Assembly (NCBI RefSeq): GCF_000182565.1
Contig: NW_015971556.1
Span: 62,001-126,000, forward strand
Reading direction: 5' to 3'
DNA from: Spizellomyces punctatus DAOM BR117
Taxonomy: Eukaryota; Chytridiomycota; Chytridiomycetes; Spizellomycetales; Spizellomycetaceae
Length of the DNA: 64,000 nucleotides
The position numbers and the translations under genes were made by a program. Below are positions 1-64,000 of the stretch, one piece after another (the first letter of the stretch is position 1; every line of letters begins with the position of its first letter). Under the pieces are notes generated by a model. The model was not told where the DNA came from, ran no database searches, and saw only the letters and a program-made list of their open reading frames with translations.

Positions 1-369
1 TTGTAACACTTTTGGAAGGACTTGCCGGGCCAATTTGAACTGGGAAGAGTATGATAGATTTTGTATATATACGTGGGGAACAGACCGGCAACTACAGACG
101 GTCCGCGTGGAGGGCAGACGCGACGGAAGGTTCCTCTGTGCGAAAGCTCGGTTGCACCTGTATTGTAAACTTAAAAATGCCTCCACAATAAATATGTTTA
201 TATCAGAACTAGGTTGCAAAATGTGCTCCAATAACAGATGTCCGGGGGATGTTGTACCCTGGCAGGTGTACAATAGGCAATCTACTCCTGCTTCCTGATG
301 GGTATGACGCTCCTTTAAATAAGATACTGGTATGATTATCAATGTGAAAAGAAGTCCTATATTGTAGCC
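1..369. other. No gene seen
   Basis: The short open frames here have neither recognisable protein similarity nor good start contexts. This is the 3' flank of the flavoprotein gene that ends at 370. Confidence 0.5.
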
Positions 370-2897
370 CTATTCGGCCAGAAAACGGTGTATCAACTGT
401 ACAGAACACGATCCCTCCCCAACTGCACTAGCAACACGCTTGACGTTTCCGGACCTCAAATCGCCAACGGCGAAGACACCTGGAAGCGTAGTTTCATATA
501 GCATTGGCTGCCGTTTCCGCTTCCAACCTGCTGCGTGCAGCTTTTCGGGGGTAATGTCCGATCCCGTCTTCAAACGATTGCAAAATTGGGTTAGTAATGT
601 GATCGAAAGTCTATAGTGAAGCGACAATGTTCACCTGAACGAAGCCTTTCTCGTCGATTGCTATCGAACAGCCGCGAAGCCAATCTGTATTGGGTTCAGC
701 TCCAGCCATGCAGAAGATGATTGAAATGGGGTGCGTTTCTCGCTGCTTTGTCTCGTTATTCTCCCAAGTGATAGCTTCCAGTTGAATACCGTTTTTTTTC
801 GACAAATGGAGCTCAACAAGTTCGGTATGAGTATGCACGACAATCTTTGGCGTTGCTAGTACGTTTATGGACGTGTTCAAGCTCATTCCTGTGAATGAGA
901 AAAAACTGCACGACTTACCCTCGATACGCTGGACCAGATACTTCGACATGGTAGCGGACTAGGGGTAAGAAAAGATCAGGACTGCAAAGACATCTATGTT
1001 TGCGGCATCAATAACTGACCAGCCCAGAACCACGAACAAGCATATGGACCTACAAATAATGTGTCAAGTTTCGCTGTCTTCCAGTGGCGATAAATGATGA
1101 ACATACCTTTGCTACCGATTTGCTTAAAAATACCGCGGCTTGCCCGGCACTGTTAGCACCACCAATTATGGCGACCTCCTTGCCCTCACACAGCCTCGCC
1201 TCCAGTCCAGTTGCAGAATAAAATATTGCGATACCCTCAAGCTCCTCCCAATGTGGTATATGGGTTAATCGACGATACTTGGCCCCGGACGCGATGATAA
1301 TGGTTCGCGCTTTTAATGACTGTTTGTCGTGGAGATGAACCCTGTAAAGAGTACCAGGACCAGCTTCCAACTGTTGAGCTTTGGCTGGAATAATGAACTT
1401 GGCGCCGAACTTCATGGCTTGCAGAGTGCCTGCCTGAGCCAAGTCTTGGCCAGATATGCCAAGGGGGAACCCTATGGAAGGAAATATTCAATTGCACCTT
1501 GCAGACAGGAACATGTATCGATCGGTATTTACCGAGATAGTTTTCAATCTGAATTTGGCTAGTTCAGTTCAAGGGAGTGAGCATACAATAAATTACGACT
1601 AGACTATACCTTTGACGATGACCCTGCCTGTCCGCCTGGCGCTTCCTGCTCGACCATGGCCGTGCTCAACCCTTCGCTTGCAGCATAAACTCCAGCAGCC
1701 AGTCCTGCTGGGCCTTTGGAAAAAGAATTACTATTTCGAGCTTGGGCAGTTGCCGCATCCACTAAGCGTGGTAATGCAACGTACCTGCTCCAACAATAAT
1801 TGTCTCATGCACGGTTTCCTCATCGACGTCGGATGTAATTCTCAGGTATTGAGCCAGCTCACAAACTGACGGGCACCTGAGGACATCTTTACCATGTCCA
1901 ATGACAAGCGGCAGATCCTCTTCAGATACACCGAAATGGTTGAGCTGTGGGCAAGAAATGTTGGTAAGACGGGTTTCCATTCTTATAACATGCACGGCCA
2001 ATCCGCCTTACGATGTTATAAGTTTCTGGATCCTGTTCGAGATCCACATACAAGTACGGGTATCCATTACGAGAAAGAAAACTTTTTAGACGCATGCAGT
2101 CGGAAGAATAGCGAGAGCCAAGTAAGATGATGTCGCCTTTGTGTCCTTGTACCTGATGACAAGGTTACGTCTTCTGAAGGGCAACCGTATGGAGAACTCT
2201 TTACTCACCAGAAAAACTCTGCGGGCAATGAAGGTCCTCATTAACTTATCGGACAGGTCAACATCCGTCTGAATAATTGTTTGTACGTTGCTACGGGATA
2301 TCTCCAGAACCTTATGTGGCCAACATTAGACAGGCAATGGCTACGGTTTTAAGAGTCATTGCTTACCTCTGAGTCTACAGCTGCTTTCACACGCACAACC
2401 GATCTCCCATTCAAAATATCTGTATCTCCGGTGAACATACCATCTTCAATATCCGCAATGTGCTCTTCAGTCCCATCGCCATAGGGCAGTACAATGGCCA
2501 GTTTTCCATGTAATACGACATGAAAGTAGTTACTTTCTCCTTCATGAACCAGGATGGTATCTTTAGGCACATGCACAATCGAGCCGAATTTCTTAAGCCG
2601 CTCAAGCTCGTCCTGATCGAGGACTGGAAAGAGCTCATTACGTTGACTCTCAGTCAATCCACGTGTAGAAGGTGTGGAAGCTCGTACAATCCTTGGGATT
2701 GCCGTTCTGCAAACATCCGACGCCAGTTCATTGGTAAAGTTTGCGGGAGCGGGTTTAACAGTCGGACCGTTCTTTGTAGTTGCGGGCATGGTAAAGAATC
2801 GGAGATGAACGTTAACTAAAAGTGATCGGAAGAAGCAAGATCTTCTCGCAAGTTTTGGCACGATGAAATTCCGATGGATTATAAAACGGGTTGCCAT
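370..2897 (-). CDS. Cyclic-nucleotide-binding thioredoxin-reductase-like flavoprotein
   Basis: Predicted FAD/NAD(P)-dependent oxidoreductase of about 635 residues. Eleven exons keep phase throughout: 2367-2897, 2209-2310, 2012-2152, 1785-1944, 1610-1713, 1533-1548 (a 16-nt microexon), 1107-1471, 1020-1049, 919-958, 635-855 and 370-567. Order of parts: an Arg-rich N-terminus that could be a mitochondrial presequence (an alternative ATG lies 36 codons in, at 2787); a cyclic-nucleotide-binding domain (about residues 70-205); a glutaredoxin-like segment with the motif [13 protein letters not shown]; an FAD-binding [21 protein letters not shown]; an NAD(P)-binding [13 protein letters not shown]; and a C-terminal [21 protein letters not shown]. 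The CxxC redox pair of classical thioredoxin reductase is absent; YSAT stands in its place. This three-part architecture is familiar from bacterial proteins. Physiological substrate and electron partner are unknown. The ATG at 2897 was chosen as the first in-frame one. Confidence 0.88.
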
Positions 2898-4047
2898 ATA
2901 TAAGGCGGCCCACTAATAGGCGAGATCTTATAACTTTCCATGTGCTATTTTCATGACACAACCTTTTCTCAAGGACAAGACCACCAGCCTTGTCAGACCC
3001 TGGGAGAGCGCCCGCAGGCTCTTCTTCTTACCCAGCGTGAATATGTCACTTATGGTTGCTGTCTGTGCTGCGTTCTTTGACCAATGATCTCACACTGCTA
3101 GAGAAACCTATGGTACGTAAAAAAAATTACAGTAAGTTAAACGTACTTTTAAAGGTACCATTGCCACGTGCAAGACGAGCATTCCACGGCAAAAGTAAAT
3201 ATGTGTTACCAACCTTGCTAGTAGATATCTTCCAGGGACTGCTTGATGAGCCGAACCAACAATGCATAACCGCCAGCCAGACCCAATAGAATGTTATTCA
3301 GAAGAGGAACTCACCATATTTGCGCTTCAAATCACATTTGTGTGAAAGCAGTTATCGAGATGTTCGGGATGGGCACACTAGGATCCAGAAACATTCAAAG
3401 AGCATCATAATTCAAAAGATTCTCTGATTTGAAAAGCCCAAAGTCTGGCTAGTGGAATCAAAAACCCAATGTCGACGGGTGCTGGCATCTCTTACTGTGC
3501 ACATATATAGTCTAGCCATATCAGTGTGGATTCACAAAAGGCCACTTTTCAGCATCTGCAATCGCCTTGTGAGTACCAAACGAAATATATCTTCGTTGTT
3601 GCCTGTCTGTACTGTTGCTCCTCTGCGGCTTGAGCTGCTTGGAGTACCTTACTGAGACCCAGTGCGTCATCAGCGTTACCCTCGACATCGCAGATCGAGA
3701 TCTATGAGCTTAATGAGGTATCTGCTTCAGCCTTCTTTATAACATGACGAGGTGGATATGCACATGGACGCACTGGCAGGTTTTGCGGCAAGGACTGTCC
3801 GGGACTTGAGACGGTCGTGGACCCATAGGACGATTGCACTATTTGGTCTTTTTCATTTAAATGCTTGGAATGAGTACCCAGCGTGTGAATCCACATCATT
3901 AGGCACGACGAGAACTAATTGATTTGAAAACTCATACAAGAGGATATCATAACTACATTATATTCTAACCAATACACACATACCTGCTGCACTTTATAAT
4001 TATGTACGAACAACACATACTCCCACTTTGCTTCCTCCGCTAGTAAA
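2898..4047. other. Intergenic, no gene recognised
   Basis: About 1.1 kb between the start of the flavoprotein gene and the 3' end of the phospholipase gene. Open frames are under 80 codons and resemble no family I know. The first few hundred bases presumably hold the flavoprotein promoter; no clear TATA box was seen. Confidence 0.5.
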
Positions 4048-4542
4048 CTACTTCTTCAACGGAGGCCCATTTTTATCATACAGAAAACACTGATACTGTG
4101 TCGCACTAGCCTGCAGGCCAGCGGCAACGACCGCCTGGTAATAGGTCCAAGCAGTGGCCTTGCAAGTCGAACTACTTCCACAAACCCTCTTCATATCTTC
4201 ATAAAAGGCCTTATCGATCCTGGCTTTGTTCTCGGGGGTGAACTGGCCAATGGCTTTATAGTTCCTATAGTTGAAATCATGGCGCCAGCAAGCCATGCGA
4301 AAGTCATAGCCAAACGGCTGATCTGGGGATTTGGAGCAATAGTCTGTTTGCCAGTTGAACTCGGGGGCCGAGGATTGGTTGTCGTGGGCCTTTGCCCATG
4401 AATTGTAGCTTTCCGTTGTGGGCTGGCTCCAAGCGGCGAGCTGAGAGGCCTTGTCGCGGCGTTCAAGGATGGGCGAGGCCAGAGTGTTGACCCAGAGGAC
4501 AGACACCGTTAAAAAGAGAGCTATGAGGAAGCGATGAATCAT
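4048..4542 (-). CDS. Secreted phospholipase A2, prokaryotic/fungal type
   Basis: Single-exon gene for a 164-residue secreted protein of the prokaryotic-type phospholipase A2 family, which cleaves the sn-2 acyl chain of glycerophospholipids with Ca2+. Residues 1 to about 23 form a signal peptide (LIALFLTVSVLWVNTLAS core). The catalytic block CWRHDFNYRN lies at about residues 85-94 with the His-Asp pair at 88-89, preceded by the conserved DYCSKSPDQPFGYDF segment. Cys residues later in the chain (CGSSSTCK and a C-terminal QCFLYD) fit the disulfides of the family. Length matches fungal members. The frame is open upstream to 4617, but the ATG at 4542 starts exactly at the signal peptide and lies 81 nt from a TATA box. 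Whether it serves nutrition, signalling or host interaction cannot be told from sequence. Confidence 0.9.
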   Translation of the reverse strand: MIHRFLIALFLTVSVLWVNTLASPILERRDKASQLAAWSQPTTESYNSWAKAHDNQSSAPEFNWQTDYCSKSPDQPFGYDFRMACWRHDFNYRNYKAIGQFTPENKARIDKAFYEDMKRVCGSSSTCKATAWTYYQAVVAAGLQASATQYQCFLYDKNGPPLKK

Positions 4543-4622
4543 GATGGGTATAGATGAGGTCCAGTTCAAGGCCCTGTCCCGCAGACAAACGATACGCAGG
4601 GGAAGTCGCTGGGACATGGCCC

Positions 4623-4628
4623 TTTATA
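4623..4628 (-). promoter_or_regulatory. TATA box of the phospholipase A2 gene
   Basis: TATAAA on the minus strand, 81 nt upstream of the chosen ATG at 4542. It supports that start over the longer open frame. Confidence 0.6.
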
Positions 4629-5407
4629 TGCCTGCAATACGACAGCGGACTTGTACTCCCGCGAACATCGAAAGATTGTCACTCATCCAATCCCTTCTTT
4701 GTCAGTGCAGGGTCGGCACACAATCTTGTGGTCGTTTTTAAGCAAAAACCTGCTGTGGTCAGCAGAGTCGTGGAACGCGAAGGTCAACAATTTCGAATAT
4801 CAGGAATGAAATCTCTGATCCCATTGTTTGTGGAATAATACTTTGTGTTGCAGGTTAACTCGTTCGATAGATGCAACATTTACATCGTACCAGTGTTATG
4901 CGACTTGCAAAGAGTTACGAGACAGCAGCATGGCAATCGCTAGACATGCCCACGATATAAGAAAAGTGTTATTCGAGCCACGGTAAGATGACCAGGCCAC
5001 TTTGAATATCCAAGTCCATTTGTTCTAAAGACTTATTAAAATAATAAGACTGCGATAGCAGGATAGTTCCAATATAAGATCATTTGTTTTAAAGACTTTC
5101 CAAAACAATAAGACTGCGAAAGCAGGATAGTTGCAATATAAGAATGGTACTCACATCTTCTGCTCACTGGAAGGGAATTGTAAATGCAAATGCTAAGAGG
5201 GCTTCCTGGCAGTGGTTGGGACGCTACCCTCTACAGCCCAGTACCTCCATTGTAGGACTCCATACACTGGTTTTCCGTGGTCCCGTGCGGGATATCCGAA
5301 CCATTGAAGAAACCAAAGAGAAAAGATGAAATGAACGGGAAGATAATCAGTGCCAGTTTATGATATTAGAAAGGAACAGCTATACAAGTGTGTTTGCAAG
5401 CCGACTA
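4629..5407. other. Intergenic, no gene; contains a two-copy repeat
   Basis: No coding region recognised. Apart from the direct repeat at 5017-5143 the sequence is unremarkable. It leads into the inverted-repeat unit that begins at 5408. Confidence 0.5.
5017..5143. repeat. Tandem duplication, two copies of about 64 bp
   Basis: Copy 1 is 5017-5080 and copy 2 is 5081-5143. Both begin CATTTGTT and share AATAAGACTGCGA, AGCAGGATAGTT and CAATATAAGA, with a few substitutions. No coding potential. Confidence 0.85.
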
Positions 5408-5606
5408 GATTACACCCCGCAACAAAATGAGAACACCAGAACATCACCCAAGCCCACATCCAATCACACAACTATGACCCCCGCAACAAAACGGGACTCT
5501 TGCAGGACGAAGACGTCAGGTGCCGAAGTGATTCTCAAACTTCTTCGACGCATCTCTGCAGTTGCAAACGGCGCAGGTGTGTTCAACGATTTCGTTCTTC
5601 CGGGAC
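5408..5606 (+). repeat. Left arm of a 1.65-kb inverted-repeat unit
   Basis: About 199 bp, reverse complement of 6867-7063. The outer 85 or so bases, starting GATTACACCCCGCAACAAAA, appear to carry a single mismatch; similarity falls towards the inner end. The motif CCCCGCAACAAAA occurs twice in each arm, about 60 bp apart, like a subterminal repeat of a transposon. No flanking target-site duplication was seen. Confidence 0.85.
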
Positions 5607-5683
5607 TTGTATAACAGGTCACTTGAGGAAATACGCCGCAGCTTCTAGCTCGGTAGTCGACACCGAATCAGCGTCCTCTGATT

Positions 5684-6910
5684 TTGTATTGGAGATCCGC
5701 CGCCGATGCTACCCGCGTCATCGTCACCGATAGGAAGATTCTTGATTTTGCATTGGAGCGACCCGATGGAACATTTCGTACAGTAATTCCATTGAGCGTT
5801 CTATACGACTTTGTTCAGAAGATGACGATGATAGCGAAGATCCCTCCAAGCACCGGAGAGCGTCTACCGGTTTTGGACAAGGACACCGACGCTTCACAGT
5901 TCACCCAAATCGCACTAATACTGGGTTTGGCTAGACAAGAAGACTGGCGAGAATTGACTGACACTCCGTCATCGATGCAAATTCTGGCCAACCGTGGAGC
6001 ACTCCTCTTTTCCGCCGCTGCCACTCTGAAGTCACGCTATCTGGAGCTCAAGAGCGGATGTCAAGCAGGAAGAACAGCCCATCTTGCCGCGAATTCAAAG
6101 AACCACTACATCGTCTACCACAACGTGAAGGAGGCGATCAAGTGCATTCTCGCGCACGAACCTGTTCTTGTGGAGCGACGATGGCTTGATCCGACCGGTG
6201 CTCTCATGGCCCGCTATGAGATGATCAATGTCCCGTACTGAGAGATGGCTAATCCACCGGTATCCAAGAGGCTGCAAAGCCTCTTGAAACTGGAAGATCA
6301 CTTGGGAGGGTTCTTCTGGGCCGCCTTCGCCGAAGATCATCGTCCATATTACAGCTTTTGGTATAAGGAAAGGGCGATTGAAGACATCCAGCCATCGGTG
6401 TCGGCATCGACTCGCTACCTCAGATGGGTCGGCCCAACAGGAGTCCCCAACCTCGGACAGACCTGCTACATGGGGGCTCCAATTCAGTGCATGTTGGCAG
6501 TTGATTCGATCACGAGGATTTTGGGTGAACAAAGTACGTCGAAGAACGTGATCGACACGGCGCCGAAAAAGCTGAACATGGAGCGGCGCATGGCGAAGAA
6601 CCTGAATGTGGAGGACTTGCGCAGGGCTTTGCTGCAGCAACAAGGAGTAGGGGAAAGACCAAGACCATGATTCGCATGACCTCATGCAGGACCTGGTCGT
6701 GCAGTCCGAGACGTTGAAGACCTTGATATGCAGCAAACACCGAGCATATATCCAAGTGCAAGAGCTGCAAGACGACAACAACTGCAGAGAATGCATTCAC
6801 CTCCCTGCAAGTTCCAATAAACCTGCCCCAGCCATCCGTGCTTGGTTTGACGCCCAAACTGAGTAACCTCCAGGAAGGAAATTGTCGAACACACATGCGC
6901 CGTTTGCAAC
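5684..6910 (+). pseudogene. Degenerate ubiquitin-specific-protease-like gene, copy 1
   Basis: Broken reading frame with signatures of peptidase family C19, which removes ubiquitin from proteins. The frame running from 5684 has an in-frame TGA at 6239-6241 and then continues into the Cys box GVPNLGQTCYMGAPIQCMLA (about 6450-6510); the family consensus is GLxNLGNTCYMNSxLQ. That frame closes at 6670. A zinc-ribbon/insert-like stretch (SKCKSCKTTTTAENAFTSLQ) follows in another frame from about 6748, so a frameshift or an unrecognised intron lies between. The His box was not found. The whole ORF sits inside the inverted-repeat unit 5408-7063. No ATG supports the N-terminus. It could be a spliced gene I cannot resolve, but the in-frame stop and a scrambled second copy at 9880-10705 favour a relic. 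Confidence 0.6.
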
Positions 6911-7063
6911 GTGGCGATGAGTCAAAGAAGGTAAGAATCACTTCGGCACCTGACGTCTTCGAAGGTTCCTGGTTTTCCGTTTTGTTGCGGGGGTCATAGT
7001 TGTGTGATAGGATGTGGGCTTGGGTGATGTTCTGGTGTTCTCATTTTGTTGCGGGGTGTAATC
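6867..7063 (-). repeat. Right arm of the 1.65-kb inverted-repeat unit
   Basis: Inverted partner of 5408-5606. It overlaps the end of the protease-like frame, so part of the arm may derive from coding sequence. Confidence 0.85.
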
Positions 7064-8089
7064 GGATGATCGCCAAAGCCCACTGAGACATCCACACGCT
7101 TGTCAAAAACAAACAGCTGAACCAGGTTTTTGGATGTGAGACATAGGAGCGCAGAGGTACTCCTTTAGGGTTAGGACGGTTTCGACGGTCCAGGCGACAT
7201 TTCTGAGAGATATCGCAAAGTATGCATCTGAACGAATCCAATTAGTACACGCATTGACAAGGATATCATCGACAAAAGCACGCACCCAAGAAAAATGCAC
7301 AGCGTGGTATCACCAGCTAATCCCTTTTGCGTCGGAAGGACCCCATCGTTTGATCCTGATCAGGTTGTGCAGATTATTGTACTTCCGTGTATAAAAGCTG
7401 ATCTTGGGACGTTGTCGAGAGGAATAGCTTGCCGTGGCTCGTGGCTCGAGACCGTGCAGGCCTCTGACTGGGCAGATAAAGATGGGGAGATATCAGCCAG
7501 AGATGAGTGACGTTAGCAGNNNNNNNNNNNNNNNNNNNNNNNNNNNNNNNNNNNNNNNNNNNNNNNNNNNNNNNNNNNNNNNNNNNNNNNNNNNNNNNNN
7601 NNNNNNNNNNNNNNNNNNNCCATATGCGTTTCATGCGGCTTGAATGAACCTAAACACATTGTCATCTGTTTTCCTCGATGGACGGTCGAAACTGTGGCCT
7701 GATCCCGCGTCAATCCATAAATCAAGTAGAACGACAATGTCTCACAGCTTTGACCCATTTCTTTCATCACACTAAAATAGCAAATATTCCCGTGTATGTT
7801 GCAGAATACTTTTATATAGAAAATGCATAATCCAATGCATAAAAAATAATGCAACCTGTTTCAATATTTGTAAAAGCATGTAAAAACCAGTCTAAAATGT
7901 CAAAGGAAAAACAGCTGGTTGATGTGATGGATGATGCCAATGCGTTTGGTCACGTGGACCGTCGCGTTTTCCCCCATCACAGTCCATCGACGCTACGCGA
8001 ATGGGAATCTTTCAGGCCCGAACACCGCCTATCACAGAAAGGTAATTAACACTATCCTTTCTCATTAAGAGTATTCTCAGTTTGGGTAT
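7064..8089. other. No gene recognised; includes an assembly gap
   Basis: Around the N run the sequence is repeat-like, with no supported gene. A short open frame at 7849-8049 ends at a GTAATT that could be a splice donor, but nothing downstream confirms an exon. Confidence 0.4.
7520..7619. other. Assembly gap (100 N)
   Basis: Exactly 100 N, the usual placeholder for a scaffold gap of unknown size. It falls in the repeat-rich block, where assembly would be expected to break. Open frames crossing it are artefacts. Confidence 0.99.
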
Positions 8090-8460
8090 GGGATAATTGG
8101 CCATTGCTACTGTTTGGCTGCCTTTCTGCACAAACCCTGGCTCTTCTGGGGTCGCGGTCGCTCCCGTGTACCCGTGTTGTGGGAGAAGCCGTGCAGCAAT
8201 ACCTGCCAACACTGTAATGGCTAGCCGTGTTTCTCCGTGACCCTGCCACACGTATTTCTGGTTTGAACGGTGCAGTCCAACTTACGGTCAGGCGCTGGCG
8301 GGGAATGAGAACGTTGACATAGTGTGAAGAACACTAGGGGTTGACACCAAGATGGAGACACGAATCCTTCGTGAAGGCTGCATCGCCTAGGATTCCGCCA
8401 TCTCGTGTTTCGATTCAACGATTGTATAATGTAATTCTCATCACAAATGGAGGACCGGCA
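8090..8460 (+). repeat. Left arm of a 4-kb-spaced inverted repeat
   Basis: About 371 bp, matching the reverse complement of 11705-12080 with scattered substitutions and small indels. Shared blocks include GGCTAGCCGTGTTTCTCCGTG and GGCGCTGGCGGGGAATGAGA. Read on the plus strand, its inner end gives HESFVKAASPRIPPSRVSIQ; the other arm reads HESFVKAVSPRIPPSRVSIQ on the minus strand. The arms are therefore two inverted, partly degenerate copies of a once-coding sequence. Confidence 0.85.
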
Positions 8461-9879
8461 CATCTGCTGTTGGTTGCCAGTAAATTAATAGTTACCTTAC
8501 TGACCGTTATCTTTCCGTTTCTATTCTCTCTACTTCCGCGATTCCGAGAGGTGCATTTTAAGCATGGCTAGGTATCTGCAAACACCTGAACCAAAGATTG
8601 CTCCTCGGTTGAATGAGGAGATCAAGTCTTTGTTTCGAAGGGGGGCATCATGAGCCAAAGTACACACACAATACTCAAGATCTTGATGTATCCTCTGGTT
8701 GATGATGATGAGGCGGGCGGGGACGAGACTTGCATCCCGAAGCGATTCAAAACTAACCGACAATTTGGGCCTTGTGTGGATACGCCCAACCGTTGAAGGA
8801 AAAAGAGGTGATAACGGGATGGTATTTTGGAGCTAACGTTGCGAAACTAGAGGGGGAGTTTGTAAAGTATGCTCAATAGATATACTCGAAGGACACTTGG
8901 TAGGACCAAATTGTGTTCCGTGCACTGTTTGTATTTTCTTTCAAAATGAGCACAGATGATTTTGAGTTCTTCGCAAACGCAAGTTTTATGATATTCACAA
9001 AAGACAGAAACACAGATATGCAAGATATAACCTCTCCGACACAATGGGAAACTAACCTATCGTCCCATATGAATGCCGTACTTTTGTCTTTTTTTCCTTG
9101 GCTGTCGTTTCCTATTCAGCCCGCTTTTGCTGAGAAAGATAGGAAATATATTCCCCCACATTATTGCCCCATGAGGTCTGGGGCTTCCCCAAATCTCTTT
9201 GATGGCCGGTGCGGACGAGGCTTGATGAACACCCCACAACATAATTTCCTGACGTGCGTGAAAGACATTTGCAACCGCTCTATATGCGTGCATCTTTATT
9301 GAAATCGCTGTGTGCTCCCGGAAAACATTTGCAGCTACTACAAGTACTGACTGAATGCATTACTACAACTCGTATCGATATATTCACCGGGACATGTGGT
9401 TAGGTTTGATTGCAACTCGACTCGAAGTGTCCATTCAATCACCTGTGCTTGTCCGATGAAGACGTGATGTTGGACAGCATGACGTCTTCATGCCTTTTCC
9501 TGCGTTTTGAGACCTGACATCATCAAGACTTACAAACAAGCGTGCAGAATGGTATAATCAACAAAAGTCAAGGACAAAAGTGTTGAATGTATGTTCACCT
9601 GTGCCTTCTTACACACGGGCGGTCATATGTGGCAGTTTCCCCTGTTAGATCTCATAGTGGTTCGAAGACATTTTGTTATTTATATCTATGGAAGCAGTTC
9701 TCTATGTTCTGTATTATGCATTTATCCTGTATAAAGTCTTTAATTGCGCCATATCTTTTACACTTATTCCAGTCCTTCACACATTCCATGTATATAGCTG
9801 CATTGCATCACTGTGCCTCAACTGCTTGTCGTAGCACATCTCCTATACATATGAAAATGAAAGAGTTTTACCGGGTGTG
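8461..9879. other. Between repeat arms, no gene recognised
   Basis: About 1.4 kb inside the inverted repeat. The longest frame (8913-9302) starts at a non-ATG codon, carries no known motif and has poor composition. No tRNA or rRNA seen. Confidence 0.4.
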
Positions 9880-10160
9880 CAGTGTACGTACAGGTTCATC
9901 GGTACTTGCAGGGACGTGAACTCATTCTGTGCGGTTATTGTGGTCTTGCAGCTTTTGCACCTGATAAACGCTCTTTCTTTGCCACATATCAAGTGCTTCA
10001 TCATCTTGACGCGATCTTCTCCCGCAAGCAGATCTCAGATGGCCGAAGAAGGTTATTCTCGCCCTCGAAGAACCTCCCAAATCGTGGCCGGCATATCTTT
10101 GCGTGAAGGATGAGGGAGGCAAGCGCCAGTTTGAAAAAGAGCTCGAGAAAAGGCGATATA
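9880..10160 (-). pseudogene. USP-like fragment, zinc-ribbon part, copy 2
   Basis: On the minus strand this reads LICGKERAFIRCKSCKTTIT followed by AQNEFTSLQVPMNLY. It is the counterpart of the zinc-ribbon/insert part of copy 1 (6700-6850), with Cys-x2-Cys intact. The flanking frame is broken. It points away from the Cys-box fragment at 10190-10705, so the original gene has been split and inverted. Confidence 0.6.
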
Positions 10161-10189
10161 CCAATTTGTTCAGCAAATGAGTGCGATGT

Positions 10190-10705
10190 TCCCTCAAAGC
10201 AGCGGAGAGCGCCTACCGGTTTTGAGCAAGCCCACGTTCGCTTTACTTTTGACCCAAACTTCACTGATATTGGTTGACTGGACCACAGGACTGGCAAGAA
10301 TTGAATAACATTCTGACGATGCAAATTCTAGCCGACCGTGGAACACTCCTCTTTTCCGTCGCTGCCGGTCTAAAATCACTCTATAAGGTTGCGGATCTTA
10401 AGCAGGAAGAACAGCCCATATTCCGGCGAATCGGAAAACTTGGGAGGGTACTTCTGGGCCGCATTTGCCGAAGACCATCGTCCGTATTCTAGCGGGAGAG
10501 TTCTTCTGAGCCGCCTTTTCCCAAGATCATCGTCCATATTACAGCTTTTGATATAAGGCAAGGGAGATTGACGGCATCAAGTCGCCACCTCAGATGGGTC
10601 GGCCCAACAGGAGGACCCAACCTCGGACAGACCTGCTACATGGGGGCTCCAATTCAATGCATCTTGGCAGTTGATTCGATCACGAGGAGTTTCGGTGAAT
10701 CACGA
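10190..10705 (+). pseudogene. USP-like fragment, Cys-box part, copy 2
   Basis: Nucleotide-level similarity to 5850-6540 of copy 1, with an internal deletion (the counterpart of about 6080-6290 is missing), a partial tandem duplication near 10440-10540 and frame breaks. The Cys box GGPNLGQTCYMGAPIQCILA is still readable at 10609-10670. The fragment ends in a short duplicated GAATCACGAGGAGTTT. Confidence 0.65.
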
Positions 10706-12317
10706 GGAGTTTGGCATTTTCTATATTTTTGGGGGTTCACACTAGTTATACAAATTTTGACGGTCCTTGGTCTACCCACCCACTGCACCTGTATTTCCAT
10801 TCGAACTAGACACACCCACACAACACCATCACCCTTAAAGTAGTGTAGCAGCCCGGCGGTACCCGTTGACAACGCGATCTGTGCAAGGTTGGCGATGCTG
10901 GTCTCATTACGAAGGTGGTCCATAACATAGGTTACTGTCGAGGTGCAGTCACAGACACTACTACTAAATAGAATCTCATTCAATTTTGCGTTGATTGTCT
11001 TGACTTGATCCTCAGGGAGAAGCTGGAGTATTTGGTCGTCGGCGGTGTCCACAATTCCCCAGAAGAGCAGTTGGAACCTCGCTGAAGTGTTATCGGACGA
11101 ATGCAACGTCTTGATCTCCCGTACCAATGGGGCCAGGCTCGGCGGGTAACCTTCAAAGCCGTAATCTTCTTGTAGCGGATTATCACTGAGGACCCCCTCT
11201 CCGTCGGAGAGCCCGGATGGGTCTCCTTCGAAGGGGGAGGTCGGCTCAGGGAACTCATCCTCGGACAGAAAGTCGTCGTGGATGGGAAGGAACCGTTTCC
11301 GTGGTGCATCCGGAGACGGCGATCTAGCTCGCTTTCTCTCGCTAAGCCAAATTGCCGTGTGGTGACTTTGATCTCCGACAGTCAGAGTTCCGTCATTACT
11401 GCGAAGTTTGACAGGCGCACGAACACTGTGGTCATTGACGTATTTAGCTCCTCGAACGCTGTGGTCCCGTATAATTACATTCCTGGAAAGTAGCTATGTA
11501 AGATGGTAAGCATCGGCGGATCTCTAGCCATTGATGCACTCCTCGTATTCGACTTACCGCTTTCCAAAAGTCAGCCACATCCTTGACAACCGATGCACAT
11601 GTGAAAATGAAATGGAAATATAATGGTTAGTAAATTGCTGCTTCTTGATTTGCGGTCGACTAATGCCAGAAGGGTCACTTCTCCTGTGCCCTTCTGGTAT
11701 TAGCTGCCGGTCCTCCATTTTGTGACGAGAATTACATTATACAATCGTTGAATTGATACACGAGATGGCGGAATCCTAGGCGATACAGCCTTCACAAAGG
11801 ATTCGTGTCCCCAACCTGGTGTCAACCCCTAGTGTTCTTGACACTACGACAACGTTCTCATTCCCCGCCAGCGCCTGACGGTCAAGTGTGGGCTGCATCG
11901 TTCAAAACCGAAATACGTGTGGCAGGGTCACGGAGAAACACGGCTAGCCATTACAGCGTCGGCAGGTATTGCTACACGGCTTCCACCACAACAAGGGTAC
12001 ACGGTAAGGACCGCGCACCGGAGGAGAGCCAGGGTATGTGCAGCGTAATGCAACCGGCGGTAGTCATGGCCAAGTATCCCAAGGAAGGTTTGAGGTACTT
12101 ACCTTTTTATTGTAACCCACATCTTGGCCGATAATGTCTCTAAATGCTTGCAAAAGACGACCATTCGCGTACCGGTAATTAAACTGGTCGAGCCCACGGA
12201 ACGCGTAGAGAGAGTGTCCCAGGAACCCTCGGAAAGAGGGATTCTTGGGACCTCTCTTGAGATAAGATTGTACAAGCTTTTGAGCTTTCGTGAGGTCGAT
12301 TTCTCAGTTTTCTTCAT
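10654..12317 (-). pseudogene. Unknown spliced gene or gene remnant
   Basis: Not recognised. A first exon is plausible at 12103-12317: ATG, 71 codons, ending at a perfect GTAAGT donor, with a TATA box 66 nt upstream. At the far end a frame stays open from 11482 down to 10654, joined by a good intron to a 23-nt piece at 11558-11580. This part encodes a repeated DHSVR motif, an acidic stretch and QLLPEDQVKTINAKLNEI. The middle lies in the right inverted-repeat arm (11705-12080), where frames are short, so the exons cannot be joined with confidence. The 3' end overlaps the USP-like fragment on the other strand. It may be a lineage-specific gene partly destroyed by rearrangement. No function can be assigned. 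Confidence 0.3.
11705..12080 (-). repeat. Right arm of the 4-kb-spaced inverted repeat
   Basis: Inverted partner of 8090-8460. Similarity stops sharply on the inner side after GGAGGACCGGCA in both arms and fades on the outer side near GGGATAATTGG / GGGATACTTGG. Confidence 0.85.
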
Positions 12318-12344
12318 CGTAGGTGAGTGCTGAGAAAACGATTT

Positions 12345-12362
12345 GGGGGGGGGGGGGGGGGG
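12345..12362. repeat. Poly-G run of 18
   Basis: An uninterrupted run of 18 G on the plus strand (poly-C on the minus strand), between a minus-strand TATA box (12383-12390) and a minus-strand ATG (12317). Confidence 0.95.
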
Positions 12363-12382
12363 TGGTGAGCCGAAGGAGAGGG

Positions 12383-12390
12383 TTTATATA
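12383..12390 (-). promoter_or_regulatory. TATA box of the unknown gene starting at 12317
   Basis: TATATAAA on the minus strand, 66 nt before the ATG at 12317. Spacing resembles the other TATA boxes in this window. Confidence 0.45.
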
Positions 12391-13201
12391 CGCGGTTACG
12401 CAGTTTTAATGCATTAAATTCAATTAAAGGCGCACAGTCACTACACGCATCTTTCCAGTCACGCTAAGCCTGTGGTTCCATCTCAGTTGCAGTGTGCTTT
12501 AAATGGGTGACTGCTGGTTAATGGTGGTGGTATTCAACCAAGGAATTGTTAGAATAGAAAGATGGCAGCGTTACGGGAAGATGGTCCAAACTTTCCAACG
12601 AAAATCAAAGGTTATCTACTACCACACTGGATGTAACCCTGTAGAAGAAAGGTTGATTCCTTAAAGGTCCAATCCATTCATTGCCGTCCTTTGGTCCGAT
12701 AGAGCAACTTACGGTCCCCATTGGATTTTCGTCCAATTATCCTTACTCAGATTCGATCCAATACATCGGCTGTTACATTTAAAGAGATGTCGTCTGCTTG
12801 GGCCTCAACATCACAAGATACTAGTTCCGCATCATGATAACGGCATAGAAAGCAAGCTCATAAAAGCAGAGTGAGACAGATGAGCCAGCAAGACAGTATC
12901 CTTCATCTCAAGAAGCGTCGTATTGCAATGCAGATATACTGGTGGTTTCATGGAATAAGGTTAATCGGAGATGCATGCCAAGAAGGCAAATACTTGATGG
13001 ATTAAACTCTGGATAATAACTAATTTCATGCTGATCGACAAATAGGATGATTGTATTCATGTTCACATAACCAATGTCTTTGAACAGCCGCAAATCCGGT
13101 TAAACAAATTCAAGATAGCCTTGCATCTACCAACTGATAACTATCAAAGGGCAGTACCGGCACCTTCCTTCGTACGGCGTCACTCAGGAATAAAAAGAAC
13201 T
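12391..13201. other. Intergenic, no gene recognised
   Basis: No supported coding sequence; short frames only. Nothing structured was noticed. Confidence 0.45.
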
Positions 13202-13440
13202 TTACCTCATCGGACAGGATTTCTTCACCAAATCGCGAGTAATTGGGAAATTGTCCGGATTCCAGAATGATGTGGCTGTTCCCAAGTTGCCCAGTCCAGT
13301 ACGGCCAATTCGGTGAACATCGTCGTCAATCTGGTTTGGGTCGTGCATGACAGACGTGCATGGCATGCCATGAATTGTACCAGCCCGAAAGCCCTCTCCT
13401 GGACCGTCCGCCTCATCGGATCTCACGTCCGTGAGGCCAC
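13202..13440 (-). pseudogene. DEAD-box RNA helicase relic
   Basis: Minus-strand reading keeps the C-terminal helicase signature of the DED1/DDX3 group: IDDDVHRIGRTGLGNLGTAT then SFWNPDNFPITRDL. The normal motif VI region reads IDEYVHRIGRTGRxGNxGLATSFF. A fragment before it (FRAGTIHGMPCTSVMHD) looks like the motif Va region after deletion of about 15 residues. The second Arg of HRIGRTGR is lost, and no N-terminal helicase core (DEAD, SAT) is present nearby. A decayed fragment, not an active helicase. Confidence 0.6.
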
Positions 13441-14875
13441 CGACCCAAGCCTGGTTGGTCTGGGGGTGGACCACCCCAATCTTCCGGGAGAAGTTGTTTG
13501 ACCTGACGTGGTGGGCGAGATGCGTCCGGCGTTTCCCGAGGACTCAAGTACCCATAAGGTAAAACCGTGAGGTAGACCGGTCCGCGAGAAAGAAGAGGTT
13601 TTGAGGAGTCTGGAGTTGGTGATGGTTTACGGCCAACGCAGTACAGACGGTCAAAGCTAAGCGGACTCCTGACAAATACCACCATCAGTTCAAGCTAGTG
13701 AGACTAGCAAGAAGCTATGAAAGCCATGACAGACGGATACATATATCCCCCATACTTGCGACCAAGAACGATGCGTGACATTCACAAGGATAATGACCGG
13801 GTGAGTATGTAACTAGACATGCAACTGTAGAGAAAGACAAGTAGGACTGCCTGTATCCAGTATGGAATACAATTTCAGTAGATGCAAAGGATGTAGGCAT
13901 GGAAAGACATTGGTGGTCCCTGAGATGGATACAAGCGGGCGTAACATATAACATTGTTGACAGTGTCGAAAACAACAGCTAGGACGATGGAAAAGTATGG
14001 AATGCCGGATATCTAAAATTGCAATAACATTCATCAGAATCCCTTACTCATCAAAGAGAGATTTCAGAGTCTAGCAACAATACAATATCCAAACATACTC
14101 AAAACATCCACCATCAAATCCAAATGCCAAAAAACACACAGAGTGGTAGTGTCTTTGGGTACATTGGATCAAACTCTAAATCATAGGCGGGAATCTTAAC
14201 AAGTAGCGCGCGGGTTTTTTTGGAACACTTGAGACGGCAGAGTAAACGTGTCTCATCGATGGCGGGTAACAAGTGTGAAATGGTAAGATCAACATTAGGG
14301 TTTATGACTTTTTTCTTTTAGTGTGCTTTTCATATCACTGTTCAATGTGTGTTGGATTGGGGTTCTGTATGGACCTACTGAAATTCAAGAGATTGTCGTT
14401 CACGAATGGAGAGGTGTGGAAATGCAAATCACGGTACACGCCATTCAGGGCTTTCAGGCATACGCTTCGAGAGAACGTCCCAAATGTTGCATCACAGACT
14501 TGGTTCATCCTATACCGCAGAAAACATTTTGATATTCACCAAGCGAAATAATTAATAAGACGGGATCAAAGTCAGAGACCCAACGTCATTCACATTTCTT
14601 CAGAATACGAATGCATTCGTTACAAAAGGGTTACAAGAAGAAAGACAATTAAATAAAAAAGAGCCGATCACTTCACCGCCCTCACCCTCCCCGCCCAAAA
14701 AAAAAGGGATTGAAGAACATGAAAGAAAAAGAAACAAGGTGTGTGTAGGATACTCCACGACGTTTAGTTTCCCGCCCCAGTTTTAGACGCTAGTATCAGT
14801 TTTTTTCATTTGCCTGAACGTATCATTGCACTTTATCCGGTAACGATTCAGATTAAAAAATCACCATCGCAATCG
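13441..14875. other. Intergenic, no gene recognised
   Basis: Short frames only. The part next to 14876 is the 3' flank of the RING gene. Confidence 0.45.
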
Positions 14876-17800
14876 CTACTCGTCGCTATATACAATCCCA
14901 GCTTCCTCCGTGGTCTTCATCTGTCCCAGTTGGTTTCCACTTTCTAGTATGCCAGGTTGCCCATCTGTAGAAACACCCTCTCCTTGATCTTCCGGGACGG
15001 CCTCTAATTGACAAACATCATCGTCCACATCTCGCCACTCGTCGTCATGCATAGCCTGTTCATCGCCAGCAGAATCAGCCATCTCTATGGGATGCCAACC
15101 ATCGTCTTCCTCGCCAGGTTCTCGATCCCAGCTCGTACCAGTAAATTCGAGCGCTTCATGCTGACTCGTCCCGCGCATCGAACTGTTGCGTTTTACTAGC
15201 GTGCCAGTGTTTAGTGGGCTCTTGTGAGTGACACTGATTGTTCGAGTGGGGATTCGGGCCCGGATCAGGGTACGAGATGCACTGACGGGATCATGAACTA
15301 TAGGTCGAACGGGAAGCGGTGGATCTTGGGTTGGTGGGATATCCCCGTACGGGCTGGACAAGATCTCGGACGGTGGTTTGTCTTCAGATGATACGCTCTT
15401 TTCTGGGATTGGTTTGGGGAACATGGTGGGATCTACGGCAGCAGACGTGGTTCGCGGCGGAATACCAATGGATGGGAATGTTATTGTGGGATCATATCGA
15501 ACGATTCCGCCCCCGTTCGACATTCTTTTGAAAATGATGCGCGGGTGGGCTGATCGTAGCGGGATAAGAATACGTCGACTGGATGATCGTCGCAGGGGAG
15601 GAACCGCCGAGGTCGTGGCTGGGTCCGAGGATGGTGTCAACGGTTGTCCATGCCCTTTGCCAGGTTGAACATCGTCCAATCCCGAGCTTGGTTGCCGTCT
15701 ATGCCCTGGGATACCCTGACCCCTCCCTGCGCTGGTCTTTCGTCGATGCCCTAGGATTGGGTTCCGACCAACGCTCGGGTTCCGCCTGTGACCTAGTCCA
15801 GACTCGCTACTCGTTCGATCCGATGCACACACGCCCTCCGCCAAATGATCATTCAGCTGCTCGCGTCGTCCCTCCCACCCACATCCAGCCGCCTTGCAGC
15901 GCACCACCAAATTCTTGACCATATCTTGCACATCCTGCGCTGGAGCCACATGTCCCGGCCCAATTCGCGATCGACAGAACGGACAGCTCTTGCTGTGCGC
16001 TAACCATCGCCAAATACAGGAAGAGCAAGCCACATTTGCGCAACAGCTCAGCCGAACAGCGCGCTCACAGACATCTACACAAAGAGGGCATGTAGCGAAT
16101 TCCCGCGGATCAGGCGGAATAGCGTTGGCGAACTCGGGGGTTAGACCAAGTCCATTGTCGATGTGGTGGCTGGCCGAGGTGCCAGGATTCATGACATCGG
16201 CGCTACCAAGATACGTAAACCTTCGTCGCGAAATCTCCTGCCTCTTTGTGTTCCCAAAAAGTGACGAGATGCGCGGAGATATAACAACGGTCGAGGGGAG
16301 CCCGCTACGTGCTTTTAACGATGGCTGACGACGATGGCGACCACTGGGTTGACGGTGTAATCGTCCACTCGCTGGCATGGTAGTGCTCTCCGCTACTGGC
16401 GGTGGTTGAATTGGTATGTCGCTTGCCGGGAGCGGTAGTGTGAGACTGTTGCGAGATGGTACGATGGGAGGTTCTGGTTCTGGTACGATCTGGGCGTGCG
16501 GTGCAAAGATGTGTGCATGGAGCGATCGTGATGCAGTCGACGCATTCGCGCTACCAGGAAGAGGAGGTCGAGCAGCTGCTGGCATCGCTTCTATGCCAGA
16601 CGGCTTGATAACCCAGTAAGCTAACGGCGTCAGATCATCGTCTTCCGTGGTTTCCGCGACTTCAGGGCCGTCTTTCTGTTGGTCCTGCAGGGCCACTGAT
16701 TCAACCAGCAGTCCAGCACCTTCACTAGGGATAGAACTTGCGTCAGTACCCGCGACAGACTGGTTTTGCCAATCGTTGGTCGACACGTTCTCTTCTATCA
16801 GCATTTTCGGACGCTTTTTAAATAGCGATCGCACACTACCGGTCGTACTACGCAAGTTACCAGCGCCAACAGGCAGGTCCTCGTGATGTACTGGTTCGTG
16901 AGCATCCGCTACCGCATGCTTTTGCCCAAGGTCCTCCGCCGACGCTCTGGTTTTGACCTCTACAGGCCGGGCTGTTTGGTCTATCGCATGTGGTGGCAAA
17001 GCTGCATTCTCCGAGATATCACTCCAACTTTCCTCATCAGGCCGTGTTTGCTTATCTGCAGAAGCGTCGTGTCCGTGTTCGTTTGGAATGGGCCCTTGGG
17101 GTATTCCAGTAGACTGACTTGTTTTGATCCCAGAGCGATCCTTCTTTTTAAATAACGAAGGACGTGCCTGCAATTTAGGCTCCGAAGGAGGGGGTTGTGA
17201 AGCGAATGCGACTAGCCCCGGTATTGGCATTTTACTAGCCAATCGTACGGGAATCGGAACTGGAGATCTTGCCGCAGTTGCTTGAACATTAGTGGGTACC
17301 GTTGTCGGTAGGTCAGTGGGCAATTGCGGCAAGGCCTTCTCGGGTGGCGGGCGTCCCATCTCACCGGTTGATGGTGCAGGAACCACAATTTCGGGAAGAG
17401 TACGCATTATTGGAGGCAACTCTTTGTTTACATACACCAAACCGATCGAGCTCGCTCGCGGTATATCAGTGGGTTGGTGTGCTAGAGCAGGTTCTAATGC
17501 GTTCTGCGGCTGCTCCTGACTAGGCGCAGGCTGTGATGATCCTAGTACGTCCGTAGGAATGACAGGGACTGTTGAGATACTTGGCATGATATCATTCCTC
17601 GTCACTACCGGGTTTGTTCCAGCCGCAGGTTGTTCTATTGTGTCTGAATCACCCGTCCGCCCAGCGTTGACAGGTAATTCTGATGGCAGTGCCACATTTG
17701 GAGGACATTCCACAGTCGCCGTTGCTGGTGGTGTTTGTGGGGCCGATTCTGCTTGGACAACGGTAATTGTCGGGTCATTGTGATTCACCCTTCCAGGACT

Positions 17801-18414
17801 TGATATCTCTGTTATTCCCTTGTCCGTTGGAATAGTTACGGCACCGTCCACACATTCTACGTAATAGAAGAGTTCAAACTCAATACAGGCGAAGTTTTAC
17901 AGGATCATGAAATCATAAACAAACCTCCTTCGTCAGAACCATCAACGGCATTCACATTTTTGGCATTCAAACATTGGTCTCCATCTTCCACGGCAGTAAC
18001 ATAACTACAAACACTACTATCTTCCGCATATCCAGCTTCCGTGTTCTCATCACTCTGTTCAGCCGCCAGCCTTCCAAGGGACGCACTTCGTCGCTTCAAA
18101 GGTGTGGACCGTCGCCACCTCCTTGGTGTAGGTTGAGCAAAATATCCTTCAATAATCTCCCGTTCATCAACCTGATCAGGCGATCCACCCGATTCCGATC
18201 CACTCATCGACAAATGATCTCCCATCGTATTCTTTCCTTCCTGCGTAGATCCTTCCTGTGTCGCCTGGTCATCCTCTGCAACCAATGTCATATGGGTCGC
18301 AACTGGCGGTGTTGCAGGTAAGATCGATACCAAGGGCGGCGTGATGGGATTGAGGGGAAGGGGTAACGGGAACACTGCAAATTCTACACCAGTTGCAGGC
18401 ATTTTGGGATGCAT
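14876..18414 (-). CDS. Large RING-finger protein with TRAF-type zinc finger, probable E3 ubiquitin ligase
   Basis: Two exons, 17925-18414 and 14876-17856, joined in phase by a 68-nt intron, give about 1,156 residues. Most of the chain is Pro/Ser/Thr-rich and probably disordered, with basic patches and RH(R)KxS-like sites. A C3HC4-type RING lies at about residues 752-795 (CPLCVDVCERAVRLSCCANV, then CSSCIWRW and SCPFCRSRI). A short TRAF-type zinc-finger segment follows directly (VVRCKAAGCGWEGRREQLND, then H-x5-C). RING proteins of this layout recruit an E2 and transfer ubiquitin; the substrate is unknown. An acidic C-terminus (DDEWRDVDDDVCQLEAVPED) ends the protein. The ATG at 18414 is the only one in the open upstream frame, which extends to about 18545, so an additional 5' exon is possible. 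Confidence 0.8.
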
Positions 18415-19434
18415 ACCGTGGTGTGGGATGACGGGAAAAGGGGATATCGCGTTTGCGCGGCTATTTTCAACGGCGGTAATCCCTCGTTCGGTAGTTGCAG
18501 AGAGTGAATCGCATGCGGCATTCCACTTTGGAAGTCAAATGTAGATGTTCAAACTCCACCAGCAGCCCCCTCCAACCCAAACAGTAACGCAATAGTTTGT
18601 CACTAAAGACAACTGAGACGCTATCTATACTCGTCACAGTCTCCAAAGTGTCGTCAGTTGGCAACGGTCCAGCGATTCTAGTTGGTATGATACAAACGCT
18701 AAATAGTCCCGCAAGTCTCTGTTGAGCTTGTCCTTGACCACACACCAAAGTTCTTCAACCAACTCAACGGAATGACCAACACAAACAACGCAACAAACGT
18801 GTTGAAAATGAGCCCGCCCCCGTCAGCTTGCCTTTCCCAGCAAGTGTTCGTTCTCAAAGCCGCTGTAAACTCGATCAAGACAACGGATATAGCAATCACG
18901 TGATGATATTACTACTATATCGGGACAAATGGCTCCTTTTTCGTAAGCCATGTCCGATGGGTTGCGCCCTTGGGTTTGCGATTAAAAGCTCTCCAAGTCT
19001 CTCCATCGGTCAAACAGCATAACAAAGGATTTAAGCCATCGTCACATCAGACAATATTTACAATAGTACAAGGACAGACAAGGTTACGAACAAACACAAG
19101 CAAAACATCGTCAGAACGTTTAGACATAAAACCTCCTACATACCCATCTAGTCTACCACAACAATGTGGACAGAACGTGAGGGAAAAAAGGTATTCTATT
19201 TTACAACGCAAAGAAGGGAAAAAGTTCGCTTGATTTGAAGTGAATACACGAGAAAGTGATGATTGTGATGCGAAAAGGGCCGAGAAATGCAAGAGTATAT
19301 ACAAATGATTGCGGTCGTGCGTTTGGGTGCCAGGTTTTTTTATGTTTTTCATGTTTTGATGTTGTCAGGTGCGCTGGATATTTTGGAATCGAGTGGATGG
19401 AGAGTATAATGTGTTGTTGGATGAGAGGAGAGTT
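18415..19434. other. Mostly intergenic; possible unresolved exons
   Basis: Upstream of the RING gene the minus strand holds an open frame at 18467-18748 and a hydrophobic one at 18699-18899 (non-ATG start, one membrane-like segment). They could be exons of a small membrane protein joined near a GTGTGT donor, but no family resemblance was seen. Confidence 0.3.
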
Positions 19435-20856
19435 TCATAGACAGCGTTTCGCTTTTAAATGTCGATGTAAAGCGTCGCTTCGCGTGAATGTCGTCCCACA
19501 GTGTGTGCATTCATATGGTTTGAAATCGGTATTGTGAGTTGCTTTGTGGCGCTTTAGATCTTGACGACGTACAAACGCTCGCTATAGAAGTAGATCAGAC
19601 AAAAATCCTACAAGACTCACAACCAAAAACAAAATGAAACCAACCTGACAAACATCGCACACATGGTTCCTCTCCGCTTTATGCAACCGCGCATGGGTTT
19701 TCAAGCTTCCCAATTTTTCAAACAATTTTCCACAGACGCACTTGAATTTTGCACCAAAACCAAGAGCTTGCTGTAAATCCGTATCCTCCAAATGCTCTAA
19801 ATCGTATAAAGATATAATATTTTCATCAATCTTTGCGTCACCCGACTGGGGGTCAATGAACGCTGGTATTTCGAGAGGCTCGACGGAAGGATCCTCGTTG
19901 ACAAAGACATACTGCTTTGGTTGGGCCGGTTCCGGCGTTGAGGGAATGGGCGGCGAGGGCGGTGCCAGTGCCGAGGTCGGATGATACGGTAGTGTTTGGA
20001 ACGGTGAGTGGACACTCGGACTTGCGCTGGGGATGGTGGGGCTGTACATGCTTGGTGCGCCATAATAGGGTGTATTCATGGCGTAGCTGGACACATTGGA
20101 CATGTTGGGCACAAACGGGACGGAAAAGCGTCGGCCAAGAGCAGAAGGCGGGACAGGAGATCGCACCTGATGAAGCACGCCAGGGGAAAGGGACGCCGCG
20201 CGTTCAACGGGTATCGTGGCGGGCGAAGAAGGTGAGGGAAGAGCAGGGAGATTTCCACTGGAGGACGAGAGTGGTGAGTTGGTGTTGGCGATCGAGGCTC
20301 TCCGCACCACAAAAGGAGCGACGGGGGAAGAGCCGACGGTAGGCACGTGAGGGAGGCTTCGTCGTTGGCGGGTAGGAACGATGATGGGTTGGAGGCCCGA
20401 CACTCGACGGGGCATGTATGGCATGGCATTGGATGGTACCACAGGAACTGAAGTGAAATCGCGGTTGCTTTCCGTCCCATTCACGCCAAAGCCATGGAGG
20501 CTCTGCGGTCCCTGAAAGCCTTGCGAAGGCGACTGCCCATACTGCTCCAACGAAGACGTGTCATACAATGTTAGGTCTTCCATGGCACTCGAAGCCGATA
20601 GCGGAGAAGAAAGGCCCAGAGATTCCATCCCGAGTTCACAGTCTACATCAATGGGCGATGACATGTCCAGCGACGTTGATGCACCAGAGCTATACCCTTC
20701 GTCCATAATAGAGCTCGCCACGCTAGGGCGGCGGCAGTGCGCCATCCCATTCGCAAAGACCGACATGGTCGGGAGGTGCTGAAGCGGTGGCGACGAGGGT
20801 TCGTTATAACTTAGGGACAGCGGAAACATGTCATTTGGAATCGGTGAGGATAACAT
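19435..20856 (-). CDS. C2H2 zinc-finger transcription factor
   Basis: Two exons, 19645-20856 and 19435-19581, phase 0, give 452 residues. About 350 N-terminal residues are Ser/Pro-rich and low complexity, as in fungal activators. Three fingers lie at the C-terminus: FKCVCGKLFEKLGSLKTHAR (first Cys pair spaced CxC), HVCDVCQRAFVRRQDLKRHK (canonical, with the intron inside the finger) and YECTHCGTTFTRSDALHRHL ending in H-x4-C (C2HC). The RSDALxRHL helix recalls fungal stress and calcium regulators of the CRZ1/MSN type, but the N-terminus gives no orthology. A nuclear DNA-binding role is expected from the fingers; target genes are unknown. The start is the first ATG of the open frame. Confidence 0.88.
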
Positions 20857-22095
20857 GGTTACGTGTGTTGCCCGTCCGTCAAAAATCGATAATCAAAAAA
20901 GGTTTTGCCAAAATGTCCGTGGTTGTCGGCGTTCGGTGGCCGAATGCGAATCGTTGTCGTTTGTTCTTCTTGTCGTAGCGTTCAACGTCCCCCACGATAG
21001 AAAAAAAATCCTTGCAAAAAGCAGAGAGGAGGACCGTTGAAAACCAAGGGAATAAAATAAAAAAGTTTGAAGGAATTGCCAAGACCCCAACGACTGTAAA
21101 TATACTTTCTAATCTCCTAAATCCAAACGCTGTGACCTCTGCTTCCACAAGCAAAAAAGTCTAAAATGAAATTCAGAATGCAAGTTCCCCCTCCCTCTGG
21201 AGAACCAAAAAGCAATATTGAGTAATACGCAAAAATGGAGAGGTCTTGCTTTCTCTAAGTTTTAATAATAAAGTGGTAAACTAACTAGGTGGAATTTATG
21301 GAGCAAGTTTCGTCTTTAGCCAAAAGGAATTTCAACGTTAGAAAGAAAAAGAAAGAAAGAACACGATCCCAATGTCGTATCCTCTGTGTGAACAAGTGTG
21401 AAAGTGTGAAATCCAAACACTAGATTGACTGGTTACTCTGTTCCTTTGAATCTTGCGTTTGAATCGGGACCCAAGTTTCAATCAAGTAAAAGATCAGCAA
21501 AGGCCACTCTGTAAAATCCCAAAAGGAGGAGGAAGGAATAAACGTTCAAAACCAACATGGAAACGAGAGCGATGGAGTAACAAAAAAGCTACTTTCTACT
21601 TCGAACTTTGCAACCAACTGACAACATTAAACACTGTGTTGAAACGAAACACACGGACAGGGGCATCGGACCTTGCGTTACACGACCGTTTAATAGGGCG
21701 TTATAACAAGTTGCGGCCGTGTTTCAAGGTTTTTCATGGATGTTGCGAGTTTTGAATTCATGGGATACTTTCCCTTTGGGTTGAGGAGAACCGAGTTCGA
21801 TTCCCGGTGGTGGTAATTGGCAAACTTTACTTTTTGTATTTTTTGCGATTTGGTGTTGAATTCATTCCCCCGTGATGTTGCAGGTTTTTTTTTTTTTATT
21901 TATTGCGAGTTCGATTCTTGGCGGGTACACTTTTGTTGTTTTTGTTCAACCAGTTGAGGGTTCGAACCGCGCTGTCGTCCAAGTCGGTTCGCGCTTTGGG
22001 GAATGAGCCCGTTTTTCCGACACTTCCGCATATCGCCCGTCTTGGCAAGATTCCTTTCATTCCATGTCGCTTCATTCACCCTGCCCATTCGCAAA
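20857..22095. other. Intergenic between divergent genes
   Basis: Upstream region shared by the C2H2 gene (-) and the b561-like gene (+). It contains A/T runs and a few TTCGATTCC-type sequences that resemble half of a tRNA T-arm, but no complete tRNA could be folded. Confidence 0.5.
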
Positions 22096-22726
22096 ATGTC
22101 TCTCCTCCTGAACACTCTCCTGGCCTTGACGGCCTTGATTACTCTAACCCATCTTCCCCCGTCCAAGCTCTTTGCTCTCCATCCAATAGCAATGACCGCG
22201 GCACTGGTCCTTGGAATCCAAGGAACACTCAACCTCAACCGCCGACGCAAAAACAAGAAACAACAACTCAAACCTCAGACAAGGGAGGAAGCGGTGGATG
22301 GGCATTTTAATTTCATGATGATGGCTGTCATGTTGATGGGATTGGGACTCTTGGGTAACGTATGGTTTTGTTTACAATGTTTGTTTATAATTGGTTTTTT
22401 AATCATGTGCCATATTTCCAATGAATATAGCGATATACCAACATAAGAATCACACCAACGATCCCCATTTCGAGTCTCTTCATAGTCTCCTCGCAAGCAC
22501 GCTCCTGCTCTTGATTATCATTATGGTGCTTTCAGGCATTAGTTTCAAATCCCAGATCCGGCCCATTATTCCATGGCGGCTGCACCGTTTAGCAGGGTAC
22601 GCACTGCTGGTTGGACTGACGGGGGTGTATTATACGGGATTGGACTATATGGTGGAGGGAGCGAGTGTATGGTACGCAAGAGGGGTTTTGGGATGTACGA
22701 GTGCTGTTCTGGTCACTTTGCTATAG
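22096..22726 (+). CDS. Cytochrome b561-like membrane protein
   Basis: Two exons, 22096-22354 and 22431-22726, joined in phase (76-nt intron), give 184 residues with about five hydrophobic segments. The His pattern fits the eukaryotic b561 domain, a transmembrane di-heme protein moving electrons from ascorbate or similar donors: a helix carrying FALHPIAMTA, a central loop AIYQHKNHTN then FESLHSLLAS (compare the family's YSLHSWxG), and RLHRLAGYAL further on. An in-frame ATG at 22003 would add 31 Arg/Phe-rich residues that look like a presequence; I prefer the inner ATG because it starts directly at the first membrane segment. Likely location is an endomembrane or the plasma membrane. Close to the short CYB561D-type proteins in size. 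Electron donor and acceptor are unknown. Confidence 0.75.
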
Positions 22727-23141
22727 TGGCGATGGGGTGTATAGACTCCACCTCCCATTGACATGTGGATTAAACCCTACCTAGATTCGAATAATTCCTA
22801 TAGCTATTATAGATTAATAAACATATCAAATAAAATGGAGAGAAAATCCAAATGCGTTATGAGCGAAAAAAACGGTTTTCATTCATTCATACACACGCAC
22901 ACACACACACACACATAGAACAAAAAAAAAAAAAGAATCGCTACATTCCTCCTACCGAAAAACGTGGCAGGAAACAAAAAAGGACTTGAGAGCGAACAAC
23001 CCTCCACCCTACAAGAAACAACCCAAAAAAAGAAAAAAGGAAAAACACCAAGAGCCCTCCTTACACCTTTAAGCAACCCAACCCTTTCAATCCCACCCAC
23101 TTGTGTGCTCCGTCTCTCTCCTCCCACTTCGCCAACCCCCA
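22727..23141. other. Short intergenic region with CA microsatellite
   Basis: Space between two convergent 3' ends. A (CA)n tract lies at about 22890-22915, followed by a poly-A run. No gene. Confidence 0.7.
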
Positions 23142-25980
23142 TCACATTACAACACCCACTACATCATCCGACCCAGGAGGCGACGGTAAAGCCCCCAAAC
23201 TGCCCAAATCCTCTTTTGGCACACACCCAACCCGCCCACTCAACCCCTTAACAACCCTAAAAGCAATCCTCGCCAAAACCTCCAACCGCCGCTCCAGTTC
23301 CTCAATTCTCGGATCCACCACTTGAATCCCCACACCACAAGGTCCCGTAATCCCATCCACAATATCGTCAAGAATACTAGCGCACATGGCGTGAATGGAG
23401 GTTTTGTCTCTGGTTTCGCAGGTGGGGCATACGTAGGCTGGACAGAATGCACCAGTCGAAGGGGGGTCGAGTGATGGTGCATCAGAAGAGGGTGAAGAGG
23501 GTGGTGATGAGGATATGTAAATGGTTTCGGCGACAAGGACGTCATGGATGGTTTGAATTGATTGGTCGCGGGTTTGTGGACAGGTTTTTGTGGTGTATGG
23601 GGAAGGCGAGGGGGGAGGGGACGGTGGGGTAGGTGGAGAGGTGAGGATAACCGGTTCAGCAGCATCATTTTCCACCAAAGACGATTCATTCTCGGTTGGA
23701 ATGGATTCGGGGGTTTCAGCGGCTTGTTTAGCGAGGACAGCAGCCGCAGCAGTGACTTCAGGAATCCACCCCATATCAATCAACTCTTCAAAAGCCGGAT
23801 CCAAAAGCACCAAGCCTTTTAGCACGTCTTCAAGCGTCGCATCTTCACGTAATCCAACTGCTTCCTCCAAATCCTCAATCTCTGTCATAGTTCCGACTTG
23901 ACATGACTCCTCCTTGTCCGTCTCAACCGCTCGATCAACCATGACGGTTTGTTTCTTTTGGACAGACCGGGCCCGGTTCATACTGAGAGAGGAGGGCGAA
24001 CGCGGTGTATCCGCGGCGTATTTGGCGGGGACTTTGGGAACAGGGGGAACATCCTCGTCTACATCCTGTCTAAACGTGTCTTGAGGGATTGACCCAGCAG
24101 AGCCTTCCCATACGCCAGGGTGACTCGTGGCGCGACGGAAGGGGGGTATGCCTTCATCGTCTGTGCTTGTGCTGGTCACGACAGAGGACGAGGTAGGCAT
24201 TCTAGGTCGTCCGCCGGTGGTTGCTACAGATCCACGACCAGTGGCTGTCAATGAGGACTGAGAGGATGTGGCTAGGGGAGGCTGAGATGCGAGTGTCGGA
24301 TGAGATCCTGTAGCTTCATATGGGATTTGGATCATGGTGTATTTAGGTGTTTTGGGTGTGACAGGTGCAGATGTTATGTTGGCAGCATTGGGAGAGGGGA
24401 CCGTCAACGAGGTTGAACCAGTTGCAGATGGCAACGCAGCAACAGAGTTTGAAATCCGACGACCGAGAATAGTTGTAGATGCTGGGGACGTGGTCGGAGA
24501 TGATGCTGTAGCGGTAATCTGGGGGTTACTCGCACTCTTATTTTTCCCTCCAAGAGAAAACAAGCGCAGTGCAGACGTTTTTCGTTTCTTCTTGTCCTTT
24601 TTCTCGGGTAGGGGGAGTGTAGCCGTTCGGAGGGGTTGGGGTGGAGGTTCATTGTCTCTCAAAAACTCTGCAAGGGATTGTCCCGTTTCCACCTTCTTTT
24701 TCGGCGCATACAACATCTCCAACTCATCATCTTCTGAATCCGTTAAATCCAATGCAGGTGCGGGTAAACGAGGTGTCGCCAATGTCGAGAGCGTTTCCTC
24801 TCTCCGCATGCGCAAAGGAGTTGACTCCTCTTTCTCAACCAGGGCATCTTTATCCAAGTCAAGATTCATTTCAGAGAGTGGGGCACGAGGATCGGTAATA
24901 AAAGAATCAAAGTCGATTCCAAAAGATTCTTTGGAAATTTGGCTTGTTGACCGGGATTTGACGAAATGGTTGGATGCATTGGGACTAGATGGGACACTCG
25001 GGATCGACAGGGCTCGTGCTCGGATAGGTGAGGTGCCCAATGCGCCTTCTGTGATGGTGTTTAGACCCACGTCGCGCATGCGGAGGTCAGAGAAACTGCC
25101 GCGGGGGTAGGTATCATTAGAGGAACGTGTCGACCGTGGTGGACTGGGTGGGAAGCGGATAGATGTTGGATCGAGGTGGGATTGGGTTGCTTTGGCGGTT
25201 TGTCCTGGTTGTGATGAGAGTTTTGCTTGTTGCTGTTGTTGTTGGGGTAAACCAGGGCGGGATTTGGCTTGTTTCTGTCGTATGGTGGTAAATGCATCAT
25301 CTGGACCAGTATACTTTAAAAACTCGACCCAATGGGATTCCTTGACACTACTAGAGGTACTCGGAGCCGCGGTCGCTCCATCAGTAGATTTCTCAAGCGC
25401 TTCCTCAACTTCCTTGCGGAAAAACTTTAACAGTGCAGCATCGCTTTCCGCAACGGCGGACTTTGCTTCGAGTTTGGGCTGTTGTCCTTTGCGGACTTCA
25501 ATGTTTTTCATCTGATCCGGTGTGGATGTCATTTTCTTTGTTTCGTTCGATAGCAAGAGTTTTTCAAAGTCAAAGGCGATGAGTGGGTCCCGCACCGTTC
25601 GCTACATGCCACAACAGAGACATTGAATACGTTACAGCCTTGCGATATAGAGAAGACCCTTTTGACAAACAACCCACCTGAGGAGGCGGACTCGCCAACG
25701 ACTCTTTGGAATCATACTGGGCACCGCGAAACCGATCCAAACTCTGCTTTGACGATCCCGCCTTGCGTCTCCACACATTGAGTGTCCCCCTATCCAAACT
25801 ATCCTTGGGCGTTGGCGTTGAATCACTCTTTTGCCGCCGATGTTCCAAAGGATCCGGTGGGAGGTCCTTGTTAACCAGATAGTCTACATTCTCATCCTCC
25901 GAGTCATTAAAGGACGCTTGTTGTGTTTGCTGTGCATGTGAAGCGTCCATGGCCATGTCAACACCGCCGGCGGTTCGCAT
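23142..25980 (-). CDS. Uncharacterised Ser/Pro/Thr-rich protein
   Basis: Two exons, 25678-25980 and 23142-25601 (76-nt intron, phase 0), encode about 920 residues. I recognise no domain. Visible features: a long, probably disordered region rich in Ser, Pro, Thr and Gln; a KKDKKKRKTSALRLFSLGGK basic patch; a segment with AVETDKEESCQVGTMTEIED; an Ala-rich helical stretch near GLVLLDPAFEELIDMGWIPE; a Pro-rich stretch; and a C-terminal amphipathic, possibly coiled-coil region around RIEELERRLEVLARIAFRVV. Short xLxxSRS and RRAT motifs could be kinase sites. The look is that of a cytoskeletal or polarity scaffold, but that is only an impression. The ATG at 25980 is the first in frame. Confidence 0.7.
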
Positions 25981-28491
25981 CCTTTATTCTCCGTCAACAG
26001 ACACACACAACACACAACACACACACACACACAAAAGTTGAAGAGAAAACCGATAAAGACGATATGTTGTCTCTTGTTGTTTTGGGTTTTCCCGATGGTG
26101 ATCCGTTTCTTCCAAAAAATGGTGTCTACCTAGAGTGTGTTTTTTTTTGTGTGTCGTAGCGAGTAAAAAATCAATACACAACACACATACGACAACGGGG
26201 CAGAAAGCGGAATAACAACCCTACTCACAAACCGCAAAACGGGGAAACCCAACGTTCGTAATAATAAAAAAAAAAAATAACAAAAAGCTAGAGACTAAAA
26301 ACAAGACCAAAACAACTTGCAAAATAACAATCAACAAGTGCTTGCAAAAGTGTTTTGCTTGAATAACAAGATTGGGCCGTAAGACTCTAAACCCAAAAAA
26401 GGTTTTGGGAGCGGTCTTTTGGAACGACAACAAAAATAAAAATACTAAAAAAAAGACCAACCCCCAGAACAACACTTTTGATCAACACTTGTTGTAAATC
26501 CATCAAGTGTGCTAAGAATAGCACTTGGACAAACACACAAAATAAACAATTCCCGACCAGAGAACAACAAAAGCCGCAGATCCTCACTTTACATGACTGT
26601 GCCATCACACAGTGTGACTGAAGTGTTCCAAAATCCTTTTTGGCTTTTTTGTTGCGGCTCAACGAGTGTTTAGTTTAGATCGCAGCCGTTTTCTTTTTTT
26701 TTTTTTGTTCACTCTTCCCAAGGACCTTGGATCTTTGCTCAATCATTGGTTTGAAGGGTATGGACGGGGGGATCGTGAAAAGACCAAGTACGAACGCTTT
26801 TCAAAGGTGTTCCCTTTTTTTTTTGGTGTTTAACCCAAAACATGATGGGCTTCTTTGGGGTGCGGGTTCCGACAGGGTACATTTGTGCTCGTATCCCCTC
26901 GTAGCAGCTATTTCATTCGTTCACTTTGAATAGCCTCCGGTTGAATTTGTTCACGGTTTGCTGTTCAACGGTCAAGAAGCGCATTTGTCCATTACAAGTG
27001 TTTCGGGGCCTTAAGCGCGCATATGGTGAGCTCACGCATTCGTTAATGAAAAGCTCGTTCAAAATGTGTCGCATGTCCCTATTCACAAGCCAACACACCA
27101 TACTCGCACGCCCAGAGTCGTAGCACCCTAGTGAGTAATTGACACTTGATTCTCTGATTATGTAACCAGTGTATCACCATAGATCCCTCACACACCGCAT
27201 GCACTGTTGCAACAAGTCTTCAAACAAGTCATGCTGGACAATGATATTATACGATATCTCATTAAAATACAGTAAGAGATCTTTCCTGTCATCGTAACTG
27301 CGTTTATATGTTACGCGAGTGTGAATACATGCTTGATCTTGAACGATTGTTGTTATCATACAGTCTCCCTCGTCGCAACTAGACAGTCCAAATAGCACAT
27401 GAAAACTCGAGTTACATTCGGCAAGTGCCATACGAGTTAAATAATATAGATAACTCATGGTATTCATGAGGAACAACAATGCAACATGTCACAAAACTCT
27501 GAATATACAGTCAAAATGACTATCTCTTTTATGATTGACAAAGTGAGTGTACATACTAGAACGAACAAATAGGACCGACTTGTGAAAGTGAACTTCATTC
27601 CATTTACACTAACCATTCAGACATATTATTTTCGATGGAAGCCCACTGATACTGAGTCATTCATATACAAAGAACCCCTCGTCAACAGCAAACAGTATGT
27701 TTAAAGAGTCAGATTTGAGTAATATACATTCCATGATAAGGAGAGCATTCAAGAAGTTACGGAACGCAATTGCATGTGATAAAATGGTACTTATCAATGA
27801 AAACCAAAAAAAAAAAAAACACATGTGCTCATACCGGCGATACTGAACAAGAAACTCAAAAAGAATCAGCCCAATTCAAAAAATGCTGAATCCATCGTGT
27901 CATGCAAGATTCGAACATGCCAAAACAAACTTGCCTGTAATCAACAAGATTTTTCTCTGCAGCTCTTGGTTCCGTAAAACTGTTTATAAATGATACCCAA
28001 AATATGATGATGAATGACGGGATTCCTGATGGATATTCAGAGGGATAACCCACAACTTGCAAATCGGATGAGATTGAAAAAGTGGTTTTTGAGTAGGAGC
28101 AGTGCATATAAACCCAACCGATGCATCTCTTAACTGATTTGCACTCCACCGACATGAATTTCCAATAAAAACGCTCCAATTCACAATGATATTTCAACAC
28201 ACAGAAAGTGACATCCACAGTCGAGAACCTCAAAAGTGCAATCCCCATTTTTTGAACACCTTTCACAAACAGGGCTCATCAGTACGTAATCCAGCATGAA
28301 ACGAAAAGGAGTGACTCGCACATGTGGCGAGTTTCAGATCTTGCTGACTAAGCGTCTTACGACAGTTGCTGTTCGTTTTCTTTGACTTGCAAGACGACAA
28401 GTTACGGTTTATGGTTTTTTGTTTTTACGCAGTATTGGTATTTGTTTTTTTTTTGTTGGGGGGTTTGCATATTATTTTTGTTGATTCTCCC
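25981..28491. other. Long intergenic region
   Basis: About 2.5 kb between divergent genes. Contains a CA-rich tract (about 26001-26034), many poly-A/T runs, and no convincing gene. A 136-codon frame at 27856-28266 (-) has a non-ATG start and no family resemblance. Promoters of both flanking genes should lie here. Confidence 0.5.
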
Positions 28492-30358
28492 ATGGGGATA
28501 TACATTACGTTCCTTATCGGATGGATAACATTGTGGAGTGTCCGTGCACAGCAGAATTTGTCTGTGGAGGTTCCGTTTCGATGGGGACATGTCGGTATTG
28601 GGGTTCAAGGGCGGGTTATGGTCGTTGGGGGTGTCGAGACGGTTGTTGAAGATGTGAATGGTAAATGTTCATGATTGAATGTATCTAGTATGGGTTTATT
28701 GAAAGGTTTTTTCGCGTGTAGAAGTCTTTCCAGTATCGACGGTTCCAACCCTGTTTTACACTCCGAGTACGAGTACGTTGACGGTACTATCCACATCGGG
28801 GACCTTTCCACCATCCATAGGGCACGCATGTACATTTATCGAAACGGATGGCGGGGTGTACTGTATGGGCGGGTATGAAGGGACAGCACCAGCATTGGCA
28901 CCACGGAGTCGACGAGGCGTCTGGAGGTTCAGTTTACAAAAAGGGGATTGGAGTGTTGTTGCTGTTAATGGATTTTTCAATACGTTTGGAGGTGTGGAAG
29001 ATGATACGGGTGTAGCGGATGGACAAGTAGTGTTTATCAACAGGTCATTGGTATTAGTGGGTGGACGAGGGTCCTGTTGGAGTTGTGGGGCAGTTGGAAC
29101 AGGGGAAACGGCCGTACAAGGTACGATATCCCTATTAGATGGGACACAAGTCCGAGTTGTGCATGAACCTGCTGGCGGGTTATATGGACATTGTACGGTC
29201 CAAGTCAACAACAATGTTTATACATTGTTTGGAAATACGACAACGAACGGAGGGAATAATCAGACGTGGGTGTTAGGTCTCGGAACGACACCACCGGTGA
29301 TTTCTTCACTGTTGTTGCTTCCAATAGGGTTTTCACCTCCGGTACGCTTATTCCCGACATGCACCGTGAACGGGAACACTATTATCGTAACAGGAGGCAT
29401 ATCACCTAATGGAACGTACCTAACCGATACATGGGTCCTCAACCTCTCGACACTTGTCTGGACATCCATGCCCGTAACGGGTCTCATCCCACCCCCACGC
29501 ATCCGTCCAGCCCTTTTTCAACTCGGGAATGGTGTCATTGGTTTACAAGGGGGATTACGACGGGATCGAGTAGTCGATACAGGACTCTACGCATTGGATA
29601 CAAGGACAAGACGATGGGAACAAGTTGTGATTAGTCGTCTCGAGACACCCTTACCCACTCCTCCTATACGTGAACCAGAGGGGACGAGTAAATGGTTAAC
29701 GATTGGGTTACCCATTGTGGTAGCCATCACAGCCATAAGCGTGTTGATCCTCGCGATCGGATTATGGAGATTCTGGATCCGATATCGAAATGATCATACA
29801 ATTGAACCTCGTCAAGATGATCATACAAGTAAACCTCCACCGTCTCCATCAAGAGACTCGGTAATAACCGTCCAACCCACCATCCCCCCTTTTCCCGATC
29901 GACATCTATCACCTGTACCACAACCTTTATACACACTCCCAAATGACCCCCTCCAATCCCTCCCCCAACCACGGCATCCAATCAATTTGACAAAACCCTA
30001 TACAGCCGCCCACGAACACACACCAACGCGTCCAGACGAAACACTCGTAACACCATCAGATACACTTACCATCCGAAAAGTATATAAAGATGGATGGTGT
30101 GTTGGGATGAATGTGACGACGAGGACGGGGGGGTACTTTCCAGTAGGTGTTGTAAACAGTCGGGAATGGGAAACCTCTTCCATGCATTCTCGACAAAGTG
30201 ATGAAACCAGTAATTCGACGTCAACGTTATGTTCACCCCCAGATGGTGTACTAAAAGTTTTGGAAGAGTTGGATTGGGCACTGGAAACTGGGGTACTGGA
30301 TTTGGAAACGTATTTTGGGAGGAGAAAACGGGTTTTTTTTTCTATTGGGTGGGGATGA
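28492..30358 (+). CDS. Single-pass membrane protein with Kelch-like ectodomain and cytoplasmic SH3 domain
   Basis: Two exons, 28492-28660 and 28734-30358 (73-nt intron), give about 597 residues. Order: signal peptide (MGIYITFLIGWITLWSVRA); a Kelch/galactose-oxidase-like beta-propeller region, seen from repeats such as GRVMVVGGVE, GGVYCMGGYEG, SLVLVGGRGSC, NTIIVTGGISPNGTYLTDTW and GVIGLQGGLRR followed by LYALDTRTRRWEQ; several N-x-T sites; one transmembrane helix at about 375-402 (WLTIGLPIVVAITAISVLIL); a Pro-rich cytoplasmic stretch; and an SH3-like domain at about 490-535 (TLTIRKVYKDGWCVGMNVTT then GGYFPVGVV). The layout suggests a surface or wall sensor that couples to actin or polarity proteins through SH3, by analogy only. 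The ATG at 28492 was chosen because it begins the signal peptide; one at 28411 is also in frame. Confidence 0.82.
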
Positions 30359-30980
30359 TTTTATCAACATTTTATTTTTGCATGATATTTTTTCTGTTTC
30401 TTTTTTTTTTTGTATGTTTTGTTTATTATGGCGATTAGATCAAGATGGGTGTAGCAATACGTTCATGTTCATGTAATTTTTAATGTATTTTGTAAATACA
30501 CAATGTAAAGGGCCTTGATCAACTGATTATTAACACGGTTTAGAACTCGTTTGCAAGTACAACCCTCTCTGCAAGACGATATTAGCAATGTCCGACTGAT
30601 AGGTAACATATCAGAAATGGAGAAGGGGAGCAAGCAACTGTATGTCCCATCTACCAACAAGACATTTATTTCGCTCACAACCACTAAACAAACATTCTTT
30701 CTCATGCATTACATTCATCTCTCCTTTTGTGCAAAAAGCATCACTACGCAAATCATGATGCAGTACAATCCAATAATGCACTCAAAAAAAAAAAAGCCGC
30801 ATGGCAAAATACCACAAATTCATATGTACCCAAAACACACGTGCACTAAAAAACCATATACTGCAGCATCAATAATGAAAGCATTATCTTGACCAAAACA
30901 AACCCTTCTAAACAAACAAAAAAAAAATACACGATGACAACCCCAAAGACAAAACCCACTTGTATTGATTACTCCCCCCT
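30359..30980. other. Intergenic between convergent genes
   Basis: AT-rich 3' flanks of the Kelch gene (+) and the PFK-2 gene (-). Several A-runs. No gene seen. Confidence 0.6.
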
Positions 30981-33571
30981 TTAAACCCCATCCCCAAGTT
31001 GCTCAAATTCATCCGTATCAGGATTATACCAATCTGAAAAAAACCATTCCCAAAAAATTAAAAACAAAAAACATTAAAACAGAAATCCAATACTTTCGCT
31101 TACATTTAACGAGATCAGCACCGTACGGTTTTGGTTTTAGACAGTAGAGGGTGTGGAGGGGGACGGAGAGGGTGGGCATGTCGTCGAGTGGGATACCAAT
31201 AAAGTAGGATAAAAGGGTACGTAGGACCTTTTTTTAAAAAAAAAAAAAAACAAATCAGTAGATGGCGCATTACCAAACAACAGTCAAAAAGAGCGGAAAC
31301 ATCCGGTTTTACATACAACTTGATGCGTCACAATCAAAACATTACTCTGCATCCGCTCCAATTCAATAATAATGGGTCGCAACCTCTCAATGACATCCAC
31401 ATAGGATTCACCCCCGGGTCCAGGATACCGGTACACCAATTTCGCTTTTTGGCGTGCATAAAATTCGTCAGGGTAGCGTTGTTCAATTTCTTGGTAAGTA
31501 AGGTCTTCGCATACACCCGCGTAAATTTCGTTTAGGAATTTAATGCGCTTGATGTCGTAGGTTGTGTCGTCAAAGGTTTCGACGGTTTCAAACGTGCGGC
31601 GGAGGGTCGAGGTCCAGATGCTTAGAGGGGCGTGGCGGTCTGTGCCGAAATTGTCGTCGAGGGGGGTGGTGTGGGTTGGGGGGTGGAATTGGTTGAGGAA
31701 GCGGGCCAGGGCGGAGGAGTAGCGGCGGCCGAGGGGGGTTAACGGGGGGTCGCCGCCTATACGACCCGTGACATTGTATTCTAGAGTTGTCGTAATATTT
31801 TAGCTTTTTTGCACGTTAGGTGGGGGAAAGGCGAGTGGAGTGGGGGAATTGCAAAAGAGAAAAACCACACACACACAAACGCACGCACGTACACACACGA
31901 CACCACACACAATACTTGCCTGACTCCCCATGCCGCGTCAACCAAATCGTGCGAGGCTTGATATGCATTTGCATCAAATAAAAGACACACTGACTTTCAA
32001 GGTACCCATGCACATTATTTGCAATAACCTTTTTCCCCACATTGACTAGTTTAATAAACCTATAGCGTACGCGTTAGTCCAAACCTAGAAAGTAACATTA
32101 AAAAAAATAAAATGAAAAACAACCGACTCTAAATCATCTTGTCGTTCTTCGTCTTCGCAAATTGTTTCATAGGCCCGTTCGTAGTTTGCTGTACGGGCCA
32201 AAAAGTCGCGCATGGCTTCTTCCGGTGGCATGTTTTTGTAGTCGGGGCCCTGCAGTTTCATGCGAATGTTTTCGTCTAGGACGCGCTTGTCGGTGCATAT
32301 ACTCTCTGAAAGCCAAAGTTGTTAAGACAAAATCCTCAAGAGACGGGTTGTGTTTGAACACACTACTTACGCACCGATAAACATGGCCTTGACACCCTTT
32401 TCTCGCTTAACGCGATCCAACAACGCACGACGTCGCTGCACAGTTGAATTGGTCGCATCATGAATCGCCACTTTACCACCCCCATGCAACCACTCAAAAA
32501 TCTCTTCAAGGGTATCCATAGCCAATTTCTCGCGCACGGCTTTGGCTTCGGGGTTATCTGGGTCAAAGAATTTTGCATCGTGGGTTGTGCCGGGTGCGGC
32601 ATTGACGACCGGTGAGGGACAGGGTTCTGGGACGGGGCCGTGGTATCCATTGTTGAATTTTGAAAGGAGGAGGTGAGCGAGGCTGAGGGGTTTGTAGGAT
32701 ACTTTGGGGATGGGCGCCAAGAGTTCCGGGGTATCGGCACGGTCAGATGGGAGCGTGCGGGGGGGTGTGACCGAGATGTGAGGCGGTTCCAGATGGGATT
32801 CCGTCGCCGCATGCACACTGTTGACATGATCATCATGAACCTGATGAGTTGCCTCATGAGGACCTTCGTGTGGTGGTGGGGGTGAGGAGGAAGTGCTGGT
32901 AGCCATCACCCGACGCCGATTGCCAACATTAAACACACGCGTATTGAATCCACTCCAAGATAAATCTACAGAAACAAAGCAACATATTATCGTTGTGCAT
33001 TACAAGAGTTGTCGCCATCTTGACAAGCACAACAATGGTACGAAAAAAAGGTCACGTACATCGCACGAGTTTTTTGCAAATATCTAAAATGACCAATAAA
33101 CAAGTGTCATGAACAAGCTCAAAACACAAGAGACATTCCAAAATGACATAATCAACATACATGACTTTCCTCTTGCAGGCAATCCAACCTACAACAGAAA
33201 GAGATGCCATGCATCACATTGAACAAAACATGTCATGTAGATCATCACAAGTACAAATACCAACAAAAACATACCATAAAAATAATCAACTTTGGTCCCA
33301 ACTCTTTCTGCTCCAAAATATCTACAACCCAGACACGGATGACGCGTCACACTAACCGATCGGCAATCTCGACCATTATCCACTCACCTCTAGGCGCCTT
33401 GGAGGATCCCGTAGATGAGGACAATCTTCTATCTATGGGGGGACACGCTACGCTCTGGATGGGACGACGGTGCTGCTGGAGCACGGACACCCGCATTTGT
33501 TCCTCATCTTGTTTCTCGTCTTTGGCGTCCACTTGTCCGTCTACGACCCGCTGGCATTGCGGGGATGCCAT
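30981..33571 (-). CDS. 6-phosphofructo-2-kinase/fructose-2,6-bisphosphatase
   Basis: Makes and degrades fructose 2,6-bisphosphate, the allosteric switch between glycolysis and gluconeogenesis. Ten exons, all in phase: 33388-33571, 33275-33321, 33161-33188, 33060-33083, 32375-32965, 32128-32305, 31920-32059, 31317-31780, 31104-31227 and 30981-31033; about 610 residues. Kinase half: Walker A VGLPARGKSY (about 78-87), RYLSWSGFNTRVFNVG, FFDPDNPEA, VAIHDATNS, FIESICTDKRV. Phosphatase half: RHGESEYNVTGRIGGDPPL (about 393 on), FLNEIYAGVCEDLTYQEIEQ, NVLIVTHQVVLRTLL; the catalytic RHG, Glu and second His are all present, so both activities are expected. About 105 extra residues split FNVGNRRR from FFDPDN. 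The intron after RHGES uses a GC donor, and the donor at the end of exon 6 (GTCGGT) is weak. Cytosolic. Confidence 0.93.
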
Positions 33572-35400
33572 TGGAATGCGTCACGAGAGAGAACGTTTTG
33601 GGGGAGGTATCCGATATAAAGTTTGTAATCGGAGTGACCTCGAAAAACCAGCAATGCACCATGTGCCACTACAAAGAAACACGGGCTGCTGAGAACCTTT
33701 TGGCAGCGCTTGAATGTTGATGACCAAACAACTTTAGTTGGTTCGATCCTCACACACGTGCAGTCATGTGATATCATGAGATCATATTACGTAACTGATA
33801 TGCCATTTTGGGGCAGTTGTTGCTGAGCCGCCAAGTTCTTCCAGTGCCAAGAAAGTTGAGAGCAAAGCCAGAATCTAATCAGTAAAAAGATTTCCTACTT
33901 GAGCACCGGAGCTTTTTTTTGTTTCGTGGAAGAGTGTGCAAAAGATGGGGGAGCATCGGTTGAAGGTTACCCGCCATGGAAGAAGGACAAGGTTGAAGCG
34001 TGTGTGGGTTCCCCCCTTAATGGCTTTAATGGGTCTTTTGATGGGATGTTGATCACGATGAAAGTGTGTGTGTGTCCAACTGATCAGCCAGTGTGTGTGT
34101 GTATGGATGGAGTGGGTTTCAGCGTGGAAAATGCCAATATAGCAATGGGCCCCGAGGAACAGTCCCCCAATCAAAGTGAAAAACGAGCAAGCGGCCAAGA
34201 AACAGCCAAGTGCCCGCAAAGCAAAAAAACCAGAATGGTACACACACAAACCCATACTTCCCTCTCCCATTCACGAGTTCAGCCTCCCCAACAAAATAAT
34301 TGTGTTATAGATAAAACCATATGGAAAGGTTTCGTCATCTCATCTGCTGCGCAACAGAAACAAGTGCGCAGCTGATAGGGAATGTGGGACACAGTCACCC
34401 AGCTCACACACGTACTAGTTACTAGTTTCCAAGTGAGAAAACAACACACATGATGTGTTGTGAATGCGCAGTTGAGAAAGAGTGTGAGAGTGTGAAATAA
34501 TCATAAAATAATGATCCCCCATTGGTCACGTCACTTTGTTGCAATTGATTGGTTGTTGAACGGAAAGAATCGGAACAAAAAGTGATTTGTAAAACGAGTG
34601 GCAAAGTGAGAGAACAAGTGTTTGATTATCTCTTTCTCTTTTTTCCTTTTTCATGATCATGATCAACCACACACAGGCAAGGGGACTTACTCTGTAGGCA
34701 CTGCGCATCATACACTCGTATTCAACCATACAGTATGATTTCCATCAAGTAAAATAACTCTGTTATGACTACTCGTATTAGCACTCGAACACAATCCCAT
34801 GCATTTCACACACACATACATTCTTGTCATGCACATAATTCTTTATATCCGTATGAACTCTAAGTCCATGAGTGACAAGTAATAAAAGAGATCTGATAAA
34901 AAGAGAAAGATGCGATAAGAAAAAAAGAGAGAGATCAGATGTGACACAAGCGGCATCACATGGTTTCCCTTTTTTCCCACGCTCATGACAAGGTGATTTG
35001 GGGAGGCGCAGATTTCCAACTTTTTGAACAAGGACGAGCGAGGAAGGGAACTTGGCTAAAGACAGCACACGCAGGAACCCAAAGCAGGAAACAAAAGCAA
35101 CCGACGACACAGGCAGAGACTGACTTTATTATTGGAATTGGAAGAGAGAGAGCGAAAAGCTACTTTTTACCTTTGGTCTCTTCCCCACCCACACTCTTCA
35201 TCGGCCTTCTTTTTTACTTCCCGTTCACTCCCGTTCACACTCGCTCAACTCACGGCGAGAGCGAGAGAGCCTTTCTCTCCTCATTTGTCAAGTTTGTTTC
35301 CCCACTCTTGCTCTCTCTTACGGACAATACACGTTGTCTGCTCTTTCACCACTTGTCGTCGTCGTCGTCACGTCACTTCTTTCTCTTCTCACCTTGCACC
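33572..35400. other. Intergenic, divergent promoter region
   Basis: About 1.8 kb between the PFK-2 gene (-) and a C2H2 gene (+). No gene recognised. Towards 35400 the plus strand becomes strongly pyrimidine-rich, with a GTC repeat just before the ATG, as in many fungal 5' leaders. Confidence 0.5.
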
Positions 35401-36311
35401 ATGCGGATTCGGATAGAGGATCTTGTCAATTCGTCGTCTTCTTCTTCTTCTTCTCCACCTCCTCCTGTTCCTCTTCCTTTAGTGTCTCCTCGCTCTCTTC
35501 CTCTTGATCCTGTCTCAACGCTCACTCGCCCATGCTTAAGGGACTCGTTTCAACGTCACTCTTCAGACTATTACCTTCCTCCCTCTCCTCTCCCATCTCC
35601 TTCTCTTGACGTATTGGATCGTCATCATTGGGTGGATTTTGACTTTGACTTTAGAGGAAGACGTCATGGGGATCCACGGGATTTGGGCTCTTGATTCTGC
35701 CCATTCGCAATGTTCGTCACTCCCAGCATTGGATGGAAAAGAGCGTTTCATTAGCGGAACAAGAACAGGAACGGGAACTAGAGGGCGCATTTGCTTATCC
35801 ATTAGGGACAGAATTGGCTCTCCCTTCTCCCACCTCTTCCACTTCTTCCTTTGACATTCGCTCACAACCCGCTCCTCCCGCTTCTCCCTCTGCGTCGCCC
35901 AACATGTCCCTCTCCTTTCATGGAACACATCGGCGATATCCTCCCGGTCTCAACCATTCCCCTAAATCCGCGTCGCCTCCTCCTCCTGTCGCGACAATGT
36001 CGACAACGACAGCAACAACGAGTGCCCCATCTGCATCCGCCCCGACAACAGGGACAACCCCGTCTCAAGCAACGGCGCGTCCGCGTCCGTTTAGTTGTCC
36101 CGTTCCCGGCTGCAATGCCCGCTTTACGCGCCGTGCGAATCTCCGCAGTCATGCGTCTTGCCATTCTTCGTATCGTGCCTATGGATGCAGCATGTGTCAA
36201 GCGAGATTTAGGCGTCCTCAAGAGTTGCGGCGTCATGAACGCTGTGTGCATAGGAGTGGAGTTGCTGTGACAACAGCAAAAACAACAATGACGACAGCCA
36301 AATCATTGTAA
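35401..36311 (+). CDS. C2H2 zinc-finger protein with two fingers
   Basis: The ATG at 35401 follows a pyrimidine-rich leader and opens a Ser/Pro-rich frame. The fingers lie in a different frame ending at the stop 36309-36311, so one intron is needed. A donor at 35611 (GTATTG) with the acceptor TCCCAG at 35726, or a donor at 35632, would keep phase; the exact intron is unsettled. The predicted protein is about 265 residues. Finger 1 is FSCPVPGCNARFTRRANLRS with His pair H-x4-H; finger 2 is YGCSMCQARFRRPQELRRHE with H-x4-H. Two adjacent fingers at the C-terminus after a Ser/Pro/Thr-rich activation-like region are common in fungal transcription factors. A nuclear, DNA-binding role is inferred; targets are unknown. 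Confidence 0.72.
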
Positions 36312-37179
36312 CGTGTCTTTCTATATCCTGGGGAACAGTGGTACCGGTGGTACCCGTGAGAGAGAGTGTCTGTTTTGTATTTCAGTGTGTTGGTGGATGG
36401 AGGGGTGGACAATGTAGCCTTTTTCTCTGTGTATAGAGTTTTGTATGATCTTTTGTTTTCTTTTTTTTTTTTTTTTTCTCTAGTCTTGAGACATTTGAAG
36501 GAAGGGAGAGGGATGCTTTTGTATTTTTTCTTACAACTGTACAGTAAAAAAAAGCGAGTTTTATAAATTGCTATGACAAATGCAAATCTCTGTTGTGGTG
36601 TGTGTGTGTGTGTGTGTCTGTTGGTGATGATGGAGAGCCGTGAACAAAGAGTGTGAACAGGATAGAACCAGTCACATTTTATGTTCATACTCGTGGCATT
36701 GCGTCGGATGGTCTACGTTGCTGGTCACAGTCACAATGGGTTGCAGGGCGTCAAGGAAAAGCGTTGAAAGTTGCTTCTTGTTGCGCGCGGGAGGGAGGCA
36801 ATGGGTCATTTGCACAGCAGCACAGACAACAGCGAGAAAAGTGCGCGGCGGCCATTTCCAAAAAGAGTAAAAACCCATCATCACGTGTGCGCAGAGAGTG
36901 TGATAAGCATCACGCGACAAGCCCAGTTGATGAACAAGTGTGCCCGTGGCCTTACAGGTGGTGTGCTACAGTGTGCTTGTTGTTGTTCTGGTGTTGTTCA
37001 ACTCTTGTTTTTTTCTTCTTTCTTACACTTGGTATCTGTACTGTACACACTTGCATACAGTTTACAAGCGGGCAGACTGAGAACGAGAGAGAGGCTTCCT
37101 TGTTTTCAACAAAACATCTTCACACTTGCACATTCTGTCAATTTTCGTTTTCTTCCCAACGACAAACGGACAAACCAAC
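36312..37179. other. Intergenic region
   Basis: Contains a (GT)n tract at about 36596-36617 and T-rich runs; no gene. The promoter of the MCC gene should lie in the right half. Confidence 0.6.
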
Positions 37180-39872
37180 ATGTTTTCAATGCTCTACATT
37201 TCCTCACGCATGACCATGACGGGACGGGTGGTGTCGAGTAGGTGGAGAATGAGTTATCGAGCAGGTACGTGTATTGGTGCAATGGTGTTGTCCGCCTTCC
37301 TCACGGACAATGGTTGCTCATCCCTCTGTACACTTTTTCTCTCTTTAAATTTCGCAATTGACAGCCTCGACAACACCCACCCACCCCCACTTTAACAAAA
37401 TCCTCATTGCAAACCGCGGTGAAATCGCCTGCAGAATCATGCGCACCGCCAAACGCCTCGGCGTCAAAACCGTCGCAGTCTACAGTTCCGCCGACGCGTC
37501 CGCCATGCACGTCCAAATGGCCGACGAAGCCTACCACATTGGCCCTGCACCTTCTTCTGAAAGTTACTTGAACGCGAACCGGATTCTGGATGTAGCCCAC
37601 AAGAGCGGCGCGCAGGCCATTCATCCCGGGTACGGCTTCCTATCCGAAAACGCGGCCTTTGCGACTCAAGTCACCGAATCTGGTCTAGTGTTTATTGGAC
37701 CCCCTGCTCAAGCGATTCTATCCATGGGGTCCAAAAGTGAGAGTAAAAAGATTATGCAGGATGCAAGTGTGCCTGTTGTGCCAGGGTACCATGGTGAGGA
37801 ACAGAGTGTGGAGAGATTACAAGCCGAGGCGGAGAGGATTGGGTATCCGGTTTTGATCAAGGCGGTCAAAGGGGGTGGTGGCAAGGTGGGAAATAAAAAC
37901 GTTTTTTCGAAATGTGTCATCGTTATTATAAAACGGGCCCGTCAACTCACTTTTTGATGTATAGGGCATGCGGATTGTGGAAACACCCCAAGATTTCAAA
38001 GACATGCTCGAGTCTGCCAAACGGGAAGCCACCAAATCGTTTGGAGACGATACAGTCCTTGTCGAAAAATACCTTACTCGACCCCGGTACCCATCTCCCT
38101 TTGTTCCTCGAACGTTTTACGACATACGCTAACTTCCCACTTTCCGACATTTTTTAGCCACGTCGAAGTACAAGTCTTTGCCGACACCCACGGAAACGCC
38201 GTCTACCTCTTTGAACGTGACTGCAGCGTACAAAGACGACACCAAAAAGTCCTTGAAGAAGCACCTGCTCCGGGTTTGTCCCCGGAATTACGGGCATCGT
38301 TGGGTGCCAAGGCGGTTGCGGCTGCAAAAGCGGTGAATTATGTTGGAGCTGGGACGGTGGAATTTATTTTGGATACGCTTGATGATCGGTTTTATTTTAT
38401 GGAGATGAATACTCGGTAGGTTTTTGTTTACGCCTCTATTCCGACTGTCACAACACACAGAGATAGTTTTCCGCATATGCGCGCTTTGCGTACGCACGCG
38501 CACACGCACATGCACAGTTCATTAAGACAGTGCATACAATCCCATATGTACTCTCCACACACCACTAACATTGCCACTCCCCCCTAGACTCCAAGTAGAA
38601 CACCCCGTAACAGAAATGATAACAAACACCGACCTCGTCGAATGGCAACTCCTCGTCGCATCCGGGAACCCCCTCCCAAAAACCCAATCCTCACTAGAAA
38701 TATCCGGACACGCCTTTGAAGCTCGTATTTATGCCGAGAACCCTGCCAAAGGGTTTTTACCCGATACGGGCAAGCTTTTTTATATGAAGATGCCTGATGC
38801 TGCGCCGAATGTGCGGGTTGAGACGGGTGTGAGGCAGGGGGATGATGTGAGTGTTTATTATGGTATGTTTTATTGTTTCTTTTTTTATGGGTTTTGGAGG
38901 GGGAGGGTTTTTGTTGATACGAGTTTTTTTTTTTTTTTCTTTTAGATCCCATGATTTCGAAACTGGTTGTGTCGGGTCCGAACCGTACTGAAGCGCTACG
39001 CACGCTACGTAACGCATTAAATGATTTCCACGTAGGTTTTATTCAATATCCTTGTTTCCCATTGCCCTCTTTGCCAAACATTAAGGAATCCCCAAATCTC
39101 ATTGCATTTTTGTGATTACGGTATTTAGGTCGCAGGTCCAACAACCAATATCCCCTTCCTAACCTCCCTGGCTACCCACCCCTCCTTTATCTCTGGAGAC
39201 ATTTCGACGTCATTTATAGCCGACCACGCTGACACGCTTTCGTTATCTGCACCCATCACCCACGAAACCCTCGCTCAAGCCGCCATGGGTCTCGTCTCAA
39301 CTTGTTCCAAAACACCAACAGAAACAACACCGTGGACAACTCTCCCTTCATTCCGCCTCAACCACCCCCAGACCCGAACTCTAACCCTCCACGACCAAAA
39401 CTCGACTCCCCACAAAGTCACAGTCACCACAGACCCCCAAACCCAAACCCACACTCTCACCACCAAAACCCCCACATCAACACGTACATTCTCGTCCGTA
39501 ACAGCTCATTACAACCCCACCACCCAAATCCTAACCACAACCCTCGACTCAACCCGTCTTACAACCCCCTTTATCCAAACAGACCAAACCCTCCACCTCC
39601 CACCCATAACGCTATCCATCCCAACCATAACCCACACCCACGCAGAAACGAGTGCAAACACAATAAAGACTCCCATGCCGTGCAAGATTTCCGCTATACA
39701 TGTCGTAAAAGGCGATACGGTTAAAAAAGGTCAAGTGGTCCTCGTGTTGGAAGCAATGAAAATGGAGCATGTTGTTAGAGCTCCTGGGGATGGAATTGTT
39801 AAGAGGGTTTTTGGAGTGGTTGGGGATGTTGTTCCTGAGGGACGGGTTTTGGTTGAGTTTGGTCAGGTTTAG
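37180..39872 (+). CDS. 3-methylcrotonyl-CoA carboxylase alpha (biotin-carrying) subunit
   Basis: Biotin-dependent carboxylase subunit of leucine breakdown in the mitochondrial matrix; it carboxylates biotin with ATP and bicarbonate for transfer to 3-methylcrotonyl-CoA by the beta subunit, which is not in this window. Seven exons: 37180-37264, 37365-37885, 37965-38086, 38158-38415, 38588-38862, 38946-39031 and 39129-39872; about 696 residues, normal for the family. Exon 1 encodes a Met/Ser/Arg-rich presequence ([20 protein letters not shown]). Then: biotin carboxylase core [36 protein letters not shown], the ATP-grasp loop [55 protein letters not shown] and [11 protein letters not shown]. The biotinyl domain carries [11 protein letters not shown] with the acceptor Lys at about residue 659. 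The match is closer to MCC alpha than to propionyl- or acetyl-CoA carboxylase, e.g. DLVEWQL and [13 protein letters not shown]. Confidence 0.94.
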
Positions 39873-40289
39873 ATTTTGGTTTTCTGTTTGTGTGTGTTTG
39901 GTTGGTCTGTTTTGTTTGTTTGTTATCTTGCTATACATGTCGTTCATCAAAAACCCAAGTGGTGTCCTTTTTTTTTTTGGACGCAAATTGGTAGAGTTGC
40001 CTGTGTGATGATGGAATGGCTGTGAGGGATTGATACGGTAGGAGCATATTGCATGAACCTAAAATGCATACTCACAAAAATTTAAAGTAAATGATGCTAC
40101 TTTTTTTGTTTTTTATCGCCATAACTATTCTGTGTTTTCTTTGACGACATTCAAAATAAATAGCATATTGCCAAAAAGAAAAAAAAAATAAAAACAATTA
40201 TTTGCAACTCTGTTTAAAAGATTATATAACAAAGCTATAATGTTGAGTGTTACAATTACTTGCATAAAACAAAAACACCTCAAAACATT

Positions 40290-40765
40290 GAGTTACGAAC
40301 CTCTCTTTCCTCGCCTTGTCAATTATCATTGCATATACCCTATTACATACCATTCAATAGAGTAAGCATTTTAAAAAGAAGGTTGGTATAATGTCATGAA
40401 CAATGTTGCGAATCTTTTTTTTTTTTGTCCGTTGAAACATTCACTATTGGGTTGATAGCTATGACTTTAAACATTCAAGCTAAATCAACATTTTAAGAAA
40501 CTAAAAACTTGCATTAAACAAACGTACATAAAAACCAAATGCAGTTACGTATCTCCTTTTGGCATGTACATTTAACGTATGCGTTATGTTTAAATTCAAA
40601 CATATCGACAAAACAAAACCTAGACATCAACATCATGTTCTTGGTTACGAATTCTCTTTTCCTTGCTTCTACCATTTGTCGTATACGCCATTGCGTAACA
40701 TTCACGAGAGCGTAAAACACTTTTAAACAACAAAATACTTTACAATGCCATGAACTGTGTTACGA
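40290..40765. repeat. Degenerate direct repeat pair, about 354 bp apart
   Basis: Segments 40290-40415 and 40644-40765 share the order GTTACGAA..CTCTTTCC..., ATAC/GCC, TAA..TTTTAAA, TA..ATG.CATGAAC..TGTT.CGAA with many substitutions and gaps. No coding potential. Confidence 0.55.
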
Positions 40766-41124
40766 AAAAAAAACCTCATTAAGCTGGTGAGGTATGTTAA
40801 AACTCGTAAAAAAAACCCCCATAAGCCGTATAAAAATAAAAAAAAAACATACAATATAGAAAAGTGTCTCGTTACTGTATGTTCAAAAGCATGTTGGAAC
40901 ACACAACCTTATGCAAATATGTTGTTTCGAGGTAGTATCATAAAGTATTTCTATATTCGGTTCGGTGTGTACGTCGCATCTGATATATGTTTTCACAAAA
41001 CCTCTTTACAACCCATAAACAAATGCTTGACGATTCGGAACGAAAAGTCATTAAAAAGACATGGCAAGATATGAACTGAATTGTTTCCACTTGGATGGAC
41101 CCTAAAATTGTAAGTTCGAAAACC

Positions 41125-41810
41125 AGGTATTTCTATATTTGGTTCGCTGTACACATTCCATCTTATTACGCTTTCATAAATCCTTTTGTTTATTCAATCA
41201 ATTTGTACCGTAAACAAAACGTCTGAATGTGCAAGAAGACAACAGCAATGACAAGCATGGAAGGCTACGCACAAAAAATGTTTTATGTAATAAAGACTGA
41301 CATGTTCTTGTGTCTGGGTGTGAGGTGTGAATGGACATTTTCCCGGTTCAAGGATATAGTAGAATTAAATTCAGATTTCGATTCGGGACGTGGACGCTTG
41401 CATCCGCTATACATTCGTAACCCGTTTTGTTTATGATATCCAATTGTACTGTACACAATCATTTAAAATGTTGGACAAGATAACTGAAATAAATGGAAGC
41501 TACACACCGGAAGGGTTTGTAACGGAGACTGACATGTTCATGTAGGCTGAATAGACATTTTCGATTCAAGCATAGAGCAGATCAAATTCAGAGGTTGTTA
41601 AAATGGTTCGGCGTGCATCTAATGTATATTCATTAACCGTTCTGTTTATGATATCCAATTGTACCGTTTCGAGGATATAGCAGATCAAACTCAGACCTTG
41701 TTAAAATGGTTTCGGTTAAGGCCGATAAATGCATCTGAGTGATACCCATTCACGTTTTTATTTATGATATTCAATTGTACCGTACACACTTTATCTGAAT
41801 GTCCGAGAGG
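41125..41810. repeat. Degenerate repeat cluster around a CAATTGTACCGTACAC motif
   Basis: The motif CAATTGTACCGTACAC or a close variant recurs at about 41200, 41440, 41655 and 41770. Each time it follows a T-rich TTTATGATAT block and precedes related text (CTGAATG, GATATAGCAGATCAAA, TTGTTAAAATGGTT). Spacing is irregular, about 115-240 bp, so this is an eroded tandem array. Confidence 0.55.
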
Positions 41811-42261
41811 AGAAAACGTAATGTTTGTAATGTTCGATATAGGATATGGAAAATTTTTCTTTCCAACCTAGTTTCTCGTCCAATCCCATGCCCATTACAA
41901 ACTGAAAAACCAAAGACAGTCCACATCGACATATTCAGAAATCCAAAAACAAAAGAAACAACCATAACTCCACGTTTTTAAAATACATTTTTTTTATACA
42001 AACGACCAAACATGCTTTTCGTCAGTCATGTTATATACAAAGAAAAACAATCAAAACATCAGATACACAATTTTTCATCTACAGAATCATACAAGGGGGG
42101 CTTTTGTTTACAATCAAGAATGGGGGATCATCTTTACAAAGGAAAAAAGAACAGATATAAACTGCCAGAATTAAAAGCAACCTGTTGCTTTTATTTTGTC
42201 CGTTTTTTTTTTGTTTTTTCGCATTCGCTTTTCTTTTTCTCGGGGGGGCTATTGTTTTTTC

Positions 42262-43379
42262 TTACAATAGGGCCATGGCGGCTGCAGCTGCAGCAGCCAA
42301 GACGGCAGTAGCAGCTTTAATGGGAGCTACATTGTCCGATCCAGAGACGGGGGGATTGGGAGCTATAACAAAAAATGGAGATCAGCAAAATCGCATCAAA
42401 GAAAACAGTCAAAAGTGAGAAACGTTATGCAAAGACAAAAAACTTACATTTAGTCGCCGCGGCAGTCTTGTTCGCCCCATGTGTCTTTGTCTTTGTCGTA
42501 GTCTTTGACGCTGGAGGCTCCGCCTTTGGCCCAGGCCCAGGCGTAGGCGCCTGAGTCTGTTTCGGCGCCTGAGGAGGAGGCAACGGAATGGGACCCCCCT
42601 GTGTCGGAAGCGGTCCGGGCGGTCCGGGCGGTCCGGGCGTAGCGGGCGGTGGAAGGGGGGCTCGAGTCGGTGGAGGAGGGACTGCAGTTTTCCCTGGACC
42701 AGGCGCCCCAGGACCAGGCGCCCCAGGACCAGGCGCCCCGGGACCGTCTTGGAGGGCTTTGACGGCTACATCTGAGCATTCGAGGTAGAATCCTCCGTCT
42801 TCTTGTGAGGCCCACATCCATTGCAGAACGGCGGCGTTGGACGTTTTGCCGGCAGGAAGGGCAACACTCGAACCTAAAACGAAAAATACAAAAAAAAGTG
42901 TCAGGCACACTTACACACATAAAAACCCACAGCTTACAACAAGAACATACCATTCTTTGAAACATCAAGCCCATTCGCCAAAACCTGGAACGCCTGTCCA
43001 GGAGCCCACTGAATCGCCAACCGGACACCCGGAGCAGAAACATGCGGAATCGTCACGGCCCATTTAACATCAATGTTCTGACCAGCCGTTAACGTCTTTG
43101 AAATCGGGCCAGCAGTCGAATTCGCACATCCAGCGAGTTGCTCAGCTGTAGGCGGAAAGTTTCCAAATTTTGGACCGGGGGCAAGTCCTTGTCCAGCTAA
43201 TAATAAAAAGCATACACAAAAAGTGTTTAAGCAAAAAAACCATTTACGCCCCATCTCCAAAAACTAAAATTCAAAAAACTTTTGTTACCTCTAGGCTTTG
43301 GATCTACCAAGATGGCATGTCCATCCACCAAACATGCAGCCGCAGTAGCCACAAGCGCATAGAAACCAAGATGAACCAT
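42262..43379 (-). CDS. GPI-anchored secreted LPMO-like (copper histidine-brace type) protein
   Basis: Four exons, 43289-43379, 42951-43196, 42448-42873 and 42262-42362, give 287 residues. A signal peptide (residues 1-20, ending LVDG) is followed by a His that would become the mature N-terminus (HAILVDPKPRAG), the arrangement of lytic polysaccharide monooxygenases and related copper proteins. A second His sits in VKWAVTIPHVSAPG (residue 82), two Cys (about 54 and 150) can pair, and a core VALPAGKTSNAAVLQWMWAS then DGGFYLECSDVAV follows. Next comes a Gly/Pro-rich linker with PGPGA repeats, then a Ser/Asn patch and a hydrophobic C-terminal tail (AATAVLAAAAAAAMALL) typical of a GPI-anchor signal. 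Likely at the cell surface or wall. It could be an oxidative polysaccharide enzyme, or a copper-binding relative of the BIM1/X325 type; sequence alone does not decide. The ATG at 43379 begins the signal peptide. Confidence 0.78.
42696..42740. repeat. 15-bp coding repeat, three copies
   Basis: Three near-identical copies of GGACCAGGCGCCCCA inside the LPMO-like gene, encoding repeated PGPGA in the linker. Confidence 0.9.
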
Positions 43380-44471
43380 AATGCACCAAAAACTGTACGT
43401 GTGTGTGTGTGTGTGTGTGTGTGTGCAAATTACAATATAACAAAAAAAAGAGAGAAACCAAAAAGCCAACACAAGCTCTTTGTTCAAAAACAACCAAAAC
43501 GTTATTTTTTTTTACAAAGAGAACGAGAGAAATCCTCATAAACCACTCAACCTTAAATACCACACAAAAAAAGACAAACGCTGTATGCTTTTACTTGCAA
43601 TCCTACATATACTACATACCCGTATGCAAAGCAGTACAGGGTACCTCCATTACAACAAGTCCCGAACCTTTTCAACCCAACTAGATGTATATATCCAACA
43701 CATGAAACCCCATACCAATGTCAACTACCCATGCAAAGCTTTGCTCGGAACATAACAAACAAGGAAGCATTAAGAAAACCTCAACGATAGAAATAGAATG
43801 GCTGGTGTTGATACTCGTTTGATGTTTTTACCTTTTCCCCATATAACCTCAACATTAGAACACAGAACACACTCAATTCTAAAACAAACACTGAACGCAA
43901 ATGCCCTTCCTCCCCCCAACCTCGTATCAGTTCCCCCCCACCATCTACACACTCCGGATCCACATATCCAAATTCCCCCCAAAAAAAAATCCACAGAAAC
44001 CCAAAGCACCGTATAAAAGTTTAAAAAAAAACGCCCCAATCGTATGATTCCCGGATATTCGTGTTTCCACTCAGTTTTAAAAAGTAACGACAATTGTAAG
44101 TAATCACGTGGATAGGGTGAGACACGCACTCTGTTAACGTTCAGTAAAAACTAGCCAACTTGGATGTGCCCCGACTTTGACTTGACACAACACACATTCC
44201 CAAAACTGTCCGTTCTCGAGTTTTAACATATCAGTAGGGTGGATGCGGCGTTTAATGGGCATGCATGTCTTGCCCACTTTAAAACACTGTGAGTAGATGG
44301 CCGTTAGACATATCAAAGAAAAAAACAAACGTATAGACACCTCCCGGGATCCTTCAAGAAAAAAATGCTAATTACAACACAATACCATTCTACCAAAATA
44401 TATACAATATACCAAAAAAAAAAAAACGTAGCCCATAACCCAAAACTCATCCACCACTACTCCATCCCTCT
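43380..44471. other. Intergenic region with GT microsatellite
   Basis: A (GT)n tract lies at about 43399-43425. No supported gene. A small minus-strand frame at 44134-44340 with a hydrophobic start was considered and rejected. Confidence 0.5.
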
Positions 44472-47400
44472 TCAGCGCATAAAACAGGTCACCTCACTCC
44501 AAAGCCAAAACGAAATAGTATTAACAACGTCATTGATATGCTGATACTCCACTTCATCCGCCACTCCCTCTCTAGAGACCGCAGAGACTTCACACACCAT
44601 GTCCCGAGAATCAAGTGGATTGCGATTCAGAGCCTCTGACATATTCGCGCCCATCGATGCTTCAGTGCTCGACCCTGATAGTGGTGTTTGAGGTTCATCG
44701 GTGCCAACAACGCTTCCACCCGCTAGGGATAAAGGTATGGGTGCCGCCAGTGGCAAAAGATTCAATGCGCCTACATGACGGGAAGTCACATCGGCTTCAG
44801 ATGTAGGAGAAACGGGGCTAACGTCGGATCGCACAGGTGACAGCACGAAATGGAGCAGATAGTCCCCGTTATGCGGATTAAAGAGCACCAAATGACGCCG
44901 CCCAGTCGCGCTGTCATCTACAAGATCGCGGGCCGTGTAGGAATAGTATGATTTTAGGTAATCGAGCAGCCTGAGCCAGGGAACTGCCTGGCTGTTGAAC
45001 AGATCTGCGAGATCTGGATCGATATCAAGTAGAGACCGGGAATTCGGCGCAATCTTTTCCAAAAACAGTTTTGTCCATTCACACATCCCGTCATCGATAG
45101 GAGCGCTGTCAGGAGATTCCGGGTTGGCGGCTGCCAAGGAAACAGGATCTTGGGCTTTTAGTAATTGCCGCCACAAATTATCACGCCCATAGTATCGCAG
45201 AGCCTTTTCAAACAGAGGACATGTTGTCAGAGTCAAACCATGATGTAAATACAGCAGTAGTGCCCCTTACCTGCTCAACCAACCGCTCCACTTTTCGCTC
45301 CGCGTGCCGCACAATATCCTTCAAGTAATACCCCCCAGCCAAATACTCATGCAGTGGATCAAACATCATCGCCGTTCCCATAACAGATGACCGACTATTA
45401 TCCAAATCACGATGCGGGAAGACGTTCTTCATATTGACAACCAATAGGAAATAACGCAAGTTGAGTTTAGCGGACGTTGATGACGCTCCGGCACTTCCTT
45501 TACGTTGATGGACACGTTGTTCTTCACGGAGCGTGGCAGTATCCGTAGCACTGTCTTCAACAGTCGAATACACCACGATAGTGTATACAGTCTCTGGACC
45601 CTCGACGGCATCGTCAAAGGTGCCACTTCCAGGTCGGCTGAAATCTGGCGTAGTGGATGTAAGAGAGCACGCGATAGGCTGGCCCTGGTAAACAATAGGG
45701 AAAAACCCGTAGCGCAATGGGTTCTTGAGAATATACTGGAACAGCGAACTCGATACTTGGCCATCATCAATGGCGCAAGACCCATGATGAATCCGGGAAC
45801 ATGCAAAATTGGCTTTACGCGGGTTGAAGAGCATAAAAGCCTTCATCACCAAGAGAAGATCCACCGGAGTTGGCTGTCGTACGCGACGTTCCAAGATATT
45901 TTGAAAATATCTCAAATGGAAATCGTACGAATCTACCATGAAACCAAAAAATCAGTTCAGAGCAGGGAAAGATCCAAATAAACACCAACACTGCGCAAAA
46001 ACACACACAACTCACATGAATTAACATGAACAAGGGCCTTTAGATTTGCACACGCACTCATAAAATCGTCCGATGCGTCCTTTTGATCCTTCTCTCGCGC
46101 CTCGACTGCAGCATCCACATGCCCACCAATGCCCTCTGAATAGCTCAGAGTGTACAGGTTAACGCAACCAAAAATCCCGTCCACGCCAACCTGCGCAATC
46201 AAAACCCCAGTGCTAAACCAGCGCACGAGATACGTTACATCTGCATCAACACAGAGACGATTTGAAATCCAGAATTTCGGCGTGACGCTCGAAGAAGCCG
46301 CAAACAAAGTGCCGCCAGTTCCACTAGTCACAGTATCAAGCCCTAAATGCCGTAGATATGCAACGTAATCCCGTAAATAAGTATCGATCAATTCGCGATA
46401 CCACCGCATCGTCGTCTCATCGTCAACTGAATTTGAGTTTATCCATCCCGACGAAGTGGCCTGACTGGCATTGGAGAGCAGAGGGGTTGGTGCAGTAGCA
46501 GATGACAGCTCCTTTCCTACGGGCGTATCCAAACTTCCTGGTATTCCGCTTGAAGGCAGATTGAGAGATTGACCCAAAAGCTGGTCACGAATTTCCGTAA
46601 ACAACAGAGGGTATTTTACAAAGTGCAACAACCGAACGGAGCGCAATATCTCCGCCATGTCAGACGCACTAATAAAGACTGGACCCGTGGTACCCTTACC
46701 ACCTGCACTGTCAGGCCGGTCACCTTCCCCCTGACCAGTAAACACGGATGGGACCGAAGGAGTCAAGTGCCCGGCAGAAAGACCACCATCGCGCCGGTTC
46801 ATACGTATGTGCCGCACAAACCAGTCCAGAAATTCTACAGCATGTTTTTGCAAAGTATCCACGTCCATGCCGTATCCAACCCGAATTCCCGCATCGGTTG
46901 TCGTGACCACAGCGCCCGACGTGCCCTTTTCCACCATGGGTGTTCCAGGTGTCGTCACAGTCCTTTGAGCAAAATGCGTCGCCATGGCCATAGCCACAGA
47001 ATCTCCTCCGTAGCTTGCAGGCACGGGCTGCTCTGGATCTGACCTTTGCTTGGGTACTCTGAAATTAAGCTGACGCGTTGTTCCCAATTGTTGCAACGAA
47101 GCAAACTCCTTTTCCAAAAATTGAATACGCAGGTTGTTCCAGCTCAATATCCGCAGAATCTGGCTGAATACTAGATCGCAATACGCACGATTCCAGTTAT
47201 ATGTAAAAACGCCGAGTTGCTCGTTTTCCATGGATAGCACTAGAAAACTGCTCCTGCTCCCCAACTCCAATACGGCGGGATGCAGGTTACCAGAAAATAA
47301 CACGACTTCATCCATCGGAGATTTGGGTCCGGAAGATGTCGCTAGAGTTGCAGCTTGGAAACCCCTAGATGGGCGTCGGTGATGCGGCGGAAATGAAACT

Positions 47401-50400
47401 GTCGTTGCACTTTCCGATGCCGAGTCCTCTTGCGGGCCACGAGCTGCGTTTACTCCAGTTGACACGCTAGGATTAACCGTTCCAAAGGTCATCATTGCTG
47501 CGGTGCTCGAGCTATACGGCCCTGATGAATCCGAGTCGAACGACTGCTTTCTGTCTACCACAGACGGGAACCGTGGGCGCCACGGCCCATATCGCGCATG
47601 GAGATCCTTCAAGCCAACGATCGCTACATACAAGTCCTTTCCTTCAACGCCGTCATTGTCAAAAGTCGCGCCATAGGTGCGTTTGGTAGGCCGGTGAACC
47701 TCAAACTCGTTTTGGCCTTCAATGGTTGACTTGAGTACCCTTCTTAGCATGACGGGAGTCAGCATAGCACCATTGCCCGTCAAAAGATCATTGACCTCTG
47801 CAGCAAACTCTTCAATAATCCAAGAAGGAAGGTTAACAGGTGATGTCAAGTGTTGAACTGTGGGCGTCCCAGCATCTGCGGCCCGTTGAAGAACCTGGCA
47901 AAGTGTCCCGTAAAACTCTGAAAAGTCATCCACAGGGACCGTATCGGCCTCTGGAGTTTTCTCCTCACACTGATCATTCTTCAGTTGGGATTCCGAATCC
48001 GTGGCAGAAAATGGGGAGACCAGGGATCCCGTGGGGCTTTGCACAGTGTCCACATACAACTCTGGGGCAGACTGTAGAGGAGAATCCTTCGCGCCGGCAT
48101 TCAATCTTCCAACTGTTGCTTCAACCATGTAATCCATCAGCGTGTTGCGGACGGCGGTGTCCAACCGCCCAGCAAGCCCATCCAAGTTGATGCTGCCCTG
48201 GCACCAAATGTCTGCAATAAGCTTATACCCTTTCCACTCAGTTGCATCCTCCTGGCCGCTGTGATGAGCGGGCATCCATTCTACATGTTCTAGTAGCTCA
48301 CCAGTGGTCACTGTCCCCTCCACTCCTCCTTCGGCACCGACGCCAGGTGCTTCCACCATGACGCGTCCCTCATGGTCCAGTAGTGCCAAGCATATAGAAG
48401 CGATTCCTTGGCCCACCGTCGCCTCTGTGGCAGTCGGATTTCGGGTGGGAATACAATTATACAAAAATGAAAAGTCGGATAGCTGCACTTCATATGTACG
48501 TTTCCTAGCGGGGTAAATAGCGATCAGCACCATATGACGCTGAACTTTGCCTTCAAAAAACGTACCCTTGAGGATTGTCAACGGCCCTGTCCGCCCATCC
48601 AAACGTGGCACCATAATGTTTTCTCAGACTGGACACCACATCCGCACCGCCAAGAACGTGCAACCACGACAATAAATTTTGTCGAAGGAGCAGCAGAAAC
48701 ACGTACGGGCTTCTCACCAGTGTAGGCAATTTGAACCATTCACGCCGAATGGGGCCACAGCCACGGCCCGCGGGTAGAATAAAGTCCAAATCCGCTCGAG
48801 TCAACTTTAACGTAACATTTCTGGCTAAAAAGGTCCCAAGAACATGTTGGGTAAGAGCATTGATCTTCACTTCCACCATATTTACAAACTCATTTGTGAT
48901 TTGTGGGCCAGGTCTATCCACTCCGAACACCTCCAGTACGAGCGCCCAATCTGGGGACCGAGACGTTCCGGTCGAGGGAGCTCCAGATACGACAGACGGC
49001 GGCGCCAAACTGGATATGGTTGAGCGTCTCATTAGAGGCGAGTTTTGTCCTTTTGGGGAATCCGATAGTCCCGGTCGAACTGTGGTTCCAAGCCCTTCGC
49101 TCAGGCTTGCCGACAATGGCGCAGCCTCGGACTTTTGATCCCTCTCCTTCTCCAGATCCAGTTCCTCAACAGACATCTTCATGTAAAAGACAGATCCTTT
49201 GGCAGCAAACACCAGCATGTTCTTCCTATTGACTATTCCGAATGCTTCTAGGGCAACAACGATGCTGCTCAACGCTTGGTGGGGACGAAGCCGCCAATGG
49301 AGTGGAAAGCTATGGCGGAAGACTAGAGGACAGGCAAAGCGGCCAACTGGGAAGCGATTGCCAGGTCCATGTTCCGGAGGAGAAGGGCTCGATGAGAGGT
49401 CGTCATCGTCCCTTGGTCGGATACGCAACTGTCCGGGTGCAGACTCATCCTCCTGATTTGTCGGAGCGATAAGGTACTTACTGATGAAGAAATACGCTTC
49501 GCTTAATACTTGTCCTGTGGGGCAACAAATACGTGATTTCCTTACCTGGCAGTATGCGTCTCACTCAGGCGCTTTAAGAGATAAAGCCGGTTAACCCGCT
49601 CACAGCAGTCCGTCACACCTTGGCGTACCGTGCGAACAATAGCCAATCTGTCATATCCAGTTACACGCTTCGAGAAGAAATGCACCTGCGCGGACTGTCC
49701 AGCCACTGTGACAATGAGCCAGAATTTGCGCCGCTTAGACGACCCCTGGCCCTTGAGGGTTCTGTCATCCTCTCTGACCGGTGACATTGTTCCTTCCTTG
49801 TCCACCTTGTCCAGAGGTTTGCTTGACTCGCTCTTCAATCCGTCCAGCGAGATTCCGAGTCCGTGCACGTTGGAGGCCGCTCTATCCTCATCCTCCAAAC
49901 TCAACTCATTTCTCTCAGCTTCATGGCTGTCCACAAATAATTCGTCAACCACACAGAACAAGTCCCCAAGTCTTTGCATTCCGCCAACGCCTAGATTCTT
50001 TTGTTCAAGTTCATCTTGGAACATGTGGACCCCTACAGTTGGGCTGATAAAAACTAAAGGAAAGTTCAATGCCAAGCTAGGACCAGATTCTGTAGCAGCA
50101 AAAACAGGGCTGGACCCTTCATCCTCAACGGCCGCATTGATACCATGTCTCTTTCGTAAAATGCCTTCGATAAGTCGAACTGTCGAGGCCTGTACCGGGT
50201 GAAACTCCAGAAGCGCGTGCATAATTTCATCTTCCAGTAACGCCTCGATTTTACGAGCCGTTTCTTGTAAGACTACCTCTTTATCTGTTGTCAACGAAGG
50301 AGGGGATTGCTCATTCAATGCCGCGTGCGATCCTAACGCTTCGTGAATGTCGCTTCCGGTTCCACTTTCCCGGCTTGGGCTGAGCAGGATACTATCCTGG

Positions 50401-53400
50401 TCGGATCCCTGACGAAGGCCACCACTTTTTATCGGCGAGTCCACCCGCAAACTTTGCGGGATAGTTAAGCACACCAAATGTAACACCGCTCTCGTCCCAT
50501 CGCCACTTTCTATCGGGCTCACAGACGTTCCAATATCCTCTGGAGTGAAATCCAACACCTCTGTGGTCTCTGTAGTCATTGAATTCTCATTTCCCAATCG
50601 GTACGATCCGGGAAGATCTGTAACAGGAATTTGAGAATGTTCGGCATCCGACACAGTCCGCTTTCGGAAAGAACACTCGGTGCGAATAAACAGCGGTGTT
50701 TCCGCACACTCAAGGTTCTTGAACAGTGTATTAAACTGCAAAGGACCCAAAGGCATGGTCGAGGATGACTGTTCCGGCGTCAGGCGTCTTCGACCTGTAG
50801 CAGGGCCAAAAGATTGACTACTGACTGGCACAGGTTGATGCGGTGGGGCGCTCGTACTGGTAGCGAACAGATTGAGGGTGGATCCTGTATTAGACCTTGA
50901 TGGAGGAGCCTCAGGTTGAGAAACACTTTTCACCAGCGGACGATAAAAGTAAACGTTTCCCTGAGTAACAGTTGATGACGGGACTGGACTGAAGTACTCT
51001 GCCAGCACTTCACGAAAGAGCTCCTGAACATCCTTCTCACTGCCCTCTCTAGAAGAATTTAAAGATGTAAAGGTTACGGCACAAGGACAGACGTAGTTGC
51101 AGTTTACTCACTCTTTCCCAGTTCCTCCCCTGTTGTCGCTATTGTCGATGCTGCTCAATCTTCTTCTTTCGCTCAAGATCCGCACATTCAAATAGCCTGT
51201 AATATCGATATCGATGCTTGTCTCGACGCAAGCCACCACTGCTCTTTGCAAGTCTTTAGTCTCCACATCATAACCCTGTAATAGTGCGGCATACACCGAT
51301 TTCGTAAACGCAGAAGCGAATGCATTATTTAGTTGTGATAGGAACTGTTGAGCGTATTCAGAAAGGGTATCATTTCCGGTTTCGCTCGCCGAAGCGTCCG
51401 CAATAGACGACTCATGGGAAGAGTTACGACTGCTTGAACAATAAAAGCCGCGGGTCGAGCCTTCCGCCAAGACACATCCGTCAACTAGTGCCTTATCCTG
51501 AGTTGACGGTGTCCATGTGCGGATCCTATAATCCTGCAACCCTCCTTTCTTAGGAGCGACGGGCTGAAAGGGAGGATCATCTGTAATAGGGATGCCGCTG
51601 CTTGGCAACCCCGCTCTAACGCACTCCACGACAGTCAGCGCTAGATACTGGGGAGACGTCTCGTCCTCTGTAGCCTCCGATTCTTGCCCCTCCATGTTAA
51701 CCTCTGTATTCAGCATCTTTAGCACTCCAGATCCTTGTCTTTTATTTTTCGACCATGGTTCAAGCGGATAATGGGGCAGGAACACAAGCACAAAGCTGTG
51801 CGGATCCCGGATTTTAACAAAACATTTGGAATCTGTAATGGGTCGCAGGAGGATGTCGGGAAAGTTTTCCTTGCTGTCATCAGAGATTTTCTCTATCGTT
51901 TCTTTAACCCGTTCCAGCAAATCCTTGGAGTGTTCTACCCCTCCGCTAGTTGAGGTCGTTCCCACTTGCCCATCACCCAGCAGAATCTCTCCATCAGCAA
52001 TCAAACCAATCATCCGCTCTAGATATCTGCAAAGGGCCAGATTGATCCTGCTCCTTCTGGTTGTCGCTAAAAACACCGCTTCGAGACTCAGCCAATAGCC
52101 AGGATTGGGCACCGCCGTGCTTTCCTGCACCTCTGGTTTACGCGATGGTATGTTCACGGTTAAGCTAAGGTCGCCACCTCGGGCCCGCAAAAGACCGGCA
52201 TGGCTAGGGGCACGGCTCAAATTCGCAGGTGTGGTAATTTCTAGCAAATTATTTGAAGATGGCGTGCCGGATCGATCTCCACGCAAAGACATTATATCTG
52301 CGATCATGTCGCTGCTAGATGTAAAAGGCCCTGGTGTTGGGGACGGTGACATGGCCCCATTTGCAGGGGACGCCAATACGCCACTGATCGCAGGAGACAA
52401 CGCTCCCTTGGGTAGCTCTTCACACTCGCCTTCACACACCGCAGGAAAATGATACGCCATTGTAGCAAACTCTGCGTCTTCTAGCACGTATCCAAGGGCA
52501 AACTTGGTCGTAACGGCGGTAAAGCCGCGAGCAGACGCAAACCGTTTAGAGCGTCCAACAGGTTTGTTGTCATTTTCCGGGCTTCCACCACCCGCGCGGC
52601 CCAATGCATGAATTTTATCAAACGTGAATAGCTTGTTAAACAGGTCGTGATCTTCCTCGAGCATTGTATCCGCTAACTTGTCATAATGCTCCTTGAATAA
52701 CGCCGCTACCGGCATATTACCCAGGGTATCACTTATCGCCACCTCCGACCCAGCCGGACCATCGACGATCGGTTCTACCCACAGCTCAGTTATGACGTTC
52801 ATATTTTTGTCATCTTTCATGAGAACAAACTGCACAGCACAGATTGTGTTGGGCTCCTGTTCCAGCTGCTGCGGATCGGCTTCGGCTCGAATTGCCTTCC
52901 GTTTCCGAATCTCAACTTCACGATACATTGTGAAGGATTCCGGTGTCTCGCTGATGGTAACGAATCCCTCTTCAACCCTCTTGCGATACATCAGGAGAAA
53001 GGCTAATTGATGTACAGGCATCCGATCGTCGCCAATATTCAGATCAAGTTTATCAACTTCCACATCTGTAAGCCACACCCACCGCTGATTGCGAAGATAG
53101 GCCTTTAAACCCGGATCGGACAAGTATCGCGCTTCGACTGCTTCGATGGCGCTGGCTAGTCGCGAAGCAGGAGATGGAGGTTCAGAATCGGGAGGTGTTC
53201 GAACAACTTTAATCGGCTCCTCCAGTATTCGCTCAGTACGGGACTCTTCAAGTTCGCCCTCCTCTCCAGGCTGGTACACTATCAGAAGCTGTCGTACCGG
53301 TTTTTGGCAGACGATGAGGGGTTGGAAGGTAGCCCCGGACGTCCTCATGGTGTGACTGATATTCCGGACGCCTTGAATCAACTCCGTTATCATGCCCAAC

Positions 53401-56182
53401 CTTTCCGCCGGTTCCATCCCAAAGAATGCCAACTGAAGTGTGGTAAGGCATTCATTTTCTGACGCCAGCGATAAAATACAAAAGCCAGAGGGGATTTCCT
53501 TTACGGTTTTGCCACCTTCAGTATCGATTTCGTGAGCAGGACTGTCCCCGTCTCTTTGTACGAACTTTAAAAACCGCCCTTTCCCAACCGCAAAAGTACA
53601 CCATTCCGATGTCAAGTGATCATTGAGGTAAATCGTGGCAACCTGTCGCTTGGTGCTTCTCAGACTTTCCCCTCCCGTAGATGTCGATCTCAGGATTACA
53701 TCACAAGTCCACTCATAAAAGGATTCCCATTTGCTTGTCATTATCTGTGCGAGCACTTGCCAGTAATTGTTCGGAGTGTTTGTTCCGTGACTACCGTTTC
53801 CCGGTGAGCCAGTTGCCGGTCTCCCACCAAATGAGGTCATAAGACCAAGGGCATTATCGGTGGTTAAAGGAAACATTCGCTGCTCAGTCTGCGGAATCAC
53901 TGAGAGGGCATATTTGGTGTTGTAAGATGCCAGCACCTGGATGTGTAATGAGGGCTTCATTGATGACACTCATTTTAATGGGCAAGAATGCAAAGACTAA
54001 CCTTGAAAGAATCATCTGTTTCATAGATTCTCCTTAGGAAGGCATGCAGTTTGACCAGCTTCTCCTCGATTGCATGATTAAAAGTGTTCTTTTGCTCCAA
54101 ATTCTGGGCATTGATGAATAAAATCGCAAATGCATGCTGTGCAAGAATATTCAATTCGATCCTTGGGAGTTTCTGCGATCTACCCGTCAATAGCGGTCGG
54201 TCTGTCGCTGTCCAGGTGGTCTTGATTGTATACATGACGGTAACGTTTGTGAACCAAGGCATTGTAAGGATGACTTCGACTTTGTCGGGCCGATTTGATC
54301 GTGGCGTCACATGCACGCTACTTAAAACAAAGCCCTCATGTAGGCGGGCAGAGATTATATACTCCAGATTGATATTTAGAGTGTAATCACGATAGCCGCA
54401 TAATATCTCGGCAACGAGGGGAGGTTTACTGGTGGGATCCCACGGGAATGACAGCTCCTCCAGTGATATGTTTTGGGTAGTATCAACACTGGCGTTCAAG
54501 AGTCGACCTCGCGGGCAGTCAACTGACCGTTCCCGCCGACTTCCATTCACTACCCGATACCGGTATTCTGTGCCCGATTTCGTCAGGGAACCATCGCGAA
54601 AAAGGAGGTGGCGGTGATAGAAATTCGGAGGTGGAGGAGAATCGGCTGGACTACTATCACCATCCAAATAGTTACAGTCCGCTCCGTATAGAAACGTTCC
54701 GGCAGCCGCAATACCTAGAAATCGTAAAAATTCGTTATCGGCGACATGACCGAAATTGGTCCCTGGCGTATATCCATCTCCTGCCCCGACTTGGATGATA
54801 GTGAATACTGCATTTTCGCGTGATAGCTTTCTACAGCAGTCTCGCGCAATTTGCTCCCCAGCTCCCGCTGGGCTAACAACACCGTCCGTAATGACTACCA
54901 ATGCCGACATGCAGTCCTCTGGCAGGAGGTTTAATGCAAATAATCCTCTGTTTACTGCCTTGAAAACGCTATCCGACGGAGTAGTATCCAGATTGGCTCC
55001 AATCGGCCTCGACGGAAGGCTCGCGTACTCTGCCGTGTCGGCCATTAGAAAACCTGCCTCATCAAGTGGCCCAATGTTGTCCTGAGTCTCCCAATCAGCA
55101 GAGGCGGCCGCTTGTGATCGAGTGTCTCTTTGTCGCTGCTGTACGAGATCGTGTTCATAAGCATTGAGCGCATCGTAAAGTCTCTCAGCAACCGCTTCCA
55201 TGTTGTTCCGGGTCACCACAACTTCCTGCAGCAGTACGCGAGTCGGGTACGTCCGACTGAAGTCTGCTGCTAACGGGCTTTGCTCACTGCGAAAATAGGA
55301 AGTTCCGCATTCAGCCAGTACCGTCACATATATAACCGGCTCGACCTATGAACATCAAGTAAGATTCACGCCTCAAACGGACCAGCTGGACTACAACCAC
55401 ACAACTCGGGTTTCATACATCATAGGTCCCATCGCGCATTGTGCTCTTCATCGAAAACGGTCTACATATTCCGTCTAGGCACTTGCAGAGCCTGCTCAGG
55501 ATTACCCGAAATCGGTGAGCAGCTTCAGACCAATTACCGTCGATATCACTTACGTTTCAAAAGCTACAGATATCAGCGCCTTGGCTTTCCCACTGCTATC
55601 GTCAATGACCGACATGGAAGGTGTAATGTCCACCACAAACACCATTCGATAGCGAGCCGCGAATGAGTAGATTCGAGTTTCTGGCGTAATGCGAAAGCGT
55701 CGATCTTGGGGAGATGACCGCCGCGCAGGCGTACGCAAGGGAGATGGGACAATGGGATCGTAAGAGATCGATCGCAAAGGTGGCGATAGAGAGTGGTCGG
55801 GGGATAGTGGGCTGTCCGGGTTTTCCGAAAGGGAATGCCGTGTCCATGGCAAATGGTGAGAATCGGTCGTAACCTCCACAACTTCCACATTATCATCCTA
55901 TTATAGTGCAATAGGAAAAATAACGTTTAGCCCAATTTGTCGCTTCTCAAAGCCCATAAAGAGAATGAAGCAGAAGCAACCATACGTCTAACTCTGCAGG
56001 CGCAAGTGGACGCAGGATGTGTCGCAGTATCCAGGTATCATAGTCGGCACGAGTGAAGATTGACGGTCGTTTCAGGAGCAATACGATGGCTGCAGCATCT
56101 TCAATGGTGGGGCCCTGCTTTCAAGAGGCGAGATATCAGCATGGGCCAGATCGTGACGAGATAGTAGATGCCTCACCGTCAT
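44472..56182 (-). CDS. SZT2: SZT2 orthologue, predicted KICSTOR/GATOR1 scaffold
   Basis: One 11-exon gene for about 3,680 residues, close to the size of animal SZT2 (about 3,400). Exons, all phase-consistent: 56177-56182 (only ATGACG), 55986-56114, 55554-55897, 55419-55491, 54002-55345, 51112-53936, 49546-51048, 48648-49501, 46016-48586, 45271-45932 and 44472-45203. The N-terminus lines up with SZT2 over its VWA-like first region: AIVLLLKRPSIFTRADYDTW; YRMVFVVDITPSMSVIDDSS (about residue 130); VIYVTVLAE; GLFALNLLPEDCMSALVVIT then DGV (about 335); and NFGHVADNEFLRFLGIAAAG. Later blocks that fit include LRNQRWVWLTDVEVD, EWFKLP with LLLLRQNLLSWL, and a C-terminal INDVVNTISFWLWSEV. Animal SZT2 holds KPTN, ITFG2 and C12orf66 together and brings GATOR1 to lysosomes so that amino-acid starvation shuts off TORC1. 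Long Ser/Pro-rich inserts separate the conserved blocks. Some junctions (e.g. 53936/54002) have alternative acceptors. Confidence 0.9.
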
Positions 56183-56406
56183 CGCGAAGCACAACCCCAC
56201 GTTCCAAAGAGGTTTTAAGACTCCAGATCGACAGGCGCTGTATCAGAGACAAATGGGAGAGCCGAAATAGGTAGATTGGCTGCCATTGGTTCTCGCAGAT
56301 GGCACCAAAGCCAAAGAAAGTGTTCGCAATGACACTTGCTCACTTCATGTATGGGTGGCGCAGTTCAGTGTTGATCTCAGCGTCCCAAGCAATTTCCAAG
56401 TAGAAC

Positions 56407-56632
56407 GAGATCATGAAGACTAAAGACTCGTTCAGAGCTCAAAAAAACTAGAGTATCGTTCAGAGATGAAGAAGACTAAGGACTCGCTCAAAGATCAAGA
56501 AAACTAAAGACTACCTCAGAGCTCAAGAAAACCAGAGTATCGCCCAAGGATCAAGAAGACCAAAGGCTCTTTGAGATATCAGGAAAACTAGAGTATCGCT
56601 CAAAGATCAAGAAGACTAGAGGATCGTCCTCA
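56407..56632. repeat. 28-bp tandem repeat, about eight copies, dimeric pattern
   Basis: Units of about 28 bp with the core GATCAAGAAGACTAAAGACTC. Two variants tend to alternate (ACTAAAGACTC and ACTAGAGTATC), giving a period of about 56 bp. It begins 225 bp upstream of the SZT2 ATG. Confidence 0.85.
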
Positions 56633-56775
56633 TTGCCCTCCAAATAAGAGCAAGTAGAAACAAAAGGAAAAAGACTAGACAACGATATAATGTAATTTTT
56701 TATTATATTTTATATTTTACAATGTTACATTCCTATTATCATCGTCCCATCCCCCTCCCCCGGCGTATTGTTTGT

Positions 56776-57052
56776 TGGGGGCCATCCCGTCGTTTGATAG
56801 TCCCCCCCTTCCCGTCCGTCGTGGGGGGTCTTGATGGCCCGCTGTCGGTGTTGGTGATTTGGGGGGGCATCTCGTTCTGATGACCCCCCCCCCCCCCCCG
56901 TCGTGTCGTGTCGGGCGGAGGTGGGGGGACCATCCCGGTTTGATGGCCCCCCGTCGTGCCGGGGTGAGGGGGTGGGGTGTGGGGCCATCTGGTTGATGGC
57001 TCCCGTCGTCGTGTCGGGGTGGGCGGGGGACCATCCGTTTTGATGGTCCCCC
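56776..57052. repeat. G/C-rich array of about six hairpin-forming units
   Basis: Repeated units of 40-60 bp, each with an inverted repeat around ACCATC-loop-GATGGT flanked by G runs on the left and C runs on the right. Best unit: 57026-57052, GGGGGACCATC, six-base loop, GATGGTCCCCC. Others start near 56776, 56822 (loop lost), 56861, 56922 and 56981. The units are joined by GTCGTGTCGGGG-like linkers. A run of 16 C lies at 56884-56899. Long frames across the array are by-products of its composition. Confidence 0.85.
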
Positions 57053-57742
57053 GGGGGGGTGTCCGGGCGGATCGGTTCGGGGGACTTCTCGTTTCATTTG
57101 CCCCACGGCGAGTCGTAATCCGCTCGACCTTGGCCGATGGACGATATCGGTGGTCTTCCAAGTAGTGAGATGTGCGAATAGTAATACTCGATGCGGAATA
57201 TCTGATACATGGAGATACTAGCTTGCATATAACGTCGGGGTTCAGACATGGGGCGGATGTTATTGAATTTTGGATAGGGTGTTGTGTATGTGCTATGTTC
57301 CAGTTGCCAGCAGATCTGTATTGCGCAGTTGAATTTGTCGACACTAATGCACTAAATAGACCTAATGTACATTTCAAATTAAAGATAGCGAGGTTGCTCT
57401 ATTGGTGCATGTACTGTCAATCCTTTAGGAAGAGACAAGCAAAAAGAACAAAAAAAAAGAACAGATGCATCCCATAATAGCGTACGACATGAGTAGGCTA
57501 CACTGCATCCAGTACAATAATTTCTGCATGTATTGCTATGCTTTCGTATTGTAAAGAGATCCCAGACCATACAGAGCCTGTGTTGAGGAATTGCAGGACA
57601 TGCCTTGCTAATTCAAAAGTCGAGATGGCCATATACTTGTAGTGTAGAGGTGACAGAAACTGGCACTAGCTACACCAGGGAAGATACCGGCGACAACCGG
57701 TTCGGAAAAGCCAAGTAATTCCCTCCTTACAACCAACTACTA
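57053..57742. other. Intergenic, no gene recognised
   Basis: Only short frames; nothing structured noticed after the hairpin array. Confidence 0.5.
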
Positions 57743-57956
57743 CTAGGCCCAATGGCACATGCAATACATTACGGTTGTTCTAACCGGGTAACTAAGCCCA
57801 CCACACGAGAGAAATCCTACTAAGCCCTTGATTCCGATATTCTTTAGTCGGAGGATGTTCAGATACTAATTAAACCAGAATTAGACTCGGAATACGGGCG
57901 TGGGAACATACAAAGATAATGCATACCTGCGATCGTTGCCAGAGCGGCATTCTCAT
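57743..57956 (-). CDS. Possible small spliced gene, unknown
   Basis: The first ATG after a good TATA box (58045-58051) opens ten codons (MRMPLWQRSQ) ending at a GTATGC donor. A 61-nt intron, the usual size here, leads to a second exon (57743-57865) that stays in frame for 40 residues (YLNILRLKNIGIKGLVGFLS and onward) to a TAG. The total is 50 residues with no family I recognise. The transcript could equally be non-coding, or use another acceptor. Confidence 0.25.
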
Positions 57957-58044
57957 GCTGGTCTTGAGAGTTGCTTGAGCGTGGGCAGATGCTTGCGAGT
58001 CGAAGATGGGTAAAGAGGAAAGGGAAAGAGACAGAAGGTCCCCC

Positions 58045-58051
58045 TTTTATA
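58045..58051 (-). promoter_or_regulatory. TATA box upstream of 57956
   Basis: TATAAAA followed by GGGG on the minus strand, 89 nt before the ATG at 57956. It lies in the 373-bp interval that separates this possible gene from RPB11 on the plus strand. Confidence 0.5.
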
Positions 58052-58329
58052 GACCTTCCGCATGCACCTCACCGCAGTTTAAAAAAAAACATTACAATAC
58101 ATGCCACACCAATCTGAGCGATAGAGGGGTGCTGATTATGCGATATGACTAACCGGATTAATCCGGATAATAATGAATTCTAGTGCCATTTTCAATCACC
58201 TCCACACTATGCAATATCTGCGCATGAGGCACAGTTGTCAAGGCTTCCAAAACGGTGCCACTGGTCGTTGGCAGCAGAAGCAGGCCACACAACAGTTTGG
58301 GTGAAATCTAAGCAACGCTCTCCGTCATC

Positions 58330-58923
58330 ATGTCCAACGCACCAGCAACATGGGAGCTGTACAATCTGGCACCTGGGGAAAAAAAGTAAGCTCATCCCGA
58401 CAATGTGCCTTATCTAAAGCCACGTTCTAACATACCGCACTATAGGGTCAGAGAGATAAAGGACACAAAGATCCCAAACGCCGCAACCTTTGAGGTCCAG
58501 AAAGAGGATCACACCCTTGGAAACCTCCTACGCACGTAAGATTTACCAACACATCCTGCTTCCCGCCTTGCGCAGAGTTCCTAACCCAGTTGGCTTGTAG
58601 ACAATTGTTGAAAAACTCTAAAGTCCTGTTTGCCGGATACAAAATGCCCCACCCACTGCACCATTCTTTTGTTCTCAAAGTTCAGACAACTCCAGAGACC
58701 TCACCTCTTGAGGTTCTGCAAAATGACGTGAATAGCTTGATTCGCGAAATCAGTTCTATCAAGCTCAAGTTTGAGGTAAACCATCTGAGAGAGTTCTTGC
58801 GTCAAGAGTATTTTTGGTGCTGAACGGCTCACACTTTTGTAGAATGAACTCACTCTACATGGTCTGACTCAGTCGGAGCCAATGGGCGGATCAATGTACA
58901 ACTCTGTCGATACAGCGTATTAG
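58330..58923 (+). CDS. RPB11: RNA polymerase II subunit RPB11
   Basis: Small core subunit that pairs with RPB3 in RNA polymerase II assembly (the alpha-like dimer). Four exons, 58330-58385, 58446-58535, 58601-58775 and 58843-58923, give 133 residues. The family signature is clear: [40 protein letters not shown] and [20 protein letters not shown] (compare yeast/human KIPNAATF..EDHTxGNxLR and VLFAGYxxPHPL). The C-terminal helix is [15 protein letters not shown]. Reading through the last donor would give an alternative end at 58823 ([15 protein letters not shown]); I prefer the spliced form, whose intron (67 nt, TTGTAG acceptor) is normal for this window. Length matches the family (about 115-130). 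Nuclear, essential housekeeping function. Confidence 0.95.
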
Positions 58924-59112
58924 AAAAAAGTCGATTGACCGGTGGTGCGCCAAAATGCTCCAACTCGTCTTGGAGGGCTCTGAAATGCCGATCCAATGCG
59001 CCAGCAACCTGTATATAAAAAGTACCAAAGCTATTGTAAATGCTATTAATTATTACCGAGTCGCTTATGATACATAAAATGCACATTGAGTATTATGCGT
59101 AACAGCTGTACT

Positions 59113-59200
59113 ATTAAGCCGAAGTGGATGGTTCCCCCGTCGCTACGTAAGTAATTATTAAGCCGAAGTGGATGGTTCCCCCGTCGCTACGTAAGTAATT
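59113..59200. repeat. Exact 44-bp tandem duplication over a stop codon
   Basis: 59113-59156 and 59157-59200 appear identical. On the minus strand the upstream copy (59157-59200) encodes the last residues of the J-domain/TMEM185 protein and its stop; the other copy lies in the 3' UTR. Confidence 0.93.
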
Positions 59201-60801
59201 CGCCTGTCAGACGCCACGATCTCTCCAATCGGCACGTCATCCTCTCCATTCAATTCTGCTTCCAACCCTCGTCGCATGCAACACACCAGACATGGAAGAC
59301 AGCAGCAAAAGCAGCAAAAGAGCAGACTGCTGATAATGAACACCGGAATTAGAATCACCGCGGTTGACGGTGTACCCATACCGTCCTCCAACCGTTTGAC
59401 CAAGAGTCCAACTCCTAGATAGAGGAAAAACGCCATAATAATCAAAAAGATAATTCGGCCAACAAGCAAAACTCGAAGTTCGGCAGGCTTTCCAGCGGCA
59501 GCGGTAGCACGTCGAACAGCCACATGCTCCATTATGATGACAAGTATCTGAATGAATGCCCAGAGCCATGTGGGAAGGAACACTAATCCCCAAGATGCGC
59601 TTATATCGCCATTAAATTTTGCGATCAGCAAAGCTGCTTGAATAATTCGGAGCGGAAATGTCGAATAGGAATCGAAGAAAAGTGCCAGTTTCTCCATTGA
59701 CGAGAAAGGTCGGGTTCCCGGGGTTTGTGATTCAGGGTCTTCATCGTACGGCAAGGGAATCGCTCCTTGCCGAATTGTCCTCACATAAGCGACAGTAATG
59801 TCAATAACGTTGAGAATTTCCATTAAAAACCATGGAATAAACACGATTGCCCAGTTCCAATCGACAGTATCGTCCAAACGGAGCACGAGGAAAATTTGGA
59901 AAAGAAGGAACAGCCCAAAATAGCACCAACGGACTAAAGAGTTAGACGACGCCTTCAGCTTCTTCTTCTTCTCTCTCTGCTCCCGGCGCTCAAAATTTGC
60001 TGTTCGATCTTCCGTAAACCCATCTTCCTCCTCGTCTTCTGGAGTTTGCTTTGTTGAGCGAGTCGATAAAAGAGCGAAAAGGAGGAACAAATCGACAATA
60101 AATAGCGGGATAAACACCACACCCCACGACCAGAAAACTTTGTTGTCCGCGCGCACAGAAATAAATGCGGGAAACATGATCAACAAAGCCGCAATAAGTG
60201 TGCCGACGAAAAAGAGGGTGTTCATTGCGAGTAGAATATCCGGGTCAATAAAAGGGGCAACGTCTCCCATCGATTCCATTAGGACCACGCCCCGCTCGCC
60301 CTATGACAGCCACAAAGTGTCATTAGAAATCAATACATCTCTTCAGTATCCAAACAGAAAAAACTATACATATTGATCGTATATCCTTCGCTTCTTTTCA
60401 TCGCCTAAAGCCCCGTCAGCACTTTGCTTGAGATCAAAGATGTAATATATCACGACGACTCACTCAAAACTTCATACGCTCTTTGCACGAGTTGAAAAAG
60501 CTCTATATTCGCAGGGTCTTGCCCAGTTTTGTCAGGGTGACAACGGAGTGCCTATATTATTCAGTCACAAGAGTTGAGATCACGTCAAGTGCCAACAGAA
60601 GGACCAATGTGCTCAAAGTACCTTGCGTCGATATGCCTATATTTGAATTGTTAATAAACGTTATGACTTTGCTAGGGATCAAGGTGCAAGGCATACCTTT
60701 CTGATAGCTTCGGCATCTGCCGTCCGAGGAACACTCAGGACCTCGTAAAAGTCCCTATTTGGCATGGACGCCAGGTCCGGTAATCCTCCACGGCCTGCCA
60801 T
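59158..60801 (-). CDS. J-domain protein fused to a TMEM185-family multi-pass membrane domain
   Basis: Five exons, 60697-60801, 60622-60636 (15-nt microexon, AYRRK), 60464-60551, 60370-60404 and 59158-60300, give about 461 residues in a continuous frame. The N-terminal J domain starts at about residue 16 (RDFYEVLSVPRTADAEAIRK), carries the HPD motif at residues 45-47 (LRCHPDKTG) and ends LSDEKKRRIYDQYGERGVV. J domains stimulate Hsp70 ATPase. The rest has about eight membrane segments with the repeated pattern of the TMEM185/transmembrane Fragile-X-F family (FWSWGVVFIPLFIVDLFLLF, WNWAIVFIPWFLMEILNVID, SASWGLVFLPTWLWAFIQIL) and a Cys-rich segment LLFCCFCCCLPCLVCCMRR. A cytosolic J domain on an ER or other endomembrane is the likely arrangement. 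The client is unknown. The ATG at 60801 fits; another lies 12 codons in. Confidence 0.9.
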
Positions 60802-61363
60802 GGAGAAGGAGAAAACGAAAGAGTTTGGGCCGCTTAGCGGGAGGGTTTCGTAAAGAGCTTTCTGACTTTATAAGCGCTGAACAGTAATCACACCCTTCTC
60901 CGATGTGAATTTGGAACGGGCAACCCAGCTTGTCACGTGTTTGTAAGGCACAGTTTTGGGAATGGCAAGCCTCGGGCGGTTGTCTCCGCGCGCACGTTGC
61001 GTCTACAAAACGACGGAGGGCCATGCTACAATGACACTATGAAGGAGAAACGGACGGATGGAAGCGAAAAGGGGAATTCTTGATGCGCAATATTCAGCCT
61101 TTGACAAGACTGTTGATGGATTTGCGACCTGGCATAACATCTGTTCAACAATTTCAACGCACCAGAGTTCTTTTATAGCTACCCTGCTAGATTTTCACTC
61201 TTTTGTGTGAATTCTGTGGTTAATCGCAGCATCTATTCGCGCTACATGCCTTGAACCATCTAACATAACCAGCTACCCTAACCGGGATTGCGATGCTAGA
61301 GAACCATCGCTACCAACACGCAGACTTCCAAAGCACCCCCAACTTCGTGCTCTCCTACATACA
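60802..61363. other. Short intergenic region
   Basis: Upstream of the J-domain gene and downstream of ATX1. A CACGTG palindrome lies near 60933. The frame covering 60755-61024 on the minus strand overlaps the true first exon out of frame. Confidence 0.6.
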
Positions 61364-61714
61364 CTAAATGGCCTCAACGGGCTTTCCCGACTTTTTGATA
61401 GCCTCAAAGACTTCATTCTGGCTAAGCGTCGACTTGACGACGACTGTTTGGTTTTCCAGTGATATGTCGTAAGAGGATACGCCTTGGGTCTGTTCAACGA
61501 GAAGCAATAAGTTGGCAATTTTGCAATGCTCTGAATATAGCGCTCAGCTATGTACTCTTACCTTTTTGAGGATTCTGTCTACAGCCCCACTGCATCCGCT
61601 GCAGCTCATGCCAACCTTGAACTTGTAAGTTTGCTGTTAAAGAACACAAAACCGTGAGCGGCCTTTCCAGCTTCGTTTGCAAACAAGAGCCTAAGAATGG
61701 CATACCTCAGTCAT
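61364..61714 (-). CDS. ATX1: ATX1-type copper chaperone
   Basis: Three exons, 61706-61714 (MTE only), 61562-61633 and 61364-61489, give 68 residues, the size of yeast ATX1 and human ATOX1. Heavy-metal-associated domain with the copper-binding GMSCSGCSGAV loop (Cys at about 14 and 17), followed by the beta-alpha-beta pattern YDISLENQTVVVKSTLSQNE and a Lys-rich end AIKKSGKPVEAI. It hands Cu(I) to the Golgi P-type copper ATPase. It is divergent from the SNIP1-like gene, with 219 bp between start codons and a TATA box 78 nt upstream. Confidence 0.93.
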
Positions 61715-61791
61715 TGTGTGGGTTTTGGCTGATGGAAAAGAAGGATAAACGCTTGAAGATGTGTGTTGAAACTCGAACGACAGCAACCCAG

Positions 61792-61798
61792 TTTTATA
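61792..61798 (-). promoter_or_regulatory. TATA box of the ATX1 gene
   Basis: TATAAAA on the minus strand, 78 nt from the ATG at 61714, inside the short divergent promoter shared with the SNIP1-like gene. Confidence 0.6.
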
Positions 61799-61933
61799 AG
61801 CCATGAGAGGCGCCATTTAATGAGGCGATGGAGCGGCGCGCTCTATTTGCTATTGGCTGGCAGTGACACAGTTCAGCTCACGTGAGAGTAGGACTAAGGT
61901 TGAGGAGATCAGAAGTGTCATGTCGCTTACAAA

Positions 61934-63089
61934 ATGCCTTCTCCAACCCACTCACCGAAGCGTTCCAAGAACGACCGCCGCTCGTTCAGAGACGAGGTGT
62001 CACGATCACCACCTCGAAGAAGACGACGCTCACCATCAGAGGATCGCGCTCCCCGGCGAAACAGGAGCCGAAGCCGGAGCCCGGACGATGGGAGAAGGAG
62101 ACGTGGTACTCTATAGATCTGAAGCTTCTTTTTGTCGACCTTGTATTAACGCTCCTCCACACCTGCTTTAGATGATGGGAATCGTCGTGACCGGAGAAAT
62201 GAAGGGCGTTTCGAAGGCGTGCCAGAATCGCAACGATATGGGTAAGAGGAGATCACATTGCACTGTCCCAAAGTGCCCTGTTTAAATGATTGCTACAACA
62301 GAAAACAGGAACAAACAGAAAACAAGGAGGCCGTACCTACTATTCCAAAAGAGCAACCTAATTTTGAAGTTTCCGGCGCTTTAGCGGCCGAGCAGAATAC
62401 GTATAAAGGTGTCGTACTGAAATACAGGTAAGATATGGACGTTTGATAGCTCGCTGTCTGTATACACAGCGTTAATCTTTGTACGGTATCCTCTCTTCAG
62501 TGAACCTCCCGAGGCGCGGAAACCAAAGGGACGATATAGGCTGTATGTTTTCAAAGGAAAAGACCAAATAGGTTGGTGTATTTCTATTTCTTCAACTCGG
62601 ATTCGATCGTGTCTCCTCATATCGATATAACCTTTTGTACAGATATGCTGCACATCCATCGTCAAAGCGCGTTTCTCATAGGGCGCGACCGACTGGTAAG
62701 CCTGCAAGCTGGTTCTCTGAAGCCCATTGATAGTAACAGTGCGATGTCTCCAGGTTGCAGATATTCCCATAGATCACCCGTCCTGCTCCAAACAGCATGC
62801 AGTGTTACAGTACCGTCAAATTGTTGACACAGATGCAATAGGACAAGGCACGCGGACAGTAAAGTGAGTCTAATTACGCCATTTCACCCCGACCAGTGTA
62901 TTTACTTACAATAACCGTAGGCCTTACATCATTGATCTGGATGCGACAAACGGTACCTATATCAATGGTGATCGGATACCTGCATCACGATACGTGGAGC
63001 TCAAATTGGGAGATACATTAAAGTTTGGATTTAGCACTAGGGAATATGTGTTGATGAGCGAGGACCTAGTTGACGAGAAGGGAGCATAG
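61934..63089 (+). CDS. SNIP1/Pml1-like FHA-domain splicing factor
   Basis: Seven exons, 61934-62105, 62172-62241, 62302-62427, 62501-62571, 62643-62695, 62754-62863 and 62921-63089, give 256 residues. The N-terminus is Arg/Ser-rich (SRSPPRRRRRSPSEDRAPRR), typical of splicing proteins. Then comes the linker NFEVSGALAAEQNTYKGVVL and KYSEPPEARKPKGRYRLYVF, which matches SNIP1/Pml1 closely. The FHA domain follows: HIHRQSAFLIGRDRLVADIP, DHPSCSKQHAVLQYRQI, DLDATNGTYINGDRIPASRY and ELKLGDTLKFGFSTREYVL. In yeast, Pml1 sits in the RES complex (with Bud13 and Snu17) that binds the activated spliceosome and retains unspliced RNA in the nucleus; the FHA domain reads phosphothreonine. The key FHA residues (GR, S..H, N-G) are all present. 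Six introns of roughly 60-75 nt. Confidence 0.93.
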
Positions 63090-63333
63090 TCCGCGCGATC
63101 TACATTTATTTTGGGCGTTCCTGTAAATATGAGCTCGTTCGACGTGGTTCCACGGGCGCCATCATGTTCGCTTATCTTTCTCGGTACAGCGGGAAAGATC
63201 ATGTCAGTGTCATTGTCAGGTTAAAAACTGATCGACAAGGTATATTAGTTTATTAAATCAAAGTCCCAAATTACTACGATCGTTACAGCCGCACGCTCTC
63301 TTCGTCTTGTTGAGCGGTAAATTCCCGTCACAG

Positions 63334-64000
63334 TCATAGCTCCACTCCTGTGGGCGAGAACCTTCTCGCCACTCTCTTCATCGGTCGTTGCTCTTGCCGT
63401 CCCTGCCCCGTCCCCACTCCAGATCCAGCCGCACCTTCAACTAATCCATTCTTTGTTATGAACGCATTGGCCATGGCAGTAACCAACTCTACTCCACACT
63501 CTGATGCTTTACGTCGCATTTCCCAAACAGTTGATTCATTCAGTCGACCCACCATATCTTTCGCCACAAGATTCTTCAGTTCTTCTACATCAAATTCTTG
63601 TGCCAACCGATAAAGCTCCACCAGTAAACTTGGTGAAGTTGGTGGTATCTTTGGTCTTGTTACAGAATAGAGCAGTGTTTCCTCTCTAGGAGGGTCCTTT
63701 GGAAGGTCCGGTGGTGTTCCTGGTGGTAATGGTGGGACGTATTTATTGGTATAAAGATAGCCGAGGAAGGCTTCGAAAGAAGGGGGTGTGATAAAGGGCG
63801 GGAGGGACAGAGTTATGGGTCTAGGTGGTGGTGGTTCGGATACTGACAAGTGTGCGAATTGCCGTAACTGTCCGGCCAGGACCTGGCTGTGAAGAGAATT
63901 GTTACTTCCACGCTGACATGATGCAAAAAAGTGGAAGTTGAATTTCGCTCTCCACCATTCCCGCACACATGTTTTCTAGAAGCCAGCAGTGCAAAACACA
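63334..64000 (-). CDS. BTB/POZ-domain protein, 5' part outside the window
   Basis: The last coding part is 63334-63912, preceded by a good CATGTCAG acceptor. Further upstream a stretch ending ALLASRKH (about 63970-63995) fits the BTB helix that normally reads HK..LAxRS. The exon here gives QVLAGQLRQFAHLSV, ITLSLPPFITPPSFEAFLGY, LYTNKY and then the C-terminal helices LYRLAQEFDVEELKNLVAKD and ASECGVELVTAMANAF. BTB domains form dimers and often serve as CUL3 adaptors; no substrate-binding domain such as Kelch or MATH follows, and the end is basic. The start lies beyond 64000, so total length is unknown. Confidence 0.78.

Follow-up and report, generated by a model that had tools for sequence, protein, structure and literature searches.

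The minus strand of a 64,000-nucleotide stretch of the Spizellomyces punctatus DAOM BR117 genome (the window) carries a giant split gene, which raises the question of whether a chytrid fungus encodes full-length SZT2, the scaffold of the KICSTOR complex, and what such a protein would do there. We found an intact gene of 11 exons separated by GT-AG introns, reading from an ATG at 56182 to a stop codon that ends at 44472. When the exons were joined by their splice sites and reading phase, no internal stop was encountered. The sequence-only reading had described an intact gene of about 3,680 codons; its 11 exons and open frame were retained, but its codon count was not, as the protein has 3,673 amino acids after correction of intron 7. 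This intron was 44 nt long in the first, 3,680-codon model, a version that was rejected. Because the seven residues that it added have no counterpart in the aligned chytrid relatives shown, and the deposited protein is matched exactly once they are removed, intron 7 was corrected to 65 nt (49481..49545, minus strand). Its 3′ end thereby moves 21 bases further on, and exon 8 starts at 49480 instead of 49501, with loss of the seven residues from its beginning. The corrected protein is free of internal stops and identical letter for letter to the deposited protein SPPG_08234.

All exons lie on the minus strand and agree with SPPG_08234. Exon 1 (56177..56182) consists of only six nucleotides, ATGACG, including the start codon, and is predicted from splice signals and from the deposited gene model. 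Exon 2 (55986..56114) is conserved among relatives, and exon 3 (55554..55897) opens the block that matches the N-terminus of human SZT2 in the PDB. Exon 4 (55419..55491), exon 10 (45271..45932) and exon 11 (44472..45203), which encodes the C-terminus and the stop codon, are supported by the splice model and by relatives, and exon 7 (49546..51048) by the splice model.

A database search returned SPPG_08234 of S. punctatus DAOM BR117 (Spizellomycetales, Chytridiomycota) at 100% identity, and the contig given for this entry has the same length, 405,129 bases, as the one that holds the window. The two are the same 3,673-residue protein and differ in name only, SPPG_08234 being deposited as an 'uncharacterized protein'. 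The window, for whose fungal identity the sequence-only reading had relied on other genes, is from S. punctatus, a member of Chytridiomycota. The next-best matches listed after the self match were other chytrid proteins at 41–51% identity, and the relatives belong to chytrids and Mucoromycota. Among the 18 matches listed, six already bear the database name 'KICSTOR complex protein szt2'. The szt2 proteins of Geranomyces variabilis and Borealophlyctis nickersoniae are orthologues with 41–43% BLAST identity at 95–100% query coverage. Names are attached to 17 of the 18 matches listed, all of them fungal and none of them, by our own placement, presumably from Dikarya; no animal protein closer than the chytrid ones was among the matches listed. 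Since the search was word-based and scores only those candidates that share most words, these matches are no proof of absence from Dikarya or of distance from animals. When bacterial and archaeal genomes were scanned with the exon 8 frame, 30 pattern matches were obtained and none was confirmed. The other chytrid szt2 proteins differ from SPPG_08234 by ordinary sequence divergence, and several of the database models are shorter or fragmentary. The fungal SZT2 models P0006, P0009, P0011, P0013, P0015 and P0016 have 2,253–3,011 amino acids, far below 3,400, and one is marked partial; such short models may be incomplete gene predictions.

These results bear on the idea that the scaffold is animal contamination, or that the gene was acquired from an animal by transfer. 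No evidence in its favor was found, and we consider it exceedingly improbable given the identical deposited S. punctatus gene on a contig of equal length, the chytrid origin of the closest other matches listed, and the 10 introns, nine of which measure 61–88 nt as first modelled, with a corrected length of 65 nt for the remaining one. Contamination, which the sequence-only reading had itself named as grounds for abandoning its proposal, was rejected because this contig corresponds to the one that carries the deposited chytrid gene.

The identification as SZT2 draws on comparisons with structures in the PDB. Searched as a whole chain, the protein gave two matches at E ≤ 0.001, both to human SZT2, with E values of 3.8e-18 (residues 110–404) and 1.6e-10 (residues 3145–3296). 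Individual exon frames behaved differently from one another. The exon 8 frame (exon 48566..49480) alone gave two matches at E ≤ 1, both SZT2, with the human protein at 1.8e-16; that of exon 5 (54002..55345) gave three matches at E ≤ 0.1, all SZT2, with human SZT2 at 1.1e-8; and that of exon 9 (46016..48504) matched SZT2 weakly (E 0.037). Exon 6 (51112..53936) alone had no PDB match at E ≤ 1, and no Pfam family scored above its cut-off on the seven frames tested (exons 5–11). These last two results are what one might expect of an unrelated giant protein that resembles SZT2 at its N-terminus by chance. Such a coincidence is contradicted because significant blocks of a fungal profile follow one another in the order of human SZT2. 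This profile, made from alignment A2 of 12 of the 18 database proteins (P0004, P0008, P0012, P0015, P0016 and P0018 were omitted), matched human SZT2 of the KICSTOR structures (PDB 9o5a, 9v0j, 25ge) collinearly in N-terminal, middle and C-terminal blocks at E = 5.6e-146. Four ordered blocks on chain 9o5a_D were individually significant (25–344, 399–984, 1931–2270 and 2662–3420), and a fifth (2310–2408) was weak, with an i-E of 0.0021. With the last significant block at 2662–3420 and the C-terminal part matched independently by the whole chain, chance similarity was rejected, and we regard it as having practically no probability.

Together with the identity to SPPG_08234, the profile match bears out the proposal of a full-length SZT2 orthologue in a fungus that retains the N-terminal, middle and C-terminal regions. 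About 950 mid-chain residues (human 985–1930) had no confident counterpart when the 12-sequence profile was compared with 9o5a_D. On these alignments, the predicted chain is an SZT2 orthologue over its whole length with a diverged middle, and at 3,673 amino acids it compares with a human chain of 3,432 residues. The 953-amino acid exon 6 frame matched only itself in the genome, pointing to a single SZT2 orthologue without paralogues as judged by this exon; more than two SZT2 copies are reported for some chytrids in a passage of PMC11836306.

Fungal SZT2 is not new. A 2021 review still termed KICSTOR mammalian-specific in the section concerned (PMC8534245), but the complex, with SZT2 among its subunits, is reported from fungi outside Dikarya in passages of Barua, Plecha and Muszewska (2025; PMC11836306). 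They describe it as conserved in several of these phyla and scattered in the remainder, and they correct and expand a 2017 statement that the complex is absent from fungi. Because of that report the claim is already known, having been in print since February 2025, and the gene described here is an ordinary, already deposited member of the family. In the passages concerned, S. punctatus DAOM BR117 is named for Ltor4 (PMC11836306), and we found no other paper that joins Spizellomyces and SZT2. An origin of SZT2 before animals, as had been proposed, fits the chytrid orthologue and likewise stands in the published passages (PMC11836306). A chytrid SZT2 implies that the KICSTOR scaffold predates animals and that its absence from budding yeast is a derived state, which matters for interpreting TORC1 control across fungi.

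Partners of SZT2 were sought in the same genome, as had been suggested, and the search was partly successful: KICS2, DEPDC5, NPRL2 and NPRL3 are encoded, but KPTN and ITFG2 were not found in searches run without a positive control. KICS2 (C12orf66) was detected with PF09404 at two places (E 6.3e-8 and 8.2e-4). Of four open frames scanned with this family, one passed (E 1.2e-12), one was weak (0.06) and two had no match; the C12orf66-like gene has several exons and lies at C3:971200-975200 on the minus strand. The three GATOR1 subunits gave strong matches, DEPDC5 to PF12257 (E 6.3e-98), NPRL2 to PF06218 (E 7.1e-37) and NPRL3 to PF03666 (E 5.9e-33). ITFG2 was looked for with PF15907 and the N-terminus of the human protein, and KPTN with the human protein as query. 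A database search with human KPTN yielded no fungal query because the named matches, among the best 120 of 567, are vertebrate proteins. Searches of the genome with the FG-GAP_3 and FG-GAP families, also without a positive control, hit places in two other genes only. One, on C13 (520371-523433, plus strand), has weak FG-GAP matches and was rejected as KPTN or ITFG2; read by eye, it is presumably ITFG1-like. The other was rejected because by eye it is a large protein of extracellular type. This large gene lies outside the window (C20:26500-31500, minus strand) and shows EGF-like and kringle-like stretches by eye beside weak FG-GAP matches.

According to part of a review (PMC8534245), mammalian GATOR1 is anchored to the lysosome by KICSTOR, whose SZT2 subunit makes the contact. 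By analogy, S. punctatus SZT2 would act together with KICS2 as a very large scaffold that keeps GATOR1 (DEPDC5-NPRL2-NPRL3) on the vacuolar or lysosomal surface. The tethered GATOR1 would then inactivate the Rag GTPases and TORC1 under nutrient shortage. An intact gene, its orthology and its co-occurrence with KICS2 and GATOR1 are the observations on which this model is built. Because these components are encoded together, a role at the chytrid vacuole like that in mammals is most likely, and we place the probability that the orthologue works by tethering GATOR1 at roughly 0.8. We infer that assembly of the complex, its location and its effect on TORC1 most likely also follow the mammalian pattern.

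A true SZT2 orthologue could also have a main job in chytrids other than GATOR1 recruitment, for instance a different scaffold role with KICS2 in which the KPTN-ITFG2 arm is absent. The outcome of the KPTN and ITFG2 searches, subject to their missing positive control, is in line with this, and in passages of their paper Barua et al. doubt KICSTOR activity where components are missing, chytrids included (PMC11836306). Moreover, Drosophila GATOR1 is described, in a part of PMC13370336, as reaching lysosomes without KICSTOR, so recruitment does not depend on the scaffold in every lineage. Against such a role, the genome encodes KICS2 along with the full set of GATOR1 subunits, and partial sets occur elsewhere, C. 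elegans retaining SZT2 alone of the four according to part of a review (PMC8534245). We judge the alternative unlikely and prefer GATOR1 tethering. Changes in SZT2 expression have been described for Mucoromycota and Glomeromycota data sets in a passage of PMC11836306.

Human KICSTOR contains KPTN and ITFG2, whereas neither was found in S. punctatus by the searches without a positive control. The chytrid complex might be reduced to SZT2 and KICS2, lacking the KPTN-ITFG2 propeller pair, and this half might represent the ancestral GATOR1-recruiting core; we offer this tentatively and think it rather unlikely. With a 24 Mb genome that encodes SZT2, KICS2 and GATOR1, S. punctatus would be a simple organism for tests of function. 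A possible KICSTOR of SZT2 and KICS2 only is one of two points that the published work leaves over, the other being a CASTOR homologue in a phylum with reported Castor loss.

This two-lobed homologue is the deposited SPPG_04748 (C7, match at 1121146-1121349, minus strand). The genome search with PF18700 scored above its cut-off (27.2 bits), and two frames were scanned: one passed PF21389 and ACT_7 and just missed PF18700 (24.7 vs 26.5 bits), and the second passed ACT_7. Both lobes of human CASTOR1 were matched, with E values down to 7.5e-25. Loss of Castor is reported for Chytridiomycota in one passage of PMC11836306, and another passage describes Castor2 alone in some early fungi and Dikarya; SPPG_04748 exceeds what the parts of that paper concerned with Castor report. 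The protein has 101 relatives at E ≤ 0.001, several of them from chytrids. In the human CASTOR1 motif STFNFDHALV, the D is present in chain 5gs9_A and replaced by A in chain 9lvk_U. SPPG_04748 has alanine at this position, and the 101 aligned proteins have alanine in 90 cases, serine in six, aspartate in one and a gap in four. We take the motif D to be Asp304 of CASTOR1, an arginine-binding residue. From this alignment, SPPG_04748 may lack arginine sensing of the human type, which we word as a suggestion because the binding role of Asp304 is our own assumption.

Ten neighboring frames in the window were also scanned with Pfam, and six had no match. A RING finger frame (14876-17896, minus strand) fell below the Pfam cut-off. 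The plus strand carries a Kelch propeller frame at 28703-30358 and a frame with a biotin carboxylase domain at 37349-37957, and a frame for a TMEM185-like (Tmemb_185A) protein lies at 59158-60300 on the minus strand.
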